From Clostridia bacterium (GTDB taxonomy: Bacteria > Bacillota > Clostridia > Oscillospirales > Acutalibacteraceae): a DNA stretch of 64,000 nucleotides. Location: assembly GCA_017517135.1 (NCBI GenBank), contig JAFXAK010000024.1:1-64000 (forward strand). The letters run 5' to 3'. The notes under the pieces were generated by a model. That model was not told the DNA's origin. It saw only the letters and a list, made by a program, of their open reading frames with translations, and searched no databases. The translations under genes were made by a program, and so were the position numbers. Of this stretch, positions 1 to 64,000 are shown in pieces (the first letter of the stretch is position 1; each line of letters begins with the position of its first letter).

Positions 1-186
1 GAATAATCCCCAAGCTCGGCAAGAGCTAAAGCATTATTGAGATTTAATGCATATTCGCTTCTTGATGTATCAACTCCGAGTGCTTTAAGCCCTGAATAAT
101 CCCCAAGCTCGGCAAGAGCTAAAGCATTATTGAGATTTAATGCATATTCGCTTCTTGATGTATCAACTCCGAGTGCTTTAAGTGCA
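1..186 (-). repeat. 93-bp in-frame tandem repeat
   Basis: Two adjacent 93-bp units (1-93, 94-186) differ only in the last few bases, and a third diverged unit begins near 187. The period is 31 codons, so copy number can change without breaking the frame. More copies may exist to the left of the window. Confidence 0.9.
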
Positions 187-791
187 GAGTAGTCACCAAG
201 CTCGGCTTTTTGCAATGCCTGTTCCCAAGATAGCGCAGCTTTACTGTCCTGATATGCTCTCTCATCCTGAGCATACGCTCGCTCTGTATCAGCTCTGTTC
301 TGTAAAATCTGCCAATTAGTAAGCGCATCTGCCTTTTCGTTCTGATACTTTGCATATGCACTTTCCTGTAATTCGGGAATAACATCATATAAATTATCAA
401 TGGCACCCATATATGCCTGTCCCGCAGCTATAGTACCGTAAGAATTACCGTAACCGCCTGAAAGTGCCGCTGCCTGTCCGGCAACATTTTCAGCAGCAAG
501 TTTACCGTCTTTTATATATTGCTCCTTCAATGCCTGAAAAACAGCATCTTCATTAAAATCATACTTAAAATCGGGGGTAGCCTGTATCTGTTCATATATT
601 GTATCTGCCTGCTTCTGATATGCGTTGCTTTTCTTAAACCAATCATCTGAGGCGGAATTCATCGAAACACCTGCATTACCTACACTTCCGGTATTGCTTT
701 TAACAGATTTATCTGTTTCAACATCCGGTTCAACAAGCCCCACCGACATTTTTAAGATTTCATCCGAATCATAAACCTTCTTAGTTGCCAT
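1..791 (-). CDS. Phage structural protein with 31-residue tandem repeats (partial)
   Basis: The reading frame is open from the ATG at 791 to the window edge, so the C-terminus is missing (at least 263 codons). A GGAGATAAATAAG ribosome site precedes the start. The N-terminal half carries a Gly-rich stretch (SGGYGNSYGT) followed by a helical region; the C-terminal half in view consists of repeats built on LGDYSGLKALGVDTS and SEYALNLNNALALAE. The two complete copies (1-93 and 94-186) are almost identical in DNA, and a more diverged copy lies before them in the protein. It follows the other particle genes, so an internal ejection, tail or tape-like role is the best guess; I do not recognise a named family. 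Confidence 0.7.
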   Translation of the reverse strand, partial: MATKKVYDSDEILKMSVGLVEPDVETDKSVKSNTGSVGNAGVSMNSASDDWFKKSNAYQKQADTIYEQIQATPDFKYDFNEDAVFQALKEQYIKDGKLAAENVAGQAAALSGGYGNSYGTIAAGQAYMGAIDNLYDVIPELQESAYAKYQNEKADALTNWQILQNRADTERAYAQDERAYQDSKAALSWEQALQKAELGDYSALKALGVDTSRSEYALNLNNALALAELGDYSGLKALGVDTSRSEYALNLNNALALAELGDY

Positions 792-915
792 TCTTATTTA
801 TCTCCTTTCGAAGCTGCTCTTCAAGAAGCCTTATCTTTAAATTAGCCTCTTTCATAAAGTTTTCCACAAAGACCTTATCTTTTTCCCAATCACCTGAAAG
901 AATAGGAATTCTCAC
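781..915 (-). CDS. Small phage protein, 44 aa, GTG start
   Basis: A short frame begins with GTG at 915, two bases after the TAA stop of the upstream gene, and ends at 781 overlapping the start of the next gene. The product (MRIPILSGDW..., then a charged helix rich in Glu, Lys and Leu) looks like a short coiled coil. Its tight fit between two structural genes supports translation by coupling. Function unknown; it could be a minor virion or assembly protein. Confidence 0.55.
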   Translation of the reverse strand: MRIPILSGDWEKDKVFVENFMKEANLKIRLLEEQLRKEINKNGN

Positions 916-916
916 A

Positions 917-2941
917 TTAAAAGCCAATTTCACCGACCTCCTCATATATTTCAGCTATACTATATATAAATACATCCCCGTAACCGTAAAATTTCAGACG
1001 GAATGTATCGCATTTGTTGAATCTTGCCGTTGTACGGAATGTTGTCATTCCGGGGGTATCAAATGAACCAACACTTTTCCATGGTCCGTTCCCGTCATAT
1101 TCAACATCAACATTGCATTTTGCTCCGTCCGTAAGTTTCATTCTTATCTCTACCGCTTTTAATCTTTTATATTCAGAAGCTTCAAAACCTCTTATTCCCG
1201 TCTGCACTTCCCACGAAAAACGCCCTTCATTTTTCTGCACCGCCGCTTCACCGTCAACTACGGGAAGATATGCATTACAGGTAAGCTCATTTGTTATGTA
1301 CGCAAAATTAATTTTATGTTCAAAAGTATTACGAAGAATCATAAAAGACGACATATAGGCATAAAGCTCTTCGTTACTGATTTCTGAAACCGCAACGCCG
1401 GCATCTTGAGCCAGAAACTGCTTTATTTCCTCATTTGTTCGCAAAAACATAATTTTATTGCGTATATTCGTAAAATTAAAATTCATTACCGCAAGAAAAT
1501 AGCTTAAAAAATTATTATAATTCTTTCGTTGAGGAGCTTCTTCTTCAACAATGCATAATCTTTCAGGTTTTGCCGGTATGGTAGTTTCAGTTTTTCCGAT
1601 ACAAAGAAGATTGTTTTTGTATGTCATAAACGCAAATATATCCTCACAAGGCAACTCTTCCTTATGCCACAATGTTTGTTTTGTATCATAAACAAACATT
1701 TCTCTCCTGCCTTTTATATCAGTCATCACAATATAATATTTTCTGCCGTCTGTTCCGGCTACTGCATCAGACCATATATCAGTGCCGAGTTCATCAGATA
1801 TACAAACAGGCAACGCCCCTTCAGAAAGTCTCATCACTCCGTGACAGGATTTGTAATAAACCTGTCCGTTTATTCTGCAGATGCTCTTCTCACTACCTTC
1901 TTGCACTCCAAAACAGTCTGTCTTTACTGTCTGAAAATTTGCCGGTTGTGTTCCGTACACCGTATAAATACAGTTCTCTTTAAAAAATACAACAGTATCA
2001 CCAAGTTCAGCACAACCCGTGAATGCACCCGGCTCTCCGCAGGATACAGCATAAGAATCTGTCGAAAGTCCTCTGTAGCAATACCAATTCAGAGGATCAC
2101 CGAGCTTCGAGGCATATATTTCATTAACCTCTTCCGAATAATTGCATCCCCACACACGGTTGTTATGAACACAAATATGCTGAATAGCAGGAAATTGTCT
2201 TGTTATCCCCAAATTCTTTTCTTCGGCAACAATTCCCGGATTAAAAACACCCTCAATGATTATGCTTCCTTTAAAAACAGCACTGACAAATGCTTCTATC
2301 GTTTCTTCATAAATTACCGTCAGGGCATCACCCTCATTAAATACAGAAAAATCGTATTCGTCTGATGAAAGTTTGACATACATCACAGGTACCGTAATCC
2401 ATTCAGAGGAAGCTGTACTGTACTTATAAAGTCCCTTATTTTCTGAATCATACCAATACTGTCCATTTGCAGGTGATGTCGGTTTATCACCACTTGATAC
2501 TGCTATATCAGAAAATGCACTGTCGCAAAAAGTTACATTAAATGTGCCATATAACGCTGCTTCGGAAAATGAAAAATCTGAAAACCCGTTTTTTATAAGA
2601 AGTCCGGAAGGGGCACAGTACACTTGATTGCCGAATTGTACGATATCCTTAGTTTTATTGTAACCATCCACAATTTTATCCTCGTACATTATCATTCCGT
2701 TGCTGCAAGCAAGAATTAAACTACCGTTATATTCTATAGCAGTAACAGGTTCACCCGGTGCCATTATTCCCTCTTCATAAACCATTTTTGCCCTCTCGCT
2801 TCTCGAAGCCAAACAGGGATATTTAGAGCTTGTCATATTAAAACTCTCTGCAAAATACCCGTCGGGGATTCTCTCCCCCTTATCAATGCCGTAAAAAACA
2901 GATATAACATTTTTCTGTTCATTTGGATTATTAAAATTCAT
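917..2941 (-). CDS. Phage structural protein, propeller-like (P22 gp10-type candidate)
   Basis: A 674-residue protein with an ATG start that overlaps the stop of the upstream connector gene by four bases. Much of it is beta-rich with recurring motifs such as VHNNRVWG, SKLGDPLNW, YRGLSTDSY and VVFFKENCIYTV, a pattern seen in conserved podoviral proteins that sit below the portal and plug or extend the neck (the P22 gp10 / packaged-DNA-stabilisation type). A C-terminal domain (about residues 590-674) looks like a jelly-roll or binding module. Position after portal, capsid and connector agrees with a neck or tail role. The family assignment is from motif memory and not certain. Confidence 0.6.
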   Translation of the reverse strand: MNFNNPNEQKNVISVFYGIDKGERIPDGYFAESFNMTSSKYPCLASRSERAKMVYEEGIMAPGEPVTAIEYNGSLILACSNGMIMYEDKIVDGYNKTKDIVQFGNQVYCAPSGLLIKNGFSDFSFSEAALYGTFNVTFCDSAFSDIAVSSGDKPTSPANGQYWYDSENKGLYKYSTASSEWITVPVMYVKLSSDEYDFSVFNEGDALTVIYEETIEAFVSAVFKGSIIIEGVFNPGIVAEEKNLGITRQFPAIQHICVHNNRVWGCNYSEEVNEIYASKLGDPLNWYCYRGLSTDSYAVSCGEPGAFTGCAELGDTVVFFKENCIYTVYGTQPANFQTVKTDCFGVQEGSEKSICRINGQVYYKSCHGVMRLSEGALPVCISDELGTDIWSDAVAGTDGRKYYIVMTDIKGRREMFVYDTKQTLWHKEELPCEDIFAFMTYKNNLLCIGKTETTIPAKPERLCIVEEEAPQRKNYNNFLSYFLAVMNFNFTNIRNKIMFLRTNEEIKQFLAQDAGVAVSEISNEELYAYMSSFMILRNTFEHKINFAYITNELTCNAYLPVVDGEAAVQKNEGRFSWEVQTGIRGFEASEYKRLKAVEIRMKLTDGAKCNVDVEYDGNGPWKSVGSFDTPGMTTFRTTARFNKCDTFRLKFYGYGDVFIYSIAEIYEEVGEIGF

Positions 2942-3324
2942 ATGTTATATCCTCCGCTGTGTATATTACCCTTTGATATCGGCATATTGTTTTTTGTATA
3001 CCACAATGAATATGCACTGTAATCATTATTAAAAAGCGCATATGAGTTCGAGGCATTAACCATTGCATTATTAACAAGCTCAAACTGATACAGCACCCAT
3101 TTTATGTAAAGCTCACTGTATGGGGCAGGAGCAATAAGCTTCACATTTAATTCGCAGGCATTATACCCGTCAAAAGGATATTTATCTCCACCCTCATGCG
3201 TGTCAATGATTTCTCTTTTTATCTTCCACTCAATCTCATTGATTTTCTGAAGTATAAAATCGTTTGTAAACTTGTGTTCACTTCGAAGCATCTGCAAGCG
3301 TTCAATTACATCCTGAATAGTCAT
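2938..3324 (-). CDS. Phage head-tail connector / adaptor-like protein
   Basis: A 128-residue protein; I chose the ATG at 3324 because it follows GGAGTAAAAAA, whereas the longer frame to 3393 lacks a good ribosome site and would overlap a leader. The N-terminus MTIQDVIERLQMLRSEHKFT is helical, and a mixed region with many Tyr and Asn follows, as in podoviral adaptor proteins that bind the portal. The stop overlaps the start of the propeller-like gene (ATGA), which suggests translational coupling. Placement between capsid and neck genes supports a connector role; sequence alone does not prove it. Confidence 0.5.
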   Translation of the reverse strand: MTIQDVIERLQMLRSEHKFTNDFILQKINEIEWKIKREIIDTHEGGDKYPFDGYNACELNVKLIAPAPYSELYIKWVLYQFELVNNAMVNASNSYALFNNDYSAYSLWYTKNNMPISKGNIHSGGYNI

Positions 3325-3402
3325 TTTTTTACTCCTTAAAAAGTAAGAGGGCAAAGATAAAAACTTTGCCCTCTGTGCTTTTGATAGGGGCACTCCCCTT
3401 GT

Positions 3403-3753
3403 TTAATTTGTTGAATTTTCAGCAATGAATACATCATTCTTTGCTGTCTGCTTCTGAGAATTTTTCCAGACCTCGGCGTGAGCCTTGGGCACCTTTACGG
3501 GAATTCCCTTTTTTACAAGAATTCTTTTGCCGTTCACGGATATAAACTGTGCATCATCATTCTTCGAAGTCTTGGGAATAAAAATCTCTTCATATTCTTC
3601 TTTCTTTGAAGCGGCTCCTTTTTTATTTGTCTGTTTGGATGCATCATTGTTTTCGGTTGTACCGTTTGTGTTGGTGTTGTTTTCGGAGGTGTTGTTCTCA
3701 GGGGTGTTGTTCTCAGGGGTGTTGTTTTCTGTTACAGCATTTGCTTTAGACAT
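3403..3753 (-). CDS. Phage protein with Asn/Thr-rich repeats, probable minor capsid or decoration protein
   Basis: A 116-residue protein starting at ATG 3753 (a TTG three codons upstream is also possible). Residues about 10-30 hold tandem ENNTP/ENNTS repeats, a low-complexity and probably unfolded arm; the rest is Lys-rich and ends in a small folded segment (ISVNGKRILVKKGIPVKVPK). It sits directly after the major capsid gene, the usual site for head decoration or head-completion proteins. No named family is recognised. The 15-bp repeats can slip, so the arm length may vary between relatives. Confidence 0.55.
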   Translation of the reverse strand: MSKANAVTENNTPENNTPENNTSENNTNTNGTTENNDASKQTNKKGAASKKEEYEEIFIPKTSKNDDAQFISVNGKRILVKKGIPVKVPKAHAEVWKNSQKQTAKNDVFIAENSTN

Positions 3754-3773
3754 AACATTCAACCTTTCTTAAA

Positions 3774-4775
3774 TTAGTTTTCTTCAGCTTTCCCGCTGAA
3801 TGCAGACTTGCTTTCGAATCTTATGATGTATTCTTCAAGAAGTCTCTTGGCAACCTTCGTTGCCTTCCAGCCGATTGAGCTTCTCTGGTTAAGGGGATCG
3901 TTACCGTAGCCCTTCTGCTTAACAATATGCTCAAGCCCGCCGCCTTCAATAGCGGTAACACCGTAAGCATTTGCTCCGAGGAAGAGTGTGGCAAATACAC
4001 CGCCTTCAAAAATCTTAGCTTCTGTGCTTTCAACAAAACGGACACCGCCAAGCATACCGATTTCGCCCTGATATATATTTTCGGGGTTCTTGTACTTATG
4101 AATGTCCATCCACTGGTCGCCTGCATCCTGCATAAGGTCAAAGGCAACATAAGGATGAATAATCGCAATATACGCACCGTCAATTTTGGGAGCATTGACG
4201 GCCTTAAGCTCTGCAGCAGCCGTAAAAACATCCTTCACACGAAGTCTGCAGGTATCGTCAAGCTGACCTCTTTCAGTAACCTCTGTTTCCGTGCCGTCTG
4301 CACTGATTTTAGGTACAAACATAACATTGGTACCCGCAATAAGCTCATTTCTTACAACAGTATCAAGTGTAAGTCCTGCCTGATCAGCAAGCTCCTTTGT
4401 TGCTTCGACTATAGTGTTATCTATAGCGGTAAGTTCCAGAAGATCCGTCTGTTCGACATAGTCACCGTACTGATCTACGGTTGCGGTAACAGCACTTACA
4501 TTAAGTTTTTTGCCCGTAGGTGTTACTCCTTCGGTAATGGGCGTAAGTGCTTTCGGAAGTTTTGAAAACTTTCTGAATTCAATAGTCTTACCGCCGTTTT
4601 TGGGAATAGGCTTCTTCTGTCCGAACTGCTCGTGAACAAGTCTGGGACCTGCAAGAGTTATAAGTGCTTTGTCGTAAAAAGTTTTCATTTCGGCTGAAAG
4701 TTCTGCCGAAGTAGTTGCATTAACCACATCGCCTGCAGCAAACATCTGAATATCAAAAATTAATTTATCTGCCAT
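3774..4775 (-). CDS. Major capsid protein, N4-gp56 family
   Basis: A 333-residue protein that fits the N4-gp56 family of HK97-fold major capsid proteins: an early helix, then TLAGPRLVHEQFGQ, PKNGGKTIEFRK, the VDQYGDYVEQTD segment, and IIHPYVAFDL near residue 210. The N-terminus is MADKLIFDIQMFA|AGD. This resembles the Prp cleavage site of ribosomal protein L27 and of the capsid and scaffold of staphylococcal phage 80alpha, where cutting occurs between Phe and Ala. The same motif starts the scaffold gene next door, and a Prp-like protease gene lies upstream. I infer that the first 12 residues are removed during assembly. Confidence 0.9.
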   Translation of the reverse strand: MADKLIFDIQMFAAGDVVNATTSAELSAEMKTFYDKALITLAGPRLVHEQFGQKKPIPKNGGKTIEFRKFSKLPKALTPITEGVTPTGKKLNVSAVTATVDQYGDYVEQTDLLELTAIDNTIVEATKELADQAGLTLDTVVRNELIAGTNVMFVPKISADGTETEVTERGQLDDTCRLRVKDVFTAAAELKAVNAPKIDGAYIAIIHPYVAFDLMQDAGDQWMDIHKYKNPENIYQGEIGMLGGVRFVESTEAKIFEGGVFATLFLGANAYGVTAIEGGGLEHIVKQKGYGNDPLNQRSSIGWKATKVAKRLLEEYIIRFESKSAFSGKAEEN

Positions 4776-4790
4776 AATATTTCCTTTCCG

Positions 4791-5768
4791 TCAAAAGGTA
4801 ATTTTTGCACCCTTTGCAACTTCTTTTAATATTTCGTGAATGTCATTATCGTTTAAAGAATTGACATCCTTTTTGTTGACTGTAGCTCCTGCAGAATTCA
4901 ATCCGCCCTCTTTAGGTCTTCTTGCATTTCCCTGCATAGAGTCTACGGTCTGTTTAGCGGCTCTTTTAGTAGCCGCAGCAACAAGCCCTGTTGCAATTTC
5001 ATCAAAATAACCGGCACGGTACGCTTGCATCAACGGCACCCCGAGCTCAGCCATCTTCTTGAAATTCTCGTTTTCCGTGAACGCCTTTGTAAGATCAAAC
5101 GAAGGATAAGTTTTTTGTATCTCTGCTTCCTGTGCCTTCCAGTCGCGATACTTTTCTCTTGCCGCCTCAATTCTCAGCTGTTGGTTTCTCTCTGCAGCCT
5201 GCTGTGATCTGTCGCGTTCAGCATTAAACGCATCACGGTATGCTTCACTTTCCATTCCCTTTTCAAGAGCTTTCTTTGCGAATATTCCCGCATCACCCTT
5301 AACGGCATTCTTGAGTCCGTCAATATCGCCCTCTTCGATTCCGTAACGGTCGAACAAGGGAGCGAGAGCATCCATTGCAGTCTTGAGCTTACCCTCAGTT
5401 TCTTTAGCGTTCTTAAAGCGTTCATTAATGATCCCTTGTGTTCTCTTCTGAAAAGCACCTTTGAATTTGCCTTTTATAAGCTCTTCAAATTCCTTTTCGG
5501 GATCTGCAGAATTGTCTTCTGCTACTTCCGAGCTTTCCTCGGTTTCTGCTTCTTCTGACTCCTGTTCTTCGGTACCTGAAGTATCATCATCAGCTTTAGC
5601 GTTTTCTTTTTGAGAGACGGGAGCACTCTCCTTGCCCAGCACATATTTAGTAAAATCGGCTGAAAAATCACCCGTAAGCCCCGACTGTGATGTGTTTTCT
5701 GTGCCACCACCTTCAGCTGTACCCTCAGCGAACATCTGAATGTCGAATGCAAAAATCTTTTCGTTCAT
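4791..5768 (-). CDS. Phage scaffolding protein with N-terminal Prp-like cleavage motif
   Basis: A 325-residue acidic protein located immediately before the capsid gene. After the start comes IFAFDIQMFA|EGT, an L27/Prp-like cleavage motif shared with the capsid protein. Residues about 20-95 are Glu/Ser/Thr-rich and disordered; a long helical, coiled-coil region follows (about 95-265), and the C-terminus carries basic residues and a short acidic tail. This composition and place are typical of scaffolds that co-assemble with capsid protein and are removed later. A strong AAGGAG site precedes the ATG, and the leader contains a tandem repeat (5784-5832). Confidence 0.82.
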   Translation of the reverse strand: MNEKIFAFDIQMFAEGTAEGGGTENTSQSGLTGDFSADFTKYVLGKESAPVSQKENAKADDDTSGTEEQESEEAETEESSEVAEDNSADPEKEFEELIKGKFKGAFQKRTQGIINERFKNAKETEGKLKTAMDALAPLFDRYGIEEGDIDGLKNAVKGDAGIFAKKALEKGMESEAYRDAFNAERDRSQQAAERNQQLRIEAAREKYRDWKAQEAEIQKTYPSFDLTKAFTENENFKKMAELGVPLMQAYRAGYFDEIATGLVAAATKRAAKQTVDSMQGNARRPKEGGLNSAGATVNKKDVNSLNDNDIHEILKEVAKGAKITF

Positions 5769-5783
5769 ACCGAACTCCTTTTA

Positions 5784-5832
5784 TCATCGTCTTTCCGAAG
5801 TGTCTTTTTTTCATCGTCTTTCCGAAGTGTCT
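5784..5832 (-). repeat. Tandem 22-bp repeat in the scaffold/capsid leader
   Basis: Two identical 22-bp copies (5784-5805 and 5811-5832) with a 27-bp period lie between the scaffold ribosome site and the putative promoter. They contain TTCCGAAGTG. They could bind a regulator, or the scaffold protein itself, on the mRNA; nothing in the sequence decides this. Confidence 0.75.
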
Positions 5833-5890
5833 AATGAAATCCTGCTGCACACGGTAGTTTATAACCTTGCATAAGATTCATTTCACCACC

Positions 5891-5919
5891 ATTATACAAA
5901 ACAGACCTGACTTAAACGA
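5891..5919 (-). promoter_or_regulatory. Possible promoter for the scaffold-capsid genes
   Basis: On the minus strand a perfect TATAAT (complement 5891-5896) is preceded at 17 bp by a weak TCGTTT. It lies in the only sizeable gap of the head module, so separate high-level expression of scaffold and capsid is plausible. Confidence 0.4.
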
Positions 5920-5938
5920 GCGAGCCGTAAAACATTTT

Positions 5939-6217
5939 TTATCTCACTGAAAATTCTTTCGGGAATTGCATTGCAAGAAGCTTCATTCCGTTACTAAACA
6001 TATCTGCAAGTGCTTTGTTATACTTCGTTGCAGGAAAAACAATATATCCGTAACCGGATTTAGCAACATATTCGCATCTTTCCTCAACGCTCACCGAAAG
6101 CGATGCAAAAAGTGTTGACGCCCCTGCACAGGGAAGAGATTCGCCTCTCTCCCCCGAATGACCGTAAACAGAGATATGTATCATAGACTTATTTTCTGTC
6201 ACACTAACATTAATCAT
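5939..6217 (-). CDS. Prp-like cysteine protease (phage-encoded)
   Basis: A 92-residue protein with the hallmarks of Prp, the cysteine protease that trims ribosomal protein L27 in Bacillota: an N-terminal strand (INVSVTENK), then GHSGERGESLPCAGAS, with His20 and Cys30 in the catalytic His/Cys places and the CAGAS segment characteristic of the family. Staphylococcal phage 80alpha borrows the host Prp to cut its scaffold and capsid; here the phage seems to carry its own enzyme, just upstream of two proteins with Prp-type motifs. It lacks a few residues between the His and Cys compared with Staphylococcus aureus Prp. The ATG at 6217 is preferred over an upstream TTG. Confidence 0.82.
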   Translation of the reverse strand: MINVSVTENKSMIHISVYGHSGERGESLPCAGASTLFASLSVSVEERCEYVAKSGYGYIVFPATKYNKALADMFSNGMKLLAMQFPKEFSVR

Positions 6218-6245
6218 TTTTCTGCTTTCTCCGAACAACAATTAA

Positions 6246-8249
6246 TCATCGGGCTGCTGTTGTTGCAGCCGCTCTTGCTTTTGCATTCTTAACCACAGAA
6301 TGCTCATCAGCAACTTTTTGCCCCATTGAATCGGTTTTGGCAATTTCTGCTTTCTTTTCTCCCGCTTCCGGGGCATCCCCCTGAGCCGTCGGCATCTGCG
6401 GAAGCTCCATACCAAGAGCTCCGGCTATCATTTCTGCATTATTGGTCCCCTGTGCACGATCAACAGCAGCCACCGCCTGTATCATCGTTGGTAAAAATTG
6501 TGTAAATACCCTGTGCATATGTCCGTTCTTTTGTATGGTTTCAATGACCTTTTCTTTGCCCTCGAACTCAAGCATATTAAGCGCCGCAAGTGACGGAATA
6601 TCATTCTGAGGATTGAAGAAGCCCATGTTATAAAAATTAATTGCGTCCTGGTTCTGAGCAGCCCTTGAATACGGATTACTCTTATATGTTCTGACTTCTA
6701 AATCAAATTCAGAATCCTTGCCCGTAAAGCTCACTCCGAATTCTTCCGTAGCCTTACCCCTTAAAGCCGATGCATCAAAGCTCTTATATTCATAATGTCC
6801 TCTTTCGCCAAGCACTCTGAATGTCCTCGGTATGTCATAAAACTGCCTGATAAGCTCAATGCAAAGTTCACAGATTTCTCTGAAAGCATTGTAAGTCTTG
6901 CTTATCATCGCGCGGGAAGTCTTGTTTCCCGATTCCTGAAGTGCCGCAATAGCTGATGCAGCCGTAACTGAATTACTTGTTGAACCCGTTGTAACATCCT
7001 TATTGGAAGTGATTTCCTTAAGCTCCTGCACTTTGTTCTGATAAACATTGAGCTCCGCCCCCGATAAGGACGATACGGGAATTTCTTTTATAAGCGCATC
7101 ATCAAGCCGTCCTTTAACATGCACGATGTCCTTATCGAAATCAATGAATTCTCCTTCATTTACCTGTGCCGCTTCTGCAATGAAATATCTTCTTCGTGTG
7201 GCTCGTTTCGTCGTCTGCATCACAAGCGAATTCAATTCATCAATATCTTCCTGTGTTTCACGGCCGACATCAATAAGACCGAAACCGAAGGGAGTTCCGG
7301 CATCGGGATTTAACACATCAAAAACAAATGGATATTTTCCGTGATCATACCACCCTCTGTCACTGTATTCGGGATCATTTTCAGACGAATACAAAAGAAT
7401 GTCGTTTACATATCTCACATAATGCAGAACTGTGTTGTTACCGTTTCGTACCTTATAATACCAATTGACCACTGAAGACTTATCCGAAGTATCAACAGTA
7501 TCGTTATAAAGATATCTTGTAACATCAATACTCGGATTGGAAAGATTCTGTAGCTCCTTAATATCAGGATAAGTGGCTTTAAGCTCGTCATTATTGATAA
7601 GCTCTACAAAAAACACATTACTTGACTTCTGAATATCCTTGATTCCAGGTTCCCAGAAGAGATTCAAAGCATCCACAAACTGAACACATATGTCACCAAG
7701 CCCTTTAGCTGCTGCAGGATCCCACATAACAGAATATATCCCTGTTCCGTTTTTGAGTTTATAAAGACAAGTTTCAGAATACACATTTTTGAAATTATTT
7801 CTCGAAAGCACAACAGGCAGAATATCCGTCAGATCCTTAGCCGCCTGCTCGTCGCTCTGCTCTCTCGGCAGTACGGTACATTCGGGGAAATTGTCCATAA
7901 AATCCGCGTGCTTGTTATCAATATCGGCAAATAACCACCCTGTTGCTCTCTTTCCCTTTGCTATCTCGTGTCGCTGCTTCTGCCAATGCTGAAGGCGATA
8001 CCATTCTTCATTGTCAACGATACGACCTTCAAGATTAGCCTTACCTTCTTTATATTTCTGAAGAACAGCTGTTGCATTTGCTATGCTTTCCCGTGTTATC
8101 TTTCCGAGATTCTCGGAAGCGGCTCCAATTTTCAGATTGTTAACCTCATCTGCCACATTGAATTTGCTCAAGTATATGTTTTCAGACACATTTCCACCCG
8201 AAAAACTCTTTGAATTTACCTCATTTTCACGATTATTAAAAACATTCAA
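6246..8249 (-). CDS. Phage portal protein
   Basis: A 667-residue protein between the large terminase and the scaffold, the canonical portal place. Motifs include the N-terminal helical part (VLQKYKEGKANLEGRI), the GWLFADIDNKHADF region, NPDAGTPFGFGLID and a long helix with ELNSLVMQTTKRATRRR, as in large podoviral (P22/N4-type) portals that form the 12-mer packaging channel. The C-terminal 70 residues are Ala/Glu-rich and probably flexible. The start appears to be TTG at 8249, with AAAGGA ten bases upstream; no ATG occurs for more than 100 codons. A leader of about 50 bases separates it from terminase. Confidence 0.85.
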   Translation of the reverse strand: MNVFNNRENEVNSKSFSGGNVSENIYLSKFNVADEVNNLKIGAASENLGKITRESIANATAVLQKYKEGKANLEGRIVDNEEWYRLQHWQKQRHEIAKGKRATGWLFADIDNKHADFMDNFPECTVLPREQSDEQAAKDLTDILPVVLSRNNFKNVYSETCLYKLKNGTGIYSVMWDPAAAKGLGDICVQFVDALNLFWEPGIKDIQKSSNVFFVELINNDELKATYPDIKELQNLSNPSIDVTRYLYNDTVDTSDKSSVVNWYYKVRNGNNTVLHYVRYVNDILLYSSENDPEYSDRGWYDHGKYPFVFDVLNPDAGTPFGFGLIDVGRETQEDIDELNSLVMQTTKRATRRRYFIAEAAQVNEGEFIDFDKDIVHVKGRLDDALIKEIPVSSLSGAELNVYQNKVQELKEITSNKDVTTGSTSNSVTAASAIAALQESGNKTSRAMISKTYNAFREICELCIELIRQFYDIPRTFRVLGERGHYEYKSFDASALRGKATEEFGVSFTGKDSEFDLEVRTYKSNPYSRAAQNQDAINFYNMGFFNPQNDIPSLAALNMLEFEGKEKVIETIQKNGHMHRVFTQFLPTMIQAVAAVDRAQGTNNAEMIAGALGMELPQMPTAQGDAPEAGEKKAEIAKTDSMGQKVADEHSVVKNAKARAAATTAAR

Positions 8250-8302
8250 TACTTTTCATTCCTTTCGCAAAAATTAAAAATATCCGTATTTTTTCTCCTG
8301 AT

Positions 8303-9694
8303 TCAGACCGCCGCATAATGATACAAATTCAGAGGATCCTTATCATAAAGCCGTTTGCTTTCTTTCTGCTTCGGCGGTGCTATAGGCCTGCTCATACAGA
8401 AGTATCTGAATGAGTCTGCGAAATGGTCTTCCTGTTCCGTATTAAGGTCCTCGGGAATTCTCTCCGAAAACTGTAAAAGCGGAAGTGTTCTTATAGCGGC
8501 CGTACAGGTGTTGAAGAAATATACCATCGGATAACCATTTTCATCAAAAGCGAGCCTGTAGTGGCATTGCATCCACCCGGGAAGCCGTTTGTTATCACCC
8601 TTGTCAAAATATACAAAGTTTCTGTCTGCCGCCTCAATTATAGCCTCACCTCTTGAGGCATCCCATATTGACGGATCGGCAACACCAAATATCTGCTTAC
8701 CTTTCAACCACTTATGTTCCGTTTCAATTCTGTGAATCTCCGAAAATATCCTGTCGGGATGCCACTTAACACCTTCATTCGGGATATCAGTACAACCGTA
8801 CAACTGCAGTATAAGGTATGCTCTGCCGTCATAATCCACAGCCCACCAGTCACAGGAAAAAGGCTTTCCGTAACCAAAGTCAAAGCTTCGGTAAATAGTC
8901 CATTCTCTCGGTATGTCAAAGGGCTCTATAACATGTGTAAACTGCCTTGTAATATATCCGTCGGGAATATCTCTGAATTCTTCAAAAAACTGTCCTTCAA
9001 ATATATTCCAGTCCCCCTCAAGCCAGGCTTTACGAAGCTTCGGCGGTAAGGCTTCGAGCTGTCTTATGTAGTCGGGATTCGTTTTCATAAGCGCCTTATT
9101 ATCTGTCACAAGACTTCGTATAAAGGAATATTCCTCAGGAATTTCACCAATAGTATATTTCTTATCCACAAAAAGCCTTTTAACAAAGCCGTGCCCCACT
9201 CCGCCCGGATTGCAGGTAAGATATATCCTTTTCGGAAAATTATTCACACCTCTGACACAGGCTTTAATTCTGTTAAACTGCTCTTCAGTAAACTGTGTCG
9301 CTTCATCAACAAACAGAACATCGACTTCCGTGCCCTGATACTTATCCATATCCTTTTCATTCTGTGCATATCTGAAAAGAATAACAGAACCGTTGGGAAA
9401 AGTTATCTCCTTTGTGCTGTCCTTATATACGGCAAGTCCCGAAAGCAATTCTTTCATTTGATTTATGTGATTTGAACGAAGCTCGGGATATGTCCGCCTT
9501 ACTATCATTATCTTGATTCCGGGATAACGGTACGAAAGAAGCACCGCCTTCACCCTCACTGCCCAGCTCTTTCCACCACCTCTCGCACCCCCGAATGCCA
9601 CATATTTGTGCTTATCCATCAAAAATAAAGCCTGCCTCGGGTTCGGCTCGCCTAAATACAAAGTCTTAACAGGCAAATCCGCATTATTCTGCAT
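8303..9694 (-). CDS. terL: Terminase large subunit
   Basis: A 463-residue packaging motor from the ATG at 9694. The N-terminal ATPase has Walker A GGARGGGKS, a coupling region around TYPELRSNHINQ, and Walker B DVLFVDEATQ. The motif LTCNPGG follows. The C-terminal nuclease carries acidic residues in YRSFDFGYG and FGVADPSIWD, and a final DHFADSFRYF. It forms the ATP-driven motor with the small subunit and portal and cuts concatemeric DNA. A longer frame begins at a TTG (9712), but the ATG with AAGGAG nine bases upstream is more likely. The gene overlaps the terS stop by 11 bases. Confidence 0.95.
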   Translation of the reverse strand: MQNNADLPVKTLYLGEPNPRQALFLMDKHKYVAFGGARGGGKSWAVRVKAVLLSYRYPGIKIMIVRRTYPELRSNHINQMKELLSGLAVYKDSTKEITFPNGSVILFRYAQNEKDMDKYQGTEVDVLFVDEATQFTEEQFNRIKACVRGVNNFPKRIYLTCNPGGVGHGFVKRLFVDKKYTIGEIPEEYSFIRSLVTDNKALMKTNPDYIRQLEALPPKLRKAWLEGDWNIFEGQFFEEFRDIPDGYITRQFTHVIEPFDIPREWTIYRSFDFGYGKPFSCDWWAVDYDGRAYLILQLYGCTDIPNEGVKWHPDRIFSEIHRIETEHKWLKGKQIFGVADPSIWDASRGEAIIEAADRNFVYFDKGDNKRLPGWMQCHYRLAFDENGYPMVYFFNTCTAAIRTLPLLQFSERIPEDLNTEQEDHFADSFRYFCMSRPIAPPKQKESKRLYDKDPLNLYHYAAV

Positions 9695-10178
9695 ACTCCT
9701 CTGCTCCTTCAATTATAACCTTCACCGCATCATGCCCCTTATCCATATCCTTTTCGATGGAATGTAAAAGTGCCTTGATTCTTGCTTCCTGCTCTTGTTT
9801 GTCCTCATCACTCTTAATGCCTTTGAGCTTCTGAATATCTCCTAATGCAGATGTAAGTGCCTTTAGCTCCTTTGCCGTAACTACCTTTTCCGCCATTGAG
9901 GATATTCTTTTAAGCAACTTGTCGCATACCTTGTTTACCTTGACTGCATCCTTTGCTTTTTGCTTCGCTTTTTTCTTTGCAATTTCTTCAACAGTTTTCC
10001 GCTCTAAATCTTCCCGGTACTTTGCCCGCTGTTTTACCCACTCTTCATCAGCGGCTCTTTCGCATAAGGTATTGCGTCGAATCTGATGCTTTTTTGCAAG
10101 CTCTTCATATCCGATTTCAGTTGTCACATATTCTTCTTTAATAATAAACCAATCAATTTTCTTTGCTATTGTTCTCAC
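9684..10178 (-). CDS. terS: Terminase small subunit
   Basis: A 164-residue basic protein with GTG start at 10178, directly upstream of and overlapping terL. Residues about 10-55 form a helix-turn-helix-like segment (YVTTEIGYEELAKKHQIRR followed by NTLCERAADEEWVKQR), a common recognition domain for phage DNA packaging sites; the rest is a highly charged coiled coil likely used for oligomerisation. Family detail cannot be fixed from sequence alone, but domain order and position make the small-terminase call strong. A minus-strand terminator just upstream (10247-10268) separates this late module from the early genes. Confidence 0.82.
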   Translation of the reverse strand: MRTIAKKIDWFIIKEEYVTTEIGYEELAKKHQIRRNTLCERAADEEWVKQRAKYREDLERKTVEEIAKKKAKQKAKDAVKVNKVCDKLLKRISSMAEKVVTAKELKALTSALGDIQKLKGIKSDEDKQEQEARIKALLHSIEKDMDKGHDAVKVIIEGAEEYAE

Positions 10179-10239
10179 CTCTTGTTTTCCTCTCTTTTAT
10201 TCTATCAAAACCGCAAAAAAAATGTGTGTGGGCAACAAA

Positions 10240-10270
10240 ACAAAAAAATGACCGCTTTCGCAGTCATTTT
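10240..10270 (-). terminator. Rho-independent terminator between early and late genes
   Basis: On the minus strand AATGAC and GTCATT pair (10247-10268) around a GC-containing loop, followed by a run of seven T. It overlaps the stop codon of the upstream small gene. Late transcription must start downstream of it or be antiterminated. Confidence 0.7.
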
Positions 10271-10485
10271 TCGTACTTTTTTTGAAGCAGTCTGTATATC
10301 TCACATTCCGGATTAAAAACACAGCAGTTATTGCGCACAAAAATCGCAAGACTGTTCTCATTCGCGAATGTCTGCGAAGTACAACGGGCCCCCGGTATAA
10401 TTCCTTCACATGTTATAGATGTAGAATTCCATTTAACAAAAAACGGACACATTACTTTCAGTTTGTGAAGTCTTTCTCCGCCCAT
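10264..10485 (-). CDS. Small Cys-containing phage protein, 73 aa
   Basis: The start ATG at 10485 overlaps the stop of the upstream zinc-ribbon gene (TAATG) with AGAGGTGG as ribosome site; a longer frame from 10515 would run inside that gene. The product (MGGERLHKLKVMCPFF..., then ITCEGI, CTSQTF and CCVFNPECEIYRLL) has several paired Cys typical of short zinc-binding phage proteins placed before terminase genes in Clostridia phages. No defined function. Confidence 0.65.
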   Translation of the reverse strand: MGGERLHKLKVMCPFFVKWNSTSITCEGIIPGARCTSQTFANENSLAIFVRNNCCVFNPECEIYRLLQKKYEK

Positions 10486-10640
10486 TACATCCACCTCTTT
10501 TTGCATTCTCTGCATTCATATACCATTCGGTCAAATGTCATATCAAACCACACACTATCCATTACACCGACGCAATCGGGACAATGACTTTTGAAATACT
10601 TTTCATAAAATCCTTTCAAAGACTTGATAATGTTACCCAT
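10485..10640 (-). CDS. Small zinc-ribbon-like phage protein, 51 aa
   Basis: A short frame missed by length cut-offs. It starts at ATG 10640, overlapping the stop of the upstream gene (TGATG), and ends at 10485, overlapping the next start. The protein begins MGNIIKSLKGFYEKYFK and contains CPDC about residue 20 and CREC near the end, a plausible zinc ribbon. The double overlap with neighbours strongly suggests a real, translationally coupled gene. Possibly nucleic-acid binding; function unknown. Confidence 0.65.
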   Translation of the reverse strand: MGNIIKSLKGFYEKYFKSHCPDCVGVMDSVWFDMTFDRMVYECRECKKRWM

Positions 10641-10966
10641 CACCCCTCACCGCCTTTCACATCTATCCACTCGTATTCGCTTTCAAGTTCTCGTGGCATT
10701 TCGTTTAATACTTCGTGAAAAGCATATACAGGGCAACTTCTTGAATGTTCTTTGTATTCAAGCCACCAAACACAACACCTTTCATTATCCTCATTCCAAC
10801 CTACTCTATGACGAACAAAAGCGTTTGTAATAGCAATCTTTCTATCTTTCGGAATACTGTGCTCCACACAATATAATTCTATTGCTTGTTCTTTTGTATA
10901 TTTTTCTTTTGATACCGCAAAATTATCATATCCACCGAAAAATGTTTCGTAGTCAAACTTGCTCAT
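10640..10966 (-). CDS. Phage protein of unknown function, 108 aa
   Basis: ATG at 10966 overlaps the stop of the ASCH gene by one base. The product begins MSKFDYETFFGGYDNF and includes a Cys-Cys-Val-Trp-Trp stretch (ERCCVWWLEYKEHSRSCPV) and an acidic end. I recognise no family. Its codon-overlapping place in a run of small genes between replication and packaging suggests an accessory early function. Confidence 0.6.
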   Translation of the reverse strand: MSKFDYETFFGGYDNFAVSKEKYTKEQAIELYCVEHSIPKDRKIAITNAFVRHRVGWNEDNERCCVWWLEYKEHSRSCPVYAFHEVLNEMPRELESEYEWIDVKGGEG

Positions 10967-11556
10967 TACTCACCACCGCCTTTCTCGGTTGGGTTGGCTT
11001 CTACATAACACCAACTCTGTGGCGGTCGGGTGATAGGAATATGCCCATAAAGAGGACTTGAACAATCCATATCGTACTTATCTGCATTTACACGCACAGA
11101 TTTCCAAAAATCACAATCTTCACAGCCTTCATCACATCTTTTGAAAAACTCACTCAACTCTTTCGGCTTGTCATAGATTATGAGGTGTGAGATGTGCCAA
11201 CCGTAAAGTTCTTTGTCGCCTGCGTATTCGAGAAGTTCTTCTCTTTTTATGCAGCCTTGCTGTTCTGCTATGTCTGCATTTGCCATTTCGCAATGACTGA
11301 TAACAGCATCACATACAAACTCACCTATGATTTTGCCTAAGAACTTTTTCATTAAAGGCTGATATTCTTTCGGTATTTTTGAGAAAGAATTTTTGTTCTT
11401 AGTGCAATATATCTTTGCAACTTTGCTCCAATTTTCATTTCGGGGAAAGTTCTTCCTTACCTCTACCTTCTTTTCTTTGCGAGCGTCCCAACCCATAGAC
11501 TTTGCTACGATTAAGAAAACCCAATACGGCTGTATGCTTATCAACACAGATTTCAT
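10966..11556 (-). CDS. ASCH-domain phage protein
   Basis: A 196-residue protein resembling the ASCH (PUA-like) proteins frequent in Clostridia phages: N-terminal VLISIQPYWVFLI, then KKVEVRKNFP, KIYCTKNK, GKIIGEFVCDAV and, diagnostically, ELYGWHISHLIIYDKPKELSEF. ASCH domains bind RNA or modified nucleic acid; the role in phages is not established. A Cys-rich C-terminal part (CDEGCEDCDFW) may bind metal. Start at ATG 11556 with GTGAGG just upstream. It is part of the packed early cluster. Confidence 0.8.
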   Translation of the reverse strand: MKSVLISIQPYWVFLIVAKSMGWDARKEKKVEVRKNFPRNENWSKVAKIYCTKNKNSFSKIPKEYQPLMKKFLGKIIGEFVCDAVISHCEMANADIAEQQGCIKREELLEYAGDKELYGWHISHLIIYDKPKELSEFFKRCDEGCEDCDFWKSVRVNADKYDMDCSSPLYGHIPITRPPQSWCYVEANPTEKGGGE

Positions 11557-11559
11557 TCC

Positions 11560-12063
11560 TCACTCACCGCCTTTTTCTAAAATAGCAATCGCTTCACTCT
11601 GTGCATCGGTCAGCTTTTGAAACATTTCCGCCGTTCCGCCTGCATCGGGATGATACACTTTGCACAGTTGCCGATATCTTTCTTTTACTTCATGCACACT
11701 ATCAGGCAATGCATTAAACTGCAAAAATGTAAAACAGCTCGGAAGTTCTATTTTTGGAGGAAGTGCTTTAAGTCCCTGTATCCATGTCTGCAACTCATAT
11801 ATGCCTCTCTCTGTCATTCTTGCGATATCTTCAAGTGTGAGAACAACCTGCGCAAAAACATCAGAGCCGTATTTAACATCATTGCCGTGATTCTTTGCAT
11901 TCTCAGTGCTATGTTCAAAACGATACAAATTGCCTTTATAAAAGAACTCTATCCAACAAGAAAATCTGTCCCAGTTATAGTTATATTTTTCCACACCGAG
12001 CCGAGCCATTACCTTTTCAAGTTTTGCCTCATAACTCTCAGCACTTGCATACTGTTTAGCCAT
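11560..12063 (-). CDS. J-domain (DnaJ-like) phage protein
   Basis: A 167-residue protein; ATG at 12063 preferred because AGGAG lies eight bases upstream. The C-terminal 50 residues form a J domain: VKERYRQLCKVYHPDAGG contains the HPD tripeptide that stimulates Hsp70 ATPase, followed by AEMFQKLTDAQSEA. The N-terminal part contains a beta-rich segment (WDRFSCWIEFFYKGNLYRFE). Such proteins are common in phage replication regions and may recruit host DnaK to remodel replication complexes; the target here is unknown. It lies directly downstream of the HUH replication gene. Confidence 0.8.
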   Translation of the reverse strand: MAKQYASAESYEAKLEKVMARLGVEKYNYNWDRFSCWIEFFYKGNLYRFEHSTENAKNHGNDVKYGSDVFAQVVLTLEDIARMTERGIYELQTWIQGLKALPPKIELPSCFTFLQFNALPDSVHEVKERYRQLCKVYHPDAGGTAEMFQKLTDAQSEAIAILEKGGE

Positions 12064-12075
12064 TTTAATCACTCC

Positions 12076-12834
12076 TCATTGCACTAATTTAATTCGCTTC
12101 TTTTTTGGCAGAATATACATCTTCACAGTTATGTATTGGTGGCGGTTATAGTCGTTCCAGAACGGTTGAGCCTCAACGAAAGTGTAACCTTCATAAAGTC
12201 TTTCAAATATCTCAGCACTGTAACTTTGCTTTGCAAGCTCATTAACTGCCCTTTGTGATAATCTTGCATCAACAGTCTCTTCTTCCGGTTGAGTAAGATT
12301 TCTTGAAGCCTGATAAAATTTACTGCCAATAGGTTCTTTAACAAGATATCTTGCAAGTCCTTCAATACCATACTCATTAAACTGCAACGGCTTTGCGGAA
12401 GTATATCCTCTGCCCCAAAGTTCGGCAAGCACGCGAATACTGACTCCGCCTGAAATAACAAGGTGATGATGATATCTGCCCTTCTTTGATTTTTCTGTAA
12501 CTGCTATGTATTTGAGAGCCGATAATCCGTTCTTTTTGCGATATCTTTTAAGGCGGCGTAAAAAATTCTTCATCTGCTTTATAGCCTCATCATCACTTTC
12601 GGGTAAATGCTCAGGTGCATAGGTTAAATCAAATCGTAAATCGTCTTCCGTAAAATTTGTATTCAGAAGTCTTGTAAGCTTCATTTCCGATTTTTTACGG
12701 TTGAGTCGTTTCTGACATTCGGAAGTCTCTTTATAACGCCTACGCCTCTGTCCTGCACGGCCGAAAACGGGATAAATATCAACCTCAAGATAATTCCCGC
12801 TGTAATATTTTTTCTCTCTATAAAAACATCTCAT
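12076..12834 (-). CDS. HUH replication initiator, REP_ORF2/G2P-like
   Basis: A 252-residue protein starting at ATG 12834 with AAGGAAG upstream; a longer frame to 12927 lacks a ribosome site. Motifs match the ORF2/G2P-type replication proteins of filamentous and related phages: FDLTYAPEHLPES (motif 1), LKYIAVTEKSKKGRYHHHLVIS with the metal-binding HUH-type histidines, and GLARYLVKEP with a Tyr in the motif-3 place. These nick DNA and start rolling-circle copying. No DNA polymerase, primase or DnaB/DnaC loader is visible in the prophage part seen, so it may be the main initiator. Confidence 0.75.
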   Translation of the reverse strand: MRCFYREKKYYSGNYLEVDIYPVFGRAGQRRRRYKETSECQKRLNRKKSEMKLTRLLNTNFTEDDLRFDLTYAPEHLPESDDEAIKQMKNFLRRLKRYRKKNGLSALKYIAVTEKSKKGRYHHHLVISGGVSIRVLAELWGRGYTSAKPLQFNEYGIEGLARYLVKEPIGSKFYQASRNLTQPEEETVDARLSQRAVNELAKQSYSAEIFERLYEGYTFVEAQPFWNDYNRHQYITVKMYILPKKKRIKLVQ

Positions 12835-13044
12835 TCCCGTACTTCCTTCTTTTTCATAATCGCCAACCGACAGTTCCTGTAAATTATTCAACTTCTTGCC
12901 GGGGGAAGGGAGCCTAAAGAAATGCAAAAGAAAAACATCTCCCTTCCCCCTGGCACCCCCAACCCTCTGTTTTTCTTTGTAAGGGGGAAGATATAAAAAT
13001 GGTTGTTAAGTTAAGATAGATTACAAGCCTAAAAATTTAAAGCG

Positions 13045-13160
13045 CCTGCTTTAACACTTTTTCTGTATATAATGTTAAAAATAAACGAACCGACACAAAA
13101 GGCCTTTGCTATTTATGGCTTCGAGCAGACGGTATTTTCCGCCTGCTCTTGTTTTTTTTA
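13045..13160 (+). ncRNA. Candidate small plus-strand RNA, or replication-origin structure
   Basis: In the 326-bp gap (12835-13160) a TATAAT (13068-13073), with TG two bases upstream but no good -35, is followed about 55 bases later by a hairpin (13123-13148; GAGCAG/CTGCTC and CGG/CCG) and a run of eight T. This looks like a promoter and terminator making an RNA of about 80 nt opposite to all neighbouring genes. Because it lies upstream of the HUH gene, the hairpin could alternatively belong to a nicking origin. Confidence 0.35.
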
Positions 13161-13745
13161 TTACCACCCGTGTAAAAAGGTTTCTGCTTCTTTGGATGAA
13201 TGTCCGTTTTCAACCGTCATCATCGAAAGATTATGTATTTCCTGTATTTTCTGACAAAAGAGCTTGTCTACCACATTACAGGGAAGAATTACCGCTTTTA
13301 TGAACATTCCCTCTTTTGCCACTATGTAAGGTTTGCATTCATCTGTATATCTGAGATATAATTCAAAGCCCTGCTCGGCATCTGCCAGAGGCTTTAGATA
13401 GTCAGTTTCAATACAAACAAGTCCTGTTTCTGTTTTGAGAGGATATAACTCATACCCATAATATTGAATTGTAACATCAAGTCTTTCTGCTATTGATTCA
13501 CTTCCTATAATGTCACGCCTGTCTATCTGAGATGTAAATTTAGAATTATTAGAAAAGCGATACTTCGGCTTGTCCTTTTCGGGCACTTCGAACATTACCA
13601 TAAGATGTTCATTGGTCATTTTTGGAAGCCCCGATATAAGATAAATTGCCGTACCGTTACCAAGCCAGAATGAATCTTCCGTTTCATCAACCGTATAAAT
13701 GAACTTATTACTTTTACATAATTTTGCAATAGCCTTAAGTTTCAT
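13161..13745 (-). CDS. Phage protein of unknown function, 194 aa
   Basis: A 194-residue protein with a mixed alpha/beta pattern, beginning MKLKAIAKLCKSNKFIYTVD, with WLGNGTAIYLISGLP and a C-terminal helical region. Similar proteins are frequent in early regions of Clostridia prophages, but I cannot assign an activity; the overall look, a small beta-rich domain around residues 20-130, could be a single-strand DNA-binding or sliding-clamp-like fold, which is speculation. The start overlaps the end of the upstream Cys-rich gene by 11 bases, indicating one operon. Confidence 0.65.
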   Translation of the reverse strand: MKLKAIAKLCKSNKFIYTVDETEDSFWLGNGTAIYLISGLPKMTNEHLMVMFEVPEKDKPKYRFSNNSKFTSQIDRRDIIGSESIAERLDVTIQYYGYELYPLKTETGLVCIETDYLKPLADAEQGFELYLRYTDECKPYIVAKEGMFIKAVILPCNVVDKLFCQKIQEIHNLSMMTVENGHSSKEAETFLHGW

Positions 13746-14145
13746 TGAGCTTACTCCAATCTATTTTTATTTTTTCACCGTCCCAGCAGTCACGGCAGGG
13801 GCACGGTTCTTCACAATCGAAACATTCTTTAGGGTTCTGTTCTTTTTCATATCTGCAAGGCTCGCCGCCGTGAAAACAAACAGATGCACACCCGTCCGTT
13901 ATAATCTTCTGAGCAAGCTGCTTCATATTTCCCGACTGCTCAATAAGCAACTCTGCCACACCGTTCACCTTTTGGAGCACATCCACCGGCAGAGCTATCT
14001 TCGACAAGCTCTGAAAGTCCTTTACAGCGGCTCTTATAGCTTTATCCTCTGCCTCAAAGCACGAATCAAGGAAGTTGTGCGCTTGAACCGATTCGGGACA
14101 ATTCTTTTTTTTATCGCAATACAAACAAGCTGAAACTGTTTTCAT
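13735..14145 (-). CDS. Cys-rich phage protein, 136 aa
   Basis: ATG at 14145 with TAGGAGGG upstream. The N-terminus has CLYCDKKKNC and the C-terminus has CASVCFHGGEPC, CFDCEEPCPCRDC, so about a dozen Cys are arranged in pairs that could hold zinc or an iron-sulphur cluster; a helical segment lies between. No named family is recognised. It sits between the methylase and the 194-aa protein in the early operon. Confidence 0.6.
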   Translation of the reverse strand: MKTVSACLYCDKKKNCPESVQAHNFLDSCFEAEDKAIRAAVKDFQSLSKIALPVDVLQKVNGVAELLIEQSGNMKQLAQKIITDGCASVCFHGGEPCRYEKEQNPKECFDCEEPCPCRDCWDGEKIKIDWSKLNET

Positions 14146-14157
14146 TTATATTCCCTC

Positions 14158-14925
14158 CTAAAAATTCATCCATATTGTTTCCGTCCGCTTTTTACCTAAC
14201 TGTGCTGTTGTTTCAATGCTGTCCTTATTCCAATCCCGAAGATAGCAATCATATAAATCATTCTCATATCCGCTAAGTATAATTTTTGAAGAACTGCTTT
14301 TTAAAGTTGTTATTAGTTCTAAATGATCAATATCGCTCATTTCATGCTTATACATATTTCTTTTACGCAAACTTTGCAAATATGGTGGATCACAGTATAT
14401 AAGCGTATTCTCATTGTCATAACGCTTTATAAGTGTTAATGCATCGGTATTCTCAATCTGTGCATTTTTAATGCGAGAGCAAACTTTAATTACTTTTTCC
14501 GGAAGATTATTCCACATTGTAGCGCATCGAGGTCCACCATATTGCTGAACATTTCGCCAGCTTTTTTTAGAGGAATTGCATGTTCCGAATGATTGATGAT
14601 AACGCACAATAGTCCGTCTTGCCTGCTCAATTGGATCCTCTGACCGCTCATAACAATCTATAAATTCATCACGGGAGAAAGGTGTCAGATTAATAAGCTT
14701 AGCAAGTTCTTCCGGGAAGTCCCTGCAGACACGAAAAAGGTTTACAATATCACCGTTTATGTCATTGACCGTTTCGATATAGCAAGGCTCTTTCTTAAAG
14801 AATACTGCGCCCGAGCCGAAATAAGGTTCTAAATATACCTTGTGTTCAGGGAAGTGCGATATAATCCACTCTGCTATTCTCCACTTAGCGCCCGGATATT
14901 TAAGTATTGCATTATGTTTTTTCAT
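14158..14925 (-). CDS. DNA adenine methyltransferase, Dam/D12 class
   Basis: A 255-residue protein from ATG 14925 (the frame extends further without a better ribosome site). It has the D12-class N6-adenine methyltransferase motifs: LKYPGAKWR near the start, the SAM-binding motif VYLEPYFGSGAVFF, and the catalytic motif IV LIYCDPPYL, followed by a target-recognition segment in between. No cognate restriction gene is nearby, so it is probably a solitary phage methylase that protects phage DNA or marks origins. It overlaps the DUF3102 gene by 14 bases. Confidence 0.92.
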   Translation of the reverse strand: MKKHNAILKYPGAKWRIAEWIISHFPEHKVYLEPYFGSGAVFFKKEPCYIETVNDINGDIVNLFRVCRDFPEELAKLINLTPFSRDEFIDCYERSEDPIEQARRTIVRYHQSFGTCNSSKKSWRNVQQYGGPRCATMWNNLPEKVIKVCSRIKNAQIENTDALTLIKRYDNENTLIYCDPPYLQSLRKRNMYKHEMSDIDHLELITTLKSSSSKIILSGYENDLYDCYLRDWNKDSIETTAQLGKKRTETIWMNF

Positions 14926-15922
14926 ACATCTCACCAAGCTTATGTAACGCTTCTGTAAGCCCCTTTGCCGTTTCTGCATCATTTTCCTTTATTTTTCCAA
15001 GCAAAGACGAAAGCTTGTTGTAAATGTCCTGTGCCTGTTCAAAATAAACCTTGAAGCTCATCACATCGGGATTATTCATTTTCTGCTTTTTAAGAAGCTC
15101 GTCATACTTATGCTGCATTTCACCTGCCGAGCTTTCGGCAGCCTTCTTTTTCTGCATAGCCTCATCAATTTTTCTGTTTGCTTCTGCTATGGTCTTTTCA
15201 AGCTCACTTTTATGCATTGCTGCCGCTTCTGCCTCAGCTTCAGCTTTTATCTTTTCTGTCACGGAATCTGGGATTTCGGGATTTTCTTGGAGATTTTTAA
15301 GAGCTTCTTTTGCTTTTTTCTCGGCGGCTTTCGCTTTTGCAAGGTCTGCTTGTAATTTTCCTGTACTATCCTTAAGTTTATGAAGTTCCGCCTCTGCTTC
15401 CCTGGCCGCTTCCTGATATTCCTGTGCCTCGTTGAGCAACTCCTGTATTTCAGCTTTTTCCGCCTCAGCTTTTTCGGCAGCGGCTCTTGCCTCGTTGCGT
15501 TCTCTTATAGCCTGCTCAAGTTCTCTGCTCGACATATCCTCTATATTGTTTTCTTTTACAAAATCTTCACGCTCATCAGAAGGAATTGCAAGGAGCTTCA
15601 AAGCCTTGGTATACGGCAAATTCCCAAGCGTTTGGGAATTTGGAACAGCGCCAAAAAGCGTGATTTGTTCAGCTCCGTATTCTTCAAAAATCTTCATGTG
15701 ATTATTTGCGGACGACTGTGAAAAACCGACCTTCTCTTTAAGCCAGTTTCCCCATTCTCCGTGAGGCAGAAGACTCTTTGCCTCATGAAGTCTTCTGCCG
15801 ATTTCTATCGAATATGTAAGTAACAAGCATTGTGCCTGTGCAACAAGATTTTTTATTTCACTGGTAACAACATCTATGTCACGCACATTCTGCGTTTCGA
15901 TTATATTTGTGCTTTCGTTCAT
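14912..15922 (-). CDS. DUF3102-family phage protein with long coiled coil
   Basis: A 336-residue protein. The N-terminal 110 residues match the DUF3102 pattern: IKNLVAQAQCLLLTYSIEIGRRL, LPHGEWGNWLKEKVGFS and SSANNHMKIFEEYG, the last part like a helix-turn-helix. From about 140 to 290 the sequence is almost entirely Ala/Glu/Lys coiled coil. The family is found in phages and integrative elements and is thought to bind DNA; the exact role is not known. It starts inside the end of the PcfJ-like gene (44-base overlap) with AAGGAG upstream. Confidence 0.82.
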   Translation of the reverse strand: MNESTNIIETQNVRDIDVVTSEIKNLVAQAQCLLLTYSIEIGRRLHEAKSLLPHGEWGNWLKEKVGFSQSSANNHMKIFEEYGAEQITLFGAVPNSQTLGNLPYTKALKLLAIPSDEREDFVKENNIEDMSSRELEQAIRERNEARAAAEKAEAEKAEIQELLNEAQEYQEAAREAEAELHKLKDSTGKLQADLAKAKAAEKKAKEALKNLQENPEIPDSVTEKIKAEAEAEAAAMHKSELEKTIAEANRKIDEAMQKKKAAESSAGEMQHKYDELLKKQKMNNPDVMSFKVYFEQAQDIYNKLSSLLGKIKENDAETAKGLTEALHKLGEMYEKT

Positions 15923-17594
15923 CTTTCTTACTCCTTACTTCTCGTATATATTCAAGCCATTTTTCGCTGAAGGCTTCCACCTCAGGTGTCGCGATACAGT
16001 TGAAGTGTCCTAAATTCATCGTTATTTTCAGGTTCTGCGTATCCAAGGTAACCGTATAGAACGGCACCTGAGGATATTCAGATTTTCTAAGGAAAAAGAT
16101 ACATCTTTCTCCCTTTGCATGCTCCTTCACATATCTGCCTACACAGTGACTGAGTATTTTTCCTTCGTATCTGAGGGACTTAGGCTCGGGAGCTATAAAG
16201 ATACAGAATCCGTCAGCTGCAAAATTAAAGTCCTCAAATTCTTTTTTTAGCTTTCTGAACGCGGCTCTTTCTTTCTTTTCCTTCTTTGCAAAATCATTTT
16301 CAGTGCGCTCATTAATCTTTTCAACATATCGGTCATGGAACACCTTAATGTTCTGAGGATACTTGTCACGCATGCTATCAAAAGCTTCCCCGAGATCTTC
16401 TGCCATCTTCCAGTAGTCCGAGAGATAATACCACGAGATATGATTTTCGGGATATTTCTTTTGCTGCTTAAGCAAATACCGGCATATCCTTACAGTAGGC
16501 TCACTGTGTTCAATTATTTCCTTAAAATCATGAATAGTAAGATTATCAAGAAATAGCTTGAATTCCGCTGCACCGGGAGCATTACCCTTTTCTCTTGCCT
16601 TTTTGTATAAATCAAGCTCCGTGGGAGTCCATTTCTGAGACTTGAAATAAAAATATTCTTCCTTGTTAAGTCCCAGCATTTTTGCAGGCTTTTTCTGCTT
16701 AAAATCAAGCCCTTTTCTTATAATCTTTGCAGGATTACCGTAATTGATACCGTAGGAGTTTTCTTCAGTCAACTGATTTATAAACGGGGAAAGCCCCTCG
16801 TTTACAAGATTCTCAAGCTGATTATGCAAAAGATAAGACCGAAGATATGATATGAGATAACACTTACCCCTTTTTGATTGCTTTATAAAAAGATTGATTT
16901 TCGCATTTTGAAGACAGGTTCCCTCAAAAATACTGTCATTTATGCAATAAAAATCCAATCCGCTGTTTTTAAGTGTATCCTCACACCGCCTTAGTGCCTT
17001 CCACTCTTCCAAAGGACTATATTGATAACCGGTATATTGGTTATAGGACGAAGTATATCCTACATACTTATAGCACCGCTTTTTTGAAAAGGCATAAGCC
17101 TCCCATGGATTAACTTCGATTTCCGTATCAGCCGATTTGCTGACACTTTTGGAGGTTCGCCATAACAGGAATACAGGCGTTTCTTCAATCCTTTCTACTG
17201 TCATAAAAAAGCCGGCACTTAATTCTGTTTTGCGTCCTATAGCCCCCACATGAAAAACCTCTGCTTCAGCCGCACATTCAGGACAAAGAACATTATCACC
17301 GCTCCACACCTGCTCACCGTTTATAAGCTGAAATCCGAAGGGAGCAGGTGCATATGCGCTGCGGCATCCGTTAAATTCAACCCTCGGCAGATAAAAAACT
17401 TCCTTACAGGCACTGCATCTGCACTCGCACATTTTTTCTTTATGTCCCGTCAGAGGATCCTGTACATAAGCATTTCTGTAAATAATAGCCTCTGCGTTAT
17501 ATATGCTGTGTGTCGATTTGTACCATTCGAGAACATCACAGGAAGGCATTGTCGGCAATTTAAGCAGCAGCTCATCCTGAAATTCCTTGCTCAT
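15879..17594 (-). CDS. PcfJ-like protein
   Basis: A 571-residue protein with GGAGG before its ATG. It starts with a region containing two CxxC pairs (CRCSACKE and CPECAAE, about residues 58-105), likely zinc-binding. The C-terminal part carries the PcfJ signature: LRYEGKILSHCVGRYVKEHA, then IFFLRKSEYPQVPFYTVTL and MNLGHFNC. PcfJ proteins were named from an enterococcal conjugative plasmid and also occur in prophages next to PcfK; their biochemical role is not known. Here the PcfK-like gene is immediately upstream with a four-base overlap, a conserved pairing. Confidence 0.85.
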   Translation of the reverse strand: MSKEFQDELLLKLPTMPSCDVLEWYKSTHSIYNAEAIIYRNAYVQDPLTGHKEKMCECRCSACKEVFYLPRVEFNGCRSAYAPAPFGFQLINGEQVWSGDNVLCPECAAEAEVFHVGAIGRKTELSAGFFMTVERIEETPVFLLWRTSKSVSKSADTEIEVNPWEAYAFSKKRCYKYVGYTSSYNQYTGYQYSPLEEWKALRRCEDTLKNSGLDFYCINDSIFEGTCLQNAKINLFIKQSKRGKCYLISYLRSYLLHNQLENLVNEGLSPFINQLTEENSYGINYGNPAKIIRKGLDFKQKKPAKMLGLNKEEYFYFKSQKWTPTELDLYKKAREKGNAPGAAEFKLFLDNLTIHDFKEIIEHSEPTVRICRYLLKQQKKYPENHISWYYLSDYWKMAEDLGEAFDSMRDKYPQNIKVFHDRYVEKINERTENDFAKKEKKERAAFRKLKKEFEDFNFAADGFCIFIAPEPKSLRYEGKILSHCVGRYVKEHAKGERCIFFLRKSEYPQVPFYTVTLDTQNLKITMNLGHFNCIATPEVEAFSEKWLEYIREVRSKKDERKHKYNRNAECA

Positions 17595-17962
17595 ATAAAA
17601 TCCTCCAGTCTGATAATGTTATCATCTGTCTGAGGTCCCGGACTTTCTTCATCCGAATTAATATCCTCATCAGGGATTCCGTAGAATTTCTTAATAATCC
17701 CCTCTGCCACATTCGGCGGAATACAGATACATTTACCCTTATTCTCTTTATGAAGCCTGTCCGCTTCTTTTTTAATCTCTGCAGCGCACTTTTCAAGGCT
17801 CATTTCTTTAACATCAAGGTCAGCAAGCACAAGCTCTGCCGCCTTTGAATTATTGCGGCAGATATCCTTTAACTGCTCACCGACCATATAAATATCTGTG
17901 TTTTCTTTCCCTTTTTGCTGCGAAGCAATCTTCTCCAACAATTCATTAAATTTGTTATCCAT
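17591..17962 (-). CDS. PcfK-like protein
   Basis: A 123-residue protein directly upstream of, and overlapping, the PcfJ-like gene, the usual PcfK place. It contains a helical core (MSLEKCAAEIKKEADRLH) and a segment IPPNVAEGIIKKFYGIPDED similar to the end of the PcfK domain, then an acidic tail. Translation begins after the phage-wide leader AAAAGGAGACCTACC followed by AATG. Function is unknown; co-occurrence with PcfJ is the main evidence. Confidence 0.55.
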   Translation of the reverse strand: MDNKFNELLEKIASQQKGKENTDIYMVGEQLKDICRNNSKAAELVLADLDVKEMSLEKCAAEIKKEADRLHKENKGKCICIPPNVAEGIIKKFYGIPDEDINSDEESPGPQTDDNIIRLEDFI

Positions 17963-17963
17963 T

Positions 17964-17978
17964 GGTAGGTCTCCTTTT
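17964..17978 (-). repeat. Shared ribosome-site module, copy 1
   Basis: The leader AAAAGGAGACCTACC immediately precedes the start of the PcfK-like gene; the same 13-14 bases recur at 19402, 19621 and 22261 in the prophage. Confidence 0.8.
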
Positions 17979-18157
17979 TAATCTTTATAGTGAACTGTAT
18001 ATCCGCAATCCTGCAGCCATTTCTGAACCAGGAACATCTTTATAGTACATATTAAAGAATGAACCTTATCCGCAAGACCACGCACACCAAGCCATCCGAG
18101 AATAAACCCAACCACAGCTGCCTCAAAAATAATAACTATACACAACCATATATCCAT
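17978..18157 (-). CDS. Small phage membrane protein, 59 aa
   Basis: Starts at ATG 18157 with GGAGAAATTAGT upstream; the longer frame to 18250 runs into the preceding gene. The product begins MDIWLCIVIIFEAAVVGFIL, a single hydrophobic segment continuing with GWLGVRGLADKVHSL, and ends with a short polar tail. Looks like a one-pass membrane protein of unknown role in the early operon. A holin-like use cannot be excluded but position argues against it. Confidence 0.55.
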   Translation of the reverse strand: MDIWLCIVIIFEAAVVGFILGWLGVRGLADKVHSLICTIKMFLVQKWLQDCGYTVHYKD

Positions 18158-18170
18158 ACTAATTTCTCCT

Positions 18171-18401
18171 TTATTTTTTATTATGATAATGTTTTTTCTT
18201 TTCTTGCTTGTGAATCCCGTCGCATCGCTGTTCATCCAAGGAACAATCAATAAGCTTTGTCTTTCTTATTCGCTCGCATTCCTCGAAATACTGCTTATAA
18301 ATCGCACATTCTGAATGGCAAGTAGCAGTTCTGTCCGGGCAATCCTTTGGACACGGCGGAGCCGGCTGGTTCACCGATAGACTTATTTTTGGAAATGCCA
18401 T
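18171..18401 (-). CDS. Small Cys-rich phage protein, 76 aa
   Basis: ATG at 18401 with AAGGAGGG upstream. Motif CPKDCPDRTATCHSEC (about residues 17-32) followed by a helix with YKQYFEECERIRK and a basic tail. This short CPxxCPDRxxxCHxxC type is common in early regions of Clostridia phages; it probably binds zinc. Function unknown. Confidence 0.7.
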   Translation of the reverse strand: MAFPKISLSVNQPAPPCPKDCPDRTATCHSECAIYKQYFEECERIRKTKLIDCSLDEQRCDGIHKQEKKKHYHNKK

Positions 18402-18422
18402 ATTTGCCCTCCTTTACATTTA

Positions 18423-18761
18423 TTACGCTGTAACTGTAAGCGGCTCAACTCTTATCGAATTTATATTCCTCTCCAGTCTATGTACAGCTGCAACAAGCAG
18501 TCCTGCTGTAGGATATAATTCTCTGAAATCTATTCCGTAAGCCGTTTTTTTGGGGGAAGAATAGGCATGTCCTTTTATAAGAATCTCATTCATCTCGTTG
18601 AGAATTTCGCCCTTTTGCATCTTTAACTCAAGACATACTTTTTTCGCTGCCGCTTCAGATTTTTGGCAACAAATAACCCTGTCTTCGCCTTCAACAACTG
18701 CATGGGTGTAATGATGATGCATGTCAACAAAAAGTAATTTGTCATTCAAGTAAAACTTCAT
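18423..18761 (-). CDS. Phage protein of unknown function, 112 aa
   Basis: I choose ATG 18761, which overlaps the end of the upstream gene by 20 bases and has GAGG nine bases upstream; the longer frame to 18848 is internal to that gene. The product starts MKFYLNDKLLFVDMHHHYTH, with an HHH cluster, and includes a helical middle and a C-terminal helix with AAVHRLERNINSIRVE. No family recognised. Confidence 0.55.
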   Translation of the reverse strand: MKFYLNDKLLFVDMHHHYTHAVVEGEDRVICCQKSEAAAKKVCLELKMQKGEILNEMNEILIKGHAYSSPKKTAYGIDFRELYPTAGLLVAAVHRLERNINSIRVEPLTVTA

Positions 18762-18981
18762 TCTTCTGTACCTCTTTTTCAAACTGTCTGAAAGACATAT
18801 CAACATTTTTGTGTTTATATGCCCGTCGTCTCTTTTGAATAAGCTCATAAACAGTTTTTTTACCGTCTTCAGCTTTCACCGCCGCCATTTGTACACATTG
18901 TCTATGGCATCCTTTTTGTTTTGCTGAACATTTTCTGCAATCTATCCGCACTGTTACGGTTACATCTTCAATTAATTTCAT
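18742..18981 (-). CDS. Small Cys-containing phage protein, 79 aa
   Basis: Start ATG 18981 overlaps the stop of the upstream HTH gene. Residues 15-30 read CRKCSAKQKGCHRQC, a compact zinc-finger-like cluster, followed by a basic helix (ELIQKRRRAYKHKN). It may bind nucleic acid. Part of a chain of overlapping small early genes. Confidence 0.6.
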   Translation of the reverse strand: MKLIEDVTVTVRIDCRKCSAKQKGCHRQCVQMAAVKAEDGKKTVYELIQKRRRAYKHKNVDMSFRQFEKEVQKNEVLLE

Positions 18982-19348
18982 CCGCTTTACCCTCCATAAT
19001 TAAAGAACTGAAGAATTCATCAAAAGCGGTTACGGGAACGAGAATTTTCTTTCCGCATTTCCCGAGCTTGGGACATCCGTCAAGCTGAAATATCTGATAA
19101 AGCGTTGTACGGCTAACTCCGTATCGCTCTAAAGCCTGAGAAACTGACATATATAAAGGTGTTATATTTGTTGCTTCTGCATCAGTCTTCGGCGCACTCT
19201 GTACTGTCTTCAAATGTTCCAACAGAGCCGTTGCAATTTCAACAAGCGCATGTGTTGACTGTTCGATACTCTCTCCTGCCATTTTCGCAAGCTCTGTAAG
19301 ACTCTGTTCGGGCGTGGTAGGGGCAATAAATTTTACCGTGTTATTCAT
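18968..19348 (-). CDS. Helix-turn-helix (excisionase-like) phage protein
   Basis: A 126-residue protein from ATG 19348, preceded by GAGGAGACCTGC, a variant of the shared leader. Residues about 65-120 form a MerR/excisionase-type winged helix: YMSVSQALERYGVSRTTLYQI, then LGKCGKKILVPVTAFDEFFSS. Such domains act as recombination directionality factors or early regulators. Location just after the Cro-like gene fits an early excisionase or regulator, but which of these cannot be told. The N-terminal part is helical and may dimerise. Confidence 0.7.
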   Translation of the reverse strand: MNNTVKFIAPTTPEQSLTELAKMAGESIEQSTHALVEIATALLEHLKTVQSAPKTDAEATNITPLYMSVSQALERYGVSRTTLYQIFQLDGCPKLGKCGKKILVPVTAFDEFFSSLIMEGKADEIN

Positions 19349-19401
19349 TTTGCAGGTCTCCTCTCTGCTTTTTTTAGATTTTTTTGATATTAATATCCGT
19401 T

Positions 19402-19414
19402 GGTAGGTCTCCTT
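19402..19414 (-). repeat. Shared ribosome-site module, copy 2
   Basis: AAGGAGACCTACC lies 54-66 bases upstream of the HTH gene start but is not followed directly by a start codon, so it may be a relic or mark a lost gene. Confidence 0.75.
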
Positions 19415-19428
19415 CAGTAGTTTCTGCA

Positions 19429-19617
19429 TCAAGCCTTATCAAATGCAGGCAGATGCAGAACATTCAAAATTTCACAAATACAGCCTATCTGTTCATCAAT
19501 ATACTTATCTTCCTTGCCGTAAGCGGAATAATGCCGTAAAGCCCTGTATATAAGCTCCCGTTCTCCCACAGCAAGATGCAGTTCAATGCCGCAATTGTTC
19601 TTCTCTAAAAAATTCAT
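19429..19617 (-). CDS. Small phage protein, 62 aa
   Basis: ATG 19617 is preceded by the shared leader AAAAAGGAGACCTACCGAT. The product (MNFLEKNNCGIELHLAVGER, then ELIYRALRHYSAYG) is mostly helical. No family recognised; part of the early lytic operon after the Cro-like gene. Confidence 0.55.
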   Translation of the reverse strand: MNFLEKNNCGIELHLAVGERELIYRALRHYSAYGKEDKYIDEQIGCICEILNVLHLPAFDKA

Positions 19618-19620
19618 ATC

Positions 19621-19636
19621 GGTAGGTCTCCTTTTT
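19621..19636 (-). repeat. Shared ribosome-site module, copy 3
   Basis: AAAAAGGAGACCTACC just before the ATG of the 62-aa gene; exact core match to the copies at 17964, 19402 and 22261. Confidence 0.8.
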
Positions 19637-19650
19637 TAATGAGTATTAAT

Positions 19651-19665
19651 GTTGCGTTATGCAAC
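19651..19665. promoter_or_regulatory. Repressor operator candidate, at end of cro-like gene
   Basis: GTTGCGTTATGCAAC is a palindrome with the same TTGC/GCAA half-sites as the three sites in the cI-cro intergenic region. It overlaps the stop codon of the Cro-like gene. Confidence 0.5.
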
Positions 19666-19872
19666 CTGATGACAAAAAAAATATAGTATAAATTCACTAT
19701 CAGGAATATTCAATATCGACATCAAAAGCCATGCCTCATCAAGCGTCATTTTTGCTTTTCCCGATATTTTTTTTCCTAATGTATATGCACTTATTTCCAT
19801 TTTCAAAGCTATTTCACCAATAGTTAAGCCTTGTTCTACAATACGTGCTCTTATCTTTTTTTCATTGGGCAT
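19657..19872 (-). CDS. Cro-like repressor (XRE family)
   Basis: A 71-residue protein in the divergent position to the CI-like repressor. Residues about 14-40 form a helix-turn-helix (GLTIGEIALKMEISAYTLGKK), followed by a helical remainder ending in a hydrophobic segment. It should be the first gene of the early lytic operon under a promoter (19913-19941) framed by operators. ATG 19872 has AAAGGAGTGATAAA upstream. Cro-like function is inferred from size, fold and position. Confidence 0.75.
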   Translation of the reverse strand: MPNEKKIRARIVEQGLTIGEIALKMEISAYTLGKKISGKAKMTLDEAWLLMSILNIPDSEFILYFFCHQVA

Positions 19873-19893
19873 TTTATCACTCCTTTATCATTT

Positions 19894-19909
19894 GTTGCAT
19901 TTTTGCAAC
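19894..19909. promoter_or_regulatory. Repressor operator candidate, start of early transcript
   Basis: GTTGCATTTTTGCAAC, a near-perfect 16-bp palindrome just downstream of the minus-strand -10 box, so a bound repressor would block early transcription. Confidence 0.75.
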
Positions 19910-19912
19910 TTC

Positions 19913-19941
19913 ATACTAACACAGTGCTTTGCATTTGTCAA
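19913..19941 (-). promoter_or_regulatory. Early lytic promoter (PR-like)
   Basis: Minus-strand TTGACA (complement 19936-19941) and TAGTAT (complement 19913-19918) with a 17-bp spacer drive the Cro-like gene. Operator palindromes lie on both sides. Confidence 0.8.
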
Positions 19942-19956
19942 TAGCATTTTTGCAAC
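19942..19956. promoter_or_regulatory. Repressor operator candidate, upstream of early -35
   Basis: TAGCATTTTTGCAAC has one perfect and one degenerate half-site and abuts the -35 box of the early promoter. Confidence 0.6.
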
Positions 19957-19982
19957 TTTTTTTGTATATTTTCAAAAAAATG

Positions 19983-20011
19983 TTGCATTTTATGCAAATT
20001 AGTGTTATAGT
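19983..20011 (+). promoter_or_regulatory. Repressor maintenance promoter with overlapping operator
   Basis: Plus-strand TTGCAT (19983-19988), 17-bp spacer, TATAGT (20006-20011). The palindrome TTGCATTTTATGCAA (19983-19997) covers the -35 box, giving autorepression. The start codon lies only about ten bases after the predicted start of transcription, without a clear ribosome site. Confidence 0.7.
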
Positions 20012-20027
20012 ACTTTTGGTGATTACT

Positions 20028-20702
20028 ATGAATAAAAGAAATATACTTGCAGGCGAAAGACTGAAACAATGCAGAAAAAACGCAGAAAAAACACTGGAAC
20101 AAATAGGGATGTTGTGCGGTGTTCATAAAACTACCGTTATGAGGTGGGAAAAAGGAGAGATTGAAAAAATCGGGTTGCCAACAATTCAACTCCTTGCTTC
20201 TTTTTTTAATGTTTCTCCTGCATGGCTATCAGGCTTTGATGCCCCAATGCACGATAAAACCGACAAAATAAAAAATCCCACTGTTACAACCGACACGGTA
20301 AAGCTCCCTGTCATCGGCAATATAGCAGCAGGATATGAAGAGATAGCCATTGAAGACTGGAGCGGAGAAACCGTAGAGGTTCCGAACTCCTATCTTAAAG
20401 GCAGAAAAATAAACGATTTTATCGTACTTAAGGTTCACGGAGATAGTATGTACCCCGAATATCACGACGGCGACAAGGTTGTTATTCTGAAACAAAATAA
20501 TCTTGACCGTTCAGGCTCTGTCTGCGCTGTTCTTTATAATGATGAAATGGCAACTCTGAAAAGAGTAGATGTAATTGATGATAAAATTAAACTCACTCCT
20601 CTGAATCATAACTATGCCCCAAAAACAATCTCCGGAGAAGAAAAAGAACACTTCAGAATTATAGGTATCCCCAAAATGTTAATACGAGAAATAGAAGATT
20701 GA
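20028..20702 (+). CDS. CI-like repressor, XRE HTH plus S24 peptidase domain
   Basis: A 224-residue lysogeny repressor; ATG 20028 is chosen because the frame upstream covers the promoter and operators. Residues about 8-65 are an XRE helix-turn-helix (LEQIGMLCGVHKTTVMRWE). The C-terminal LexA/S24 domain has an Ala-Gly cleavage site in NIAAGYEE, the catalytic Ser in HGDSMYPEYHDGD and the Lys in MATLKRVD. It should be cleaved after RecA activation, inducing the prophage. Divergent from the Cro-like gene with shared operators. Confidence 0.93.
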   Translation: MNKRNILAGERLKQCRKNAEKTLEQIGMLCGVHKTTVMRWEKGEIEKIGLPTIQLLASFFNVSPAWLSGFDAPMHDKTDKIKNPTVTTDTVKLPVIGNIAAGYEEIAIEDWSGETVEVPNSYLKGRKINDFIVLKVHGDSMYPEYHDGDKVVILKQNNLDRSGSVCAVLYNDEMATLKRVDVIDDKIKLTPLNHNYAPKTISGEEKEHFRIIGIPKMLIREIED

Positions 20703-20748
20703 TTGAGGATGTTTTTTTACTTAAACAATCTATTTTTGGGAGAAAAAA

Positions 20749-21120
20749 ATGCATATCGGAGAATACATAAATAACTACTTACTTACAAATAAAATCTCAC
20801 AAAGACAATTTGCAAAGCAGTGTGGTCTTTCAAATGGATATATTTCTATGCTTATTAATAATGTTAATCCAAAAACAGGAAGACCTATAATACCTTCATT
20901 AACGGCTCTACTTTCTATTTCTCGTGCAATGGGAATTACAATAGATGATTTGTTTGACCGTGTGGATGATATGCTCGTCGATATTTCAGTAGCAAAAAAT
21001 CTGCCCACCGCAAAAAGCAGTGAGCATTTAGATGAATATATTGAATTGTTCCTACAGCTCTCCCCCGAACAGCAAACGCTTGTTATATCAATGATAAAAG
21101 GAATATTATCAAATCAATAA
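20749..21120 (+). CDS. XRE-family regulator, 123 aa
   Basis: An N-terminal helix-turn-helix (KISQRQFAKQCGLSNGYISM) with a loop containing NPKTGRPIIPS, then a helical C-terminal tail (LDEYIELFLQLSPEQQ). ATG 20749 follows GGGAG. It is cotranscribed with the CI-like gene. It may be a second repressor or control the membrane protein gene that follows. Confidence 0.8.
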   Translation: MHIGEYINNYLLTNKISQRQFAKQCGLSNGYISMLINNVNPKTGRPIIPSLTALLSISRAMGITIDDLFDRVDDMLVDISVAKNLPTAKSSEHLDEYIELFLQLSPEQQTLVISMIKGILSNQ

Positions 21121-21138
21121 TAAGAGGATGTATTTTTT

Positions 21139-22002
21139 ATGAATTATTCAGAATACAAAAAACATAAAAAAGTAAATAATATTACATTTATTCTTTCAGT
21201 AGTTTTAAAAATAATCATTTTCATTTCTTTAATCATTTTTGCAGTAACATTTCAGACACACTCTAATATTTCTACTTATACAATTTTTTACGGTAGATAC
21301 ATTCTGCCGCCCCTTCTGATTCTTCTTTTTTGTTGGGAAATACATAAAATAGATTCCGAAAAAGCAAAAATGTTCCGATACATTGCATCATTCGAAGAAA
21401 TAGCAAACGCACATGAATTCAAATCATCTTCTTCAGATCCGTTCTATAAAGAAATATGCACTTTTTACGCATCCGCCAAAGTCAAAGAATGGGTTGAAGA
21501 ATGTGTGAAAATTGCTATTCGCAATTTTGAAAATGACAAATGTCTGAGTCTTTATTCCTTGGCAATGTATGAGCAGGAAATTAAAAAGAACTGGGATAAA
21601 TACAAAGGAAGAAAGGTCATTACAGGCGGCTTTGCCCTTACATCTTTTTCCAGCTTTGTTTTTATTGCATATCCGTTTTTTGATGATATTCCTAACGATA
21701 TAAACAGCAACAATTACATTTACTCTAAAATTGACGAAGAAAAAGCTAAAGCCTATTTAATCAAATATCATCAATTAGTTTTCAGAAGCCAGGAAAAGAA
21801 TCTTATTAATCAGGCATTAAATATGATTAACTCAAAATGGGTAAACTCTGACAACAAACAAATCGAATTTGACACCGGTACAAAGGCAATTCTAACCGGA
21901 ACTCTTGATATGGATGCCACGGGTAATCTTACCCTTATAAACTGTGAAATCGAAAGAAATGATATTATCAGTCGAATGAACAAGGAATTTAGCAATAATT
22001 AA
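21139..22002 (+). CDS. Prophage membrane protein of unknown function
   Basis: A 287-residue protein between the repressors and the integrase, expressed with the lysogeny genes. Two N-terminal membrane segments (about residues 15-38 and 50-66) are followed by a long soluble region with many charged residues, a third hydrophobic stretch (about 158-178: GFALTSFSSFVFIAYPFF) and a C-terminal domain ending in LINCEIERNDIISRM. No family recognised. Position in the lysogeny block and membrane nature fit a cargo gene such as superinfection exclusion or an abortive-infection effector; this is inference only. Low GC relative to neighbours. Confidence 0.6.
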   Translation: MNYSEYKKHKKVNNITFILSVVLKIIIFISLIIFAVTFQTHSNISTYTIFYGRYILPPLLILLFCWEIHKIDSEKAKMFRYIASFEEIANAHEFKSSSSDPFYKEICTFYASAKVKEWVEECVKIAIRNFENDKCLSLYSLAMYEQEIKKNWDKYKGRKVITGGFALTSFSSFVFIAYPFFDDIPNDINSNNYIYSKIDEEKAKAYLIKYHQLVFRSQEKNLINQALNMINSKWVNSDNKQIEFDTGTKAILTGTLDMDATGNLTLINCEIERNDIISRMNKEFSNN

Positions 22003-22221
22003 CAACCTAACACGCACTTTTCCCCGATTTATATTCGTTACCGCACAAAACACTACTATTAACACTCATTTTTATACTTTTGGGTTCTTATTTTTCGTTT
22101 ATCCCGTAAAACACTACCACAAGAACCTCAAATATTATCTCAACAAGTTACCGGCAAGTTAAATTTCTGTTGTTTATCAACATATTCCCATTCACGCAAG
22201 TATTCTGAGCAAATTACAAGC
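22003..22221. other. Non-coding gap upstream of the integrase leader
   Basis: No supported gene. Short repeats of AAAACACTAC (near 22048 and 22109) and CAAGTTA-like blocks are visible but too weak to name. Could hold integrase arm sites. Confidence 0.3.
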
Positions 22222-22261
22222 AAATAAAAAAAATGCTCACCGGCTACCACCCCGATGAGCA
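22222..22261 (-). terminator. Minus-strand rho-independent terminator
   Basis: TGCTCA/TGAGCA and CGG/CCG pair (22234-22261), followed on the minus strand by a T-rich run. It would stop leftward transcription coming from the integrase or tRNA side before it reaches the lysogeny genes. Confidence 0.6.
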
Positions 22262-22274
22262 AAGGAGACCTACC
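22261..22274 (+). repeat. Shared ribosome-site module, copy 4 (plus strand)
   Basis: AAAGGAGACCTACC, identical to the minus-strand copies, here in the integrase leader and without an adjacent start codon. Confidence 0.75.
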
Positions 22275-22306
22275 GACGAATAACAATTCCAACCACAGAA
22301 AAGACC

Positions 22307-22371
22307 GCCGAAAGGACATGTTTATTATACTACATCCTTTCGGCAATGTCAAACATTTTACCGAAAGGATG
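22307..22371 (+). promoter_or_regulatory. Mutually exclusive hairpins over the integrase ribosome site
   Basis: Three arms share CCGAAAGGA: arm 1 at 22308-22320, the inverted arm 2 CATCCTTTCGG at 22333-22343, and arm 3 CCGAAAGGATG at 22361-22371, which is the integrase ribosome site. Arms 1-2 or arms 2-3 can pair but not both; 2-3 (11 bp) hides the ribosome site. Confidence 0.5.
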
Positions 22372-22377
22372 TTTTTT

Positions 22378-23445
22378 ATGCCAAAAGCAAAATATTCTAA
22401 AGACTCAACAGGTTACTATTACACAAATGTCAAAACCAACAAATTAAGAGCTGACGGCTATCCCGAATACAAACGAGTAAGAGCAAAAACAATAAAGGCT
22501 CTTGATGAAAAACTGCAGAAACTTGAAGAAACGAAGCTATTACACGAAGATGCATCTAAGATAACCGTTGATCAATGGTACAAAATATGGTTTACTTCCT
22601 ATAAATCAGACCTTGCGCCGTCCACCCAGGACTATTATAAGAATCTTTACACTAAGCATATATCACCTAATATAGGCACATTTAAGCTCATTTCTGTCAA
22701 CGAAACACAATGTCAGTCTATTCTTACGGGTATGAGCAAGAATGATTATTCTATCCGTACTGTCAAAGGTGTACGCAAGGTTCTTTTCAGTCTTTTTGAT
22801 AAAGCACAGAAAAACAGGTATATCCCGGTAAATCCATGCACAGATTTAACAGCAAACGGGGCAAAACAAAAAGACAGACGGGCATTGACAGAAGAAGAAA
22901 GAAATGCATATCTTAAAGCTTGCCGAGAACACGAGTTCGGCACCTTTGCCGCTTTTCTCTATTTCTTCGGGTTGCGCCGTGGTGAAGCACTCGCCCTCAC
23001 AGGCACAGACATTCTTTCAGACAAAATAAGAGTTTCAAAGCAACTCACTTTCCCCGATAATAATCAACCGCACTTAGCGGCTCCAAAGACCGCCGCAGGT
23101 GTCCGAGAAATCCCGATTCCGACCAAGGCAAGATTCTATATAAATTTCAATAATATAGGTAGCGGCTATCTGTTCACGGGAACAGACAGCAAACCTCTGA
23201 CATACTCAGAAGCCCGCCGTCGATGGAATTCCTTTCTCAAATGTGCTTTTCCGGAAGGAACAGACATAACAGAACACTATCTTCGGCATAATTACTGCTC
23301 AATGCTTTTTGAAAATGAAGTTGATTTGCTCACGGTTAGAACTCTCGCAGGACATGAGGATATTTCCACCACACTTGAAATTTACACACACTACACAGAA
23401 AAAATGCAAACAACAGCATCAAAAAAGATACTTTCAATCGGATAA
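22378..23445 (+). CDS. int: Tyrosine recombinase integrase
   Basis: A 355-residue phage integrase. ATG 22378 is chosen because AAAGGATG lies just upstream; the frame extends to 22255 without a ribosome site. An N-terminal arm-binding region (YYYTNVKTNKL), a SAM-like core-binding domain (about 60-160: VDQWYKIWFTSYKSDL), and a catalytic domain with Arg in FGLRRGEAL, the His-x-x-Arg box in TEHYLRHNY, His in LAGHEDIST and the nucleophile Tyr in LEIYTHYTE are all present. It points to tRNA-Pro 160 bp downstream, the probable attachment site, and should catalyse insertion and excision. Confidence 0.95.
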   Translation: MPKAKYSKDSTGYYYTNVKTNKLRADGYPEYKRVRAKTIKALDEKLQKLEETKLLHEDASKITVDQWYKIWFTSYKSDLAPSTQDYYKNLYTKHISPNIGTFKLISVNETQCQSILTGMSKNDYSIRTVKGVRKVLFSLFDKAQKNRYIPVNPCTDLTANGAKQKDRRALTEEERNAYLKACREHEFGTFAAFLYFFGLRRGEALALTGTDILSDKIRVSKQLTFPDNNQPHLAAPKTAAGVREIPIPTKARFYINFNNIGSGYLFTGTDSKPLTYSEARRRWNSFLKCAFPEGTDITEHYLRHNYCSMLFENEVDLLTVRTLAGHEDISTTLEIYTHYTEKMQTTASKKILSIG

Positions 23446-23479
23446 AAAATAAAAAAACTGCCTCCAAAATCGAGGGCAG
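23444..23479 (-). terminator. Minus-strand terminator behind the integrase
   Basis: CTGCC-TC pairs with GAGGGCAG (23458-23479) and is followed on the minus strand by a T-rich run. It would end transcripts from tRNA-Pro that pass the first terminator. Confidence 0.55.
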
Positions 23480-23511
23480 CATCTATTTAGAAAGAATAGT
23501 AAGAAACATCT

Positions 23512-23533
23512 TTGTGGTAACCTTGTGGTAACC
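23512..23533 (+). repeat. Tandem TTGTGGTAACC, probable integrase arm sites
   Basis: Two perfect adjacent 11-bp copies (23512-23522, 23523-23533) lie between the integrase stop and tRNA-Pro. Tandem short repeats near the core site are typical arm-binding sites of tyrosine integrases. Confidence 0.6.
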
Positions 23534-23549
23534 TAAGCAAAAATCACAA

Positions 23550-23604
23550 AAAAAAATAAACCTTGTAAATCAACGAAACCTGTTGAAATACAAGGCTTAT
23601 TTTT
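23550..23604. terminator. Bidirectional terminator of tRNA-Pro and integrase
   Basis: CCTTGTA and TCAAC pair with GTTGA and TACAAGG (23561-23595). T-rich tracts follow on both strands, so it can end both the tRNA-Pro and the integrase transcript. Confidence 0.75.
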
Positions 23605-23680
23605 TGGTCCGAGTGGCGAGACTTGAACTCACGGCCTCTTGACCCCCAGTCAAGCGCGCTCCCAACTGCGCCACACCCGG
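23605..23680 (-). tRNA. tRNA-Pro (GGG), with encoded CCA
   Basis: The minus strand folds into a full cloverleaf: acceptor CCGGGTG/CACTCGG, D stem GCGC/GCGC, anticodon stem CTTGA/TCAAG with loop CTGGGGG (anticodon GGG), T arm GTGAG-TTCAAGT-CTCGC, discriminator A then CCA. The integrase side is at the tRNA 3' end, so this is probably the phage attachment gene; the duplicate copy should lie left of the window. Confidence 0.95.
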
Positions 23681-23809
23681 TTGTTTGGAACGATAGGTAT
23701 AATAACACAGTTAAAAACAAAATGCAAGTATTTTTTTTACTTTTTCTGTATTTTTTTTACTTTCTGTTCCATATTACAAAAAATATACAAAAATCCGAAA
23801 GAAACTGTA

Positions 23810-25189
23810 TTAATTGCTACTGTATTTTTCAATAAGCTTTTTGGCAATTTTATAGACATCACCGCAGCCGAGAGTTAAAACAAGGTCTCCGCTCTTCACA
23901 TTATCATAAAGATACTGTGCGATTGTGTCAAAAGAATCAAACCACACGCTTCCCGGAATTTTTTCAGCGAGCTGTTCGGTGTGTATATCATAGGTATTTA
24001 CTTCACGCGAGCCCATAATTTCCGTAAGAACTACCCTGTCTGCTATTTTAAGCACATCTGCAAAATCATCAAGCAGCATATATGTTCTTGAAAATGTAAA
24101 CGGCTGAAAAACTGCCCAGACATTATTGTAGTTCATCTTTTTTGCAGAATTAAGAGTAACACTCAGCTCTGCGGGATGATGTGCATAATCGTCTGCAATA
24201 GTTATATTGTTATACTTTCCTAAGATTTCAAATCTTCTTCCGGCACCGCCGAATTCAGAAAGAGCCTTTACAGCACTGTTTATGTCTGCACCAGCATCAA
24301 CGGCAGCGGCAATTGCAGCCAATGCATTGATAATGTTATGATCCCCCGGAACCATAAGCTCAACTCTTGCTTTCTTCTCACCGTGATACATAAGATCAAA
24401 GCAAGGAAATGCACCGTTGATATATGACACATTTTCAGCATACCAATCGTTTGTATTGCTCAAACCGAAGGTGATAAATTTTTTGTTTTCAACAGGTGAA
24501 ATTGCACGGACTGTTTTTTTGTCATCACCGTTATAAATTACGGTATCTCTTGTAAGAGAAGCAAATTTTGTAAATGAGGCAATAAGATTATCTATTGTTT
24601 TGAAAAACTCAAGATGGTCGGCATCAATATTGAGTATTACTGCAACAGACGGAGATAAATCAAGGAATGTGTTTGCAAATTCACAGGCTTCACATACAAG
24701 CATATCATCCTTACCTGTTCTGCCGTTTGCGTCGATTAAGGGCAATTTTCCGCCGATAACAGCAGAAGTGTCTATACCTGCACCTAAGAGCATCTGTGTA
24801 AGCATAGAGGTTACGGTGGTTTTTCCGTGAGTACCGCAAACACCTATGCAGTTACCGAATTTTCTTGTTATTGCACCGAACAATTTTGAACGCTCAAAAG
24901 TTGGAACACCCATTTCTCTTGCGGCACAAAGCTCAGGGTTATCGGGTAATAATGCTGCAGTAAAAACAACCATTTCGGCATCGCCTATATTTTCAGCCTT
25001 CTGACCGAGAACAACGGGGATTCCTAACTTTCTTATACGGGCAAGTGTATCTGTTTCGTTATTATCAGAGCCTGAAAGCTTATATCCCTTTGCGTGTAAA
25101 ATCTCAGCAAGAGGACACATACCTGCTCCGCCTATACCGATGAAATGAATTCGTTTTACGCTGTCGAGCAAAACATCTATATCAAACAT
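23810..25189 (-). CDS. murC: UDP-N-acetylmuramate--L-alanine ligase
   Basis: A 459-residue Mur ligase that adds L-Ala to UDP-MurNAc in cytoplasmic peptidoglycan synthesis. Motifs: N-terminal nucleotide fold IHFIGIGGAGMCPLAEIL, ATP loop GVCGTHGKTTVTSML, substrate region CEACEFANTFL, ILNIDADHLEFF, GDHNIINALAA, FGGAGRRFE and DDYAHHPAE. ATG 25189 with AAGGTGA is preferred to the GTG three codons upstream. Length is usual for MurC. It lies on the host side of the integration site; tRNA-Pro is downstream in the same direction. Confidence 0.97.
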   Translation of the reverse strand: MFDIDVLLDSVKRIHFIGIGGAGMCPLAEILHAKGYKLSGSDNNETDTLARIRKLGIPVVLGQKAENIGDAEMVVFTAALLPDNPELCAAREMGVPTFERSKLFGAITRKFGNCIGVCGTHGKTTVTSMLTQMLLGAGIDTSAVIGGKLPLIDANGRTGKDDMLVCEACEFANTFLDLSPSVAVILNIDADHLEFFKTIDNLIASFTKFASLTRDTVIYNGDDKKTVRAISPVENKKFITFGLSNTNDWYAENVSYINGAFPCFDLMYHGEKKARVELMVPGDHNIINALAAIAAAVDAGADINSAVKALSEFGGAGRRFEILGKYNNITIADDYAHHPAELSVTLNSAKKMNYNNVWAVFQPFTFSRTYMLLDDFADVLKIADRVVLTEIMGSREVNTYDIHTEQLAEKIPGSVWFDSFDTIAQYLYDNVKSGDLVLTLGCGDVYKIAKKLIEKYSSN

Positions 25190-25307
25190 ATTAGTCACCT
25201 TTTCAATGTTGTTGTTAAAATTATATTCAAAAAAATGTTGTTAATTCAAATCTGTATTTATTATATCATATAAATATCGAAAAGAAATGTCAATAGAACA
25301 CAGCAAA

Positions 25308-26687
25308 TTACAGAAGTTTTTCTTGCTTATTCAAGGGATTCCACTTTCCGCTGAGCAGATGAATGAAATACAGCGAAAATAAAAACAGATTATGTGCTAT
25401 CATACAGCCCCAAGCAGACACAAGGCCGCCGGAGAAGAATGTGATACATATAAATGTGCCGATAATCCGTATACCCCACATACCTATTATGTTATAAACA
25501 AAAGGCTTGACGGTTTTTCCTACCCCTTGCATTATACCTTCAATTATTATGGACATTCCGAAAAACGGCTCGGAAACGGCAACCATACGAAGAACTACCG
25601 AGCCTAATTCTATTACCTCGGCAGAATCCGAAAAAATCCCCATCATAAACGGTGCAAAAACAAAGAGTAAGCCGCCTGAAATTATCATCAGAACAACCTC
25701 AATAAGCAGATTCATTTTTGCAAAATCTTTCATTTTCTTATTATCTCTTGCACCGAGATAATTTCCCGCAAGAGTTGCGGCTGCACTTTGCATTCCGTAT
25801 CCGGGGATATAGAAAGCCGATTCAACGGTATTTGCTATTGTATGTGCGGCCGTTGCAACCTCGCCCATTGAATTTATCATTGAAGCAAACACAACATATC
25901 CGAGGGATGTTCCGAAACGCTGAAGCATATTCGGAAACGAAACCTTCAGACAGGGCTTCAGTATCTTCATATCGGGCTTTAATGACATTTTCTTTGGTGA
26001 GAGTACGGGATGATACCATAACACAACGGTAATCATAATCCCGCCGACAATAAATCCTGCAGCACTTGCAATTGCGGCACCCTCAACACCCAGTCCCGCA
26101 CCCAATATTTTTATACCGTAAATTTGCCTTGTGGGATATATGAGAATAAAATTAAGTATCAGATTTACAACATTTACGGCTATACCAACAAACATAGGTG
26201 TTTTTGTATCTCCCGCTGCTCTCAGAACTGTACCGAAGATAATGATTGCACTTCTTGCAAGCATTGGTGTGTACACAATAAAGAAGTATCTTGCCGTAAG
26301 CTCCTGTATCGGCTCATCAACCTGCATCAACACGGGAATAACAGGACTTAAAGATAAAGTAAGAGCAGTAAAAAATATTCCCGACACGAGAACGGCAAGA
26401 ACACTTTGTGCAGATGCCCGTTTTACAGCATCTTCTTCTCCCGCTCCGCATTTTTGCGCTATATATGAAAGAAAACCGACTCCGATAGCAGAAACCGTTC
26501 CCCCGACAAGCCAGTTTATTGTGGTTGTGGCTCCCACGGCAGCAGTTGCAGAGGTACCGAGAGAGCCTACCATTGCAGTATCTATATATTGAACTGCTGT
26601 CTGCATAAACTGTTCAAAAATAATAGGTCCTGCAAGGGCAAATATTATTGCTAACATACTTTTGTTTTTTGTTTTAACTTCTATCAT
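25308..26687 (-). CDS. MATE family efflux transporter
   Basis: A 459-residue membrane protein with about twelve hydrophobic segments and the two-fold MATE pattern: the first half begins LAGPIIFEQFMQTAVQYIDTAM and contains ATAAVGATTTINWLVGG; the second half contains FPNMLQRFGTSLGYVVFASM. These use ion gradients to export drugs or metabolites; the substrate cannot be told. ATG 26687 chosen because the frame upstream is not protein-like. Divergent to the sialidase-like gene. Confidence 0.9.
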   Translation of the reverse strand: MIEVKTKNKSMLAIIFALAGPIIFEQFMQTAVQYIDTAMVGSLGTSATAAVGATTTINWLVGGTVSAIGVGFLSYIAQKCGAGEEDAVKRASAQSVLAVLVSGIFFTALTLSLSPVIPVLMQVDEPIQELTARYFFIVYTPMLARSAIIIFGTVLRAAGDTKTPMFVGIAVNVVNLILNFILIYPTRQIYGIKILGAGLGVEGAAIASAAGFIVGGIMITVVLWYHPVLSPKKMSLKPDMKILKPCLKVSFPNMLQRFGTSLGYVVFASMINSMGEVATAAHTIANTVESAFYIPGYGMQSAAATLAGNYLGARDNKKMKDFAKMNLLIEVVLMIISGGLLFVFAPFMMGIFSDSAEVIELGSVVLRMVAVSEPFFGMSIIIEGIMQGVGKTVKPFVYNIIGMWGIRIIGTFICITFFSGGLVSAWGCMIAHNLFLFSLYFIHLLSGKWNPLNKQEKLL

Positions 26688-26785
26688 AACAGAATTACAG
26701 TATATTCCCTTCACACAATAGATAAATAATATCACATACTGCAAGATAAGTCAAAGGAAAAATCCCTTCTTCTGTTACAATAAAA

Positions 26786-26814
26786 TTGACATCATAACCG
26801 CTCAATGTTATAAT
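26786..26814 (+). promoter_or_regulatory. Promoter of the sialidase-like gene
   Basis: TTGACA (26786-26791), 17-bp spacer, TATAAT (26809-26814), a consensus sigma-A promoter 30 bp before the ATG. Confidence 0.85.
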
Positions 26815-26844
26815 TTATAATCATTGTGAACAGGAGCTTCTTAT

Positions 26845-27918
26845 ATGAAAAAAATCGGTAAACAGGTACTTTTTTTAGAAACATCTGCAAACAATCCGAG
26901 AAACGGTGAAGGTGCATTTATAAAACTGAAGGACGGAGCCATTCTTTTCGGCTTCACCGAGTTTACGGGAAATGAATGGGATGATGATGCACAAGCGCAT
27001 ATTGCTTTTGTTGTTTCGTATGATGAGGGCAATTCCTGGTCGGAGAAACAAAAGCTTTTTGAAAAAGATAAAGCATCAAAAAATATTATGAGCCTGTCTT
27101 TCCTGAGAATGAATAACGATGATATCGGAGCATTTTATATTGTAAAAAATGCCGACGAAACCGACAAGATTGTTTTCAGAAGATCATCAGATGAGGGTAA
27201 AAACTGGTCCGAGCCTATAAACTGTATGGAATGTTTACCGCGACAGGACTATTATGTGCTTAATAACGACAGAGTGTTGAGGCTTTCTGACGGCAGAATT
27301 CTTTTCGCAGTCGCCAGGCACACTGTGCTTATAAACAAAGATGTCTTTATGCCGGGTGAAATATGCTTCTTTTTTTCTGATGATGACGGTGCAAGTTGGC
27401 AGAAAACAGCAACTGAGCTCAGATGTCCTTTTTCCGATAATCCCGACGGATATGAAGAGCCCGGACTTTATGAGCTTGCGGACGGCAAAATATGGTGTTA
27501 CATCAGAACAAGTCTCGGCTTTCAGTTTGAGTGCTTCTCCTCAGATAAAGGGAACACCTGGTCAACCCCTCAGCCTAATCTGTTCTTCTCCTCTGCCTGC
27601 TCCCCTATGCTTGTAAAGGATTGCGGAAAATTTACCGCAGCGATTTTTAATCCCGTTCCGGAACATATACTGCGTAAAGACTCAGAGCCTTGGGGCAGAA
27701 CTCCTTTTGTTATGGCAGTAAGCAAAGACCGTGCAAAAACTTTCAGCAAGGAAAACATATTTTTTCTTGAAGACGATCTCAGTAACGGTTATTGCTACCC
27801 TGCTGTATTTGCAGGAGATAACTATATGCTTGCGGCCTATTATCACAGTAACAATACTGATGTTTGTCTTAACAGCACAAAGATTATTAAAATTATGTAT
27901 GATGAAATTGATGAGTAA
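26845..27918 (+). CDS. Sialidase-like BNR-repeat protein, cytoplasmic
   Basis: A 357-residue six-bladed propeller candidate with several Asp-box (SxDxGxxW) repeats: SYDEGNSWSE, SSDEGKNWSE, SDDDGASWQK, SSDKGNTWST. An early Arg in NPRNGEGAF, a Glu in YEEPGLYEL and IRTSLG provide possible catalytic places as in GH33-like exo-sialidases. No signal peptide or anchor is present, so it would act on imported sugars or oligosaccharides inside the cell. True sialidase activity is not assured because many Asp-box proteins act on other glycans. It has its own promoter and is monocistronic. Confidence 0.75.
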   Translation: MKKIGKQVLFLETSANNPRNGEGAFIKLKDGAILFGFTEFTGNEWDDDAQAHIAFVVSYDEGNSWSEKQKLFEKDKASKNIMSLSFLRMNNDDIGAFYIVKNADETDKIVFRRSSDEGKNWSEPINCMECLPRQDYYVLNNDRVLRLSDGRILFAVARHTVLINKDVFMPGEICFFFSDDDGASWQKTATELRCPFSDNPDGYEEPGLYELADGKIWCYIRTSLGFQFECFSSDKGNTWSTPQPNLFFSSACSPMLVKDCGKFTAAIFNPVPEHILRKDSEPWGRTPFVMAVSKDRAKTFSKENIFFLEDDLSNGYCYPAVFAGDNYMLAAYYHSNNTDVCLNSTKIIKIMYDEIDE

Positions 27919-27936
27919 ATCGAAAAAATAATAATC

Positions 27937-27965
27937 TTGACATACACAATTCAAAATGTTATACT
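27937..27965 (+). promoter_or_regulatory. Promoter of the T-box/leuS transcript
   Basis: TTGACA (27937-27942), 17-bp spacer, TATACT (27960-27965). Confidence 0.85.
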
Positions 27966-27971
27966 TACCGA

Positions 27972-28213
27972 GTAAAAGACATTGACGGAATTACGCTTTT
28001 CGTGGATTTTTCAGAGAGTCGGCGGTTGCTGCAAGCCGATATTGAAGCGATCAGGCGGTCTCTCTCCCGAGTCGGATTTCCCAACGCTAATGCTTATAAG
28101 AAATCCCGTTTGTCCGCGTTAAGGCTCCTTGAGCGGTCGTTTATACGGCAAACAGGGTGGTACCACGGTTACATATCGTCCCTGAGGAGAATTTCCTCGG
28201 GGACTTATTTTTT
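27972..28213 (+). promoter_or_regulatory. T-box riboswitch of leuS
   Basis: The 240-nt leader contains the conserved T-box AGGGTGGTACCACGG (28154-28168), a stem I-type AGAGAG...CTCTCT region with an inner GTCGGC helix, and a terminator (28178-28204: GTCCCTGAGGA with TTCCTCGGGGAC) followed by TTATTTTTT. Uncharged tRNA-Leu should stabilise the antiterminator and raise leuS expression. I could not assign the specifier codon with confidence. Confidence 0.93.
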
Positions 28214-28231
28214 ATTCAGGAAGGTATTTTT

Positions 28232-30637
28232 ATGATTTACAATTTCAAAGCCACAGAAGAAAAATGGCAGAAAAAATGGGAAGAAGCCGGTGTTTTCAAT
28301 GCACAGGACAATTCCGACAAGAAAAAGTTTTATGCTCTTGTTGAATTCCCCTATCCCAGCGGTGCAGGTATGCATGTAGGACACATCAAGGCATATTCAG
28401 GTCTTGAGGTTGTTTCAAGAAAACGCAGAATGCAGGGCTACAATGTTTTGTTCCCCATAGGTTTTGATGCTTACGGTCTTCCCACCGAAAACTATGCTAT
28501 TAAAACAGGCATTCATCCCAGAAAGGTTACAGATACAAATATTGAAAATTTCACAAGCCAGCTTAAAAAGGTAGGCTTCTCCTTTGACTGGAACAGAGTT
28601 GTTGATACAACTCAGGAGGATTACTATAAGTGGACACAGTGGATTTTCCTTAAAATGTTCGAGCACAATCTTGTTTTCAGAGATAAAACTCTTGTAAACT
28701 ACTGCCCCTCCTGTAAGGTTGTTCTTTCAAATGAAGACTCACAGGGCGGTAAATGCGATATCTGCCACAGCGATATCGTTCAGAAAGCAAAGGATGTATG
28801 GTATCTCAGAATTACAGAATATGCCGATAAGCTCCTTGAAGGTCTTGACAAGGTTGACTATCTTCCCAATGTAAGACTTCAGCAGGAAAACTGGATCGGT
28901 AAATCAACAGGTGCGTTTGTTAATTTCACGGTTAAAGATACCCAAGAAACTCTTCGAATATACACAACCCGTCCCGACACACTTTTCGGTGTAACCTTTA
29001 TGGTTATGGCTCCAGAGCATCCTATGCTTGACAAGTATAAGGATATGATTTCCAATTTCAATGAGGTTGAAGCATACAGAACAGAATGTGCAAAGAAAAC
29101 CGAATTTGAAAGAACACAGCTTGTTAAAGAAAAAACCGGTGTAAAGCTTGCAGGCTTTGTGGGCATAAATCCCGTAAACAACAAAGAAATTCCGATTTTT
29201 ATTTCAGACTATGTTATGATGGGCTACGGTACCGGTGCAATTATGGCTGTTCCCGCACACGACCAGCGTGACTATGATTTTGCTAAAAAATTCGGTGTTG
29301 ATATAATTGAAGTTATCAAAGGCGGAGATATGTCTGTTGAAGCGTATGCCGGTGACGGCGAAATGGTCAACTCCGATTTCCTCAACGGTCTTACAGATAA
29401 AAAATCCTCTATCGCAAGAATGCTTGAGGTGCTTGCAGAAAGAGGCATCGGTGAAAAGGGTGTTCAGTATAAAATGAAGGACTGGGCATTCAACAGACAG
29501 CGTTATTGGGGCGAGCCTATCCCGATTGTGCATTGTCCAGAATGCGGTATAGTTCCCGTTCCTTATGATGAGCTTCCCCTCACCTTGCCTACTGTTGAAA
29601 ACTTTGAGCCCGGCTCAGACGGTGAAAGCCCCCTTGTAAAAATTGAATCCTTCGTAAACTGCAAGTGTCCCAAGTGCGGCAAGGATGCTAAGAGAGAAAC
29701 AGACACCATGCCTCAGTGGGCAGGCTCCTCGTGGTACTTCCTCAGATATATTGATCCTCATAACACAGAATGCTTTGCCGATAAAGAAAAGCTTTCCTAC
29801 TGGGGACCTGTTGACTGGTACAACGGCGGTATGGAGCATGTTACCCGTCATATGATCTATTCAAGATTCTGGCACAGATTCCTTTATGATATCGGCGAGG
29901 TTCCCTTTGATGAACCTTATGCTAAGAGAACTGCACAGGGACTTATCCTCGGACCTGACGGTGAAAAGATGTCCAAATCAAAGGGCAATGTTGTAAATCC
30001 CAACGATGTTGTTGACAGCTTTGGTGCTGATGTTCTTCGTACCTATGTTCTCTTTATGGGTGACTATGAAAAGGCTGCTCCCTGGTCAGAAAACAGCGTA
30101 AAGGGCTGTAAGAGATTTATAGACAGAGTTTGGAATCTTCAGGAAATTGTTGTTGACGGTGATGAATATTCAAAGAAGCTTGAAACATCCTTCCATAAGA
30201 CCATCAAAAAGGTTTCCGAGGATATAGAAAATCTTAAGTATAACACCGCTATTGCTGCTCTGATGACACTTATCAATGAAATCTATGATGCAGGCTCTAT
30301 AACAAAGGCTGAGCTTAAAACATTTGTTACTCTTCTCAACCCCTTTGCTCCTCATATCACAGAGGAAATAAACTCCGTTATGAATTTCGGCGGTATGCTT
30401 GCAAACGGCAACTGGCCCGAATATGATGAAGCAAAGTGTGTTGACGCTGAAATTGAAATTGCTGTTCAGGTTAACGGTAAGCTTAAGGCAAGAATCAATG
30501 TCCCTGCCGAAATTGAACAGGCTGAGGCCATTGCAGCAGCAAAAGAAAATGAAGCTGTTAAAGCTATGGTTGACGGAAAAACAGTTGTAAAAGAGCTTTA
30601 TGTCAAGGGCAGACTTGTAAATATAGTTGTTAAATAA
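28232..30637 (+). CDS. leuS: Leucyl-tRNA synthetase
   Basis: An 801-residue class Ia synthetase that charges tRNA-Leu. HIGH-type motif in PYPSGAGMHVGHIKAYS, editing domain with TTRPDTLFGVTFM and the GTGAIMAVPAHDQRDYDF box, MPQWAGSSWYFLRY, and KMSKS in GEKMSKSKGNVV. ATG 28232 with AGGAAGG upstream is the start; the longer frame lies in the T-box. Regulated by that leader. Length is usual for bacterial LeuRS. Confidence 0.98.
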   Translation: MIYNFKATEEKWQKKWEEAGVFNAQDNSDKKKFYALVEFPYPSGAGMHVGHIKAYSGLEVVSRKRRMQGYNVLFPIGFDAYGLPTENYAIKTGIHPRKVTDTNIENFTSQLKKVGFSFDWNRVVDTTQEDYYKWTQWIFLKMFEHNLVFRDKTLVNYCPSCKVVLSNEDSQGGKCDICHSDIVQKAKDVWYLRITEYADKLLEGLDKVDYLPNVRLQQENWIGKSTGAFVNFTVKDTQETLRIYTTRPDTLFGVTFMVMAPEHPMLDKYKDMISNFNEVEAYRTECAKKTEFERTQLVKEKTGVKLAGFVGINPVNNKEIPIFISDYVMMGYGTGAIMAVPAHDQRDYDFAKKFGVDIIEVIKGGDMSVEAYAGDGEMVNSDFLNGLTDKKSSIARMLEVLAERGIGEKGVQYKMKDWAFNRQRYWGEPIPIVHCPECGIVPVPYDELPLTLPTVENFEPGSDGESPLVKIESFVNCKCPKCGKDAKRETDTMPQWAGSSWYFLRYIDPHNTECFADKEKLSYWGPVDWYNGGMEHVTRHMIYSRFWHRFLYDIGEVPFDEPYAKRTAQGLILGPDGEKMSKSKGNVVNPNDVVDSFGADVLRTYVLFMGDYEKAAPWSENSVKGCKRFIDRVWNLQEIVVDGDEYSKKLETSFHKTIKKVSEDIENLKYNTAIAALMTLINEIYDAGSITKAELKTFVTLLNPFAPHITEEINSVMNFGGMLANGNWPEYDEAKCVDAEIEIAVQVNGKLKARINVPAEIEQAEAIAAAKENEAVKAMVDGKTVVKELYVKGRLVNIVVK

Positions 30638-30650
30638 GAATGAATAAAAA

Positions 30651-30692
30651 AATAATGTGCTGTCAGTTTTTTTGACGGCACATTATTTTATT
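30651..30692. terminator. Bidirectional terminator between leuS and dinB
   Basis: AATAATGTGC-TGTCA pairs with TGACG-GCACATTATT around a T-rich loop (30651-30687) with T runs on both strands. The dinB stop codon is within its right arm. Confidence 0.85.
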
Positions 30693-31891
30693 CCCGTATC
30701 ATCATCTGCAAGATGACCGAATTTTATTGAGCTTGTTCCGAATCGGTTCCGTATTGCAGAAAGCGTTTCTTCAATCTGTTCAATTTTTTCGTTTTCTTCA
30801 CTTTGCATACTGAACAAATCCATCTGCACAAAATCTTCATCAGCTGAAACAAGTCCCGATACCGTTACGGATAAAAGTCTGACAGGATGCTGCATATTCC
30901 AGACGCTGAGTGCAAGCTCGAAAGCAACCTCGGATATTTCCTTCTGAAGAAAGGTGGGTTTTGAAACAGTTTTCTGCTTCTGAATTGTATTAAAAGACGG
31001 ATCTCTTATACCTAACTGAATAACATTACCCTTTAATCCGTCTGCACGCAGTCTGCCGGCAACCATATCCGAAAGCAAGGTTATTCCCGAACGGATTTCG
31101 TCTGCACCGCATAAATCCCTCTTGAATGTCATTGAGTTTCCCACAGATTTTATTTCCCTCGGCTCATAATAGGAGCGGACTGCTTCCCCGTCTTCTCCGT
31201 TCGCACTTTTCCATAATGCAAAACCTGTTTTTCCCAGCATTCTGCTTATTTTGTCGGGATCGTATTTTGCAAGCTGTCCTATTGTTTTTATTCCCATAGA
31301 ATTCAGCTTATCGGTGGTCTTTTTTCCTGACATAAAAAGCTCTGATACAGGTCTCGGATATAAAATTTCTTCAAGATTTTCTCTGTTTATAACAGTAGTT
31401 GCATCAGGCTTTTTATAGTCACTTCCGAACTTTGCAAAGGTCTTACAGAAGCTCACACCGACAGAAATTGTTATCCCGACATCATTTTTTATGCGCTCTC
31501 TCAACAAATCAGCAAGCTGTTCACCTGAAACACCTAAAAGATGCAATGAATTTGTAACATCAAGAAAAGACTCATCAATGCTGAAGGGCTCAACAAGATC
31601 GGTGTATTCAAGATATATTTTATTTATCATTTTTGATGTTTCGTGATACAAATCGTGATGAGGAGGCACACAAACCAGGGACGGACATTTCCTCTTTGCC
31701 TGCCATATCGGTTCAGCGGTGCGGATATCATATTTTTTTGCAAGCTGATTTTTTGCAAGAATTATGCCGTGTCTGTTCTCGGGATCACCTGTAACAGCCA
31801 TAGGTACTTTTTTAAGCTCAGGATTAAGCTTTTCTTCTACAGAAGCAAAAAAATTATTACAGTCACAATGCAAAATAACCTTCTCTGACAA
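30683..31891 (-). CDS. dinB: DNA polymerase IV
   Basis: A 402-residue Y-family polymerase for translesion synthesis. Motifs: ILHCDCNNFFASVEE, the steric region PMAVTGDP, YEYT-like YLEYTDLVEPFSIDESFLDVT with the catalytic Asp-Glu, and GVSFCKTFAKFGSDYKKPDA. A helix-hairpin-helix and little-finger region follow. The start is TTG at 31891 behind a perfect GGAGGTGA site. The C-terminus has a possible clamp-binding motif (QMDLFS). A promoter is at 31910-31938; no LexA box was recognised. Confidence 0.95.
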   Translation of the reverse strand: MSEKVILHCDCNNFFASVEEKLNPELKKVPMAVTGDPENRHGIILAKNQLAKKYDIRTAEPIWQAKRKCPSLVCVPPHHDLYHETSKMINKIYLEYTDLVEPFSIDESFLDVTNSLHLLGVSGEQLADLLRERIKNDVGITISVGVSFCKTFAKFGSDYKKPDATTVINRENLEEILYPRPVSELFMSGKKTTDKLNSMGIKTIGQLAKYDPDKISRMLGKTGFALWKSANGEDGEAVRSYYEPREIKSVGNSMTFKRDLCGADEIRSGITLLSDMVAGRLRADGLKGNVIQLGIRDPSFNTIQKQKTVSKPTFLQKEISEVAFELALSVWNMQHPVRLLSVTVSGLVSADEDFVQMDLFSMQSEENEKIEQIEETLSAIRNRFGTSSIKFGHLADDDTGIK

Positions 31892-31909
31892 AAAATCACC
31901 TCCGTTTAT

Positions 31910-31938
31910 ATTTTACCATTTATATTGCAAAGTATCAA
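31910..31938 (-). promoter_or_regulatory. Promoter of dinB
   Basis: Minus-strand TTGATA (complement 31933-31938), 17-bp spacer, TAAAAT (complement 31910-31915). Confidence 0.7.
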
Positions 31939-32035
31939 TAACAGTTTTTTAATTCTTTTTTTGACATATAGCACGAAAAAAATTAAAAAATTCAAAATTT
32001 GTTAACTTTTTTGCTAAGTTTTTATAAAGATTTTA

Positions 32036-32063
32036 TTGATTTTACATATTGAACTGTGATAAT
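32036..32063 (+). promoter_or_regulatory. Promoter of the 2-oxoacid oxidoreductase operon
   Basis: TTGATT (32036-32041), 16-bp spacer, GATAAT (32058-32063) with an extended TGT before the -10. Confidence 0.55.
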
Positions 32064-32129
32064 ATGTAAGACAGATGATTTCATTTGATGAAATCTCCAT
32101 AATCACTAAACGCAATCGGAGGCGTAAAA

Positions 32130-32345
32130 ATGATTGAACTTAATGTTATGTTATGCAAAGGATGTTCTTATTGCATAAAATTCTGTCCGAAAAAGATTCT
32201 TGAACTCGGCACAGACAGAAACAAATTCGGACACTTTTATCCCCACCTTACAGATGAAGCTAAATGTATTTCATGCGGCATCTGTGCAACTATTTGCCCC
32301 GAAGGTGCTATAGAGCTCCCCGAAAAAGAAAAGGAGGAACAATAA
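32130..32345 (+). CDS. 2-oxoacid:ferredoxin oxidoreductase, ferredoxin (delta) subunit
   Basis: A 71-residue 2[4Fe-4S] ferredoxin-type protein with CKGCSYCIKFCP and CISCGICATICP motifs. It is the first gene of a four-gene operon and passes electrons from the TPP subunit to ferredoxin. GGAGGCGTAAAA precedes the ATG. Its stop overlaps the next start region by one base. Subunit order delta-alpha-beta-gamma is typical of 2-ketoisovalerate or 2-oxoglutarate ferredoxin oxidoreductases. Confidence 0.92.
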   Translation: MIELNVMLCKGCSYCIKFCPKKILELGTDRNKFGHFYPHLTDEAKCISCGICATICPEGAIELPEKEKEEQ

Positions 32346-33418
32346 TGGCTAAGGTTCTTGTTAAGGGCAACGAAGCTATCGCAGAAGCTGCTGTCAGAGC
32401 AGGTTGCCGCTTTTTTGCAGGATATCCTATCACTCCCCAGAATGAAATTCCCGAATATCTCTCCTGGCGTTTGCCCGAGGTCGGCGGTGTATTTGTTCAG
32501 GGTGAAAGCGAAGTTGCTTCAGTTAATATGGTATACGGTGCTGCAGCATCAGGCTGCAGAGCAATGACCAGCTCCTCAGGCCCCGGCATAAGCTTAAAGG
32601 CAGAGGGTATCTCCTATCTTTCCGGCACACAGCTGCCTGCAGTTATTGTAAACATCAGCCGAGGCGGTCCCGGTCTCGGTTCAATTCAGCCTGCACAGCA
32701 GGACTATTTACAGGCAACAAAAGCCCTCGGTCACGGCGGTTTCCGTGTTATGGTTTTTGCTCCTTCAACATTACAGGAGGCTGTTGACCTTACTTATTCT
32801 GCATGGGATTATGCTGAACGCGACAGAAATCCCGTTCTTATTCTTATGGACGGCTGTCTCGGTGCTATTATGGAACAGGTTGAATTCCCCGAAATGAAAG
32901 AGCCTATGAGAGAAGGAACAAAAAACTGGTCTCTCAACAGAGTTGAGGGTGTACACCGTTCAGACAGACTTCTTACACCCTACTTCCCCGAAGCTATGCT
33001 GGAAATGCAGAACAAGTCAAGAGCGCTTATGGTTAAGCGTTGGGAAGAAAACGATGTAAAGGTTGAAGAATTTATGCTTGACGATGCAGAATTTGTTGTT
33101 GTTGCATACGGCATTTCTGCACGAGTTGCAAAAGAAGCAATTCTCAAGCTCCGTGAAGAAGGCTACAAAATCGGGATGATAAGACCTATAACCCTCTTCC
33201 CCTTCCCCAAAGAAAGCTTCAGAAAGCTTGACTACACAAAGGTTAAAGGCTTTATTGATATTGAATTGGCAATACCTGCACAGATGCGTGATGATATTGC
33301 ACTTGAAGTCAAAGACCGTGCGCCTATTTATGAATACTGTCGTTCGGGCGGATTCCTCTTTGATGATGACGGCGTTTATACCGCTGTTAAGAAAATACTT
33401 GACGGAGGTGCAAAATAA
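32345..33418 (+). CDS. 2-oxoacid:ferredoxin oxidoreductase, alpha subunit
   Basis: A 357-residue subunit with the pyrimidine-binding TPP domain and transketolase-C-like domain: VKGNEAIAEAAVRAGCRFFAGYPITPQ, the glutamate-containing EYLSWRLPEVGG, GESEVASVNMVYGAA, TSSSGPGISLKAEGI and NISRGGPGLG. ATG 32345 follows AAGGAGGAAC. It resembles VorB/KorA, so the substrate could be branched-chain 2-oxoacids or 2-oxoglutarate; sequence reading alone does not separate these. Ends one base into the beta gene start. Confidence 0.93.
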   Translation: MAKVLVKGNEAIAEAAVRAGCRFFAGYPITPQNEIPEYLSWRLPEVGGVFVQGESEVASVNMVYGAAASGCRAMTSSSGPGISLKAEGISYLSGTQLPAVIVNISRGGPGLGSIQPAQQDYLQATKALGHGGFRVMVFAPSTLQEAVDLTYSAWDYAERDRNPVLILMDGCLGAIMEQVEFPEMKEPMREGTKNWSLNRVEGVHRSDRLLTPYFPEAMLEMQNKSRALMVKRWEENDVKVEEFMLDDAEFVVVAYGISARVAKEAILKLREEGYKIGMIRPITLFPFPKESFRKLDYTKVKGFIDIELAIPAQMRDDIALEVKDRAPIYEYCRSGGFLFDDDGVYTAVKKILDGGAK

Positions 33419-34167
33419 TGGCTGTTTACAAAAGACCTGCTACTCTCAAAAAGAATCCCAGCGGCTTCTGCCCCGGATGTATGCATTCACTTTCAACAAA
33501 AATCATTGCAGAGGTTGTTGACGAAATGGGACAGAAGGATAACTGTCTTCATATCGTTCCCGTTGGCTGTTCAACACTTAACCTTGTTTACTGGCAGGGG
33601 GATATTCTCGGTGCAGCACACGGCAGAGCTCCTGCTGTAGCAACAGGCTTCAAGAGAACAAATCCCGAAAGACTTGTTTTTGCTTATCAGGGTGACGGTG
33701 ACCTTGCTGCTATCGGTCTTGCAGAAATTATGGGTGCCGCAAACAGAGGCGAAAACTTCACGGTTATTTTCTTCAACAATCAGACCTACGGTATGACAGG
33801 CGGTCAGATGGCTCCTACAACACTTATAGGTCAGAAGACCACAACAACAAGATACGGAAGAGACGCAGAAACCACAGGTTATCCTATGAAGATGTGCGAG
33901 CTTCTTGCAACTCTTGAAGCACCCGCATTTGTTGCCCGTTATGCACTTAACACTCCCAAGGGTGTTATGGAAGCAAAAAAGGCTATCAGAAAAGGCTTTG
34001 AAATTCAGATGGCAGGCAAGGGATTTTCTTTCATAGAGCTTCTCGGAAACTGTCCCACAAACTGGGGTATGACTCCTTTACAGACTCTTGAATATATGGA
34101 AAGCAACACTATCCCCTATTTCAAGCCCGGTGTATATAAAGATAAGTATAAGGATGAGGTGAAATAA
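33418..34167 (+). CDS. 2-oxoacid:ferredoxin oxidoreductase, beta subunit (TPP-binding)
   Basis: A 249-residue TPP-binding subunit: CPGCMHSLSTKIIAEV, VGCSTLN, HGRAPAVATGFKRTNPE, the TPP/Mg motif GDGDLAAIGLAEI with FFNNQTYGMTGGQMAPTT. It holds thiamine diphosphate for oxidative decarboxylation of the 2-oxoacid to acyl-CoA. ATGG overlaps the alpha stop (TAATG); GGAGG upstream. Confidence 0.94.
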   Translation: MAVYKRPATLKKNPSGFCPGCMHSLSTKIIAEVVDEMGQKDNCLHIVPVGCSTLNLVYWQGDILGAAHGRAPAVATGFKRTNPERLVFAYQGDGDLAAIGLAEIMGAANRGENFTVIFFNNQTYGMTGGQMAPTTLIGQKTTTTRYGRDAETTGYPMKMCELLATLEAPAFVARYALNTPKGVMEAKKAIRKGFEIQMAGKGFSFIELLGNCPTNWGMTPLQTLEYMESNTIPYFKPGVYKDKYKDEVK

Positions 34168-34168
34168 T

Positions 34169-34723
34169 ATGAAAAAATCATTGGTTGTTTCAGGCTCAGG
34201 CGGACAGGGCGTTATGAGTTCCGGTATAATGGTAGCGCAAACTGCAGTTGCTGCGGGTAAATGTGCAACATATTTACCTGAATACGGCCCCGAACAGCGT
34301 GGCGGTAGCGCTAAATGTACCGTTGTTGTAAACGATACTGAAATTATTTCCCCTCTTGCAAGCAAGTGTGATACTCTTATAACAATGAATGAGCAGTCAT
34401 ATAAAAAGTTTGGTGCTTCCCTGAAAGCAGGCGGTGTGCTCATTGCTAACACAAGCCGTGTAATATCTCCCATTACCAGAGAAGACATTGTTGTTGTTGC
34501 GGTTCCCGCTGATGATATTGCTGTTGAACTCGGTAACATCAAGTGTGCAAACATAGTTCTTATCGGCGCTCTCATCGGTGCTGATGCAGGAATTATCACA
34601 GAAGAAGCAATGCTCAACAGCCTTACAGCAAAGTTCGGTTCCAAGAAACAGGAAGTTCTTGATCTCAACAAGGCAGCTCTTGCAAAGGGTATAGAATTCG
34701 GCAAAGCCGCTATTGCAAAATAA
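34169..34723 (+). CDS. 2-oxoacid:ferredoxin oxidoreductase, gamma subunit
   Basis: A 184-residue gamma domain with SGSGGQGVMSSGIMVAQTAVAAG and the typical TYLPEYGPEQRGGSAKCTV motif that helps bind CoA and the other subunits. Fourth gene of the operon, one base after the beta stop; GATGAGGTG serves as ribosome site. A strong terminator follows. Confidence 0.94.
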   Translation: MKKSLVVSGSGGQGVMSSGIMVAQTAVAAGKCATYLPEYGPEQRGGSAKCTVVVNDTEIISPLASKCDTLITMNEQSYKKFGASLKAGGVLIANTSRVISPITREDIVVVAVPADDIAVELGNIKCANIVLIGALIGADAGIITEEAMLNSLTAKFGSKKQEVLDLNKAALAKGIEFGKAAIAK

Positions 34724-34735
34724 GATATTTTTTCT

Positions 34736-34772
34736 GACCTGCATTGTTTGATTTTTCAATGCAGGTCTTTTC
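34736..34772 (+). terminator. Terminator of the 2-oxoacid oxidoreductase operon
   Basis: GACCTGCATTG pairs with CAATGCAGGTC (34736-34767), followed by TTTTCTTG. Confidence 0.85.
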
Positions 34773-34805
34773 TTGCAAAAAATTCAAATTTTTATAAAAA
34801 AAGTA

Positions 34806-34834
34806 TTGACAAATCATTTTTAGTAGAGTATAAT
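34806..34834 (+). promoter_or_regulatory. Promoter of tRNA-Gln
   Basis: TTGACA (34806-34811), 17-bp spacer, TATAAT (34829-34834). Confidence 0.85.
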
Positions 34835-34862
34835 TCCAACTGTTGCAAACAAGTAAATACTT

Positions 34863-34936
34863 AGAGGAATAGTGTAACGGTAGCACTGCAGACTCTGACT
34901 CTGCCTGTTGGGGTTCGAATCCCTATTCCTCTGCCA
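34863..34936 (+). tRNA. tRNA-Gln (CTG), with encoded CCA
   Basis: Acceptor AGAGGAA/TTCCTCT, anticodon stem GCAGA/TCTGC with loop CTCTGAC (anticodon CTG), T arm with GGTTCGAATCC, discriminator G then CCA. Own promoter and terminator. Confidence 0.93.
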
Positions 34937-34937
34937 A

Positions 34938-34973
34938 AAAATCCGACAAGTTTCGACTTGTCGGATTTTTTTA
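34938..34973 (+). terminator. Terminator of tRNA-Gln
   Basis: AATCCGACAAG pairs with CTTGTCGGATT and is followed by T7. A hairpin array starts right after the T run. Confidence 0.85.
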
Positions 34974-34974
34974 T

Positions 34975-35160
34975 CCATTGCGAAAGCAATGGTATATCAT
35001 CAGCCGTCAGGCTGTATATCATCAAGGGCGACAATGTCGCCCTTGTATCTCATCACCGAAGGTGTATAAAGCTTTCGCAATGATGATATGCAACTTCTTG
35101 CGAAGTTAATAATATTCAATTACTTACGGAATTGATGATATACAATGCTACGCATTGATT
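34975..35160. repeat. Hairpin array 1 with TATATCATCA linkers
   Basis: A series of short perfect hairpins of differing sequence (CCATTGC-GAAA-GCAATGG; CAGCC-GTCA-GGCTG; AAGGGCGAC/GTCGCCCTT; CACC-GAA-GGTG; AACTTC-TTGC-GAAGTT; CAATGC-TAC-GCATTG) joined by TATATCATCA in the left half and by its inverse TGATGATATA in the right half. It starts at the T run of the tRNA-Gln terminator (TTTTTTATCCA) and ends at GCATTGATT. Same design as array 2. Confidence 0.85.
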
Positions 35161-35183
35161 TTGACTAAACTTTATAGTATAAT
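35155..35183 (+). promoter_or_regulatory. Promoter of the four-helix-bundle gene
   Basis: TTGATT (35155-35160), which is the last part of array 1, with a 17-bp spacer and TATAAT (35178-35183). Confidence 0.65.
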
Positions 35184-35203
35184 CATACAAAGGAAGTGGT
35201 TAT

Positions 35204-35563
35204 ATGTCTCCAAATTATCTGCTTATGTATTCTGAACAGTTAGCAACTGATATAGAGTTGCTTTGTCAGAACATAAAAGCATCATCAAATACATTGTTTC
35301 AAATTCGTAAAAGTTCAAGTAGTGTTTATGCAAATATACGTGAAGCAAATTACGGTCAGAGTAAAGCGGATATGCTCTCTAAATTTGAGATTTCATTGAA
35401 AGAATGTACTGAAACGGAAGGTTGGTTAAAACTTCTTTTTAATACTGGTACAATTGATGAAGAAACGTTTAAAAAATATAGAAACCTTTGCGGTAGGATA
35501 AGAAGAATGTTGATATCAAGTTGCAAGACACTAAAAGAAAGTCCTGACAAATCAAGGAGTTGA
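35204..35563 (+). CDS. Four-helix-bundle (S23-type) protein
   Basis: A 119-residue all-helical protein similar to the four-helix-bundle family first found in 23S rRNA intervening sequences and related to the Avd accessory proteins of diversity-generating retroelements: LLMYSEQLATDIELLCQNIK, SSSSVYANIREANYGQSKAD, FEISLKECTETEGWLKLL. Members form pentameric barrels that bind nucleic acid. No reverse transcriptase or rRNA is near. It lies between two hairpin arrays, whose end supplies its -35 box. AAAGGAAGTGG precedes the ATG. Role unknown. Confidence 0.8.
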   Translation: MSPNYLLMYSEQLATDIELLCQNIKASSNTLFQIRKSSSSVYANIREANYGQSKADMLSKFEISLKECTETEGWLKLLFNTGTIDEETFKKYRNLCGRIRRMLISSCKTLKESPDKSRS

Positions 35564-35567
35564 TATT

Positions 35568-35825
35568 ATGAAAAAAGAAAATTGCACTAAAGAAAAATGG
35601 ATTCACATGAATAATAAAATGAATAAAGTTCTGAAAATTTTTGGTGTTATTGGTATTGTTCTTGTAGGAATTAGTTTAGTTGCGGCTTTTTTGGGATTTT
35701 TAATGAGCAGTGAGAATCTTTTCTATACCGGAATTTCTCTTTTAGTTTTTGCGCTTCCTATATATTTTGTTGTATTTTTGCTTGTTTTTATAATTGCAGT
35801 GATTATAGAAGAAAAAAGCAAGTAG
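35568..35825 (+). CDS. Small membrane protein, 85 aa
   Basis: Starts four bases after the four-helix-bundle gene, with AAGGAG upstream, so the two are cotranscribed. After a charged N-terminus (MKKENCTKEKWIHMNNKMNK) come two membrane segments (about residues 24-45 and 53-80). No family recognised. Its pairing with the S23 gene inside the array-bounded cassette is the most notable fact. Confidence 0.6.
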   Translation: MKKENCTKEKWIHMNNKMNKVLKIFGVIGIVLVGISLVAAFLGFLMSSENLFYTGISLLVFALPIYFVVFLLVFIIAVIIEEKSK

Positions 35826-35866
35826 TCTAATCGAAAATTTTTTGTTGCTATTTTAAGCTACAAACA

Positions 35867-35905
35867 CAAAAAATTAAGGATTTCGTTAGAAGTCCTTAAT
35901 TTTTT
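35867..35905 (+). terminator. Terminator behind the cassette
   Basis: AAATTAAGGA pairs with TCCTTAATTT (35868-35902), followed by a T run that leads straight into array 2. Confidence 0.8.
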
Positions 35906-35907
35906 AT

Positions 35908-36104
35908 CCAATCCGAAGGATTGGCATGTGATCGCCGTAGGCGTATGTAATCCGTTTGCCTTGCAAACGGTATGGCATCAAGCCATGGCTTGTATGTTTC
36001 CTCCTTCGAATTGATTACATACCTTTCTGCGAAAGGATTACATACATCACTTCGAGATGATTACATTCCGTCTTTCGACGGATTACATACAAGGCTACCG
36101 CCTT
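35908..36104. repeat. Hairpin array 2 with TATGTAATC linkers
   Basis: Hairpins CCAATCC-GAA-GGATTGG, CGCC-GTA-GGCG, CGTTTGC/GCAAACG, AAGCC/GGCTT, CTTTC-TGC-GAAAG, CGTC-TTTC-GACG and AAGGC-TACC-GCCTT, joined by GTATGTAATC-like linkers on the left and by the inverse GATTACATAC on the right. Begins with TTTTTATCCA after a terminator and ends with CCTTGATTTT, like array 1, but hairpins and linker differ. Confidence 0.85.
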
Positions 36105-36129
36105 GATTTTTTCTCCCGATACAAACAGA

Positions 36130-36158
36130 TTGACTTTTGTTTTTCATTATTATACAAT
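36130..36158 (+). promoter_or_regulatory. Promoter downstream of array 2
   Basis: TTGACT (36130-36135), 17-bp spacer, TACAAT (36153-36158). Confidence 0.65.
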
Positions 36159-36203
36159 TAATATACAGATATATTTGCAAAAGAGAATTTGTGAGGCACG
36201 GAT

Positions 36204-36428
36204 ATGATAAATGAAGCTAAATTACTTGAGTTTGTCAGACCATATTATGCGAACAAGGACATTATGCATAATATGTGGCATATTGAGCTGGTAAGAAAAT
36301 TGGATTTTATGGAAAAAAATGTTTTAGATAAAAGTAATTGTTATTTACCCGAAACTATTCCACTGTGCGAGGAAATGAACGAATATACCAACAGTTTTTT
36401 TGAAGAAATAGTTAAAGAGATTCGCTGA
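36204..36428 (+). pseudogene. Truncated HD-domain-like protein, 74 aa
   Basis: The product begins LLEFVRPYYANKDIMHNMWH, which resembles the start of HD-family phosphohydrolases (two His at the usual first metal positions), but it ends after 74 residues with no Asp-containing second half. It is probably the remnant of a longer enzyme. It has its own promoter and a GAGGCACGG ribosome site, so a short product could still be made. Confidence 0.45.
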
Positions 36429-36461
36429 AATTCAACAAAAACATTTTTTTGAGGCTTTAAT

Positions 36462-36691
36462 ATGAACACAACCAAACCTACAGAAAATCACCAAAACAAC
36501 CGCTTTCTTCAGAAGGTCTTTTTCCGGACAAAATAAAAATTAACACGGAAAACATAGATACTCTTTTACAGGTTAAATGGACAAATTATACACAACAGCA
36601 AGCAAAAGAGCTTTGTGAAATTTTTGAGATCGACTATGATGATATGATGCTTTGGCTTAAAGAGGAATGGGATATAGTTATTAAGGAGTGA
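36462..36691 (+). pseudogene. Frameshifted small gene
   Basis: An ATG at 36462 begins MNTTKPTENHQNN and reaches a stop after 24 codons; a second frame from about 36491 continues PLSSEGLFPDKIKIN and ends in MMLWLKEEWDIVIKE at 36691 without its own start. A single-base indel near 36480-36495 would join them. Followed after eight bases by the DUF6487-like gene. Function unknown. Confidence 0.45.
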
Positions 36692-36699
36692 GATTATAT

Positions 36700-36930
36700 A
36701 TGAAATGTCCTTTCTGTGATACTGAAATGCTTCACGGATATTTAAATTGCGGAATGGCTCTTTGGAGTGAAAGAAAACATAAACTCAGTTTGCTTCCCGA
36801 CGGCAAAGAAAAATACACATTGCATTTAAGACAACCTATACTCTCTCCGCATCAGATTGAAAGTTTTTGCTGCCCTGAATGCAAGAAGCTCGTTATTGAC
36901 ACAAAAGATTTTGAAAACAATCTTGATTGA
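36700..36930 (+). CDS. PF20097/DUF6487-like zinc-ribbon protein, 76 aa
   Basis: Starts MKCPFCDTEMLHGYLNCG and ends with FCCPECKKLVIDT, two CxxC pairs that fit the short PF20097 (DUF6487) zinc-ribbon type common in Clostridia. The ATG at 36700 gives the typical MKCP start; the frame upstream is spurious. AAGGAGTGAG precedes it. Function unknown. Confidence 0.7.
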   Translation: MKCPFCDTEMLHGYLNCGMALWSERKHKLSLLPDGKEKYTLHLRQPILSPHQIESFCCPECKKLVIDTKDFENNLD

Positions 36931-36971
36931 GTATTTTTATAAAAATCGGTTACAAAAAAGGAATGAGTTAA

Positions 36972-37466
36972 ATGAAACAAAAGCTTTCAAATCTCAAGCA
37001 AGTAGTTATTGGCGCAGTTATTGTATATTCTATCTGGCTGATCGGTTTTCTTGCTATGGAAGACCCGCTTTGTCTAATCACTGATTTTTGTTCGGATGTT
37101 ATCTGGTGGATAAAAGATATAATTGCTGTATCTTCACCTTTTGTTGCTTCATTGTCATTGATTGTATTAGCTGTTGTGAGCAAAAAGTATGATAATAAAT
37201 ATATTTATTATTCCGCCCTTACAGTTGTCTGCATACCAATATTTCTAAGCTTGTTAATATCACTTGATTATGATGCAACATCATTATTTTCTTTTTTAGT
37301 TGTAATGCCGATTTATACTGTTTTTTACCCGTTTTCAATTGCCGCTGAGGTTATTTATGATTTATCATATACCTTTAATTTTGGATATATTATTGCATTG
37401 TTACTGTTAATCATAGGAATTTCAGTTGTTGCCTTTATAAAACAAAAGACACAGAAAAACTCATAA
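36972..37466 (+). CDS. Membrane protein, 164 aa
   Basis: Four hydrophobic segments (about residues 11-32, 45-70, 78-105, 132-156) with short polar loops and a Lys-rich tail. No family recognised. In an island of small, AT-rich accessory genes between array 2 and the esterase. AAAAGGAATG is just upstream of the start. Confidence 0.6.
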   Translation: MKQKLSNLKQVVIGAVIVYSIWLIGFLAMEDPLCLITDFCSDVIWWIKDIIAVSSPFVASLSLIVLAVVSKKYDNKYIYYSALTVVCIPIFLSLLISLDYDATSLFSFLVVMPIYTVFYPFSIAAEVIYDLSYTFNFGYIIALLLLIIGISVVAFIKQKTQKNS

Positions 37467-37479
37467 AGGTGGTATTTTT

Positions 37480-37890
37480 ATGTGTTACTTTTTATATGGT
37501 GCTGTTAACAGAGAAATAAATGAACGCGATTATAAAAATATAATCAAAAACTCAAAATATCATTTTGTGCCCGGCGATATTGCAGATGTAAATTCTTGTG
37601 TTGCAAATTGTGCTGAAAATTATAGAATTACATCAAATCACTGTGATTGTGAGTCTGCCGTTGGCGGAAAAGATATTTATAACGAAGAGTTGAAAAACTG
37701 GGAAGAATTATTATTAAAATTAAAAACTGCTCAAGGAATAAAATATGTACTATTAAGCAAAAACTGGTGGAAAGAAACAAACACAAAGCAAGAAACTATT
37801 CACATAGATGATGTAGATATTGCAAGTTTTCTTGCTGACATCGAGAATAATTGTTTGTACCAAATATATTTATATCCAAAATACTATTAA
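37480..37890 (+). CDS. Hypothetical protein, 136 aa
   Basis: Begins MCYFLYGAVNREINERDYKN and contains NSCVANCAENYRI and HCDCESAVGG, then a helical region and an aromatic C-terminus. Related short proteins starting MCYFLYGA occur in gut Clostridia, with no known function. AAAGGTGG lies at the right spacing. Possibly a metal-binding cytosolic protein. Confidence 0.6.
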   Translation: MCYFLYGAVNREINERDYKNIIKNSKYHFVPGDIADVNSCVANCAENYRITSNHCDCESAVGGKDIYNEELKNWEELLLKLKTAQGIKYVLLSKNWWKETNTKQETIHIDDVDIASFLADIENNCLYQIYLYPKYY

Positions 37891-37907
37891 ATTGTGAGGT
37901 TTTAGAT

Positions 37908-38867
37908 ATGGCAAGTTTTTTAGGTAAAGCATTTTCTGAAATTGCGCGGTTTGCAGGTAATGTAAATCCTGTTACCGTTGAGAAAAAGAAAAAAAATGTT
38001 GTAAAGGATCTGCGCAGTATGGAGCCTTTGTTCAAGCATTATTTTGCTCCCAAGGGCTATAAATACGAAAAAACAGATGTTGGCGGTGTTGCTACCGAAA
38101 TTTTTTCTAAGAAAGAAAACGGAAACGACAAGGTAATTCTTGTTATTCACGGCGGTGCATATATTTCAAGAATGATGTTCTATTACAGACTTCTCAACAA
38201 GCGCTATTCAAAGGCTTCCGGCGGCGGTACGGTTGTTCATTTTGAATATCGCTGTGCACCTGAATATCAGTACCCTTGCGCACTTGAGGATACTCTCAAG
38301 GTATGGAATTGGCTTGTTGAAAAAGGCTACAAGGAAGAGAATATTATTACTGTCGGGGATAGCGCAGGCGGACATCTCAGCGTAAATCTTATGATGAAGC
38401 TTAAGGAAGCAGGCAGAAAATTACCGAGAGCCGCTGTTCTTATTTCCCCCTGGCTTGATATGACAGCAAGCGGCAAATCATATGTTGATAACTATAAGGT
38501 CGATCCTGTATTCGGTATCAGAGGTCAAACACCGACAGCCGAAGAGGTTAAAGAACTGCTTATGAAAAGTGAGCTTTATATGTGGCTCGGAGATAATGAC
38601 CGTAAAAATCCGTACATATCCCCTGTTTATAACACCTTTGATGAAACATATCCCCCTATTCTTGTTACCGTCGGCGGAAACGAAATGCTGTTAAGCGATT
38701 CTCAAACTCTTGTTGAAAAATGGAATCAGGCAGGAAGTATTGCTAAAATTCATATCGCAGAGGGTATGTTCCATGCATTTAACATATATCAGCTTTTCCC
38801 TGAAGCACAAAAGGCTCTGAAAATAGCAGACGATTTTATAAAAGAACAGTTTTTCGGTAACAAATAA
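37908..38867 (+). CDS. Alpha/beta hydrolase, HSL-type esterase
   Basis: A 319-residue esterase/lipase-like hydrolase: oxyanion-hole motif VILVIHGGAYIS, nucleophile elbow VGDSAGGHLS, a later Asp around VTVGGNEMLLSD and His in EGMFHAFNIY. This is the HGG/GDSAGG pattern of hormone-sensitive-lipase-type esterases. It lacks a signal peptide, so it acts in the cytoplasm on short-chain esters or similar. ATG 37908 with GTGAGG upstream. Confidence 0.88.
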   Translation: MASFLGKAFSEIARFAGNVNPVTVEKKKKNVVKDLRSMEPLFKHYFAPKGYKYEKTDVGGVATEIFSKKENGNDKVILVIHGGAYISRMMFYYRLLNKRYSKASGGGTVVHFEYRCAPEYQYPCALEDTLKVWNWLVEKGYKEENIITVGDSAGGHLSVNLMMKLKEAGRKLPRAAVLISPWLDMTASGKSYVDNYKVDPVFGIRGQTPTAEEVKELLMKSELYMWLGDNDRKNPYISPVYNTFDETYPPILVTVGGNEMLLSDSQTLVEKWNQAGSIAKIHIAEGMFHAFNIYQLFPEAQKALKIADDFIKEQFFGNK

Positions 38868-38881
38868 AGACGAACATATAT

Positions 38882-38914
38882 AAAATCCTGTCGATAGCTT
38901 TCGATAGGATTTTT
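38882..38914 (+). terminator. Terminator behind the esterase
   Basis: AAAATCCT-TCGA pairs with TCGA-AGGATTTT and is followed by TTTATA. Confidence 0.65.
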
Positions 38915-38930
38915 ATATAAAGGAAGAATA

Positions 38931-39608
38931 ATGAATATAGAAGCAACACTTCTCAGTATGTCAGATTTACAGTATAAAGAATTTCAATCAAAGCTTATCC
39001 CGAATATTCCTTCTGATAAAATAATCGGAGTGAGAATACCGGAATTGAAAGCCTTTGCAAAAAGCATACGGGATACAAAAGAAGCTGATGAGTTTTTAAG
39101 CAGTTTGCCGCATAAATATTACGATGAAAATAATTTACACGCATTTCTGATAGCGAAAACCAAGAGCTTTGACGAGTGCATAGAAAAAATTGACTCATTT
39201 TTGCCCTTTGTTGACAACTGGGCAACCTGTGATTCATTAAGACCGAAATGTTTTAAGGATAACACCGACAGACTTCTTGTGCACATTTACCGTTGGATAA
39301 ATTCAAATCACACATACACAGTTCGCTTCGGAATAGAAATGCTTATGCTTTTTTATCTCAGCGATAAATTTGATGAAAAATATCTTAAAACCGTTGCATC
39401 AATAACATCAGATGAATATTACATAAATATGATGATTGCCTGGTATTTTGCAACTGCACTGTCAAAACAATATAAAGCTGCTCTGCCCTATCTTGAAAAC
39501 GCAAATCTGTCAAAATGGGTACACAACAAAACAATACAAAAGGCTGTTGAAAGCTATAAAATAAATACAGAACAAAAGATTTATCTTAAAACTTTAAGAA
39601 GAAAATAA
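38931..39608 (+). CDS. DNA alkylation repair protein (AlkD-like)
   Basis: A 225-residue all-helical HEAT-repeat protein of the AlkD-like family: IIGVRIPELKAFAKSI, YDENNLHAFLI, FVDNWATCDSLRPKCF, the last with the conserved Asp-Asn-Trp segment that contacts the lesion. Members remove bulky or charged alkyl bases such as N3-methyladenine. AAAGGAAGAATA precedes the ATG. It leads a short operon with the aldo/keto reductase, ten bases apart. Confidence 0.88.
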   Translation: MNIEATLLSMSDLQYKEFQSKLIPNIPSDKIIGVRIPELKAFAKSIRDTKEADEFLSSLPHKYYDENNLHAFLIAKTKSFDECIEKIDSFLPFVDNWATCDSLRPKCFKDNTDRLLVHIYRWINSNHTYTVRFGIEMLMLFYLSDKFDEKYLKTVASITSDEYYINMMIAWYFATALSKQYKAALPYLENANLSKWVHNKTIQKAVESYKINTEQKIYLKTLRRK

Positions 39609-39618
39609 GGAGAATGCT

Positions 39619-40752
39619 ATGCTTTACAATAATTTTCAAAACAAAAAGTTACCTGCTTTGGGTATGGGATGTATGCGTTTGCCCGGTGGCGGTTATGGCA
39701 ACGAAAATATTGACATCGAAACTACTCAGAAAATGGTTGAATATGCAATGCAGAACGGTGTCAATTATTTTGATACTGCCTGGGGATATCATTGCGGAAA
39801 ATCAGAAGTTGTTATGGGGGAAATATTGAAAAAATATCCCCGAGAAAGCTTTTATCTTGCGTCAAAATTTCCCGGTTATGACCTTTCGCTTATGGGAAAG
39901 GTTGAAGAAATTTTTGAAGAACAGCTGAAAAAATGTCAGGTAGATTATTTTGATTTTTATATGTTTCACAATGTATGCGAAGTAAATATTGATGCATATC
40001 TTGATGAAAAATACGGTGTTTTTGAATATCTGATTGAGCAAAAGAAAAACGGAAGAATAAAGCATCTCGGCTTTTCCGCCCACGGCGCACTTGATGTAAT
40101 GCAGCGTTTTCTCGAAAAATACGGAAAAGATATGGAGTTTTGTCAGATACAGTTAAACTGGCTTGATTGGCATTTCCAAAAGGCTGACGAAAAGGTTGAC
40201 TTATTAAATTCCTACAATATTCCCATCTGGGTTATGGAGCCTTTAAGAGGCGGTTCTCTTGTAAAACTGACAGAGAACCAAGAAGCTCAGCTCAAATCTC
40301 TTCGTCCTGAATTTTCCGTCCCGAAATGGGCTTTCTGCTTTTTGCAAGGCATAAAAGGTGTAACAGTAACACTTTCAGGAATGTCAACATTCGAGCAGTT
40401 ACAGGAAAATATTGAAACATATAACAATATTATTACCCTTTCTGATGACGAGCGTGATGTACTGTTCAGTATAGCAAAAGAAAAAACTTCGAAAAATACA
40501 CTTCCCTGCACTTCTTGCCAATACTGTGTCACACATTGTCCGCAGGAAATCAACATTCCCCGTATAATTGAGCTTTATAATGAACAGATTTATTCAGGCG
40601 GAGGTTTTCTTGTTAATATGGCTGTCAATTCCTTACCTGATGATAAAAAACCGTCGGCATGTCTTGAGTGTCATGCGTGTGAAGCAGTATGTCCGCAAAA
40701 CATAAAAATCAGCGAAATGATGTCTGATTTTTCAGAAAAATTAAAACTGTAA
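39619..40752 (+). CDS. Aldo/keto reductase with C-terminal 4Fe-4S domain
   Basis: A 377-residue protein. The barrel begins LGMGCMRLPG and contains YFDTAWGYHCGKSE with Asp-Tyr, the FYLASKFPG Lys and the FYMFHNV His region. The C-terminal 80 residues have CTSCQYCVTHCPQEINIP and CLECHACEAVCPQNIKI, two iron-sulphur cluster motifs. Such fused enzymes are frequent in anaerobes and probably link ferredoxin-type electrons to sugar or aldehyde reduction; substrate unknown. Confidence 0.9.
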   Translation: MLYNNFQNKKLPALGMGCMRLPGGGYGNENIDIETTQKMVEYAMQNGVNYFDTAWGYHCGKSEVVMGEILKKYPRESFYLASKFPGYDLSLMGKVEEIFEEQLKKCQVDYFDFYMFHNVCEVNIDAYLDEKYGVFEYLIEQKKNGRIKHLGFSAHGALDVMQRFLEKYGKDMEFCQIQLNWLDWHFQKADEKVDLLNSYNIPIWVMEPLRGGSLVKLTENQEAQLKSLRPEFSVPKWAFCFLQGIKGVTVTLSGMSTFEQLQENIETYNNIITLSDDERDVLFSIAKEKTSKNTLPCTSCQYCVTHCPQEINIPRIIELYNEQIYSGGGFLVNMAVNSLPDDKKPSACLECHACEAVCPQNIKISEMMSDFSEKLKL

Positions 40753-40756
40753 AATT

Positions 40757-40820
40757 TCTCCTTTTTACCTCTTGCAAAAAATACTCAACAGGTGTATGAT
40801 TGCTTGCGGTAAAAAGGAGA
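40757..40820 (+). promoter_or_regulatory. Promoter nested in a long inverted repeat
   Basis: TCTCCTTTTTACC (40757-40769) and GGTAAAAAGGAGA (40808-40820) are perfect complements. Between them lie TTGCAA (40772-40777), a 17-bp spacer and TATGAT (40795-40800). Transcripts from this promoter lack the left arm; read-through transcripts contain both arms and would hide the AAGGAGA ribosome site of the next gene. Confidence 0.6.
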
Positions 40821-40828
40821 TTGTTTTT

Positions 40829-41935
40829 ATGGCTGTTAAACGATTTATAAAAAAGAATGCAGTTTTCTGTGTTGCGGCACTTGCTGCGCTGATTACCTGC
40901 TTTTTTGTTCCACCCGATATAGAGTATCTTGATTATTTTGACTGGAAAACACTTGCCTGTTTATTTTTAACTCTGGCAGTTGTTTGCGCATTGCGTAATA
41001 TTAAATTTTTCACAATTCTTGCAAGACGGCTAGTGCTTATTACAGGCAATTTAAGAAGCTTGTTTGTGCTGCTTATTATTATTACCTTTATCGGCTCAAT
41101 GATAATAGCAAATGATATGGCGTTGATAACATTTCTGCCCTTGGGATATTTTGCACTTGCCGCTTCAAAAAATGAAAAGTATATGGCTTATCTGTTTATT
41201 TTACAGAATATTTCAGCAAATCTGGGCGGTATGCTGACACCCTTCGGCAATCCGCAGAATTTATATCTGTATTCTTTTTTCAACATTCCCACAGGTGAAT
41301 TCTGTCTGATTATGCTACCGCCGTTTCTTCTTGCAATTTCATTGTTGCTCATAGCCTGTATTCCGGTGAAGTCGCTTAAATTGGAAATAAATGAAAAATT
41401 CCCCGAAAAATTAAATGTATGGAAAACCATACTTTATATGATTTTATTTGCCTTTGCTATTCTCATTGTTTTCCGTGCAATTCCTTATTGGGTAGGCTTG
41501 ATTATTGTTCCGGTTGTACTGCTCATAATTGACAAAGAATCATTACTTATGGTTGATTACCCCTTATTGGGAACATTCTTTTTCTTCTTTGTATTTTCGG
41601 GAAATCTCTGCCGTATTGATGCTGTAAATGAGTTTATTTCATCCTTGCTGGCAAAGGACACATTATTGGTTTCAACTCTTTCCTGTCAGTTTATCAGCAA
41701 TGTACCTACATCAATTCTGCTTTCGCATTTCACAACAGACTACCGTTCATTACTTCTCGGTGTAAACATAGGTGGCACGGGAACACTTATTGCTTCACTT
41801 GCAAGCTTAATCACATTCAGTGAATTCAGAATTTTATACCCGGGACATTCAAAACAATACTTTATTATGTTTACTGTTATAAATATTGTTTTCCTTGCAA
41901 TTATGACAGTTGCAGCAAAGCTGTTTTTTGTATAA
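40829..41935 (+). CDS. SLC13/ArsB-type anion transporter
   Basis: A 368-residue membrane protein with about ten to eleven hydrophobic segments. Motifs: FIGSMIIANDMALITFLPLGYF and LGGMLTPFGNPQNLYLYSFF in the first half, SCQFISNVPTSILLSHF and NIGGTGTLIASLASLI in the second, matching the paired substrate-gate loops of ion-transporter (citrate/dicarboxylate/arsenite) families. The substrate is not clear. ATG 40829 follows AAAAAGGAGATT, within the right arm of an inverted repeat. Confidence 0.85.
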   Translation: MAVKRFIKKNAVFCVAALAALITCFFVPPDIEYLDYFDWKTLACLFLTLAVVCALRNIKFFTILARRLVLITGNLRSLFVLLIIITFIGSMIIANDMALITFLPLGYFALAASKNEKYMAYLFILQNISANLGGMLTPFGNPQNLYLYSFFNIPTGEFCLIMLPPFLLAISLLLIACIPVKSLKLEINEKFPEKLNVWKTILYMILFAFAILIVFRAIPYWVGLIIVPVVLLIIDKESLLMVDYPLLGTFFFFFVFSGNLCRIDAVNEFISSLLAKDTLLVSTLSCQFISNVPTSILLSHFTTDYRSLLLGVNIGGTGTLIASLASLITFSEFRILYPGHSKQYFIMFTVINIVFLAIMTVAAKLFFV

Positions 41936-41941
41936 AACATC

Positions 41942-41967
41942 AAAGGAGGCACCGACCTCCTTTTTTT
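41942..41967 (+). terminator. Terminator behind the transporter
   Basis: AAAGGAGG pairs with CCTCCTTT, followed by a T run. Confidence 0.8.
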
Positions 41968-41972
41968 ACTGC

Positions 41973-42000
41973 TTGAAATTCCTGTAAGTATTGTTATAAT
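41973..42000 (+). promoter_or_regulatory. Promoter of the TRIC/YicG-like gene
   Basis: TTGAAA (41973-41978), 16-bp spacer, TATAAT (41995-42000). Confidence 0.6.
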
Positions 42001-42032
42001 AGATATATAAATTTATTTTCGGGAGAAATAAT

Positions 42033-42701
42033 ATGCCTCAATCGGTAATTATACTTTTTGATATCTTAGGCACGGTATCCTTTGCAATATCGGGGGCACT
42101 CGTTGCCATAAAAGCAAAACTCGATATATTCGGCATAGTTTTTATAGGTGCTATCACGGCAACGGGCGGAGGAATAATAAGAGATTTGCTTATCGGTAAA
42201 ATTCCACCGTCAATATTCAGTAAATTTTATATATTCTTAATTGCCGCACTAACCGCTGTTATCGTTTTTGTTGTGGCTGAAATATACAGAAGAAGATTTT
42301 ACAAGCTCAGTGAAAAGGTTGAACAGGTAAACAACATCTTTGATGCTATCGGACTTGGTGCATTCTCTGTTATGGGCACGGAAATTGCATTTACTGAAAA
42401 TTTAGGTGATAATATTTTTCTTTCTGTTGTTCTCGGAATGTTAACAGGTGTGGGAGGAGGAATTTTCAGAGATATTCTTACAGACCAGACTCCCTATGTT
42501 TTCAAAAAACATATTTATGCTATCGCCTCAATTCTGGGCAGTATTCTTTATTATGTTTTAAGAACAGTTTTTGACGAAACGGTTATATCCTCAATAGTTG
42601 CACTTCTTTGTGTTGTTATTATCAGAATGCTTGCAACAAAATTCCGTTGGAGCTTACCCAAAATAAAGCTCGATGAAGAAAATGTAAATATAACTCAATA
42701 A
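42033..42701 (+). CDS. TRIC-type channel / UPF0126 (YicG-like) membrane protein
   Basis: A 222-residue protein with seven membrane segments and an internal duplication: each half carries a Gly-rich loop, ITATGGGIIRDLLIG and LTGVGGGIFRDILTD, the hallmark of the family that includes bacterial TRIC cation channels and glycine-transport-linked YicG. It should be a small trimeric membrane channel; the ion or substrate is not fixed. GGGAGAAATAAT precedes the ATG. Confidence 0.88.
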   Translation: MPQSVIILFDILGTVSFAISGALVAIKAKLDIFGIVFIGAITATGGGIIRDLLIGKIPPSIFSKFYIFLIAALTAVIVFVVAEIYRRRFYKLSEKVEQVNNIFDAIGLGAFSVMGTEIAFTENLGDNIFLSVVLGMLTGVGGGIFRDILTDQTPYVFKKHIYAIASILGSILYYVLRTVFDETVISSIVALLCVVIIRMLATKFRWSLPKIKLDEENVNITQ

Positions 42702-42722
42702 AAAATCAAAGGAGCGATTACA

Positions 42723-43274
42723 ATGCTTTTTAATTTTTTAATTGAACTGAATGACAATGACTATCTGCAGTTCAACAAAAACCATTTAAAAAAATCTGCC
42801 GTTAACAAAAAAATTGAAAAATATACAAAAACTTTTCTGGTTGTATTTACAATGTGCATTGCTTTTTTTGTAATGATAAAAGAAAATCTGACAGAAACAC
42901 CATTAGTTGCAATTATTTATTTAATTATTTGCTTTTCCATCTCTTTGCTTTGGCTACTGCTATTTAACCCATTTCGCCGTTTTTTAGAAAATTTTCAGTT
43001 AAAGTTACAGCTTAAGCACGATAAACCGGTATCACTGAAAACCGCAATGCAGTTTTATGAAGATTTTATTTTTTCTGTCGATGAACAGACTGAAGAAAAA
43101 GTAAAATACTCTGCCCTGACAAAATTAGATAAAGATGAAAATGCAATATATCTTTATGTCGGCAACAATAAAGCACATATAATCCCCTTGAGATATTTTG
43201 CAAATCCGGAGCATATAAATGCGTTTTGCGCTTTTATAAACAGCAAAATACAACAAACAAATGCATCCGAATAA
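42723..43274 (+). CDS. Membrane protein, YcxB-like, 183 aa
   Basis: Two adjacent membrane segments (about residues 37-55 and 62-82) are followed by a soluble region ending YSALTKLDKDENAIYLYVGN and HIIPLRYFANPEHINAFCAF, which resembles the YcxB-like C-terminal domain. GGAGCGATTACA gives a good ribosome site. Cotranscribed with the TRIC-like gene. No function known. Confidence 0.65.
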   Translation: MLFNFLIELNDNDYLQFNKNHLKKSAVNKKIEKYTKTFLVVFTMCIAFFVMIKENLTETPLVAIIYLIICFSISLLWLLLFNPFRRFLENFQLKLQLKHDKPVSLKTAMQFYEDFIFSVDEQTEEKVKYSALTKLDKDENAIYLYVGNNKAHIIPLRYFANPEHINAFCAFINSKIQQTNASE

Positions 43275-43280
43275 AAAAAC

Positions 43281-43320
43281 ACCGTCAGTAATCCGAGCAA
43301 GGAAAACTGACGGTTATTTA
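43281..43320. terminator. Bidirectional terminator
   Basis: ACCGTCAGT pairs with ACTGACGGT (43281-43314), with A/T-rich tracts on both sides; serves the convergent YcxB-like and GH4 genes. Confidence 0.75.
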
Positions 43321-43323
43321 TTT

Positions 43324-44685
43324 TTATTCCCAACCGCAGCTGTAAATACGGTTGAGCTTTATATATTCGTCAACAAGCTGTTTTGCAAGTGAATATGATT
43401 CCACCAAGGGATGCAAGGATAATGCTGATATGGCAAGAGACCTGTTTTTTGTTAAAATAGCCTGTGCGGCTGTTCTTTCATACAGCTTCATTCGTCTTAT
43501 TAACTCAAATGTATCAGCATCAATATTCTCAAAGCGGTGCGGTATACAGCCGTCGGCTGATATATCACAGGTAACTTCAACAATGTCGTTATCCTCAAGA
43601 CCTTTTATTGCACCGTTATTTTTAGTACAAAGTATCATAGTGTCTTTCTTGTTTTTACTGATAACATCAATATATTTAAGTGCAACACCTGCATAACCGC
43701 CGCTGTCTTTTGAAAAAGGATTGAAATGCCATTCGGTATTTCTCGACTTCCCCGTTTCGCTTGCCATATAGGAGTTTTCTCGCATACCGTAGTATTTTTC
43801 GAAAATTTTAAGGCAGTTATTGAAATCGTTGGCAATATCCTTATCCCGTAATTCTTCAAGCATTGCCGCATTTATACGGGCAATCTGCTCTCCTCTTGTT
43901 TCTTCGGCAGCCAGGATATTTGCAACTGCTTTTTCACGGTAATAAAAATAATACAGATATTCATTCGGGATTACATTTTTTTCAATAAGATATTCCTTAT
44001 CAAAATAACGCATATCCGTCTGCTTATATGCCGCATCGCTGTTTATTAAGTCGGTTAAGATATTTTTGCCGTCAAGAGTAATCTTATTAAAGAAAGACAA
44101 ATGATTAAGACCGTATATTTCCCCTTTTACCCTTTCAGGCTCAACACGAAGCAGCTCGGCAAAGGAATGAAGCATAGATGTGGGAGCATCGCATATGCCG
44201 TAGGTAAAATCAAAGCCGCAGTCGCTCAGCGCCTGAGAAACAAGTCCTGCAGGATTGGTAAAATTAAAGACCTTGACATCAGGCTTTGCATATTTCTGTA
44301 TGCTTTCACAGTAATTTATAAGAGCAGGTATGCTTCTCATAGCAAAGCTGAAGCCTGCCGCCCCTGTTGTTTCCTGACCGAGTATACCCAGCTTCAGAGC
44401 AATACGCTCATCGGAAACACGCATACCGTCTCCTCCGACACGGATTGTTGTTATAACATAATCAGCACCGATAAAGCCTTCAACAACATTTGATGTGCAG
44501 GAAAATTTTAATTTAGGACATAAAAGCTTAATAACCTTTGCAGACATTGCGCCGTATATACGCAGCATCTCCTCATTGTTATCCATAAAAACCAATTTAT
44601 TAATTCCGAGCTCATCCGCTCTCTGGGCAATACTTTTTGCCAGAAACATTGCACGGACTCCGCAACCCACAACCGTTAATTTCAT
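43324..44685 (-). CDS. Glycoside hydrolase family 4 (6-phospho-glucosidase type)
   Basis: A 453-residue NAD- and metal-dependent GH4 enzyme: nucleotide fold MKLTVVGCGVRAMFLAKSI, TIRVGGDGMRVSDERIALK, QETTGAAGFSFAMRSIP, VFNFTNPAGLVSQAL, the metal-Cys region YGICDAPT and the His motif YGLNHLSFF. Family members open phospho-sugars by oxidation at C3. The CDAP rather than CNxP form and the overall pattern suggest a phospho-beta-glucosidase-like member, but substrate is inference. No PTS gene is adjacent. Confidence 0.87.
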   Translation of the reverse strand: MKLTVVGCGVRAMFLAKSIAQRADELGINKLVFMDNNEEMLRIYGAMSAKVIKLLCPKLKFSCTSNVVEGFIGADYVITTIRVGGDGMRVSDERIALKLGILGQETTGAAGFSFAMRSIPALINYCESIQKYAKPDVKVFNFTNPAGLVSQALSDCGFDFTYGICDAPTSMLHSFAELLRVEPERVKGEIYGLNHLSFFNKITLDGKNILTDLINSDAAYKQTDMRYFDKEYLIEKNVIPNEYLYYFYYREKAVANILAAEETRGEQIARINAAMLEELRDKDIANDFNNCLKIFEKYYGMRENSYMASETGKSRNTEWHFNPFSKDSGGYAGVALKYIDVISKNKKDTMILCTKNNGAIKGLEDNDIVEVTCDISADGCIPHRFENIDADTFELIRRMKLYERTAAQAILTKNRSLAISALSLHPLVESYSLAKQLVDEYIKLNRIYSCGWE

Positions 44686-44717
44686 CTTTTTCTCCGTCTG
44701 AATAAATTTATATATTC

Positions 44718-44746
44718 AGTATACCAACACATTGCTGTTCTTGCAA
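44718..44746 (-). promoter_or_regulatory. Promoter of the GH4 gene
   Basis: Minus-strand TTGCAA (complement 44741-44746), 17-bp spacer, TATACT (complement 44718-44723). Confidence 0.65.
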
Positions 44747-44833
44747 CAGTTTTTATTGATTTTAAGCAAAAATTAAAGTAGTTTTCCGGGATTTTTCGTA
44801 AATTACAAATATGTAAAAAAATACAAATATTAC

Positions 44834-44862
44834 TTGATTTTATACAGCAAGTGATATATAAT
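44834..44862 (+). promoter_or_regulatory. Promoter of the amino-acid ABC operon
   Basis: TTGATT (44834-44839), 17-bp spacer, TATAAT (44857-44862). Confidence 0.75.
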
Positions 44863-44897
44863 ACTTTCACTAAATTAAATGAAAGGATTTTTTCACA

Positions 44898-45782
44898 ATG
44901 AAAAGCATCACAAAAGTTATTGCATTACTTATGGTACTTGTTCTTGCTGTCGGTTGCTTCGCAGCTTGCACCGATACAAAAACAGAAGAAACAACAGTTT
45001 CAGGCGAAGAAACACAGGATAAAGTAAAGGTTGTTGACATTTCTCTCACAGACGAGCTTTACGCTTTCGGTGTTTCTAAGGATCAGCCCGAGCTTCTCAC
45101 CGCTGCTAATGAATACATAGCAAAGGTTAAGGAAGACGGTACTCTTGAAACAATCATCAACAACAATTTCGGTGACGGCACTCCCGTAGCTATAACATCT
45201 GCTGAACCCGATGAAACAAAGGATCAGCTTGTTGTTGCAACAAACGCTGCATTCCCTCCCTTCGAATCAACAGAGGGTGACAACTACATCGGTGTTGATA
45301 TGGAGCTTGCATACGGCCTTGCTCAGTATCTCAACAAAGAGCTTGTTATTATGAACATTGAATTTGATACAATTCTTTCAACTGTTGAAGCAGGCTATGC
45401 TGATATTGCTATTGCCGGTCTCACAGTTAACCCCGACAGAGAAAAGCAGGTTACTTTCTCTGATTCCTACTACACAGCTTCTCAGATGCTCATCGTTCCT
45501 GCTGATAACACAACATTTGATGAATGTAAAACAGCTGATGATGTTATCGCAATCCTCAACACTCTTGAAGCTGACACAGTTATCGGTGTTCAGAACGGCA
45601 CAACAGGTCAGTATTATGTAGAAGGCGACGCTGACTGGGGCTTTGACGGCTACGATGTTGTTTGCACAGGCTTCGATTCAGGTGCTCTTGCTGTTACAGA
45701 TATGCTCAACGGCAATGTTGAATATGTTATCATTGACGAAGCTCCTGCAAAGACTATTGCAGATGCAGTTAACGGCAAATAA
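44898..45782 (+). CDS. Amino-acid ABC transporter binding lipoprotein, apparently circularly permuted
   Basis: A 294-residue lipoprotein: signal segment KVIALLMVLVLAVGC with Cys near 20-24. The core (residues 110-294) matches family-3 amino-acid binding proteins from their usual start (LVVATNAAFPPFESTEGDNY, ADIAIAGLTVNPDREKQV, FSDSYY) to YVIIDEAPAKTIADAVNGK, where it stops. The stretch that normally follows, of the type VVDISLTDELYAFGVSKDQP and IAKVKEDGTLETII, is instead at residues 43-92, before the core, joined by a short linker. This gives a circular permutation of the second lobe. Likely binds a polar amino acid outside the membrane. Confidence 0.85.
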   Translation: MKSITKVIALLMVLVLAVGCFAACTDTKTEETTVSGEETQDKVKVVDISLTDELYAFGVSKDQPELLTAANEYIAKVKEDGTLETIINNNFGDGTPVAITSAEPDETKDQLVVATNAAFPPFESTEGDNYIGVDMELAYGLAQYLNKELVIMNIEFDTILSTVEAGYADIAIAGLTVNPDREKQVTFSDSYYTASQMLIVPADNTTFDECKTADDVIAILNTLEADTVIGVQNGTTGQYYVEGDADWGFDGYDVVCTGFDSGALAVTDMLNGNVEYVIIDEAPAKTIADAVNGK

Positions 45783-45803
45783 TTAACATCAAAAATCTAC
45801 TAC

Positions 45804-45837
45804 AGATAACCTGACCGAAATGTTGGTTGGGTTATCT
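45804..45837 (+). terminator. Intercistronic hairpin after the binding-protein gene
   Basis: AGATAACC pairs with GGTTATCT, with an inner TGACC/GGTTG helix, and only a short T stretch follows. Probably a partial terminator or mRNA-stabilising hairpin that gives more binding protein than permease. Confidence 0.65.
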
Positions 45838-45860
45838 TTGTGTAACAGGCGGTAAATATT

Positions 45861-46565
45861 ATGGATTTTTCCACCAAAATTGACAGTTTCCTGTATGCCC
45901 TGATAGATAAAGGTGCCTACACAAAAGTCCTTCTGGGCTTCAAAAATACGCTATTAATAGCTGTTCTCGGTCTTATTATAGGTATCGTTATAGGTACTCT
46001 GATTGCTGTTATCAAGGTTGTGCCTAAAAACTCGTTCGTATCACGCGGATTGGATAAAATCAGCACGGTTTATGTTGCTCTGTTCAGAGGCACTCCTATG
46101 GTAGTTCAGTTGCTTTTGGGCTATTTTGTCCTTTTTCCGTTGCTTGAAATAAAGGTTGATTCTCTTACGGTTTGTATAATTATATTCGGTCTTAATTCCG
46201 GTGCTTATGTTTCCGAAATTATGCGCTCGGGTATTTTATCTGTCGATCCAGGACAAATGGAAGCAGGCCGTGCTTTAGGTCTTACATATGCCAGCACAAT
46301 GATGAAAATTATTGTCCCTCAGGCAGTAAAAAACATTCTCCCCACTCTCGGCAACGAGTTTATCACCCTTGTTAAGGAAACATCGGTTGTCAGCTTTGTA
46401 GGTGCAGTTGACCTTTATAATGCATTCAAGTATATAGGTTCTGCAAACTATGAATATATGGTTCCCTATATCTGTATGGCTATCATATATATGCTGGTAA
46501 TCCTCATTATTTCAGCAGGAATAAAACTTATGGAAAAGAGGTTGAGAGCAAGTGATAAGCGTTAA
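45861..46565 (+). CDS. Amino-acid ABC transporter permease
   Basis: A 234-residue permease of the His/Glu/Gln/Arg family with five to six membrane segments. The coupling-loop signature is [23 protein letters not shown], which contacts the ATPase. The N-terminal region [20 protein letters not shown] and [16 protein letters not shown] are typical. It overlaps the ATPase start by 14 bases. The operon encodes one permease, so it probably works as a homodimer. Confidence 0.94.
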
Positions 46566-47475
46566 AAATATTTATAAAAACTTCGGTGACCTCAGCGTTC
46601 TCAAAGGTGTTTCCTGTGAAATCGAAAAGGGTGAAAAGGTTGTTATTATCGGGCCTTCGGGAAGCGGCAAAAGTACATTTCTCAGATGTATGAATCTTCT
46701 TGAAAATCCGACCTACGGTGAGGTTTGGGTAGATGAAGACCTTGTCACTCCCGTTGATCCTTATCTGCATTTTGATATCATAGAAGCTTCAAAAACCTTC
46801 AAAAAACTTTTTGCTGAATATATTGCTGAAAATCCCGATTGTGATGAAGAAACTGCAAAATTTAATGTTATCATGCTGATAAAGGAAAAGGATCTTCTTA
46901 AAAAGCATGAGGGCAGCGAATACAATAAGCTTATGAAAAAAATTTATAAGCAGAATGTTATTGATATCAACCTTGCCCGTCAGAGAATCGGTATGGTTTT
47001 CCAGCAGTTCAATCTCTTTAACAACCTGACAATTCTTGAAAATATCACTTTAGCTCCTATGAGGCTCCTTAAAAAGAGCCGTGAAGAAGCAAACGAAAAG
47101 GCTTTTCAGCTTCTTGACAGAATAGGTCTTCGTGATAAAGCAGATGCATATCCTCAGCAGCTTTCAGGCGGTCAGAAACAGCGTGTTGCAATAGTCAGAG
47201 CGCTCGCTATGGACCCTGAAATTATGCTTTTTGACGAGCCCACCTCCGCACTCGATCCCGAAATGGTCGGCGAGGTTCTTGATGTTATGAAGGAGCTTGC
47301 CGAAAGCGGTATGACAATGGTTGTTGTTACCCACGAGATGGGCTTCGCAAAAGAAGTAGGCACAAGAATTCTCTTTATGGATGACGGAAAAATCCTCGAA
47401 GAAGCACCGCCGACTGAATTTTTCTCAAATCCCAAAACTGCAAGAGCTCAGGAGTTTCTTTCCAAAGTTCTTTAA
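46552..47475 (+). CDS. Amino-acid ABC transporter ATPase with about 70-residue insertion
   Basis: A 307-residue ATPase (usual size about 240-250) beginning at GTG 46552 inside the permease end. Walker [10 protein letters not shown] (34-42), Q-loop VFQQFN (149-154), signature LSGGQKQR (204-211), Walker [13 protein letters not shown] (224-235) and the switch His in VVVTHEMGF are intact. Between Walker A and the Q-loop lies an extra charged helical segment (about 66-139: [20 protein letters not shown] to [13 protein letters not shown]), where the family normally has a short loop. The insertion is in frame and not repeat-like. Confidence 0.92.
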
Positions 47476-47490
47476 TATGTATAAGTTTAA

Positions 47491-47530
47491 GAGCGTTGAA
47501 TCCTTTTACGGACACAACGCTCATTTTTTT
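47491..47530 (+). terminator. Terminator of the ABC operon
   Basis: GAGCGTTG pairs with CAACGCTC (47491-47522) and is followed by A then T7. Confidence 0.85.
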
Positions 47531-47534
47531 GTTA

Positions 47535-48488
47535 TTAAATTAAATCATATTCAAATCTTGTATAATCACCATATACATATTTTCCAGTAAGGAAATTTCT
47601 TGCTCTGAAAAGAACTTTATCGGAATAAACCTCACATATATAGCCTACACCCGCATCGGTTATACCGAAGTTGTTTTCCTTTCTGTAGCCCGGGATGCTT
47701 AGTGAAATAACATTATTTTCTTTGTTGAGCACCTCTTCAACATAATTGCATACACCGCCGTGAAGATGACCGTTAATGAAAAATACATTCTTATGTTTTT
47801 CCATTACGGCTCTTACCTCGTCATTCTGCTCACCCATATCGCCTGTTTTCCAGACCTCGGGAAGTCCGTGAGTATTTGCAAAAGGCTGATGGCACATTAC
47901 AAAACAAGGCTTACCGTCTTTTGTTGCCTTTTCAAGCTCTTTATTGAGGAAATTAATCTGTTCGGGAGAAATATATGCTTTCTCGAGCACTGCTTTTTCG
48001 GTACAGATAACTATAAAGGAAAAACCGTTGATGTCATATGTAAAATAAGGCTTTGAATCAAGATTTATTCCGAGCAGATTTTCTGTATTTTCTATTACGC
48101 ACTTTGATGCAGTGCGGTAAAAGAATCTTGCATCGTGATTACCCATTGTAACAAGAAGTCTGAGCTTGTCCTTATATTTGCGGAACACGCGGAAAAATCT
48201 CTCATATTCACCTTTAAGTCCGTAATCTGCAATATCTCCCGCAAGAAGAAGAGCATCAGTCTTGTCCTGAGAAGAAAGCACATCAAGAAAGGCATTTTCA
48301 AGATTTTTTTCCGCACTTTCACGGTCAGGCAGATGCGTATCTGCAATCACAGCAAAGCTTAAAAGAATATTATCTCTGTTTTCAAAAACAACCGGCTCAT
48401 CATAAGATAATTCATATACGGTATCATATTTCGGATTCATTGCCTTAAACTGTTTGACATACTTTTCCACAAAAAAAGGGACAGCCAT
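47535..48488 (-). CDS. Metallophosphoesterase (calcineurin-like)
   Basis: A 317-residue protein with the metallophosphoesterase motifs: AVIADTHLPD (Asp, His), LLLAGDIADYG (Asp), VTMGNHDARF (Asn-His), VMCHQPFANTHG (His) and FINGHLHGGV (His-x-His). It binds two metals and hydrolyses a phosphoester; cyclic nucleotide or other small substrates are possible. The downstream end faces the ABC operon terminator. It lies 15 bases after the VTT gene and is likely cotranscribed. Confidence 0.9.
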   Translation of the reverse strand: MAVPFFVEKYVKQFKAMNPKYDTVYELSYDEPVVFENRDNILLSFAVIADTHLPDRESAEKNLENAFLDVLSSQDKTDALLLAGDIADYGLKGEYERFFRVFRKYKDKLRLLVTMGNHDARFFYRTASKCVIENTENLLGINLDSKPYFTYDINGFSFIVICTEKAVLEKAYISPEQINFLNKELEKATKDGKPCFVMCHQPFANTHGLPEVWKTGDMGEQNDEVRAVMEKHKNVFFINGHLHGGVCNYVEEVLNKENNVISLSIPGYRKENNFGITDAGVGYICEVYSDKVLFRARNFLTGKYVYGDYTRFEYDLI

Positions 48489-48503
48489 AATATTTCCACC
48501 TCA

Positions 48504-49187
48504 TCAATCTGTATTGCTTGTTTTTGCCTTTTTAGGCTCTAAAACAAACTTTTTAATAAGATAATAAATAACCCCGGCAGGAATACAGCAAATAGCTATA
48601 AGGATAATTTTATCCAACGGAATCCAATCAAAAATTGCACTGCCTAAAACAGTAAACAGGATAACTCGCCAGGCAATTCCGAGAACCGAAAGAACTGCAT
48701 ATTTAAGATAAGAACATCCCGATGCTCCGTAAAATAAGCTGATAAAATCTATCGGAAAAGCAGGAATTGCACGGATTGACAGCAATACAGAAGCCTTACC
48801 CTGAATATTTTTCTCCAATATTTTTCGTCCCGTTTCTTTTTTGGAAAGAAGCTTATAAACAGCATCCTTACCGAGAAATCTTCCCAATAAATAAGTAACA
48901 CTTACCTCTATAAAAATTCCGAATAAATTTACCGCAACAGCTAAAACGGGATTCATCATAGCTCCGACCGCAACATAAACGATTGATGCGGGAACAACAA
49001 AAACCAATGCTTTTATCAGGTAAACCGCAAGAATAATTATAATTGTTAAAGAAAGCTTATCTGTTATCTGTGAAATCTGTGTTACATCCAATGTTGAAAG
49101 CTCATCATAATAGATAATTGCAACGGCAAACAATGTCAATGCAACAACACAGCGCAGAATAATTAAAAATATATCTTTTTTCTTCAT
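48504..49187 (-). CDS. TVP38/TMEM64 family (VTT/DedA-like) membrane protein
   Basis: A 227-residue protein with five to six hydrophobic segments. The VTT-domain hallmarks are VFVVPASIVYVAVGAMM, YLLGRFLGKDAV and IRAIPAFPIDFISLFYGASG, which forms the re-entrant loop. Family members are thought to move lipids across the membrane. Ends with a Lys-rich tail. In the same short operon as the phosphoesterase. Confidence 0.9.
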   Translation of the reverse strand: MKKKDIFLIILRCVVALTLFAVAIIYYDELSTLDVTQISQITDKLSLTIIIILAVYLIKALVFVVPASIVYVAVGAMMNPVLAVAVNLFGIFIEVSVTYLLGRFLGKDAVYKLLSKKETGRKILEKNIQGKASVLLSIRAIPAFPIDFISLFYGASGCSYLKYAVLSVLGIAWRVILFTVLGSAIFDWIPLDKIILIAICCIPAGVIYYLIKKFVLEPKKAKTSNTD

Positions 49188-49202
49188 TTTTGCCCCTTGA
49201 TT

Positions 49203-49598
49203 TTATTTTTTACCCGGTATTTCAACTCTGTATATACTCTGCCCGGAAATATCCGCATAAGGAATAATAATGGGCGGTATGCCTGCATTGACTGTCAGAT
49301 TGCTCACGGCAGCTCTGACATAAGGGAAAACAGCATCATATGTAGCAATATGCAGTTTTTCTTTTTCCATATCTGCAGGCGTAATAAACACACCTATGAG
49401 TGTTATTTTTATACTGAATTTATCAGGATTATTTTTATCAAATATTTCCGCCTTGAACTCTCCGCGGCAGGTATTGATTTTTGAATAACCGACATTATAC
49501 GAATATTTGTTTGTAAGCTCAATTTTAGTATTAACAGGTAATTTGTTGACAAAATTGAGCTCTTCAATTCTGTATGCTTTAAGTTGAATATTTTTCAT
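49203..49598 (-). CDS. SecB-like chaperone
   Basis: A 131-residue protein from ATG 49598 (GGAGGTGCTGTT upstream). The C-terminal part FPYVRAAVSNLTVNAGIPPIIIPYADI matches the SecB signature, and the N-terminal half has the beta-sheet pattern of the fold (IELTNKYSYNVGYSK). SecB is rare in monoderm Clostridia; stand-alone copies sometimes serve as chaperones of toxin-antitoxin systems, but no such pair is next to it. It may help secretion of particular proteins. Confidence 0.8.
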   Translation of the reverse strand: MKNIQLKAYRIEELNFVNKLPVNTKIELTNKYSYNVGYSKINTCRGEFKAEIFDKNNPDKFSIKITLIGVFITPADMEKEKLHIATYDAVFPYVRAAVSNLTVNAGIPPIIIPYADISGQSIYRVEIPGKK

Positions 49599-49726
49599 AA
49601 CAGCACCTCCCCGATAACAAAAAATAATTATATCACAGATTATATAAATATACAACTCATTTTTCTGTTGTATCAAGCAAAAAACAAATATATTAATTTC
49701 ATAAACAAAGAACGAATCAATTCATT

Positions 49727-49767
49727 AAAAAAAGAGGCCGCCGCAGAATTTCAATAATCTGCGGCGG
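49727..49767 (-). terminator. Terminator of the GtrA gene
   Basis: CCGCCGCAGA pairs with TCTGCGGCGG (49738-49767) followed by CCTCTTTTTTT on the minus strand. Confidence 0.9.
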
Positions 49768-49785
49768 TGATTTTTAACATATTGC

Positions 49786-50322
49786 TTATTCAGCTTCCTT
49801 TTCTTCCTTTTCTTTGTGGAAAAGAATTTTATCTACCGGGAAATAGAGGAAGAACTGAACAGCAGAGCAAATCATTGTAGCAATGTTCTTTGCTGCTACT
49901 TCACCTACATTCCAGTTAACGAAGAGGTCCTTGAGTGTGGGATTAAGCCAAGCAGAGAATACGATAAGCGCAATTGTGAAAACTATGTAGATAGGAAGAG
50001 TTACAGCAGTATTTGCACTTGAGTTGAAGGTTTTTTCTTTGTTTACAAAGAAAGCAACAATCTGTGCAACAATATTGGCAACATTACTTACAATGAAATA
50101 ACCGAGACCGCCTATAGCAACGGGATAAACAAAAACCCATGCTTCAAAGGGAACATCCCAAAGATCCTTGATTGCGGGAATAAGCTGAAGTGTGTTAAGA
50201 AGTGCGAACTGAACAATCATAGCAAGTAAGCTTACAACAATAAACTTTACAAACTGCCATATAGTTTTGATAAGACTTCCCTTTTCTGATGCCTGTTTGT
50301 CAATGTTTTTGAGTTTGCTCAT
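49786..50322 (-). CDS. GtrA-like membrane protein
   Basis: A 178-residue protein from ATG 50322 with AAAGGAG upstream. Four membrane segments; the first, IWQFVKFIVVSLLAMIVQFA, and ANIVAQIVAFFVNKEKTF match the GtrA family, which flips lipid-linked sugars or supports cell-wall glycosylation. Last residues are a charged tail. Monocistronic, between terminator and promoter. Confidence 0.8.
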   Translation of the reverse strand: MSKLKNIDKQASEKGSLIKTIWQFVKFIVVSLLAMIVQFALLNTLQLIPAIKDLWDVPFEAWVFVYPVAIGGLGYFIVSNVANIVAQIVAFFVNKEKTFNSSANTAVTLPIYIVFTIALIVFSAWLNPTLKDLFVNWNVGEVAAKNIATMICSAVQFFLYFPVDKILFHKEKEEKEAE

Positions 50323-50354
50323 AATAATACTCCTTTTGTTTCTTGTTTTAGACA

Positions 50355-50383
50355 ATATTAGCACATTAATCCGCAAAAATCAA
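50355..50383 (-). promoter_or_regulatory. Promoter of the GtrA gene
   Basis: Minus-strand TTGATT (complement 50378-50383), 17-bp spacer, TAATAT (complement 50355-50360). Confidence 0.6.
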
Positions 50384-50413
50384 TATATATAAAATATTTA
50401 TTAGTGTTTTCTC

Positions 50414-50442
50414 TTGACTGTATTATTCGGGAATTGTATAAT
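50414..50442 (+). promoter_or_regulatory. Promoter of the mgtE transcript
   Basis: TTGACT (50414-50419), 17-bp spacer, TATAAT (50437-50442). Confidence 0.85.
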
Positions 50443-50448
50443 AATGAT

Positions 50449-50703
50449 AAGTTAATACTTCCGTGTACAACTATTGTATGCGGAAGTTTAATTATGATAA
50501 AAAAAGGAGTGTGAGTTTATGGATAGCAGTGGCAGTAGCACTAATGCGAGCGGTCGAAGTACAAATATTCCCACCGATGCCGATGTGCCTTTATGCGTGA
50601 ACTCACGCTTTGACATATTTTTTTATAATCGGTGACTTCCCCACTTCGTATTGTGTTCTTACCACCGTAGGACTGTTCATTACCCTATAAGGAGGAAACA
50701 CAA
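50449..50703 (+). promoter_or_regulatory. Structured mgtE leader RNA
   Basis: About 255 nt of leader. A 5' hairpin (ACTTCCG/CGGAAGT with TACAA/TTGTA inside) precedes the leader peptide. Within the peptide gene GCGTG-AACT-CACGC can fold, or AACTCACGCT can pair with AGTGTGAGTT at its ribosome site (10 bp, one G-T). No classic M-box was recognised, so control is probably by translation of the peptide. Confidence 0.55.
50519..50635 (+). CDS. Leader peptide upstream of mgtE, 38 aa
   Basis: An AAGGAG site and ATG 50519 start a peptide, MDSSGSSTNASGRSTNIPTD followed by ADVPLCVNSRFDIFFYNR, ending at TGA 50635, 68 bases before the mgtE start. It is rich in Ser/Thr/Asn, with Pro and Asp in the middle and an aromatic end. 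The 5' part of its mRNA can pair with the 3' part, so ribosome progress may decide the fold. Mg-sensing leader peptides are known upstream of Mg importers in enterobacteria (mgtL type), but this sequence is unrelated. Confidence 0.65.
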   Translation: MDSSGSSTNASGRSTNIPTDADVPLCVNSRFDIFFYNR

Positions 50704-52080
50704 ATGGAAGAACAGGAAAAAACCTTAGTCGAAAAAGCATTAGAGCTGATTGAGGAAAAAAAATACGCTTCATTGAGAACACTTATTATTGATGAAGAGC
50801 CTGCAGATATTGCAGAAATTTTTGAAGAGCTTTCAAACGAAAAAACAATAGTTGTATACAGACTTTTACCCAAAGAGCTGGCAGCAGAAATTTTCGTTGA
50901 AATGGATACCGACAAGCAGGAAAATCTTATAAACGCCTTTACGGATAACGAGCTCAAAGCAATTCTTGATGAGCTTTATTATGACGATACCGCAGACATT
51001 ATTGAAGAAATGCCTGCAACGGTAGTCAAAAGAATACTTAAAAACGCATCTGCAGATATGAGAAAGGTTGTTAACGAGCTGCTCAAATACCCCGAGGACA
51101 GTGCGGGCAGTATTATGACAACCGAGTTTGTCCGTCTGCGAAAAAGCTTTACGGTACAGCAATCCCTTGAATATATCCGTAAGGTAGGTATTGATAAGGA
51201 AACAATTTACACCTGTTATGTAACAGATGAAAAAGGACATCTTATCGGTATTGCAACCGCAAAAGACCTGCTTTTAGCTTCTCCCGAAAAAACAGTTGAA
51301 GAGGTAATGGATGACCATGTTATTTCCGTTGCAACACTTGATGACCAGGAGCAAATTGTTTTGATGTTCGGTAAATACGACTTTCTGGCTCTGCCTGTTG
51401 TTGATAACGAAAACAGACTTGTAGGTATCATCACCGTAGACGATGCTATTGATGTTATGCAGGAAGAAACAGAAGAAGACTTCTCTAAAATCTCGGCTAT
51501 CACACCGAATGATACCGAATATCTGAAGACTTCAGTTTTTCAGCTCTGGAAATCAAGAATCCCCTGGCTTCTGATACTGATGCTTTCAGCAACATTTACG
51601 GGAATAATAATTTCATCCTTTGAAAGCGCCCTTGCCGTACTTCCGATATTGACAGCATTTATTCCTATGCTGATGGGTACGGGCGGTAATGCCGGCAGTC
51701 AGGCATCAGTTACGGTTATCCGCGGACTTTCATTGGGACAGATTGAATTCAAGGACTTTTTCAAGGTTTTATGGAAAGAATGCAGAGTATCTCTTCTCTG
51801 CGGCGTTATTCTGTGTATTGCAACAGTTGCAAAGGTAATGCTTGTTGATAATCTTCTGATGTCAAACAGCGAGGTTACTGTTTTTGTTGCACTTGCAGTA
51901 GGTATTACTTTGCTTGTAACAGTTATTGCGGCAAAGCTTATCGGCTCAGCTCTCCCCCTTGTCGCAAAAAAAATAGGTCTGGACCCCGCAGTTATGGCAA
52001 GTCCCTTTATCACTACCCTTGTTGATGCAATTTCTCTTTTAGTATATTTTGCAATAGCATCAATGATATTAAATATTTAA
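50704..52080 (+). CDS. mgtE: Magnesium transporter MgtE
   Basis: A 458-residue MgtE. N-terminal superhelical domain (LRTLIIDEEPADIAEIFEEL, PEDSAGSIMTTEFV), a pair of CBS domains (about 135-255: YVTDEKGHLIGIATAKDLLL, VGIITVDDAIDV) and a C-terminal five-helix channel with RIPWLLILMLSATFTG, PMLMGTGGNAGSQASVTVIR and IDAISLL-like end. The cytosolic domains gate the channel by Mg concentration. GGAGGAAACACAA precedes the ATG. Expression likely controlled by the leader. Confidence 0.97.
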   Translation: MEEQEKTLVEKALELIEEKKYASLRTLIIDEEPADIAEIFEELSNEKTIVVYRLLPKELAAEIFVEMDTDKQENLINAFTDNELKAILDELYYDDTADIIEEMPATVVKRILKNASADMRKVVNELLKYPEDSAGSIMTTEFVRLRKSFTVQQSLEYIRKVGIDKETIYTCYVTDEKGHLIGIATAKDLLLASPEKTVEEVMDDHVISVATLDDQEQIVLMFGKYDFLALPVVDNENRLVGIITVDDAIDVMQEETEEDFSKISAITPNDTEYLKTSVFQLWKSRIPWLLILMLSATFTGIIISSFESALAVLPILTAFIPMLMGTGGNAGSQASVTVIRGLSLGQIEFKDFFKVLWKECRVSLLCGVILCIATVAKVMLVDNLLMSNSEVTVFVALAVGITLLVTVIAAKLIGSALPLVAKKIGLDPAVMASPFITTLVDAISLLVYFAIASMILNI

Positions 52081-52087
52081 CAATTTG

Positions 52088-52127
52088 CCGTATTTCATCC
52101 GAAAAAAGGACGAAATACGGTGTTTTT
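52088..52127 (+). terminator. Terminator of mgtE
   Basis: CCGTATTTC-TCC pairs with GGA-GAAATACGG (52088-52120), then TG and T7. Confidence 0.88.
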
Positions 52128-52170
52128 TTGCTGTGCAACCAACAGTTGCGTAAATGACAAGCAGACTTTG

Positions 52171-52199
52171 TTGCAAAATTGCCCCAAAAATGCTAAACT
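52171..52199 (+). promoter_or_regulatory. Promoter of the XRE membrane regulator
   Basis: TTGCAA (52171-52176), 17-bp spacer, TAAACT (52194-52199). Confidence 0.5.
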
Positions 52200-52227
52200 G
52201 AATACACAAAAGCAAAGGAGTAAAGCT

Positions 52228-52854
52228 ATGAAGTTACATGAAAAAATATATACTTGCCGTAAAAAGGCAGGACTTTCGCAAGAAGCGTTAGCAGAGAAAT
52301 TAGGAGTTTCCCGTCAGTCTGTAAGCAAATGGGAAACGGGAGAATCCGTTCCCGAAATAAGCAAACTTCCGATTCTTGCGAATATATTTAATGTTACAAC
52401 AGATTGGCTGTTAAGTGAATCCGATGAATACAAGCCGAATAATATAAATACAACAAATGAAGACGAGAAAATAAGACAAGAACGCATAAAAAATTTCAAC
52501 AGAGAATTTGCCGACAAACCGCAATACCCGCAATGGATTGACAATGCTCCGAAGCTCATAGGACAGTTTATAAAGCGCTTCGGCTGGCTTGCAGGTTTAT
52601 ATGTATCATTTATAGGGCTATTATTCACTTTATTCGGCATATTTGCGAAATCTATGACAAAAATGTTATTTAAATATACAGATTATCCGATTCCGGATAA
52701 CAGTTTTTTTCCGAACTCAAGCTTTTTTGATACTGTCATAACAAAAAATCCGGTATCTGCCATTGCCTCATTTATAATTATAATTGGTGTTATATTTATA
52801 ATAGCAGGTATAGCTCTTGCTTTAATATTAAAACATTATTCTAAAAAACAATGA
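52228..52854 (+). CDS. XRE regulator with C-terminal membrane segments
   Basis: A 208-residue protein from ATG 52228 (AAAGGAG upstream). An N-terminal helix-turn-helix, [20 protein letters not shown] with [14 protein letters not shown], is followed by a linker and two membrane segments (about 127-145 and 180-203). Such membrane-bound XRE regulators are common in Clostridia and often respond to envelope signals. Target unknown; the lipoprotein gene cluster lies convergent to it. Confidence 0.85.
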
Positions 52855-52882
52855 GTCTGTATATACTTGTAAAATACCGTAA

Positions 52883-52926
52883 GAAAACAGGTGCAAAAGG
52901 ATATTAATCCTGCTGCACCTGTTTTC
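52883..52926. terminator. Bidirectional terminator
   Basis: GAAAACAGGTGCA pairs with TGCACCTGTTTTC, separating the convergent XRE gene and lipoprotein cluster. Confidence 0.75.
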
Positions 52927-52931
52927 TCATA

Positions 52932-54146
52932 TTAATCTTTTATACTTGTAATAAAACTATTGGGATCAGTAGAAAATGCATACACATTGTTACCTTTGTA
53001 ATCCAAATCTGTTTTTGAAGTACCGAGAAGCCTGACTTCACCGTTTTCAAGTTCATAAACACTAAGTGTGGAGTTTCTCCCCTCCTCTTCATTTATCAGA
53101 CTAAAAATGCAAATATAACTGTTGCCGTCTGGCGTTCTGACATAATACGGTTCAATATATGAAAATCTATCAGTTTCATATTCTGAGATTTCGGAAGAAA
53201 TGCTGATAGTATGATAAAATTTTTCATCCTCTACACATTCACCCGAAACCAGAATTTCTTCAGTTGCATTGTCGCCCTTAATATCCGTAAAGAACGGCAC
53301 GGATACCGGCAGACCGACAATATACTCATTTGACACGAGAGTATATTTTTTGTTAAACAGTTCGGGATATTCCGTAAAAGTTACTGTTACTGCCTGAATA
53401 CCGAAATTTGTTGGTGCAATATCACCTGCATCGAACCAGAATGTCACTCCGTTGTAGTCAAGAGTCCATGCGATGTCTTCTTGTGAATGGTTATTAAAAT
53501 AATCAATAACTGCAGTTTCACCGTAAGGCTCTTCAACTCCGATACGGTTCATAAGCTCTTTTTCAATACTTGATGGAATTTCAGAATAATCTGTCACAAC
53601 CTCGGAAAGAGTAAGCAGCTTTCCGCTTTCGGTATCGTAATTAAATCCGCATAAAGACCGAAAGCTTTCAGTTGAATAGTCTTCAAGAATACTTACAGCA
53701 ACACTGTCAGCACGCCGCACATTAACATCAAGCTTAGAGTTATAGGTTGTGAAGGCTTCGGCATCATCCGAAAAATCATCTGTAGCAAAAGCAATGAAAT
53801 TCTGATATTCTTCTTCCATTGTTTTTTTACGAGAAAACGAAGTTTCCTCAATTGCTTTTGCAAGCATAGGATATTTTTCTGCACTCGACTTATCAAGCTT
53901 TATATCGGAATATTCACTTCTTACAAGCATTGTTGAAGAATCCTCATACCACTCATAATGAGAAAAATACTCTTTGTTGAATGTCAAGAACTCTGTCAGC
54001 TCATTGCTTGTGGTATCATCAACAGCTTGTGTTGTTGAAAAATTATCATCTGTTTCTATATTCGTGCTATCTTTTGTGCAGGATACAAAACCTATTGTAA
54101 GACAAAGCACAAGAAGAAAACATACAGTTAGTTTCAACTTATTCAT
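52932..54146 (-). CDS. Lipoprotein with RsiV/DUF3298-like domain
   Basis: A 404-residue lipoprotein: signal VCFLLVLCLTIGFVSC with Cys23, then a Ser/Thr/Asp linker. The middle (about 80-280) resembles the extracellular RsiV/DUF3298-type domain (YNSKLDVNVRRADSVAVSIL, SGKLLTLSEVV, ELMNRIG, VTFWFDAGDIAP), the part which in anti-sigma factor RsiV binds lysozyme. No anti-sigma domain is present, so it could be a sensor or a peptidoglycan-associated lipoprotein. Last gene of the eight-gene cluster. Confidence 0.65.
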   Translation of the reverse strand: MNKLKLTVCFLLVLCLTIGFVSCTKDSTNIETDDNFSTTQAVDDTTSNELTEFLTFNKEYFSHYEWYEDSSTMLVRSEYSDIKLDKSSAEKYPMLAKAIEETSFSRKKTMEEEYQNFIAFATDDFSDDAEAFTTYNSKLDVNVRRADSVAVSILEDYSTESFRSLCGFNYDTESGKLLTLSEVVTDYSEIPSSIEKELMNRIGVEEPYGETAVIDYFNNHSQEDIAWTLDYNGVTFWFDAGDIAPTNFGIQAVTVTFTEYPELFNKKYTLVSNEYIVGLPVSVPFFTDIKGDNATEEILVSGECVEDEKFYHTISISSEISEYETDRFSYIEPYYVRTPDGNSYICIFSLINEEEGRNSTLSVYELENGEVRLLGTSKTDLDYKGNNVYAFSTDPNSFITSIKD

Positions 54147-54151
54147 AGTAA

Positions 54152-55594
54152 TTAAAATCCTTTAACGATAAAAACTACAAGCTCTGTTGCAGATCTGTCC
54201 TCGCGTTCATCTGTCATTATTGTTATAATGCTTTCGTCATCCATAACAGCACTGTCACAGAACCAAGGATAACCTGTGCTGAAAAGATCGCCGTCGGAAA
54301 TTTCGGCAATAAACTTACCGTCGTTATCCCATACAAGAACATCTCTCATATTGCCGTCAAAGCCGATATAACCGTTTTCTGTCTGTGTGATGTATGTAAC
54401 ACTTCCGAGACCTTCACCCTCGGCATCACAAAGAGTTTTCTGCAAAGCACCTGACTTGTCATAAACAAACACCTTATGTCCGCTCTCATCTGCAGCACTT
54501 GCACATACATAGATATTATTTTCATCACCACAAAGATGCATTATTGTATCTGCCTCTTCAAATTTTACGGGAGTTGATGTATATGTGTCACCGCTGAAGG
54601 TTACGATTTCACATTCATTGGAAACAAAGAAGCTGACACCCCATATACCTGATGGGTGAATTGCAAGAGAATCGATATCCTCATAAGTTGCAACGATGTT
54701 ACCGTCCTTGATGCAGAGTACATCATTCATTGAACCGCTTACCCAGAGTACTCCGTCGTCAGTTGCTTCAATTCTGTCATAATCATCTTCGGGAAGCTCT
54801 ATTTTATTAACAAAAGCAAGCACTGTGCCGTCATAATGGCAAACACTCAATTCACCGTCAACAAGAACATACACCTTGTCTCCTATTGCAGCAACGGAAT
54901 GGTCAAAGGTTTCAAAGGTGGTAACAGGGGCTTCAAAGGGCACAAATTCAGCTTCAATTGTAAAATCGCCTGCACTCACACTTGCTTTTTCAGCGGAGAA
55001 AGGTTCGCCCTCCCATTCCCAGGGGCCGTCAACATTACCTGTATCGGCAAGAGTGAATGTAAGTCCCTCAAGAAGCTCTGAAAGACGGCTGTCATTTATA
55101 TCTGTTGCATCAAAGTCAATCACAACAGTAGCTCCTGCATTCTCAATACGGTTGAAATACATAAGGGTATCATCACCGTCATCATATTTCAAAAGCTCAA
55201 CACCGCCGATTTCGGTAAATTCATATTCGTTGTTTTCTTTATATTCATACTGATTAAAGCCATAGTAAACAAGATCCTCACGGAAATCATAGGGCTCATC
55301 AATATTTGCCTTTATATCAACATTAACAAGATAATAATCCGAATCGTCGGGATCGGGAATCTGCAAGGTAACTGCACATCTGTCTTCGTCTGAAGCTGTC
55401 TCATCGGGATAATAAGTCCAGACACTTTCATCATATTTAAGCGTAAATAAGGGAGTGGTTATTTCACCGTCAGAAACAACAGGTGCGTTATCGTTTGTTG
55501 TTGTCTCATTATTGCTTACAGGCTCTTTTTCAGAGCATGCAGCAAAAGAAAGCACCATAAGAAGGGACACAAATATAGCTAAAAACTTTTTCAT
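54152..55594 (-). CDS. Secreted lipoprotein with propeller-like C-terminal region
   Basis: A 480-residue lipoprotein: FLAIFVSLLMVLSFAAC lipobox with Cys21, then an acidic linker. Residues about 45-170 form one domain (FTLKYDESVWTYYPDE); from about 215 repeated beta segments (AAIGDKVYVLVDGELSVCHY, TDDGVLWVSGSM, GDENNIYVCASAADES, VLVWDNDGKFIAEI) resemble a beta-propeller. No enzyme motif is seen. Five bases upstream of the next lipoprotein gene, so the pair is coupled. Surface sensor or binding role is likely. Confidence 0.65.
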   Translation of the reverse strand: MKKFLAIFVSLLMVLSFAACSEKEPVSNNETTTNDNAPVVSDGEITTPLFTLKYDESVWTYYPDETASDEDRCAVTLQIPDPDDSDYYLVNVDIKANIDEPYDFREDLVYYGFNQYEYKENNEYEFTEIGGVELLKYDDGDDTLMYFNRIENAGATVVIDFDATDINDSRLSELLEGLTFTLADTGNVDGPWEWEGEPFSAEKASVSAGDFTIEAEFVPFEAPVTTFETFDHSVAAIGDKVYVLVDGELSVCHYDGTVLAFVNKIELPEDDYDRIEATDDGVLWVSGSMNDVLCIKDGNIVATYEDIDSLAIHPSGIWGVSFFVSNECEIVTFSGDTYTSTPVKFEEADTIMHLCGDENNIYVCASAADESGHKVFVYDKSGALQKTLCDAEGEGLGSVTYITQTENGYIGFDGNMRDVLVWDNDGKFIAEISDGDLFSTGYPWFCDSAVMDDESIITIMTDEREDRSATELVVFIVKGF

Positions 55595-55616
55595 ATCAAT
55601 ATCTCCTTTTCATTTT

Positions 55617-56228
55617 TTATGCCCACGGGTCTGCTTCTACAGGAAGTCGTATATCCGCCAGACATTGTATTTCAACAAGAAACCACTGCCCTGTTGACGG
55701 CTTTCTGCGAAGCTTTACAGGTCTCGGATTATCTGCACCGCCGCTTTTAACATAGAGAGTTGCCCAATCTGCATTATCGAAAGAATACGGATTTTCTATA
55801 ACAGTTATTTTGTATGGGGTATCGGGCTTGTAGTTATTCTGAGGGGTTGCACCCTCAAAATATGAACGGGCTTTATAGGGCTTTGCACCGAGATGCTCTC
55901 TTATAAACTGCTTCTCAAAGCCGCTGACCTCCCCCGGTCCTTTCAAGAAATTGAGCATTTCAATTGTCAATTCGGGATTGTTTTCATAGTTACAAAGCAC
56001 GGCAAGTGTCAGCGCTGTTGTTTTGAATGCAGAATCAAGCGTAGCTTCGGGCAGCGCCTGAAGCTCGGCAAGATTTGCAGGAAGCGAAGAGAAGGTAAAT
56101 GTTTCGGTGCGATTTTTTCCTTTGGCTACTGATTGCACCGTATTGTTTACCGCTTTATTAATACCTTGCGATACCTCTCTTTTAATTGCGGATTCTGCCT
56201 GTCTTTTAAGAGAATCAAAAAGTCCCAT
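55617..56228 (-). CDS. DUF6935-like protein
   Basis: A 203-residue cytosolic protein. The N-terminus MGLFDSLKRQAESAIKREVS matches the style of the other MGLF/MGLI proteins in this cluster. The C-terminal part, KPYKARSYFEGATPQNNYKP, then NADWATLYVKSGGADNPRPV and RKPSTGQWFLVE, is the pattern of the DUF6935 family found next to SPFH proteins and zinc-ribbon proteins. Function unknown. AATACCGATGG-type start with a GGGGG site just upstream. Confidence 0.75.
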   Translation of the reverse strand: MGLFDSLKRQAESAIKREVSQGINKAVNNTVQSVAKGKNRTETFTFSSLPANLAELQALPEATLDSAFKTTALTLAVLCNYENNPELTIEMLNFLKGPGEVSGFEKQFIREHLGAKPYKARSYFEGATPQNNYKPDTPYKITVIENPYSFDNADWATLYVKSGGADNPRPVKLRRKPSTGQWFLVEIQCLADIRLPVEADPWA

Positions 56229-56242
56229 CGGTATTACCCCCT

Positions 56243-56620
56243 TTACTTATTGTTATTATTCTGTTTAGGCTTTGCTCTGCGCTCAACATTACTGTAAAGA
56301 AAATTATCTGCACTACCCGTGATTATTATACTTCCGGGACGGGTATACACACTTGCATTTCTTTGCATTCTGACAGATTTATTTTTTGATGCAACAGAAA
56401 AATTAACGATAAATCCTATCGCCATACCGGCAACAATGCAAATAGCTATAGTTTTTACGGGACTTTTATCACTTACAGCTTCATCATCCGTTACATAGCC
56501 GTCATTTTCCTGTTGGAGCAGATATTCACCGTCTGCATATTGCTCGGCATATGCACATAAGGTGGTTGCCGAACAAATAAACAATACCGCTATAAGTAAA
56601 ACCGCAAGTAGCTTTTTTAT
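56243..56620 (-). CDS. Membrane protein with signal peptide, 125 aa
   Basis: Starts at ATG 56620 (GGAGGTGTCGGAT upstream). A signal peptide (LLAVLLIAVLFICSATTLC) is followed by a short acidic external segment, one membrane span (about 60-80: AICIVAGMAIGFIVNFSV) and a basic Asn/Lys-rich cytoplasmic tail. YdjH-like proteins of the Bacillus ydj operon have a similar one-span layout, which is only a loose analogy. It sits directly after the zinc-ribbon gene. Confidence 0.6.
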   Translation of the reverse strand: MKKLLAVLLIAVLFICSATTLCAYAEQYADGEYLLQQENDGYVTDDEAVSDKSPVKTIAICIVAGMAIGFIVNFSVASKNKSVRMQRNASVYTRPGSIIITGSADNFLYSNVERRAKPKQNNNNK

Positions 56621-56636
56621 CATATCCGACACCTCC

Positions 56637-57695
56637 TTAAATCCATCCCGCAAGGAAGGATAAGCCGCACAAGACTGCACTTATTCCAGCACCGAGCAGT
56701 AATGAAGCCGTTATGACCGCTTTTTTATCCGTGGGAATATTTCCTACAAACTTACCTGTCTGTCCGTTCATTGCAAAGGTGAATTTTTCACCGTTCCAAG
56801 AGGTATTAAGTAACCATACAGGATAGAGAGCATATTTATAGAAGCCGTTTGCAACTGACATATTGACGCTGTGTGAATCAACATGGTCATATCCGTTGAC
56901 GGTTTCCCTGAAGGAATCGTCAATACTCCGGCGTATGCGTTCATTTGCTCTTTCCATACTCTGTTCTGCCGAAACATCATATTTATCGGCAAGATAACCC
57001 GCAAGAAATGCAGTATTGAAATCAACAGCCTGTGACAAATCAAAGGGCTCCACGGATTCCATAAGGTCATCGGGCATTTTTGTTGAGCCGTCAACGGGAA
57101 TATTATCAAAGCTTATATTTCCGCTGCGGAAAATATCAAAATATGATGTTTCCGTATAGTCATAATCTGCATCTGACCATCTTTTTATTTTTCTTGCTTT
57201 ATAACTTGCGTTGCCGACTGCATCGCAAGAAAAAAGCCAATGCGGAACATAAACACCTTTTATTTCCTCAAGCCTGTTATCCGAAAGAAATGCTTTCGGA
57301 ACAAATTTCTTGCTTGAAATATGTTTTTTGAGTGCTTCTTTTGCTGCCTTTTTATCAAGCTTGAAAGGAATTACCAGATCAGGTCTGAGCGCACCGGAGA
57401 ACTGACCTTTCATAACAACCTGATTGCCGCAATACGGACACTCTGTTGCGCCCGTTGTTGCATCTGCTGCTATTTCACCGCCGCAAGAATTACAGACATA
57501 AACATTAATAGAATCTGCTTCACCCGCAGCCCACTGACCGCCTTGCTGACTCCAGTTTATTTCGTCTGTTTCCTGCGGAATATCGTTAATTTCAAATTCC
57601 GTGTCACAGTAAGAACATTTAAGCTTCTGCACACTGCTGTTGAATTCAACAGCACCTCCGCAGCACGGACATTTTTGTTCAAGAATTGCTGACAA
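56637..57695 (-). CDS. TFIIB-type zinc-ribbon membrane protein (YdjG-like)
   Basis: A 352-residue protein with a probable TTG start at 57695 (AAGGAGATGATTAACC upstream). Two zinc ribbons at the N-terminus: CPCCGG...CSYC (about 9-33) and CNSCGG...CPYCG (about 68-92). A soluble core with LVIPFKLDKKAAKEALKKHI and GVYVPHWLFSC follows, ending in a membrane anchor (TASLLLGAGISAVLCGLSFL). This domain order is that of YdjG, which with PspA, YdjH and YdjI forms a membrane-stress module in Bacillus. Confidence 0.8.
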   Translation of the reverse strand: MSAILEQKCPCCGGAVEFNSSVQKLKCSYCDTEFEINDIPQETDEINWSQQGGQWAAGEADSINVYVCNSCGGEIAADATTGATECPYCGNQVVMKGQFSGALRPDLVIPFKLDKKAAKEALKKHISSKKFVPKAFLSDNRLEEIKGVYVPHWLFSCDAVGNASYKARKIKRWSDADYDYTETSYFDIFRSGNISFDNIPVDGSTKMPDDLMESVEPFDLSQAVDFNTAFLAGYLADKYDVSAEQSMERANERIRRSIDDSFRETVNGYDHVDSHSVNMSVANGFYKYALYPVWLLNTSWNGEKFTFAMNGQTGKFVGNIPTDKKAVITASLLLGAGISAVLCGLSFLAGWI

Positions 57696-57697
57696 GG

Positions 57698-58048
57698 TTA
57701 ATCATCTCCTTGTTTATATTGATTGATTATTTCTGATATTTCATCAAAGATTTTTTCTGAGCCGTCGGGCAGTATATGTCCCGAGTTGAAGCTGTAATAT
57801 TCTCTCTCAGAATATTTCAAAACTTCCCCGTTATCCTTTACATAAATCTGAGCTTCGGTCAATTCACCGTTCATACCGTCGCCCGATTCATAACAGCAGG
57901 AATTTATCGTATCTGTCAGAGAAAAAACCATTCCGTTTTTATCGGGAATATAAAACTTTGTTTTGTAATACCACACACCGACGATAACAGCAAAAATAAA
58001 AGCAATAACTGAAATAAGAATTATAGCTGTTTTCATTTGCCGTTTCAT
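57698..58048 (-). CDS. One-span membrane protein, 116 aa
   Basis: A short N-terminal membrane helix (AIILISVIAFIFAVIVGVWYY) is followed by a small external domain (FSLTDTINSCCYESG, AQIYVKDNGEVLKYSEREYY) ending in an acidic tail. No family recognised. It overlaps or nearly abuts its neighbours and belongs to the SPFH/zinc-ribbon cluster. Confidence 0.6.
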   Translation of the reverse strand: MKRQMKTAIILISVIAFIFAVIVGVWYYKTKFYIPDKNGMVFSLTDTINSCCYESGDGMNGELTEAQIYVKDNGEVLKYSEREYYSFNSGHILPDGSEKIFDEISEIINQYKQGDD

Positions 58049-58056
58049 ATGTTTTT

Positions 58057-59070
58057 TCAGCCGTTTCTTCTTGCACCGCAGAAAGAACAGAACTGACCGC
58101 CATCATTTGCGGCATTGCAGGCAGGGCAAACCCAAGCCTGTGAAACAGGAGCCTGAACAGGCTGCTGACCGTAGGGTGCCTGCTGACCGTAGGGTGCTTG
58201 CTGTCCGTAAGGAGCCTGCTGTCCGTAAGGAGCCTGCTGTCCGTAAGGAGCCTGCTGTCCGTAAGGAGCCTGCTGTCCGTAAGGAGCTTGCTGTCCGTAA
58301 GGAGCTTGCTGTCCGTAGTGTGCTTGCTGTCCGTAGGGTGCTTGCTGTCCGTAGGGTGCTTGCTGTCCGTAGGGTGCCTGCTGTCCGTAAGGTGCTTGTT
58401 GTCCGTAAGGATTCTGCTGATAAGCCGCAGTATTTGCTTGTGTATATCCGCCCATACCCATTCCGGCTGCATTTGCACCCGGCATAAGATTATTGATAAC
58501 CTGCTGAGCCATCTGCTGATAACGGTTATATTCTATTGTGCCTACTCCCTCAACCTCTGTATCGTTAAGCTGTGCTTTGATTTCATCAAAATAGGGATTA
58601 TTTACATTGATTTCAATATAGAAATCATACATAAACTTGAATCTCGGAGGATTATAGCTTACCTGTTCTCCGTCTGAGCCCTGAGTATAAATTTCCTCTC
58701 TGTCCTCTTCAATTTTCATATTACAGGATGTAACACTTGAAAGAGGAATCACATCAGGATTCTCATCACTCCAGCTTCCGGGATTGCGACGGGAAACAAC
58801 AAATGCCTGCTTCACGGTATCAATATAGATTTTGTCATCCTCACCAAAGGTAAGCATAGGTGAAAAGCCTGCAAGCGTCTGCTTATTCTGCTCTCTGTAG
58901 GCAAGCTGCTGCTTGATTTCCTCAACAGTTGAGCTTCTTCTTTCACTGAAAAAAGGTGAAAGCTGTTTTGCACAATCCTTGCACATATTTCCGTTTTCAA
59001 GCTTTCTGTTACCTAAAAGCCCTATTTTGTCACCGCAGATATCACAAAATTTCTTATCAAAAAGTCCCAT
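58057..59070 (-). CDS. DUF4428 protein with APYGQQ repeats and C-terminal zinc ribbon
   Basis: A 337-residue protein. The N-terminus [20 protein letters not shown] with CKDC is a DUF4428-type zinc domain; a middle domain (about 70-180) resembles a PH-like fold. From about 205 to 300 there are roughly 14 tandem copies of APYGQQ (one AHYGQQ), and the protein ends with [19 protein letters not shown], a zinc ribbon. The low-complexity Tyr/Gln repeat may drive assembly or condensate formation. Located directly behind the SPFH gene. Confidence 0.82.
58158..58412 (-). repeat. 18-bp tandem repeat coding for APYGQQ
   Basis: About 14 copies of an 18-bp unit with CTGCTGTCCGTA in common (plus strand). 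Synonymous and single missense changes define older (AGGGTGC) and newer (AAGGAGC) blocks. Because no stop occurs in several frames, false ORFs appear over this region. Confidence 0.93.
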
Positions 59071-59093
59071 CGTTAATTTCTCCTTTTATTAAA

Positions 59094-60434
59094 TTATTTA
59101 ACATCGCTTGAATCAAAAATATCACCGCATTCGGGACAGAACTTCGGGGGATTCTTAGGATCCTCAGGCTGCCAGCCACATTTATCACACTGATAAAGAG
59201 GTGCACCCTCAGGCTTCTTTTGTCCGCAGTTGGAACAGAACTTTCCTTTGTTTACCGCACCGCATGAACAGGTCCAGCCTTCTTCAGCAGGCTTCTTTGC
59301 GCCGCATTCCGTACAGAAATTACCGCTTACAACAGCACCGCAAGCACATTTCCAGCCGTTGACAGGAGCAGACGATTGTGCGGGAACTGCAGCTTGCTGC
59401 TGTGCCATCTGCTGTTGCTGCTGAATACCTGCATTATACATCTGTGCAGCATTAAATCCGCCGTTTGCTCCCATCGCCATATTCATTCCCATAAAGCCCA
59501 TCATTGCACCGTTAGGGTTGTTAGCAGCTGCTTCCATTGCATTAGCCTGAGCATCAGTCATTCTGCCCGCCATCATAAACGGATTTGAGCCCATTGTTGC
59601 GGCATCTTCCATTTTATTGATTTTCTTCATATCCTCTTCTGTGAGGGTAATCGGATTCAATGCAATGGATTCAACAGAAATACCTCTGCGGTCTGTCCAT
59701 TCAACTTTAAGTGCAGTATTGAGAGCATTTTTAAGCTCTGCAGTTTTTGCGGGAATCTGCGCAGGTCTGAGTTCAAGCTCTGAAAGCATTGCAAATGCCG
59801 GCTGAAGAGCAGAAATAAATTCTGTTTTGAGCTGAGAGTCAATCTCTTCTCTTGTATATTCATCCGACACATTGCCTGCAACTCTCGTGTAGAAAAGAAG
59901 CGGATCCGTTATTCTGTATGAATAAACACCGTTGCATCTGACCTGTACGGATCTTGCCATGCCGATGCGCTTATTTACCACCTCAAACATAAACGGATTC
60001 GGAGTACCGAATTTGTTATCCATTATTTCTTTTGTATTGAAATAATAAACTCGCTGATCCTTTCCGGTGTCGCCGCCGTATGTGAAACGCTTACCTACGG
60101 TTCTGAAAGTCTCCTTGATTGAATCACCAAGCTTGCCTGTAAATATACTCGGTTCTGTTGATTTGTCATATGTAAACTCACCGGGTTCTGCACAGAACTC
60201 AACAATTTTTCCCTGTTCAACGATCATCATACACTGTCCGTCTGCGACAGCAATACCCGAACCGTTTGAAATGATGTTGTCGTATCCTTTTGTGTTTGAA
60301 GAACGGCCGCCTACGCGTTTCTGACCTTTAGTCATCAACACATCGTTTTCAAGTGAATCACAGTAGAAAAATTCTTTCCACTGATCAGCAAGCGTACCGC
60401 CCAATGCCCCGATTCCTGCTTTTATAAGTCCCAT
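59094..60434 (-). CDS. SPFH / virion-core-like protein with zinc ribbons (YdjI-like)
   Basis: A 446-residue protein. Residues about 1-290 are an SPFH-type domain (FYCDSLENDVLMTKGQKRV, VNKRIGMARSVQVRCNGVYS, DPLLFYTRVAGNV, IALNPITLTEEDMKKI) of the YdjI virion-core class. A Met/Ala/Asn-rich and Gln-rich linker follows (about 300-355). The C-terminus has three zinc ribbons: WKCACGAVVSGNFCTECGA, WTCSCGAVNKGKFCSNCG and YQCDKCGW...CPECG. It is the first gene of the cluster. Likely membrane-associated and responding to envelope stress; this is by analogy with Bacillus. Confidence 0.87.
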   Translation of the reverse strand: MGLIKAGIGALGGTLADQWKEFFYCDSLENDVLMTKGQKRVGGRSSNTKGYDNIISNGSGIAVADGQCMMIVEQGKIVEFCAEPGEFTYDKSTEPSIFTGKLGDSIKETFRTVGKRFTYGGDTGKDQRVYYFNTKEIMDNKFGTPNPFMFEVVNKRIGMARSVQVRCNGVYSYRITDPLLFYTRVAGNVSDEYTREEIDSQLKTEFISALQPAFAMLSELELRPAQIPAKTAELKNALNTALKVEWTDRRGISVESIALNPITLTEEDMKKINKMEDAATMGSNPFMMAGRMTDAQANAMEAAANNPNGAMMGFMGMNMAMGANGGFNAAQMYNAGIQQQQQMAQQQAAVPAQSSAPVNGWKCACGAVVSGNFCTECGAKKPAEEGWTCSCGAVNKGKFCSNCGQKKPEGAPLYQCDKCGWQPEDPKNPPKFCPECGDIFDSSDVK

Positions 60435-60521
60435 ATAAATTCTCCTTTCATGTACCTGTACAGTATTTGAGTGTCTTCTTTATAAAGCAACCAACAACAA
60501 TGTATGTATTTTTGATTACTT

Positions 60522-60550
60522 ATAATAAAATTTTAACTTTTTATTAACAA
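60522..60550 (-). promoter_or_regulatory. Promoter of the SPFH/zinc-ribbon operon
   Basis: Minus-strand TTGTTA (complement 60545-60550), 17-bp spacer, TATTAT (complement 60522-60527). Confidence 0.6.
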
Positions 60551-60586
60551 GAAAAAAATTAGCCCTTGTGTCTACTTTGTAAAAAA

Positions 60587-60610
60587 TAGGGCTACCTTTA
60601 GGGCTACCTT
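60587..60610. promoter_or_regulatory. Tandem TAGGGCTACCTT, probable regulator site
   Basis: Two perfect adjacent 12-bp copies (60587-60598, 60599-60610) lie 37-60 bp upstream of the operon -35 box and 45-68 bp upstream of the regulator's own -35 box. An inverted AGCCCT lies at 60561-60566. Typical place and spacing for a LuxR-type activator. Confidence 0.6.
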
Positions 60611-60654
60611 ATGCAAAAATCCCCCTTTTCTTTGTTATTATTGCACAAATCAAT

Positions 60655-60683
60655 TTGACATACTTCTCAGATTATGCTATATT
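60655..60683 (+). promoter_or_regulatory. Promoter of the 7TM-LuxR gene
   Basis: TTGACA (60655-60660), 17-bp spacer, TATATT (60678-60683). Confidence 0.8.
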
Positions 60684-60732
60684 ATGTCATATAAAACAAA
60701 AACTTTTGAGACTGACAAAAAAGGAGGCACAA

Positions 60733-61722
60733 ATGACTATTTTTTATCTGATATGCGCTGTCATATCTGTTCTGATGACAGGCGTTTATTTCTTAGTTGA
60801 CAAAAAACGGGACATCTGGCTTTTGTGTCTTTTTATTTCAGTTGCAGTTTGTGATATGGGGTATCTGTTCTTATCGGTCTCAAATACTCTGGAAACTGCT
60901 TTGTGGGCAAACAGGTTTGCTTATGCGGGAAGTGTTTTTCTTCCGTTTTGTTTGCTTATGATGATTATGCATCTGTCACGCTTCCGTTTTCCGCAACATC
61001 TGCCTAAAATTTTAATAGGAATAAACCTTGTTATGCTGTTAATTGCAGCAAGCGGAGGATTCTTGCCTATATACTATAAAGAGGTTTCACTTGAAATAAT
61101 CAACGGTTCTGCTGTTCTCATCAAAGAATACGGCCCCTTGCACGGACTGTATAAGATCTATCTTTTTGCATATTTTGCGGCAATGGTTGCAATTATCATT
61201 TACACCGCAATAAAGAAAAAGGTTGTATCAATAAAGCATTCAATCTTTCTTGCTTTTGTTGTTATCGGCAACATTGCCATATGGCTTGTTGAAAATATAA
61301 TTCACACAGAATTTGAATTTCTTGCAATTTCATATATTGTAACAGAAGGGCTTATTCTGTTCCTTTACGGAATTTTGCAGGATTACGGTCTTACCGATAC
61401 TGAAAGACTTCCTGATATTCCCGTTGTGCCTCAGCAGATCAGTATTCAACCGGCTGAACAGAATGAAGATGATAATATAAAGTCTTTTAATGCCGTACAA
61501 ATAGAAAACATCATAAACACTTGGCAAGCCGTTGAAACACTTTCGCAGAGAGAAAAAGAGGTTCTGAGATTTATTCTCGAAAACAAAAAAAGAAAAGATA
61601 TTGCTCAGGAGCTTTTTGTTACGGAAAGCACTATAAAAAAACATACTGCAAATATCTTCAAAAAATTGGAAATAACAAACAGAACAGAGCTGTTTGAATG
61701 TGCAAAAAAGTATTACAGATAA
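60733..61722 (+). CDS. 7TM membrane sensor with LuxR DNA-binding domain
   Basis: A 329-residue protein from ATG 60733 (AAAGGAGGC upstream). About seven membrane segments (residues 1-225) resemble the histidine-kinase N-terminal 7TM sensor; no kinase domain follows. After a linker comes a LuxR/GerE helix-turn-helix (about 265-329): LSQREKEVLRFILENKKRKD, IAQELFVTESTIKKHTANIF and KKLEITNRTELFECAKKYY. A one-component membrane regulator, divergent to the SPFH cluster and probably its activator. Confidence 0.85.
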   Translation: MTIFYLICAVISVLMTGVYFLVDKKRDIWLLCLFISVAVCDMGYLFLSVSNTLETALWANRFAYAGSVFLPFCLLMMIMHLSRFRFPQHLPKILIGINLVMLLIAASGGFLPIYYKEVSLEIINGSAVLIKEYGPLHGLYKIYLFAYFAAMVAIIIYTAIKKKVVSIKHSIFLAFVVIGNIAIWLVENIIHTEFEFLAISYIVTEGLILFLYGILQDYGLTDTERLPDIPVVPQQISIQPAEQNEDDNIKSFNAVQIENIINTWQAVETLSQREKEVLRFILENKKRKDIAQELFVTESTIKKHTANIFKKLEITNRTELFECAKKYYR

Positions 61723-61764
61723 AAAAACACAGAGATGCAAAAAAACTGCATCTCTGTATTTTTT
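61722..61764. terminator. Bidirectional terminator
   Basis: ACAGAGATGCA pairs with TGCATCTCTGT (61729-61757), flanked by A7 and T7, serving the convergent LuxR and beta-galactosidase genes. Confidence 0.88.
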
Positions 61765-61786
61765 TACATTATACGCTTTTTATCTG

Positions 61787-64000
<2,214 letters not shown>

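Follow-up and report, generated by a model that had tools for sequence, protein, structure and literature searches.

The window, by which we mean the whole analysed stretch of 64,000 nt from a Clostridia bacterium, carries a prophage in a gut bacterium, and in this prophage the gene for a small cysteine protease adjoins both of the head-protein genes that bear a likely cut site (Table 1). The order on the minus strand is portal, Prp, scaffold and major capsid. The capsid protein belongs to the N4-gp56 family, scoring well above the TIGR04387 cut-off. The scaffold-like protein has no Pfam or NCBIfam match and its PHROG family carries no named function; the label "scaffold" rests on gene position and on relatives. 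Because an integrase and an S24-type repressor are present, the element falls outside the FpGTA-like gene transfer agents discussed below, a class defined here by a head module lacking both. Between Prp and scaffold lie two exact copies of a 19-nt element, ACACTTCGGAAAGACGATG, both directly upstream of the scaffold gene. In 29 of 126 loci this element (up to 3 mismatches) lies no more than 160 nt ahead of the scaffold start. The 157 loci together contain 30 copies, and shuffled copies of them none; an Rfam search of window positions 5600-6000 returned no match at an E-value of 1.

Table 1. Features of the window, and positions cited from other loci
Feature	Position	Strand	Evidence or remark
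Major capsid protein	3774..4775	minus	N4-gp56 TIGR04387, 257.4 bits (cut-off 60); phrog_1357
Capsid site FDIQMFA, residues 7-13	4737..4757	minus	Predicted cut between F12 and A13; 13.3 nats
Scaffold-like protein, 325 aa	4791..5768	minus	phrog_13908, 184 bits; lies between Prp and capsid
Scaffold site FDIQMFA, residues 8-14	5727..5747	minus	Predicted cut between F13 and A14; 13.0 nats
19-nt element, two exact copies	5785-5803 and 5812-5830	minus	Between Prp and scaffold
Prp-family cysteine protease, 92 aa	5939..6217	minus	ATG at 6217
Longest Prp frame, 100 aa		minus	TTG start at 6241
Predicted Prp dyad	His20 6158-6160; Cys30 6128-6130	minus
Portal protein	6246..8249	minus	PF16510, 91.7 bits
Terminase large subunit	8303..9712	minus	PF04466, 60.2 bits
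S24-type prophage repressor	19980..20699	plus	PF00717, 75.9 bits
Phage integrase	22255..23442	plus	PF00589, 57.7 bits
Terminase-portal-Prp part of module, genome G000	L008 10063-13580		Contig C20
Scaffold-capsid part of module, genome G000	L301		Contig C32
Tail proteins beginning with a Prp-type site	L327 9683-10234; L337 9917-10279; L338 9160-9481

The 92-aa product, in which a preliminary description had recognized the Prp pattern, matches PF04327 (Peptidase_Prp, MEROPS C108) at 32.6 bits, above the curated cut-off of 27, and phrog_4478 ("peptidase") at 36.8 bits. The comparison with S. aureus Prp proposed in that description yields a Prp fold at 20% sequence identity. Direct comparison of the protein with PDB sequences by phmmer gives a weak match (E 0.51), and a profile of 48 Prp rows finds five distinct PDB sequences, all Prp or Prp-like. 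His20 and Cys30 are invariant among these 48 aligned Prps; in a second set of 53, the Cys column is occupied in 53 and the His column in 52, one protein having a different residue there. No match at 0.01 was obtained when the window Prp was searched against phage records by tblastn, and other Prps used as queries retrieved 6, 6 and 25 phage records.

Several features separate this protein from the cellular enzyme that processes ribosomal protein L27. Its best score against the NCBIfam equivalog models of that enzyme is 18.5 bits, against a cut-off of 136, and its gene lies between portal and scaffold rather than in the rplU-rpmA position, which is occupied by the host's own copy (L001). The genome holds three further Prps in all, one adjoining L27 and two adjoining portal-like genes. 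In a tree, 50 host and 57 phage Prp rows are split by one branch (SH-aLRT 99), and the window Prp does not group with the host sequences; the tree was computed by a quick method from 107 columns, leaves 46 of 100 inner branches open, and gives the window Prp its second longest end branch. The tree does not support the idea that the gene was captured recently from the host. S. aureus Prp, the MEROPS C108 enzyme whose substrates are L27 and the scaffold and capsid of phage 80alpha, is a host enzyme; the window Prp, by contrast, is encoded in a head module, falls below the equivalog cut-offs and lies on the phage side of the tree.

The two head proteins begin MNEKIFAFDIQMFAEG and MADKLIFDIQMFAAGD. 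That they share a nearly identical motif, as had been noticed earlier, is borne out by a site matrix: the capsid site IFDIQMFAA has the highest score among the 66 crudely called proteins of the window and the scaffold site AFDIQMFAE the next, the third protein reaching only 6.8 nats. L27 and window sites seeded the matrix, which was then derived from other loci, with neither the window nor the C25 prophage contributing to its final counts. Published Prp sites are cleaved between F and A (PMC9405229 and PMC5744158, both cited from excerpts), so that the predicted products begin AEGT (scaffold) and AAGD (capsid); the preliminary description had placed the cut after the alanine, one residue too far, and its expected starts EGT and AGD fall with it. 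The F-A bond is predicted here by homology with L27 and 80alpha. Host L27 begins MLKINIQLFAHKKG; the phage matrix gives 10.2 nats to the site in it, KINIQLFAH.

Relatives were gathered by likeness to the window capsid, as the best 80 of 133 viral loci from a capsid search and the best 80 of 408 loci in genome records, mostly metagenome-assembled genomes (MAGs) of Clostridia, from an alignment search; three of the 160 lacked a capsid core and were dropped from site analysis. With the window and the C25 prophage added to the remaining 157 loci, 262 of the 287 starts of scaffold and capsid proteins contain a site scoring more than 5 nats and 25 do not, compared with a mean of 1.05 (maximum 2) in 20 rounds of shuffled starts, the matrix having been fitted to the real set. 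Where both a site and a called start are available, the median propeptide is 12 residues in 145 capsids and 13 in 111 scaffolds. Eight of the 145 capsid propeptides (L020, L021, L022, L066, L069, L132; L107, L110) are strongly hydrophobic ahead of the site, some resembling lipoprotein signals, which raises the question of whether they are removable membrane anchors on the capsid protein.

Prp is present at 110 of these 160 best-matching loci. Together with the tree, this supports the earlier proposal that the phage encodes the Prp acting on its own scaffold and capsid proteins, in a head of N4-gp56 type. In 18 of the 50 loci without Prp (13 viral, 5 genomic), the sequence ahead of the capsid gene extends for 2.2 kb or more. 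Absence of Prp from the 13 viral loci was entertained and dropped: a search of whole records for ten of them, leaving out L081, L085 and L086, found exactly one Prp elsewhere in seven, the other three being fragments of 11.7-15.7 kb. The Pfam model recovered five of six controls with a known Prp; that of L074 was missed by it and found by the model built in this analysis.

The exceptions are of several kinds. L053 and L071 have Prp and no site above 5 nats in scaffold or capsid, the two head proteins of L071 sharing a separate motif of their own, and in L090, L122 and L081 the portal is followed directly by the scaffold without Prp. Among the 8 of 79 capsid-related phage records that were read, all five complete relatives without Prp (Pony, API480, Y3, Dennebes and StenR_269) show, by eye, a site in neither scaffold nor capsid. 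Three gut contigs are more varied: MT836159 has a Prp-scaffold fusion and a capsid site, MT835662 has Prp, but its capsid site is weak and its scaffold shows no clear one, and MT835607, a 25-kb fragment, has a capsid site without Prp. Head genes seem dispersed in a further group of loci (L103, L105, L106; L242, L243): there are scaffold-capsid pairs with neither portal nor Prp close by, and, in two of the genomes concerned (G068, G070), portal-Prp pairs whose stretch as read contains neither of the other two genes.

Six of six other phages with Prp have, by eye, the site in both scaffold and capsid: Dorea DO134P1 (both proteins annotated hypothetical and assigned by place), Lactococcus PLgT-1, Enterococcus phiFL3A, Brochothrix BL3, Oenococcus phiS13 (with two genes named major head protein, the site being in the longer) and Latilactobacillus TMW 1.1365 P3. 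All six are long-tailed phages, in part on the evidence of an annotated major tail gene. In phiFL3A, PLgT-1, BL3, phiS13 and others the Prp homologue lies beside the portal gene, as in the window, and is annotated "peptidase" or "ribosomal protein"; these phages differ from the window element in capsid type, to judge by the absence of their genera among the organisms named in the window-capsid search tally, and in having a minor head gene between Prp and scaffold. An annotated tail protein also begins with a Prp-type site in all three of the Prp-bearing phages in which such a protein was read (Table 1), and a similar case, phi13, is described in the excerpted text of PMC5744158.

The 80alpha precedent, as excerpted from PMC5744158, raises the alternative that host Prp cuts the head proteins here too, the phage copy being redundant or otherwise employed. 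The score of host L27 on the phage matrix agrees with this, and so does L090, in which the sites are present and the only Prp of the genome is the L27-linked copy, so that host Prp may serve there. Against it stand the hosts themselves. Of 30 host genomes, 26 yielded an L27, which has the extension and an adjacent Prp in 20 and is short (starting MAHKKG) without an adjacent Prp in four, the rest being one ambiguous frame (L199) and one partial locus (L224). The four short-L27 hosts, three Faecalibacterium and one other Oscillospiraceae record, have phages that keep Prp and a DLQLFA-like capsid site, so the earlier suggestion that the phage could mature without host Prp is well supported, as far as sequence goes. 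L27 is short in all three Faecalibacterium genomes in which it was read. In the genus that contains the F. prausnitzii record G086, 30 of 31 genomes have a Prp, 28 of them exactly one, and 31 of the 32 matches were read; all 31 lie in phage-type head modules, with portal upstream and capsid downstream. As to any action on host L27, the lesson of Faecalibacterium goes no further than that trimming of L27 is not the reason the Prp gene is retained in it.

These Faecalibacterium loci comprise 25 fused Prp-scaffold frames, five unfused and one shortened (L271), and the fusions too argue against the host enzyme. The junction reads (V/I/M)(D/E)LQ(L/M)F in 25 of 25 and is preceded by an invariant Met; a site at this position suggests that the fused protease could free itself. 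The PHROG peptidase and scaffold families lie within one frame in both fusions tried (L241 and L158), L158 belonging to a record not titled Faecalibacterium and having a weaker junction, SIFLQCFSTE. Upstream of the junction ATG, 15 of 25 frames have a Shine-Dalgarno match of 4 or more (background 22%), and 7 of 25 have one of 5 or more (background 6.8%). The junction Met may also be an internal start, so that both products could be made. Phage lambda provides an example of an internal start within a protease-scaffold frame, in C and Nu3.

The sites also vary with one another and with the phage Prp. From 105 loci with both sites, removal of pairs with a site below 5 nats and of near copies above 93% left 68, which with the window give 69 phages. 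Within a phage, the scaffold site matches the capsid site at 3.80 of 6 variable positions, compared with 2.56 for random pairs. Among the 69 phages, the own pair agrees at 0.54 positions more than does a pairing with the scaffold of the nearest relative (p 0.0018; capsid identity to that relative averages 0.83). In a permutation test by position, -5 to -1 each pass, and +1 (P1') does not covary. With capsid distance held fixed, Prp distance correlates with site distance at a partial r of 0.35 in 52 phages, as high a value being reached in 0 of 2000 permutations. The influence of shared descent is reduced, though not removed, by these tests. Given the short-L27 hosts, the fusions and this covariation with the phage Prp, we consider cleavage by host Prp improbable.

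A comparable set of genes has been reported from Faecalibacterium as a gene transfer agent, FpGTA I, whose TerS, TerL, portal, scaffold and capsid genes occur in 12 of 12 genomes and whose 40-nm particles carry 8.4-8.9 kb of DNA (Borodovich et al. 2026, PMC12946183, in excerpt). Its gene order and near-universal presence fit the Prp-scaffold modules described above, and the gene reported as its scaffold is probably the fused Prp-scaffold frame found here. The numbers of its capsid (RCH50849.1) and portal (RCH50851.1) leave one between them, which would fit a single Prp-scaffold gene. The words "protease" and "Prp" do not occur in the main text of PMC12946183. FpGTA I differs from the window element, a prophage with integrase and repressor in which Prp is unfused.

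In the genus of the window, a capsid gene of the window family occurs in 20 of 22 other genomes (same-genus loci L302-L312), singly in 18, one of these being a 40-aa fragment. Capsid identity tracks the identity of host L21 plus Prp (Mantel r 0.70, 0 of 2000; 14 of the 22 same-genus genomes, with one of two G014 copies), so that the capsid module of this genus looks vertically inherited, in the manner of FpGTA; host-specific prophages are an alternative compatible with the same pattern. The module of G000 seems to be split between two contigs (Table 1). A gene next to the C32 part is found again alongside the modules of G006 and G018, and its G006 version resembles flavin reductases.

Phage-borne head proteases of the Prp clan are not new in kind. 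In the Streptococcus phage Cp-1 record, orf13, which we take to be the Cp-1 protease, matches the phage-Prp model of this analysis at 23.9 bits. MEROPS groups that protease with Prp, and its substrate is the major head protein, which it trims (PMC12445089, in excerpt); like the window Prp, for which such cleavage is predicted, it is phage encoded. It differs in PHROG family (23584), in the taxonomy line of its phage (Salasmaviridae) and in its cut, which removes 48 residues and by our count would fall between RINH and ATVP, not at an L27-like tag. Apart from this mention and a Shewanella note (PMC10846135), the open-licence literature, as excerpted, yielded no phage-encoded Prp described as a head protease. 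An L27-like tag on scaffold and capsid beside a phage Prp, a Prp-scaffold fusion and the split of phage Prp from the L27 enzyme were likewise not found there.

Taken with the relatives, the window Prp appears to be a head-maturation enzyme and not a ribosome-processing one, and very probably it is the prophage's own. Produced together with the portal, scaffold and capsid proteins, it would recognize a short N-terminal tag, approximately (L/F)(N/D)(L/I)Q(L/M)FA, on scaffold and capsid and cut after the Phe by means of its His20/Cys30 dyad, so that 13 and 12 residues, respectively, would be removed during head assembly. It belongs to a phage branch of Prps, apart from the host's L27-trimming enzyme; in Faecalibacterium, whose L27 needs no trimming, protease and scaffold usually form one fused frame that has the site where the two parts meet. 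Family, fold, dyad, gene context, sites, covariation, fusion and, in the records read, co-occurrence are established by computation, and from them cleavage by the window Prp, its timing and any requirement for it are inferred; the evidence throughout is of sequence and model, and most of the genomes are MAGs.

The shared motif might instead be mainly an assembly or folding signal, with cleavage incidental. According to the excerpts of PMC5744158, 80alpha is viable with uncleavable capsid or scaffold and needs an intact scaffold N-terminus, not its cleavage. Such a signal would leave unexplained the adjacent protease with its invariant dyad, the covariation and the site at fusion junctions, and as the main role we regard it as very unlikely; it may well act in addition to cleavage. 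That phage Prp acts mainly on host L27, altering ribosomes during infection, would suit the likeness of phage and L27 sites and a fold that is that of the L27 enzyme. We think it extremely improbable: the phage Prp gene is retained even where the host L27 lacks the extension, it is part of the head module, and its product covaries with the sites on the head proteins. L27 might still be affected incidentally by an enzyme whose principal function is head maturation.

On balance, and with modest confidence, we favor a joint reading in which Prp-fold proteases are a widespread and largely unrecognized class of head-maturation enzymes of tailed phages, with N4-gp56, siphophage and phi29-like Cp-1 heads, in which FpGTA bears a self-freeing protease-scaffold fusion with an L27-like junction, and in which a related module is vertically inherited in the genus of the window. 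The FpGTA authors allow that further structural or maturation genes may be found (PMC12946183, in excerpt). Prp is discussed as an antibiotic target (PMC9405229, in excerpt), and it therefore matters that phage be separated from cellular Prp. If the joint reading is true, the L27-trimming enzyme would be the cellular branch of a family common to phage heads. The findings also point to a likely maturation protease for a large number of gut phages, among which FpGTA is included by inference.
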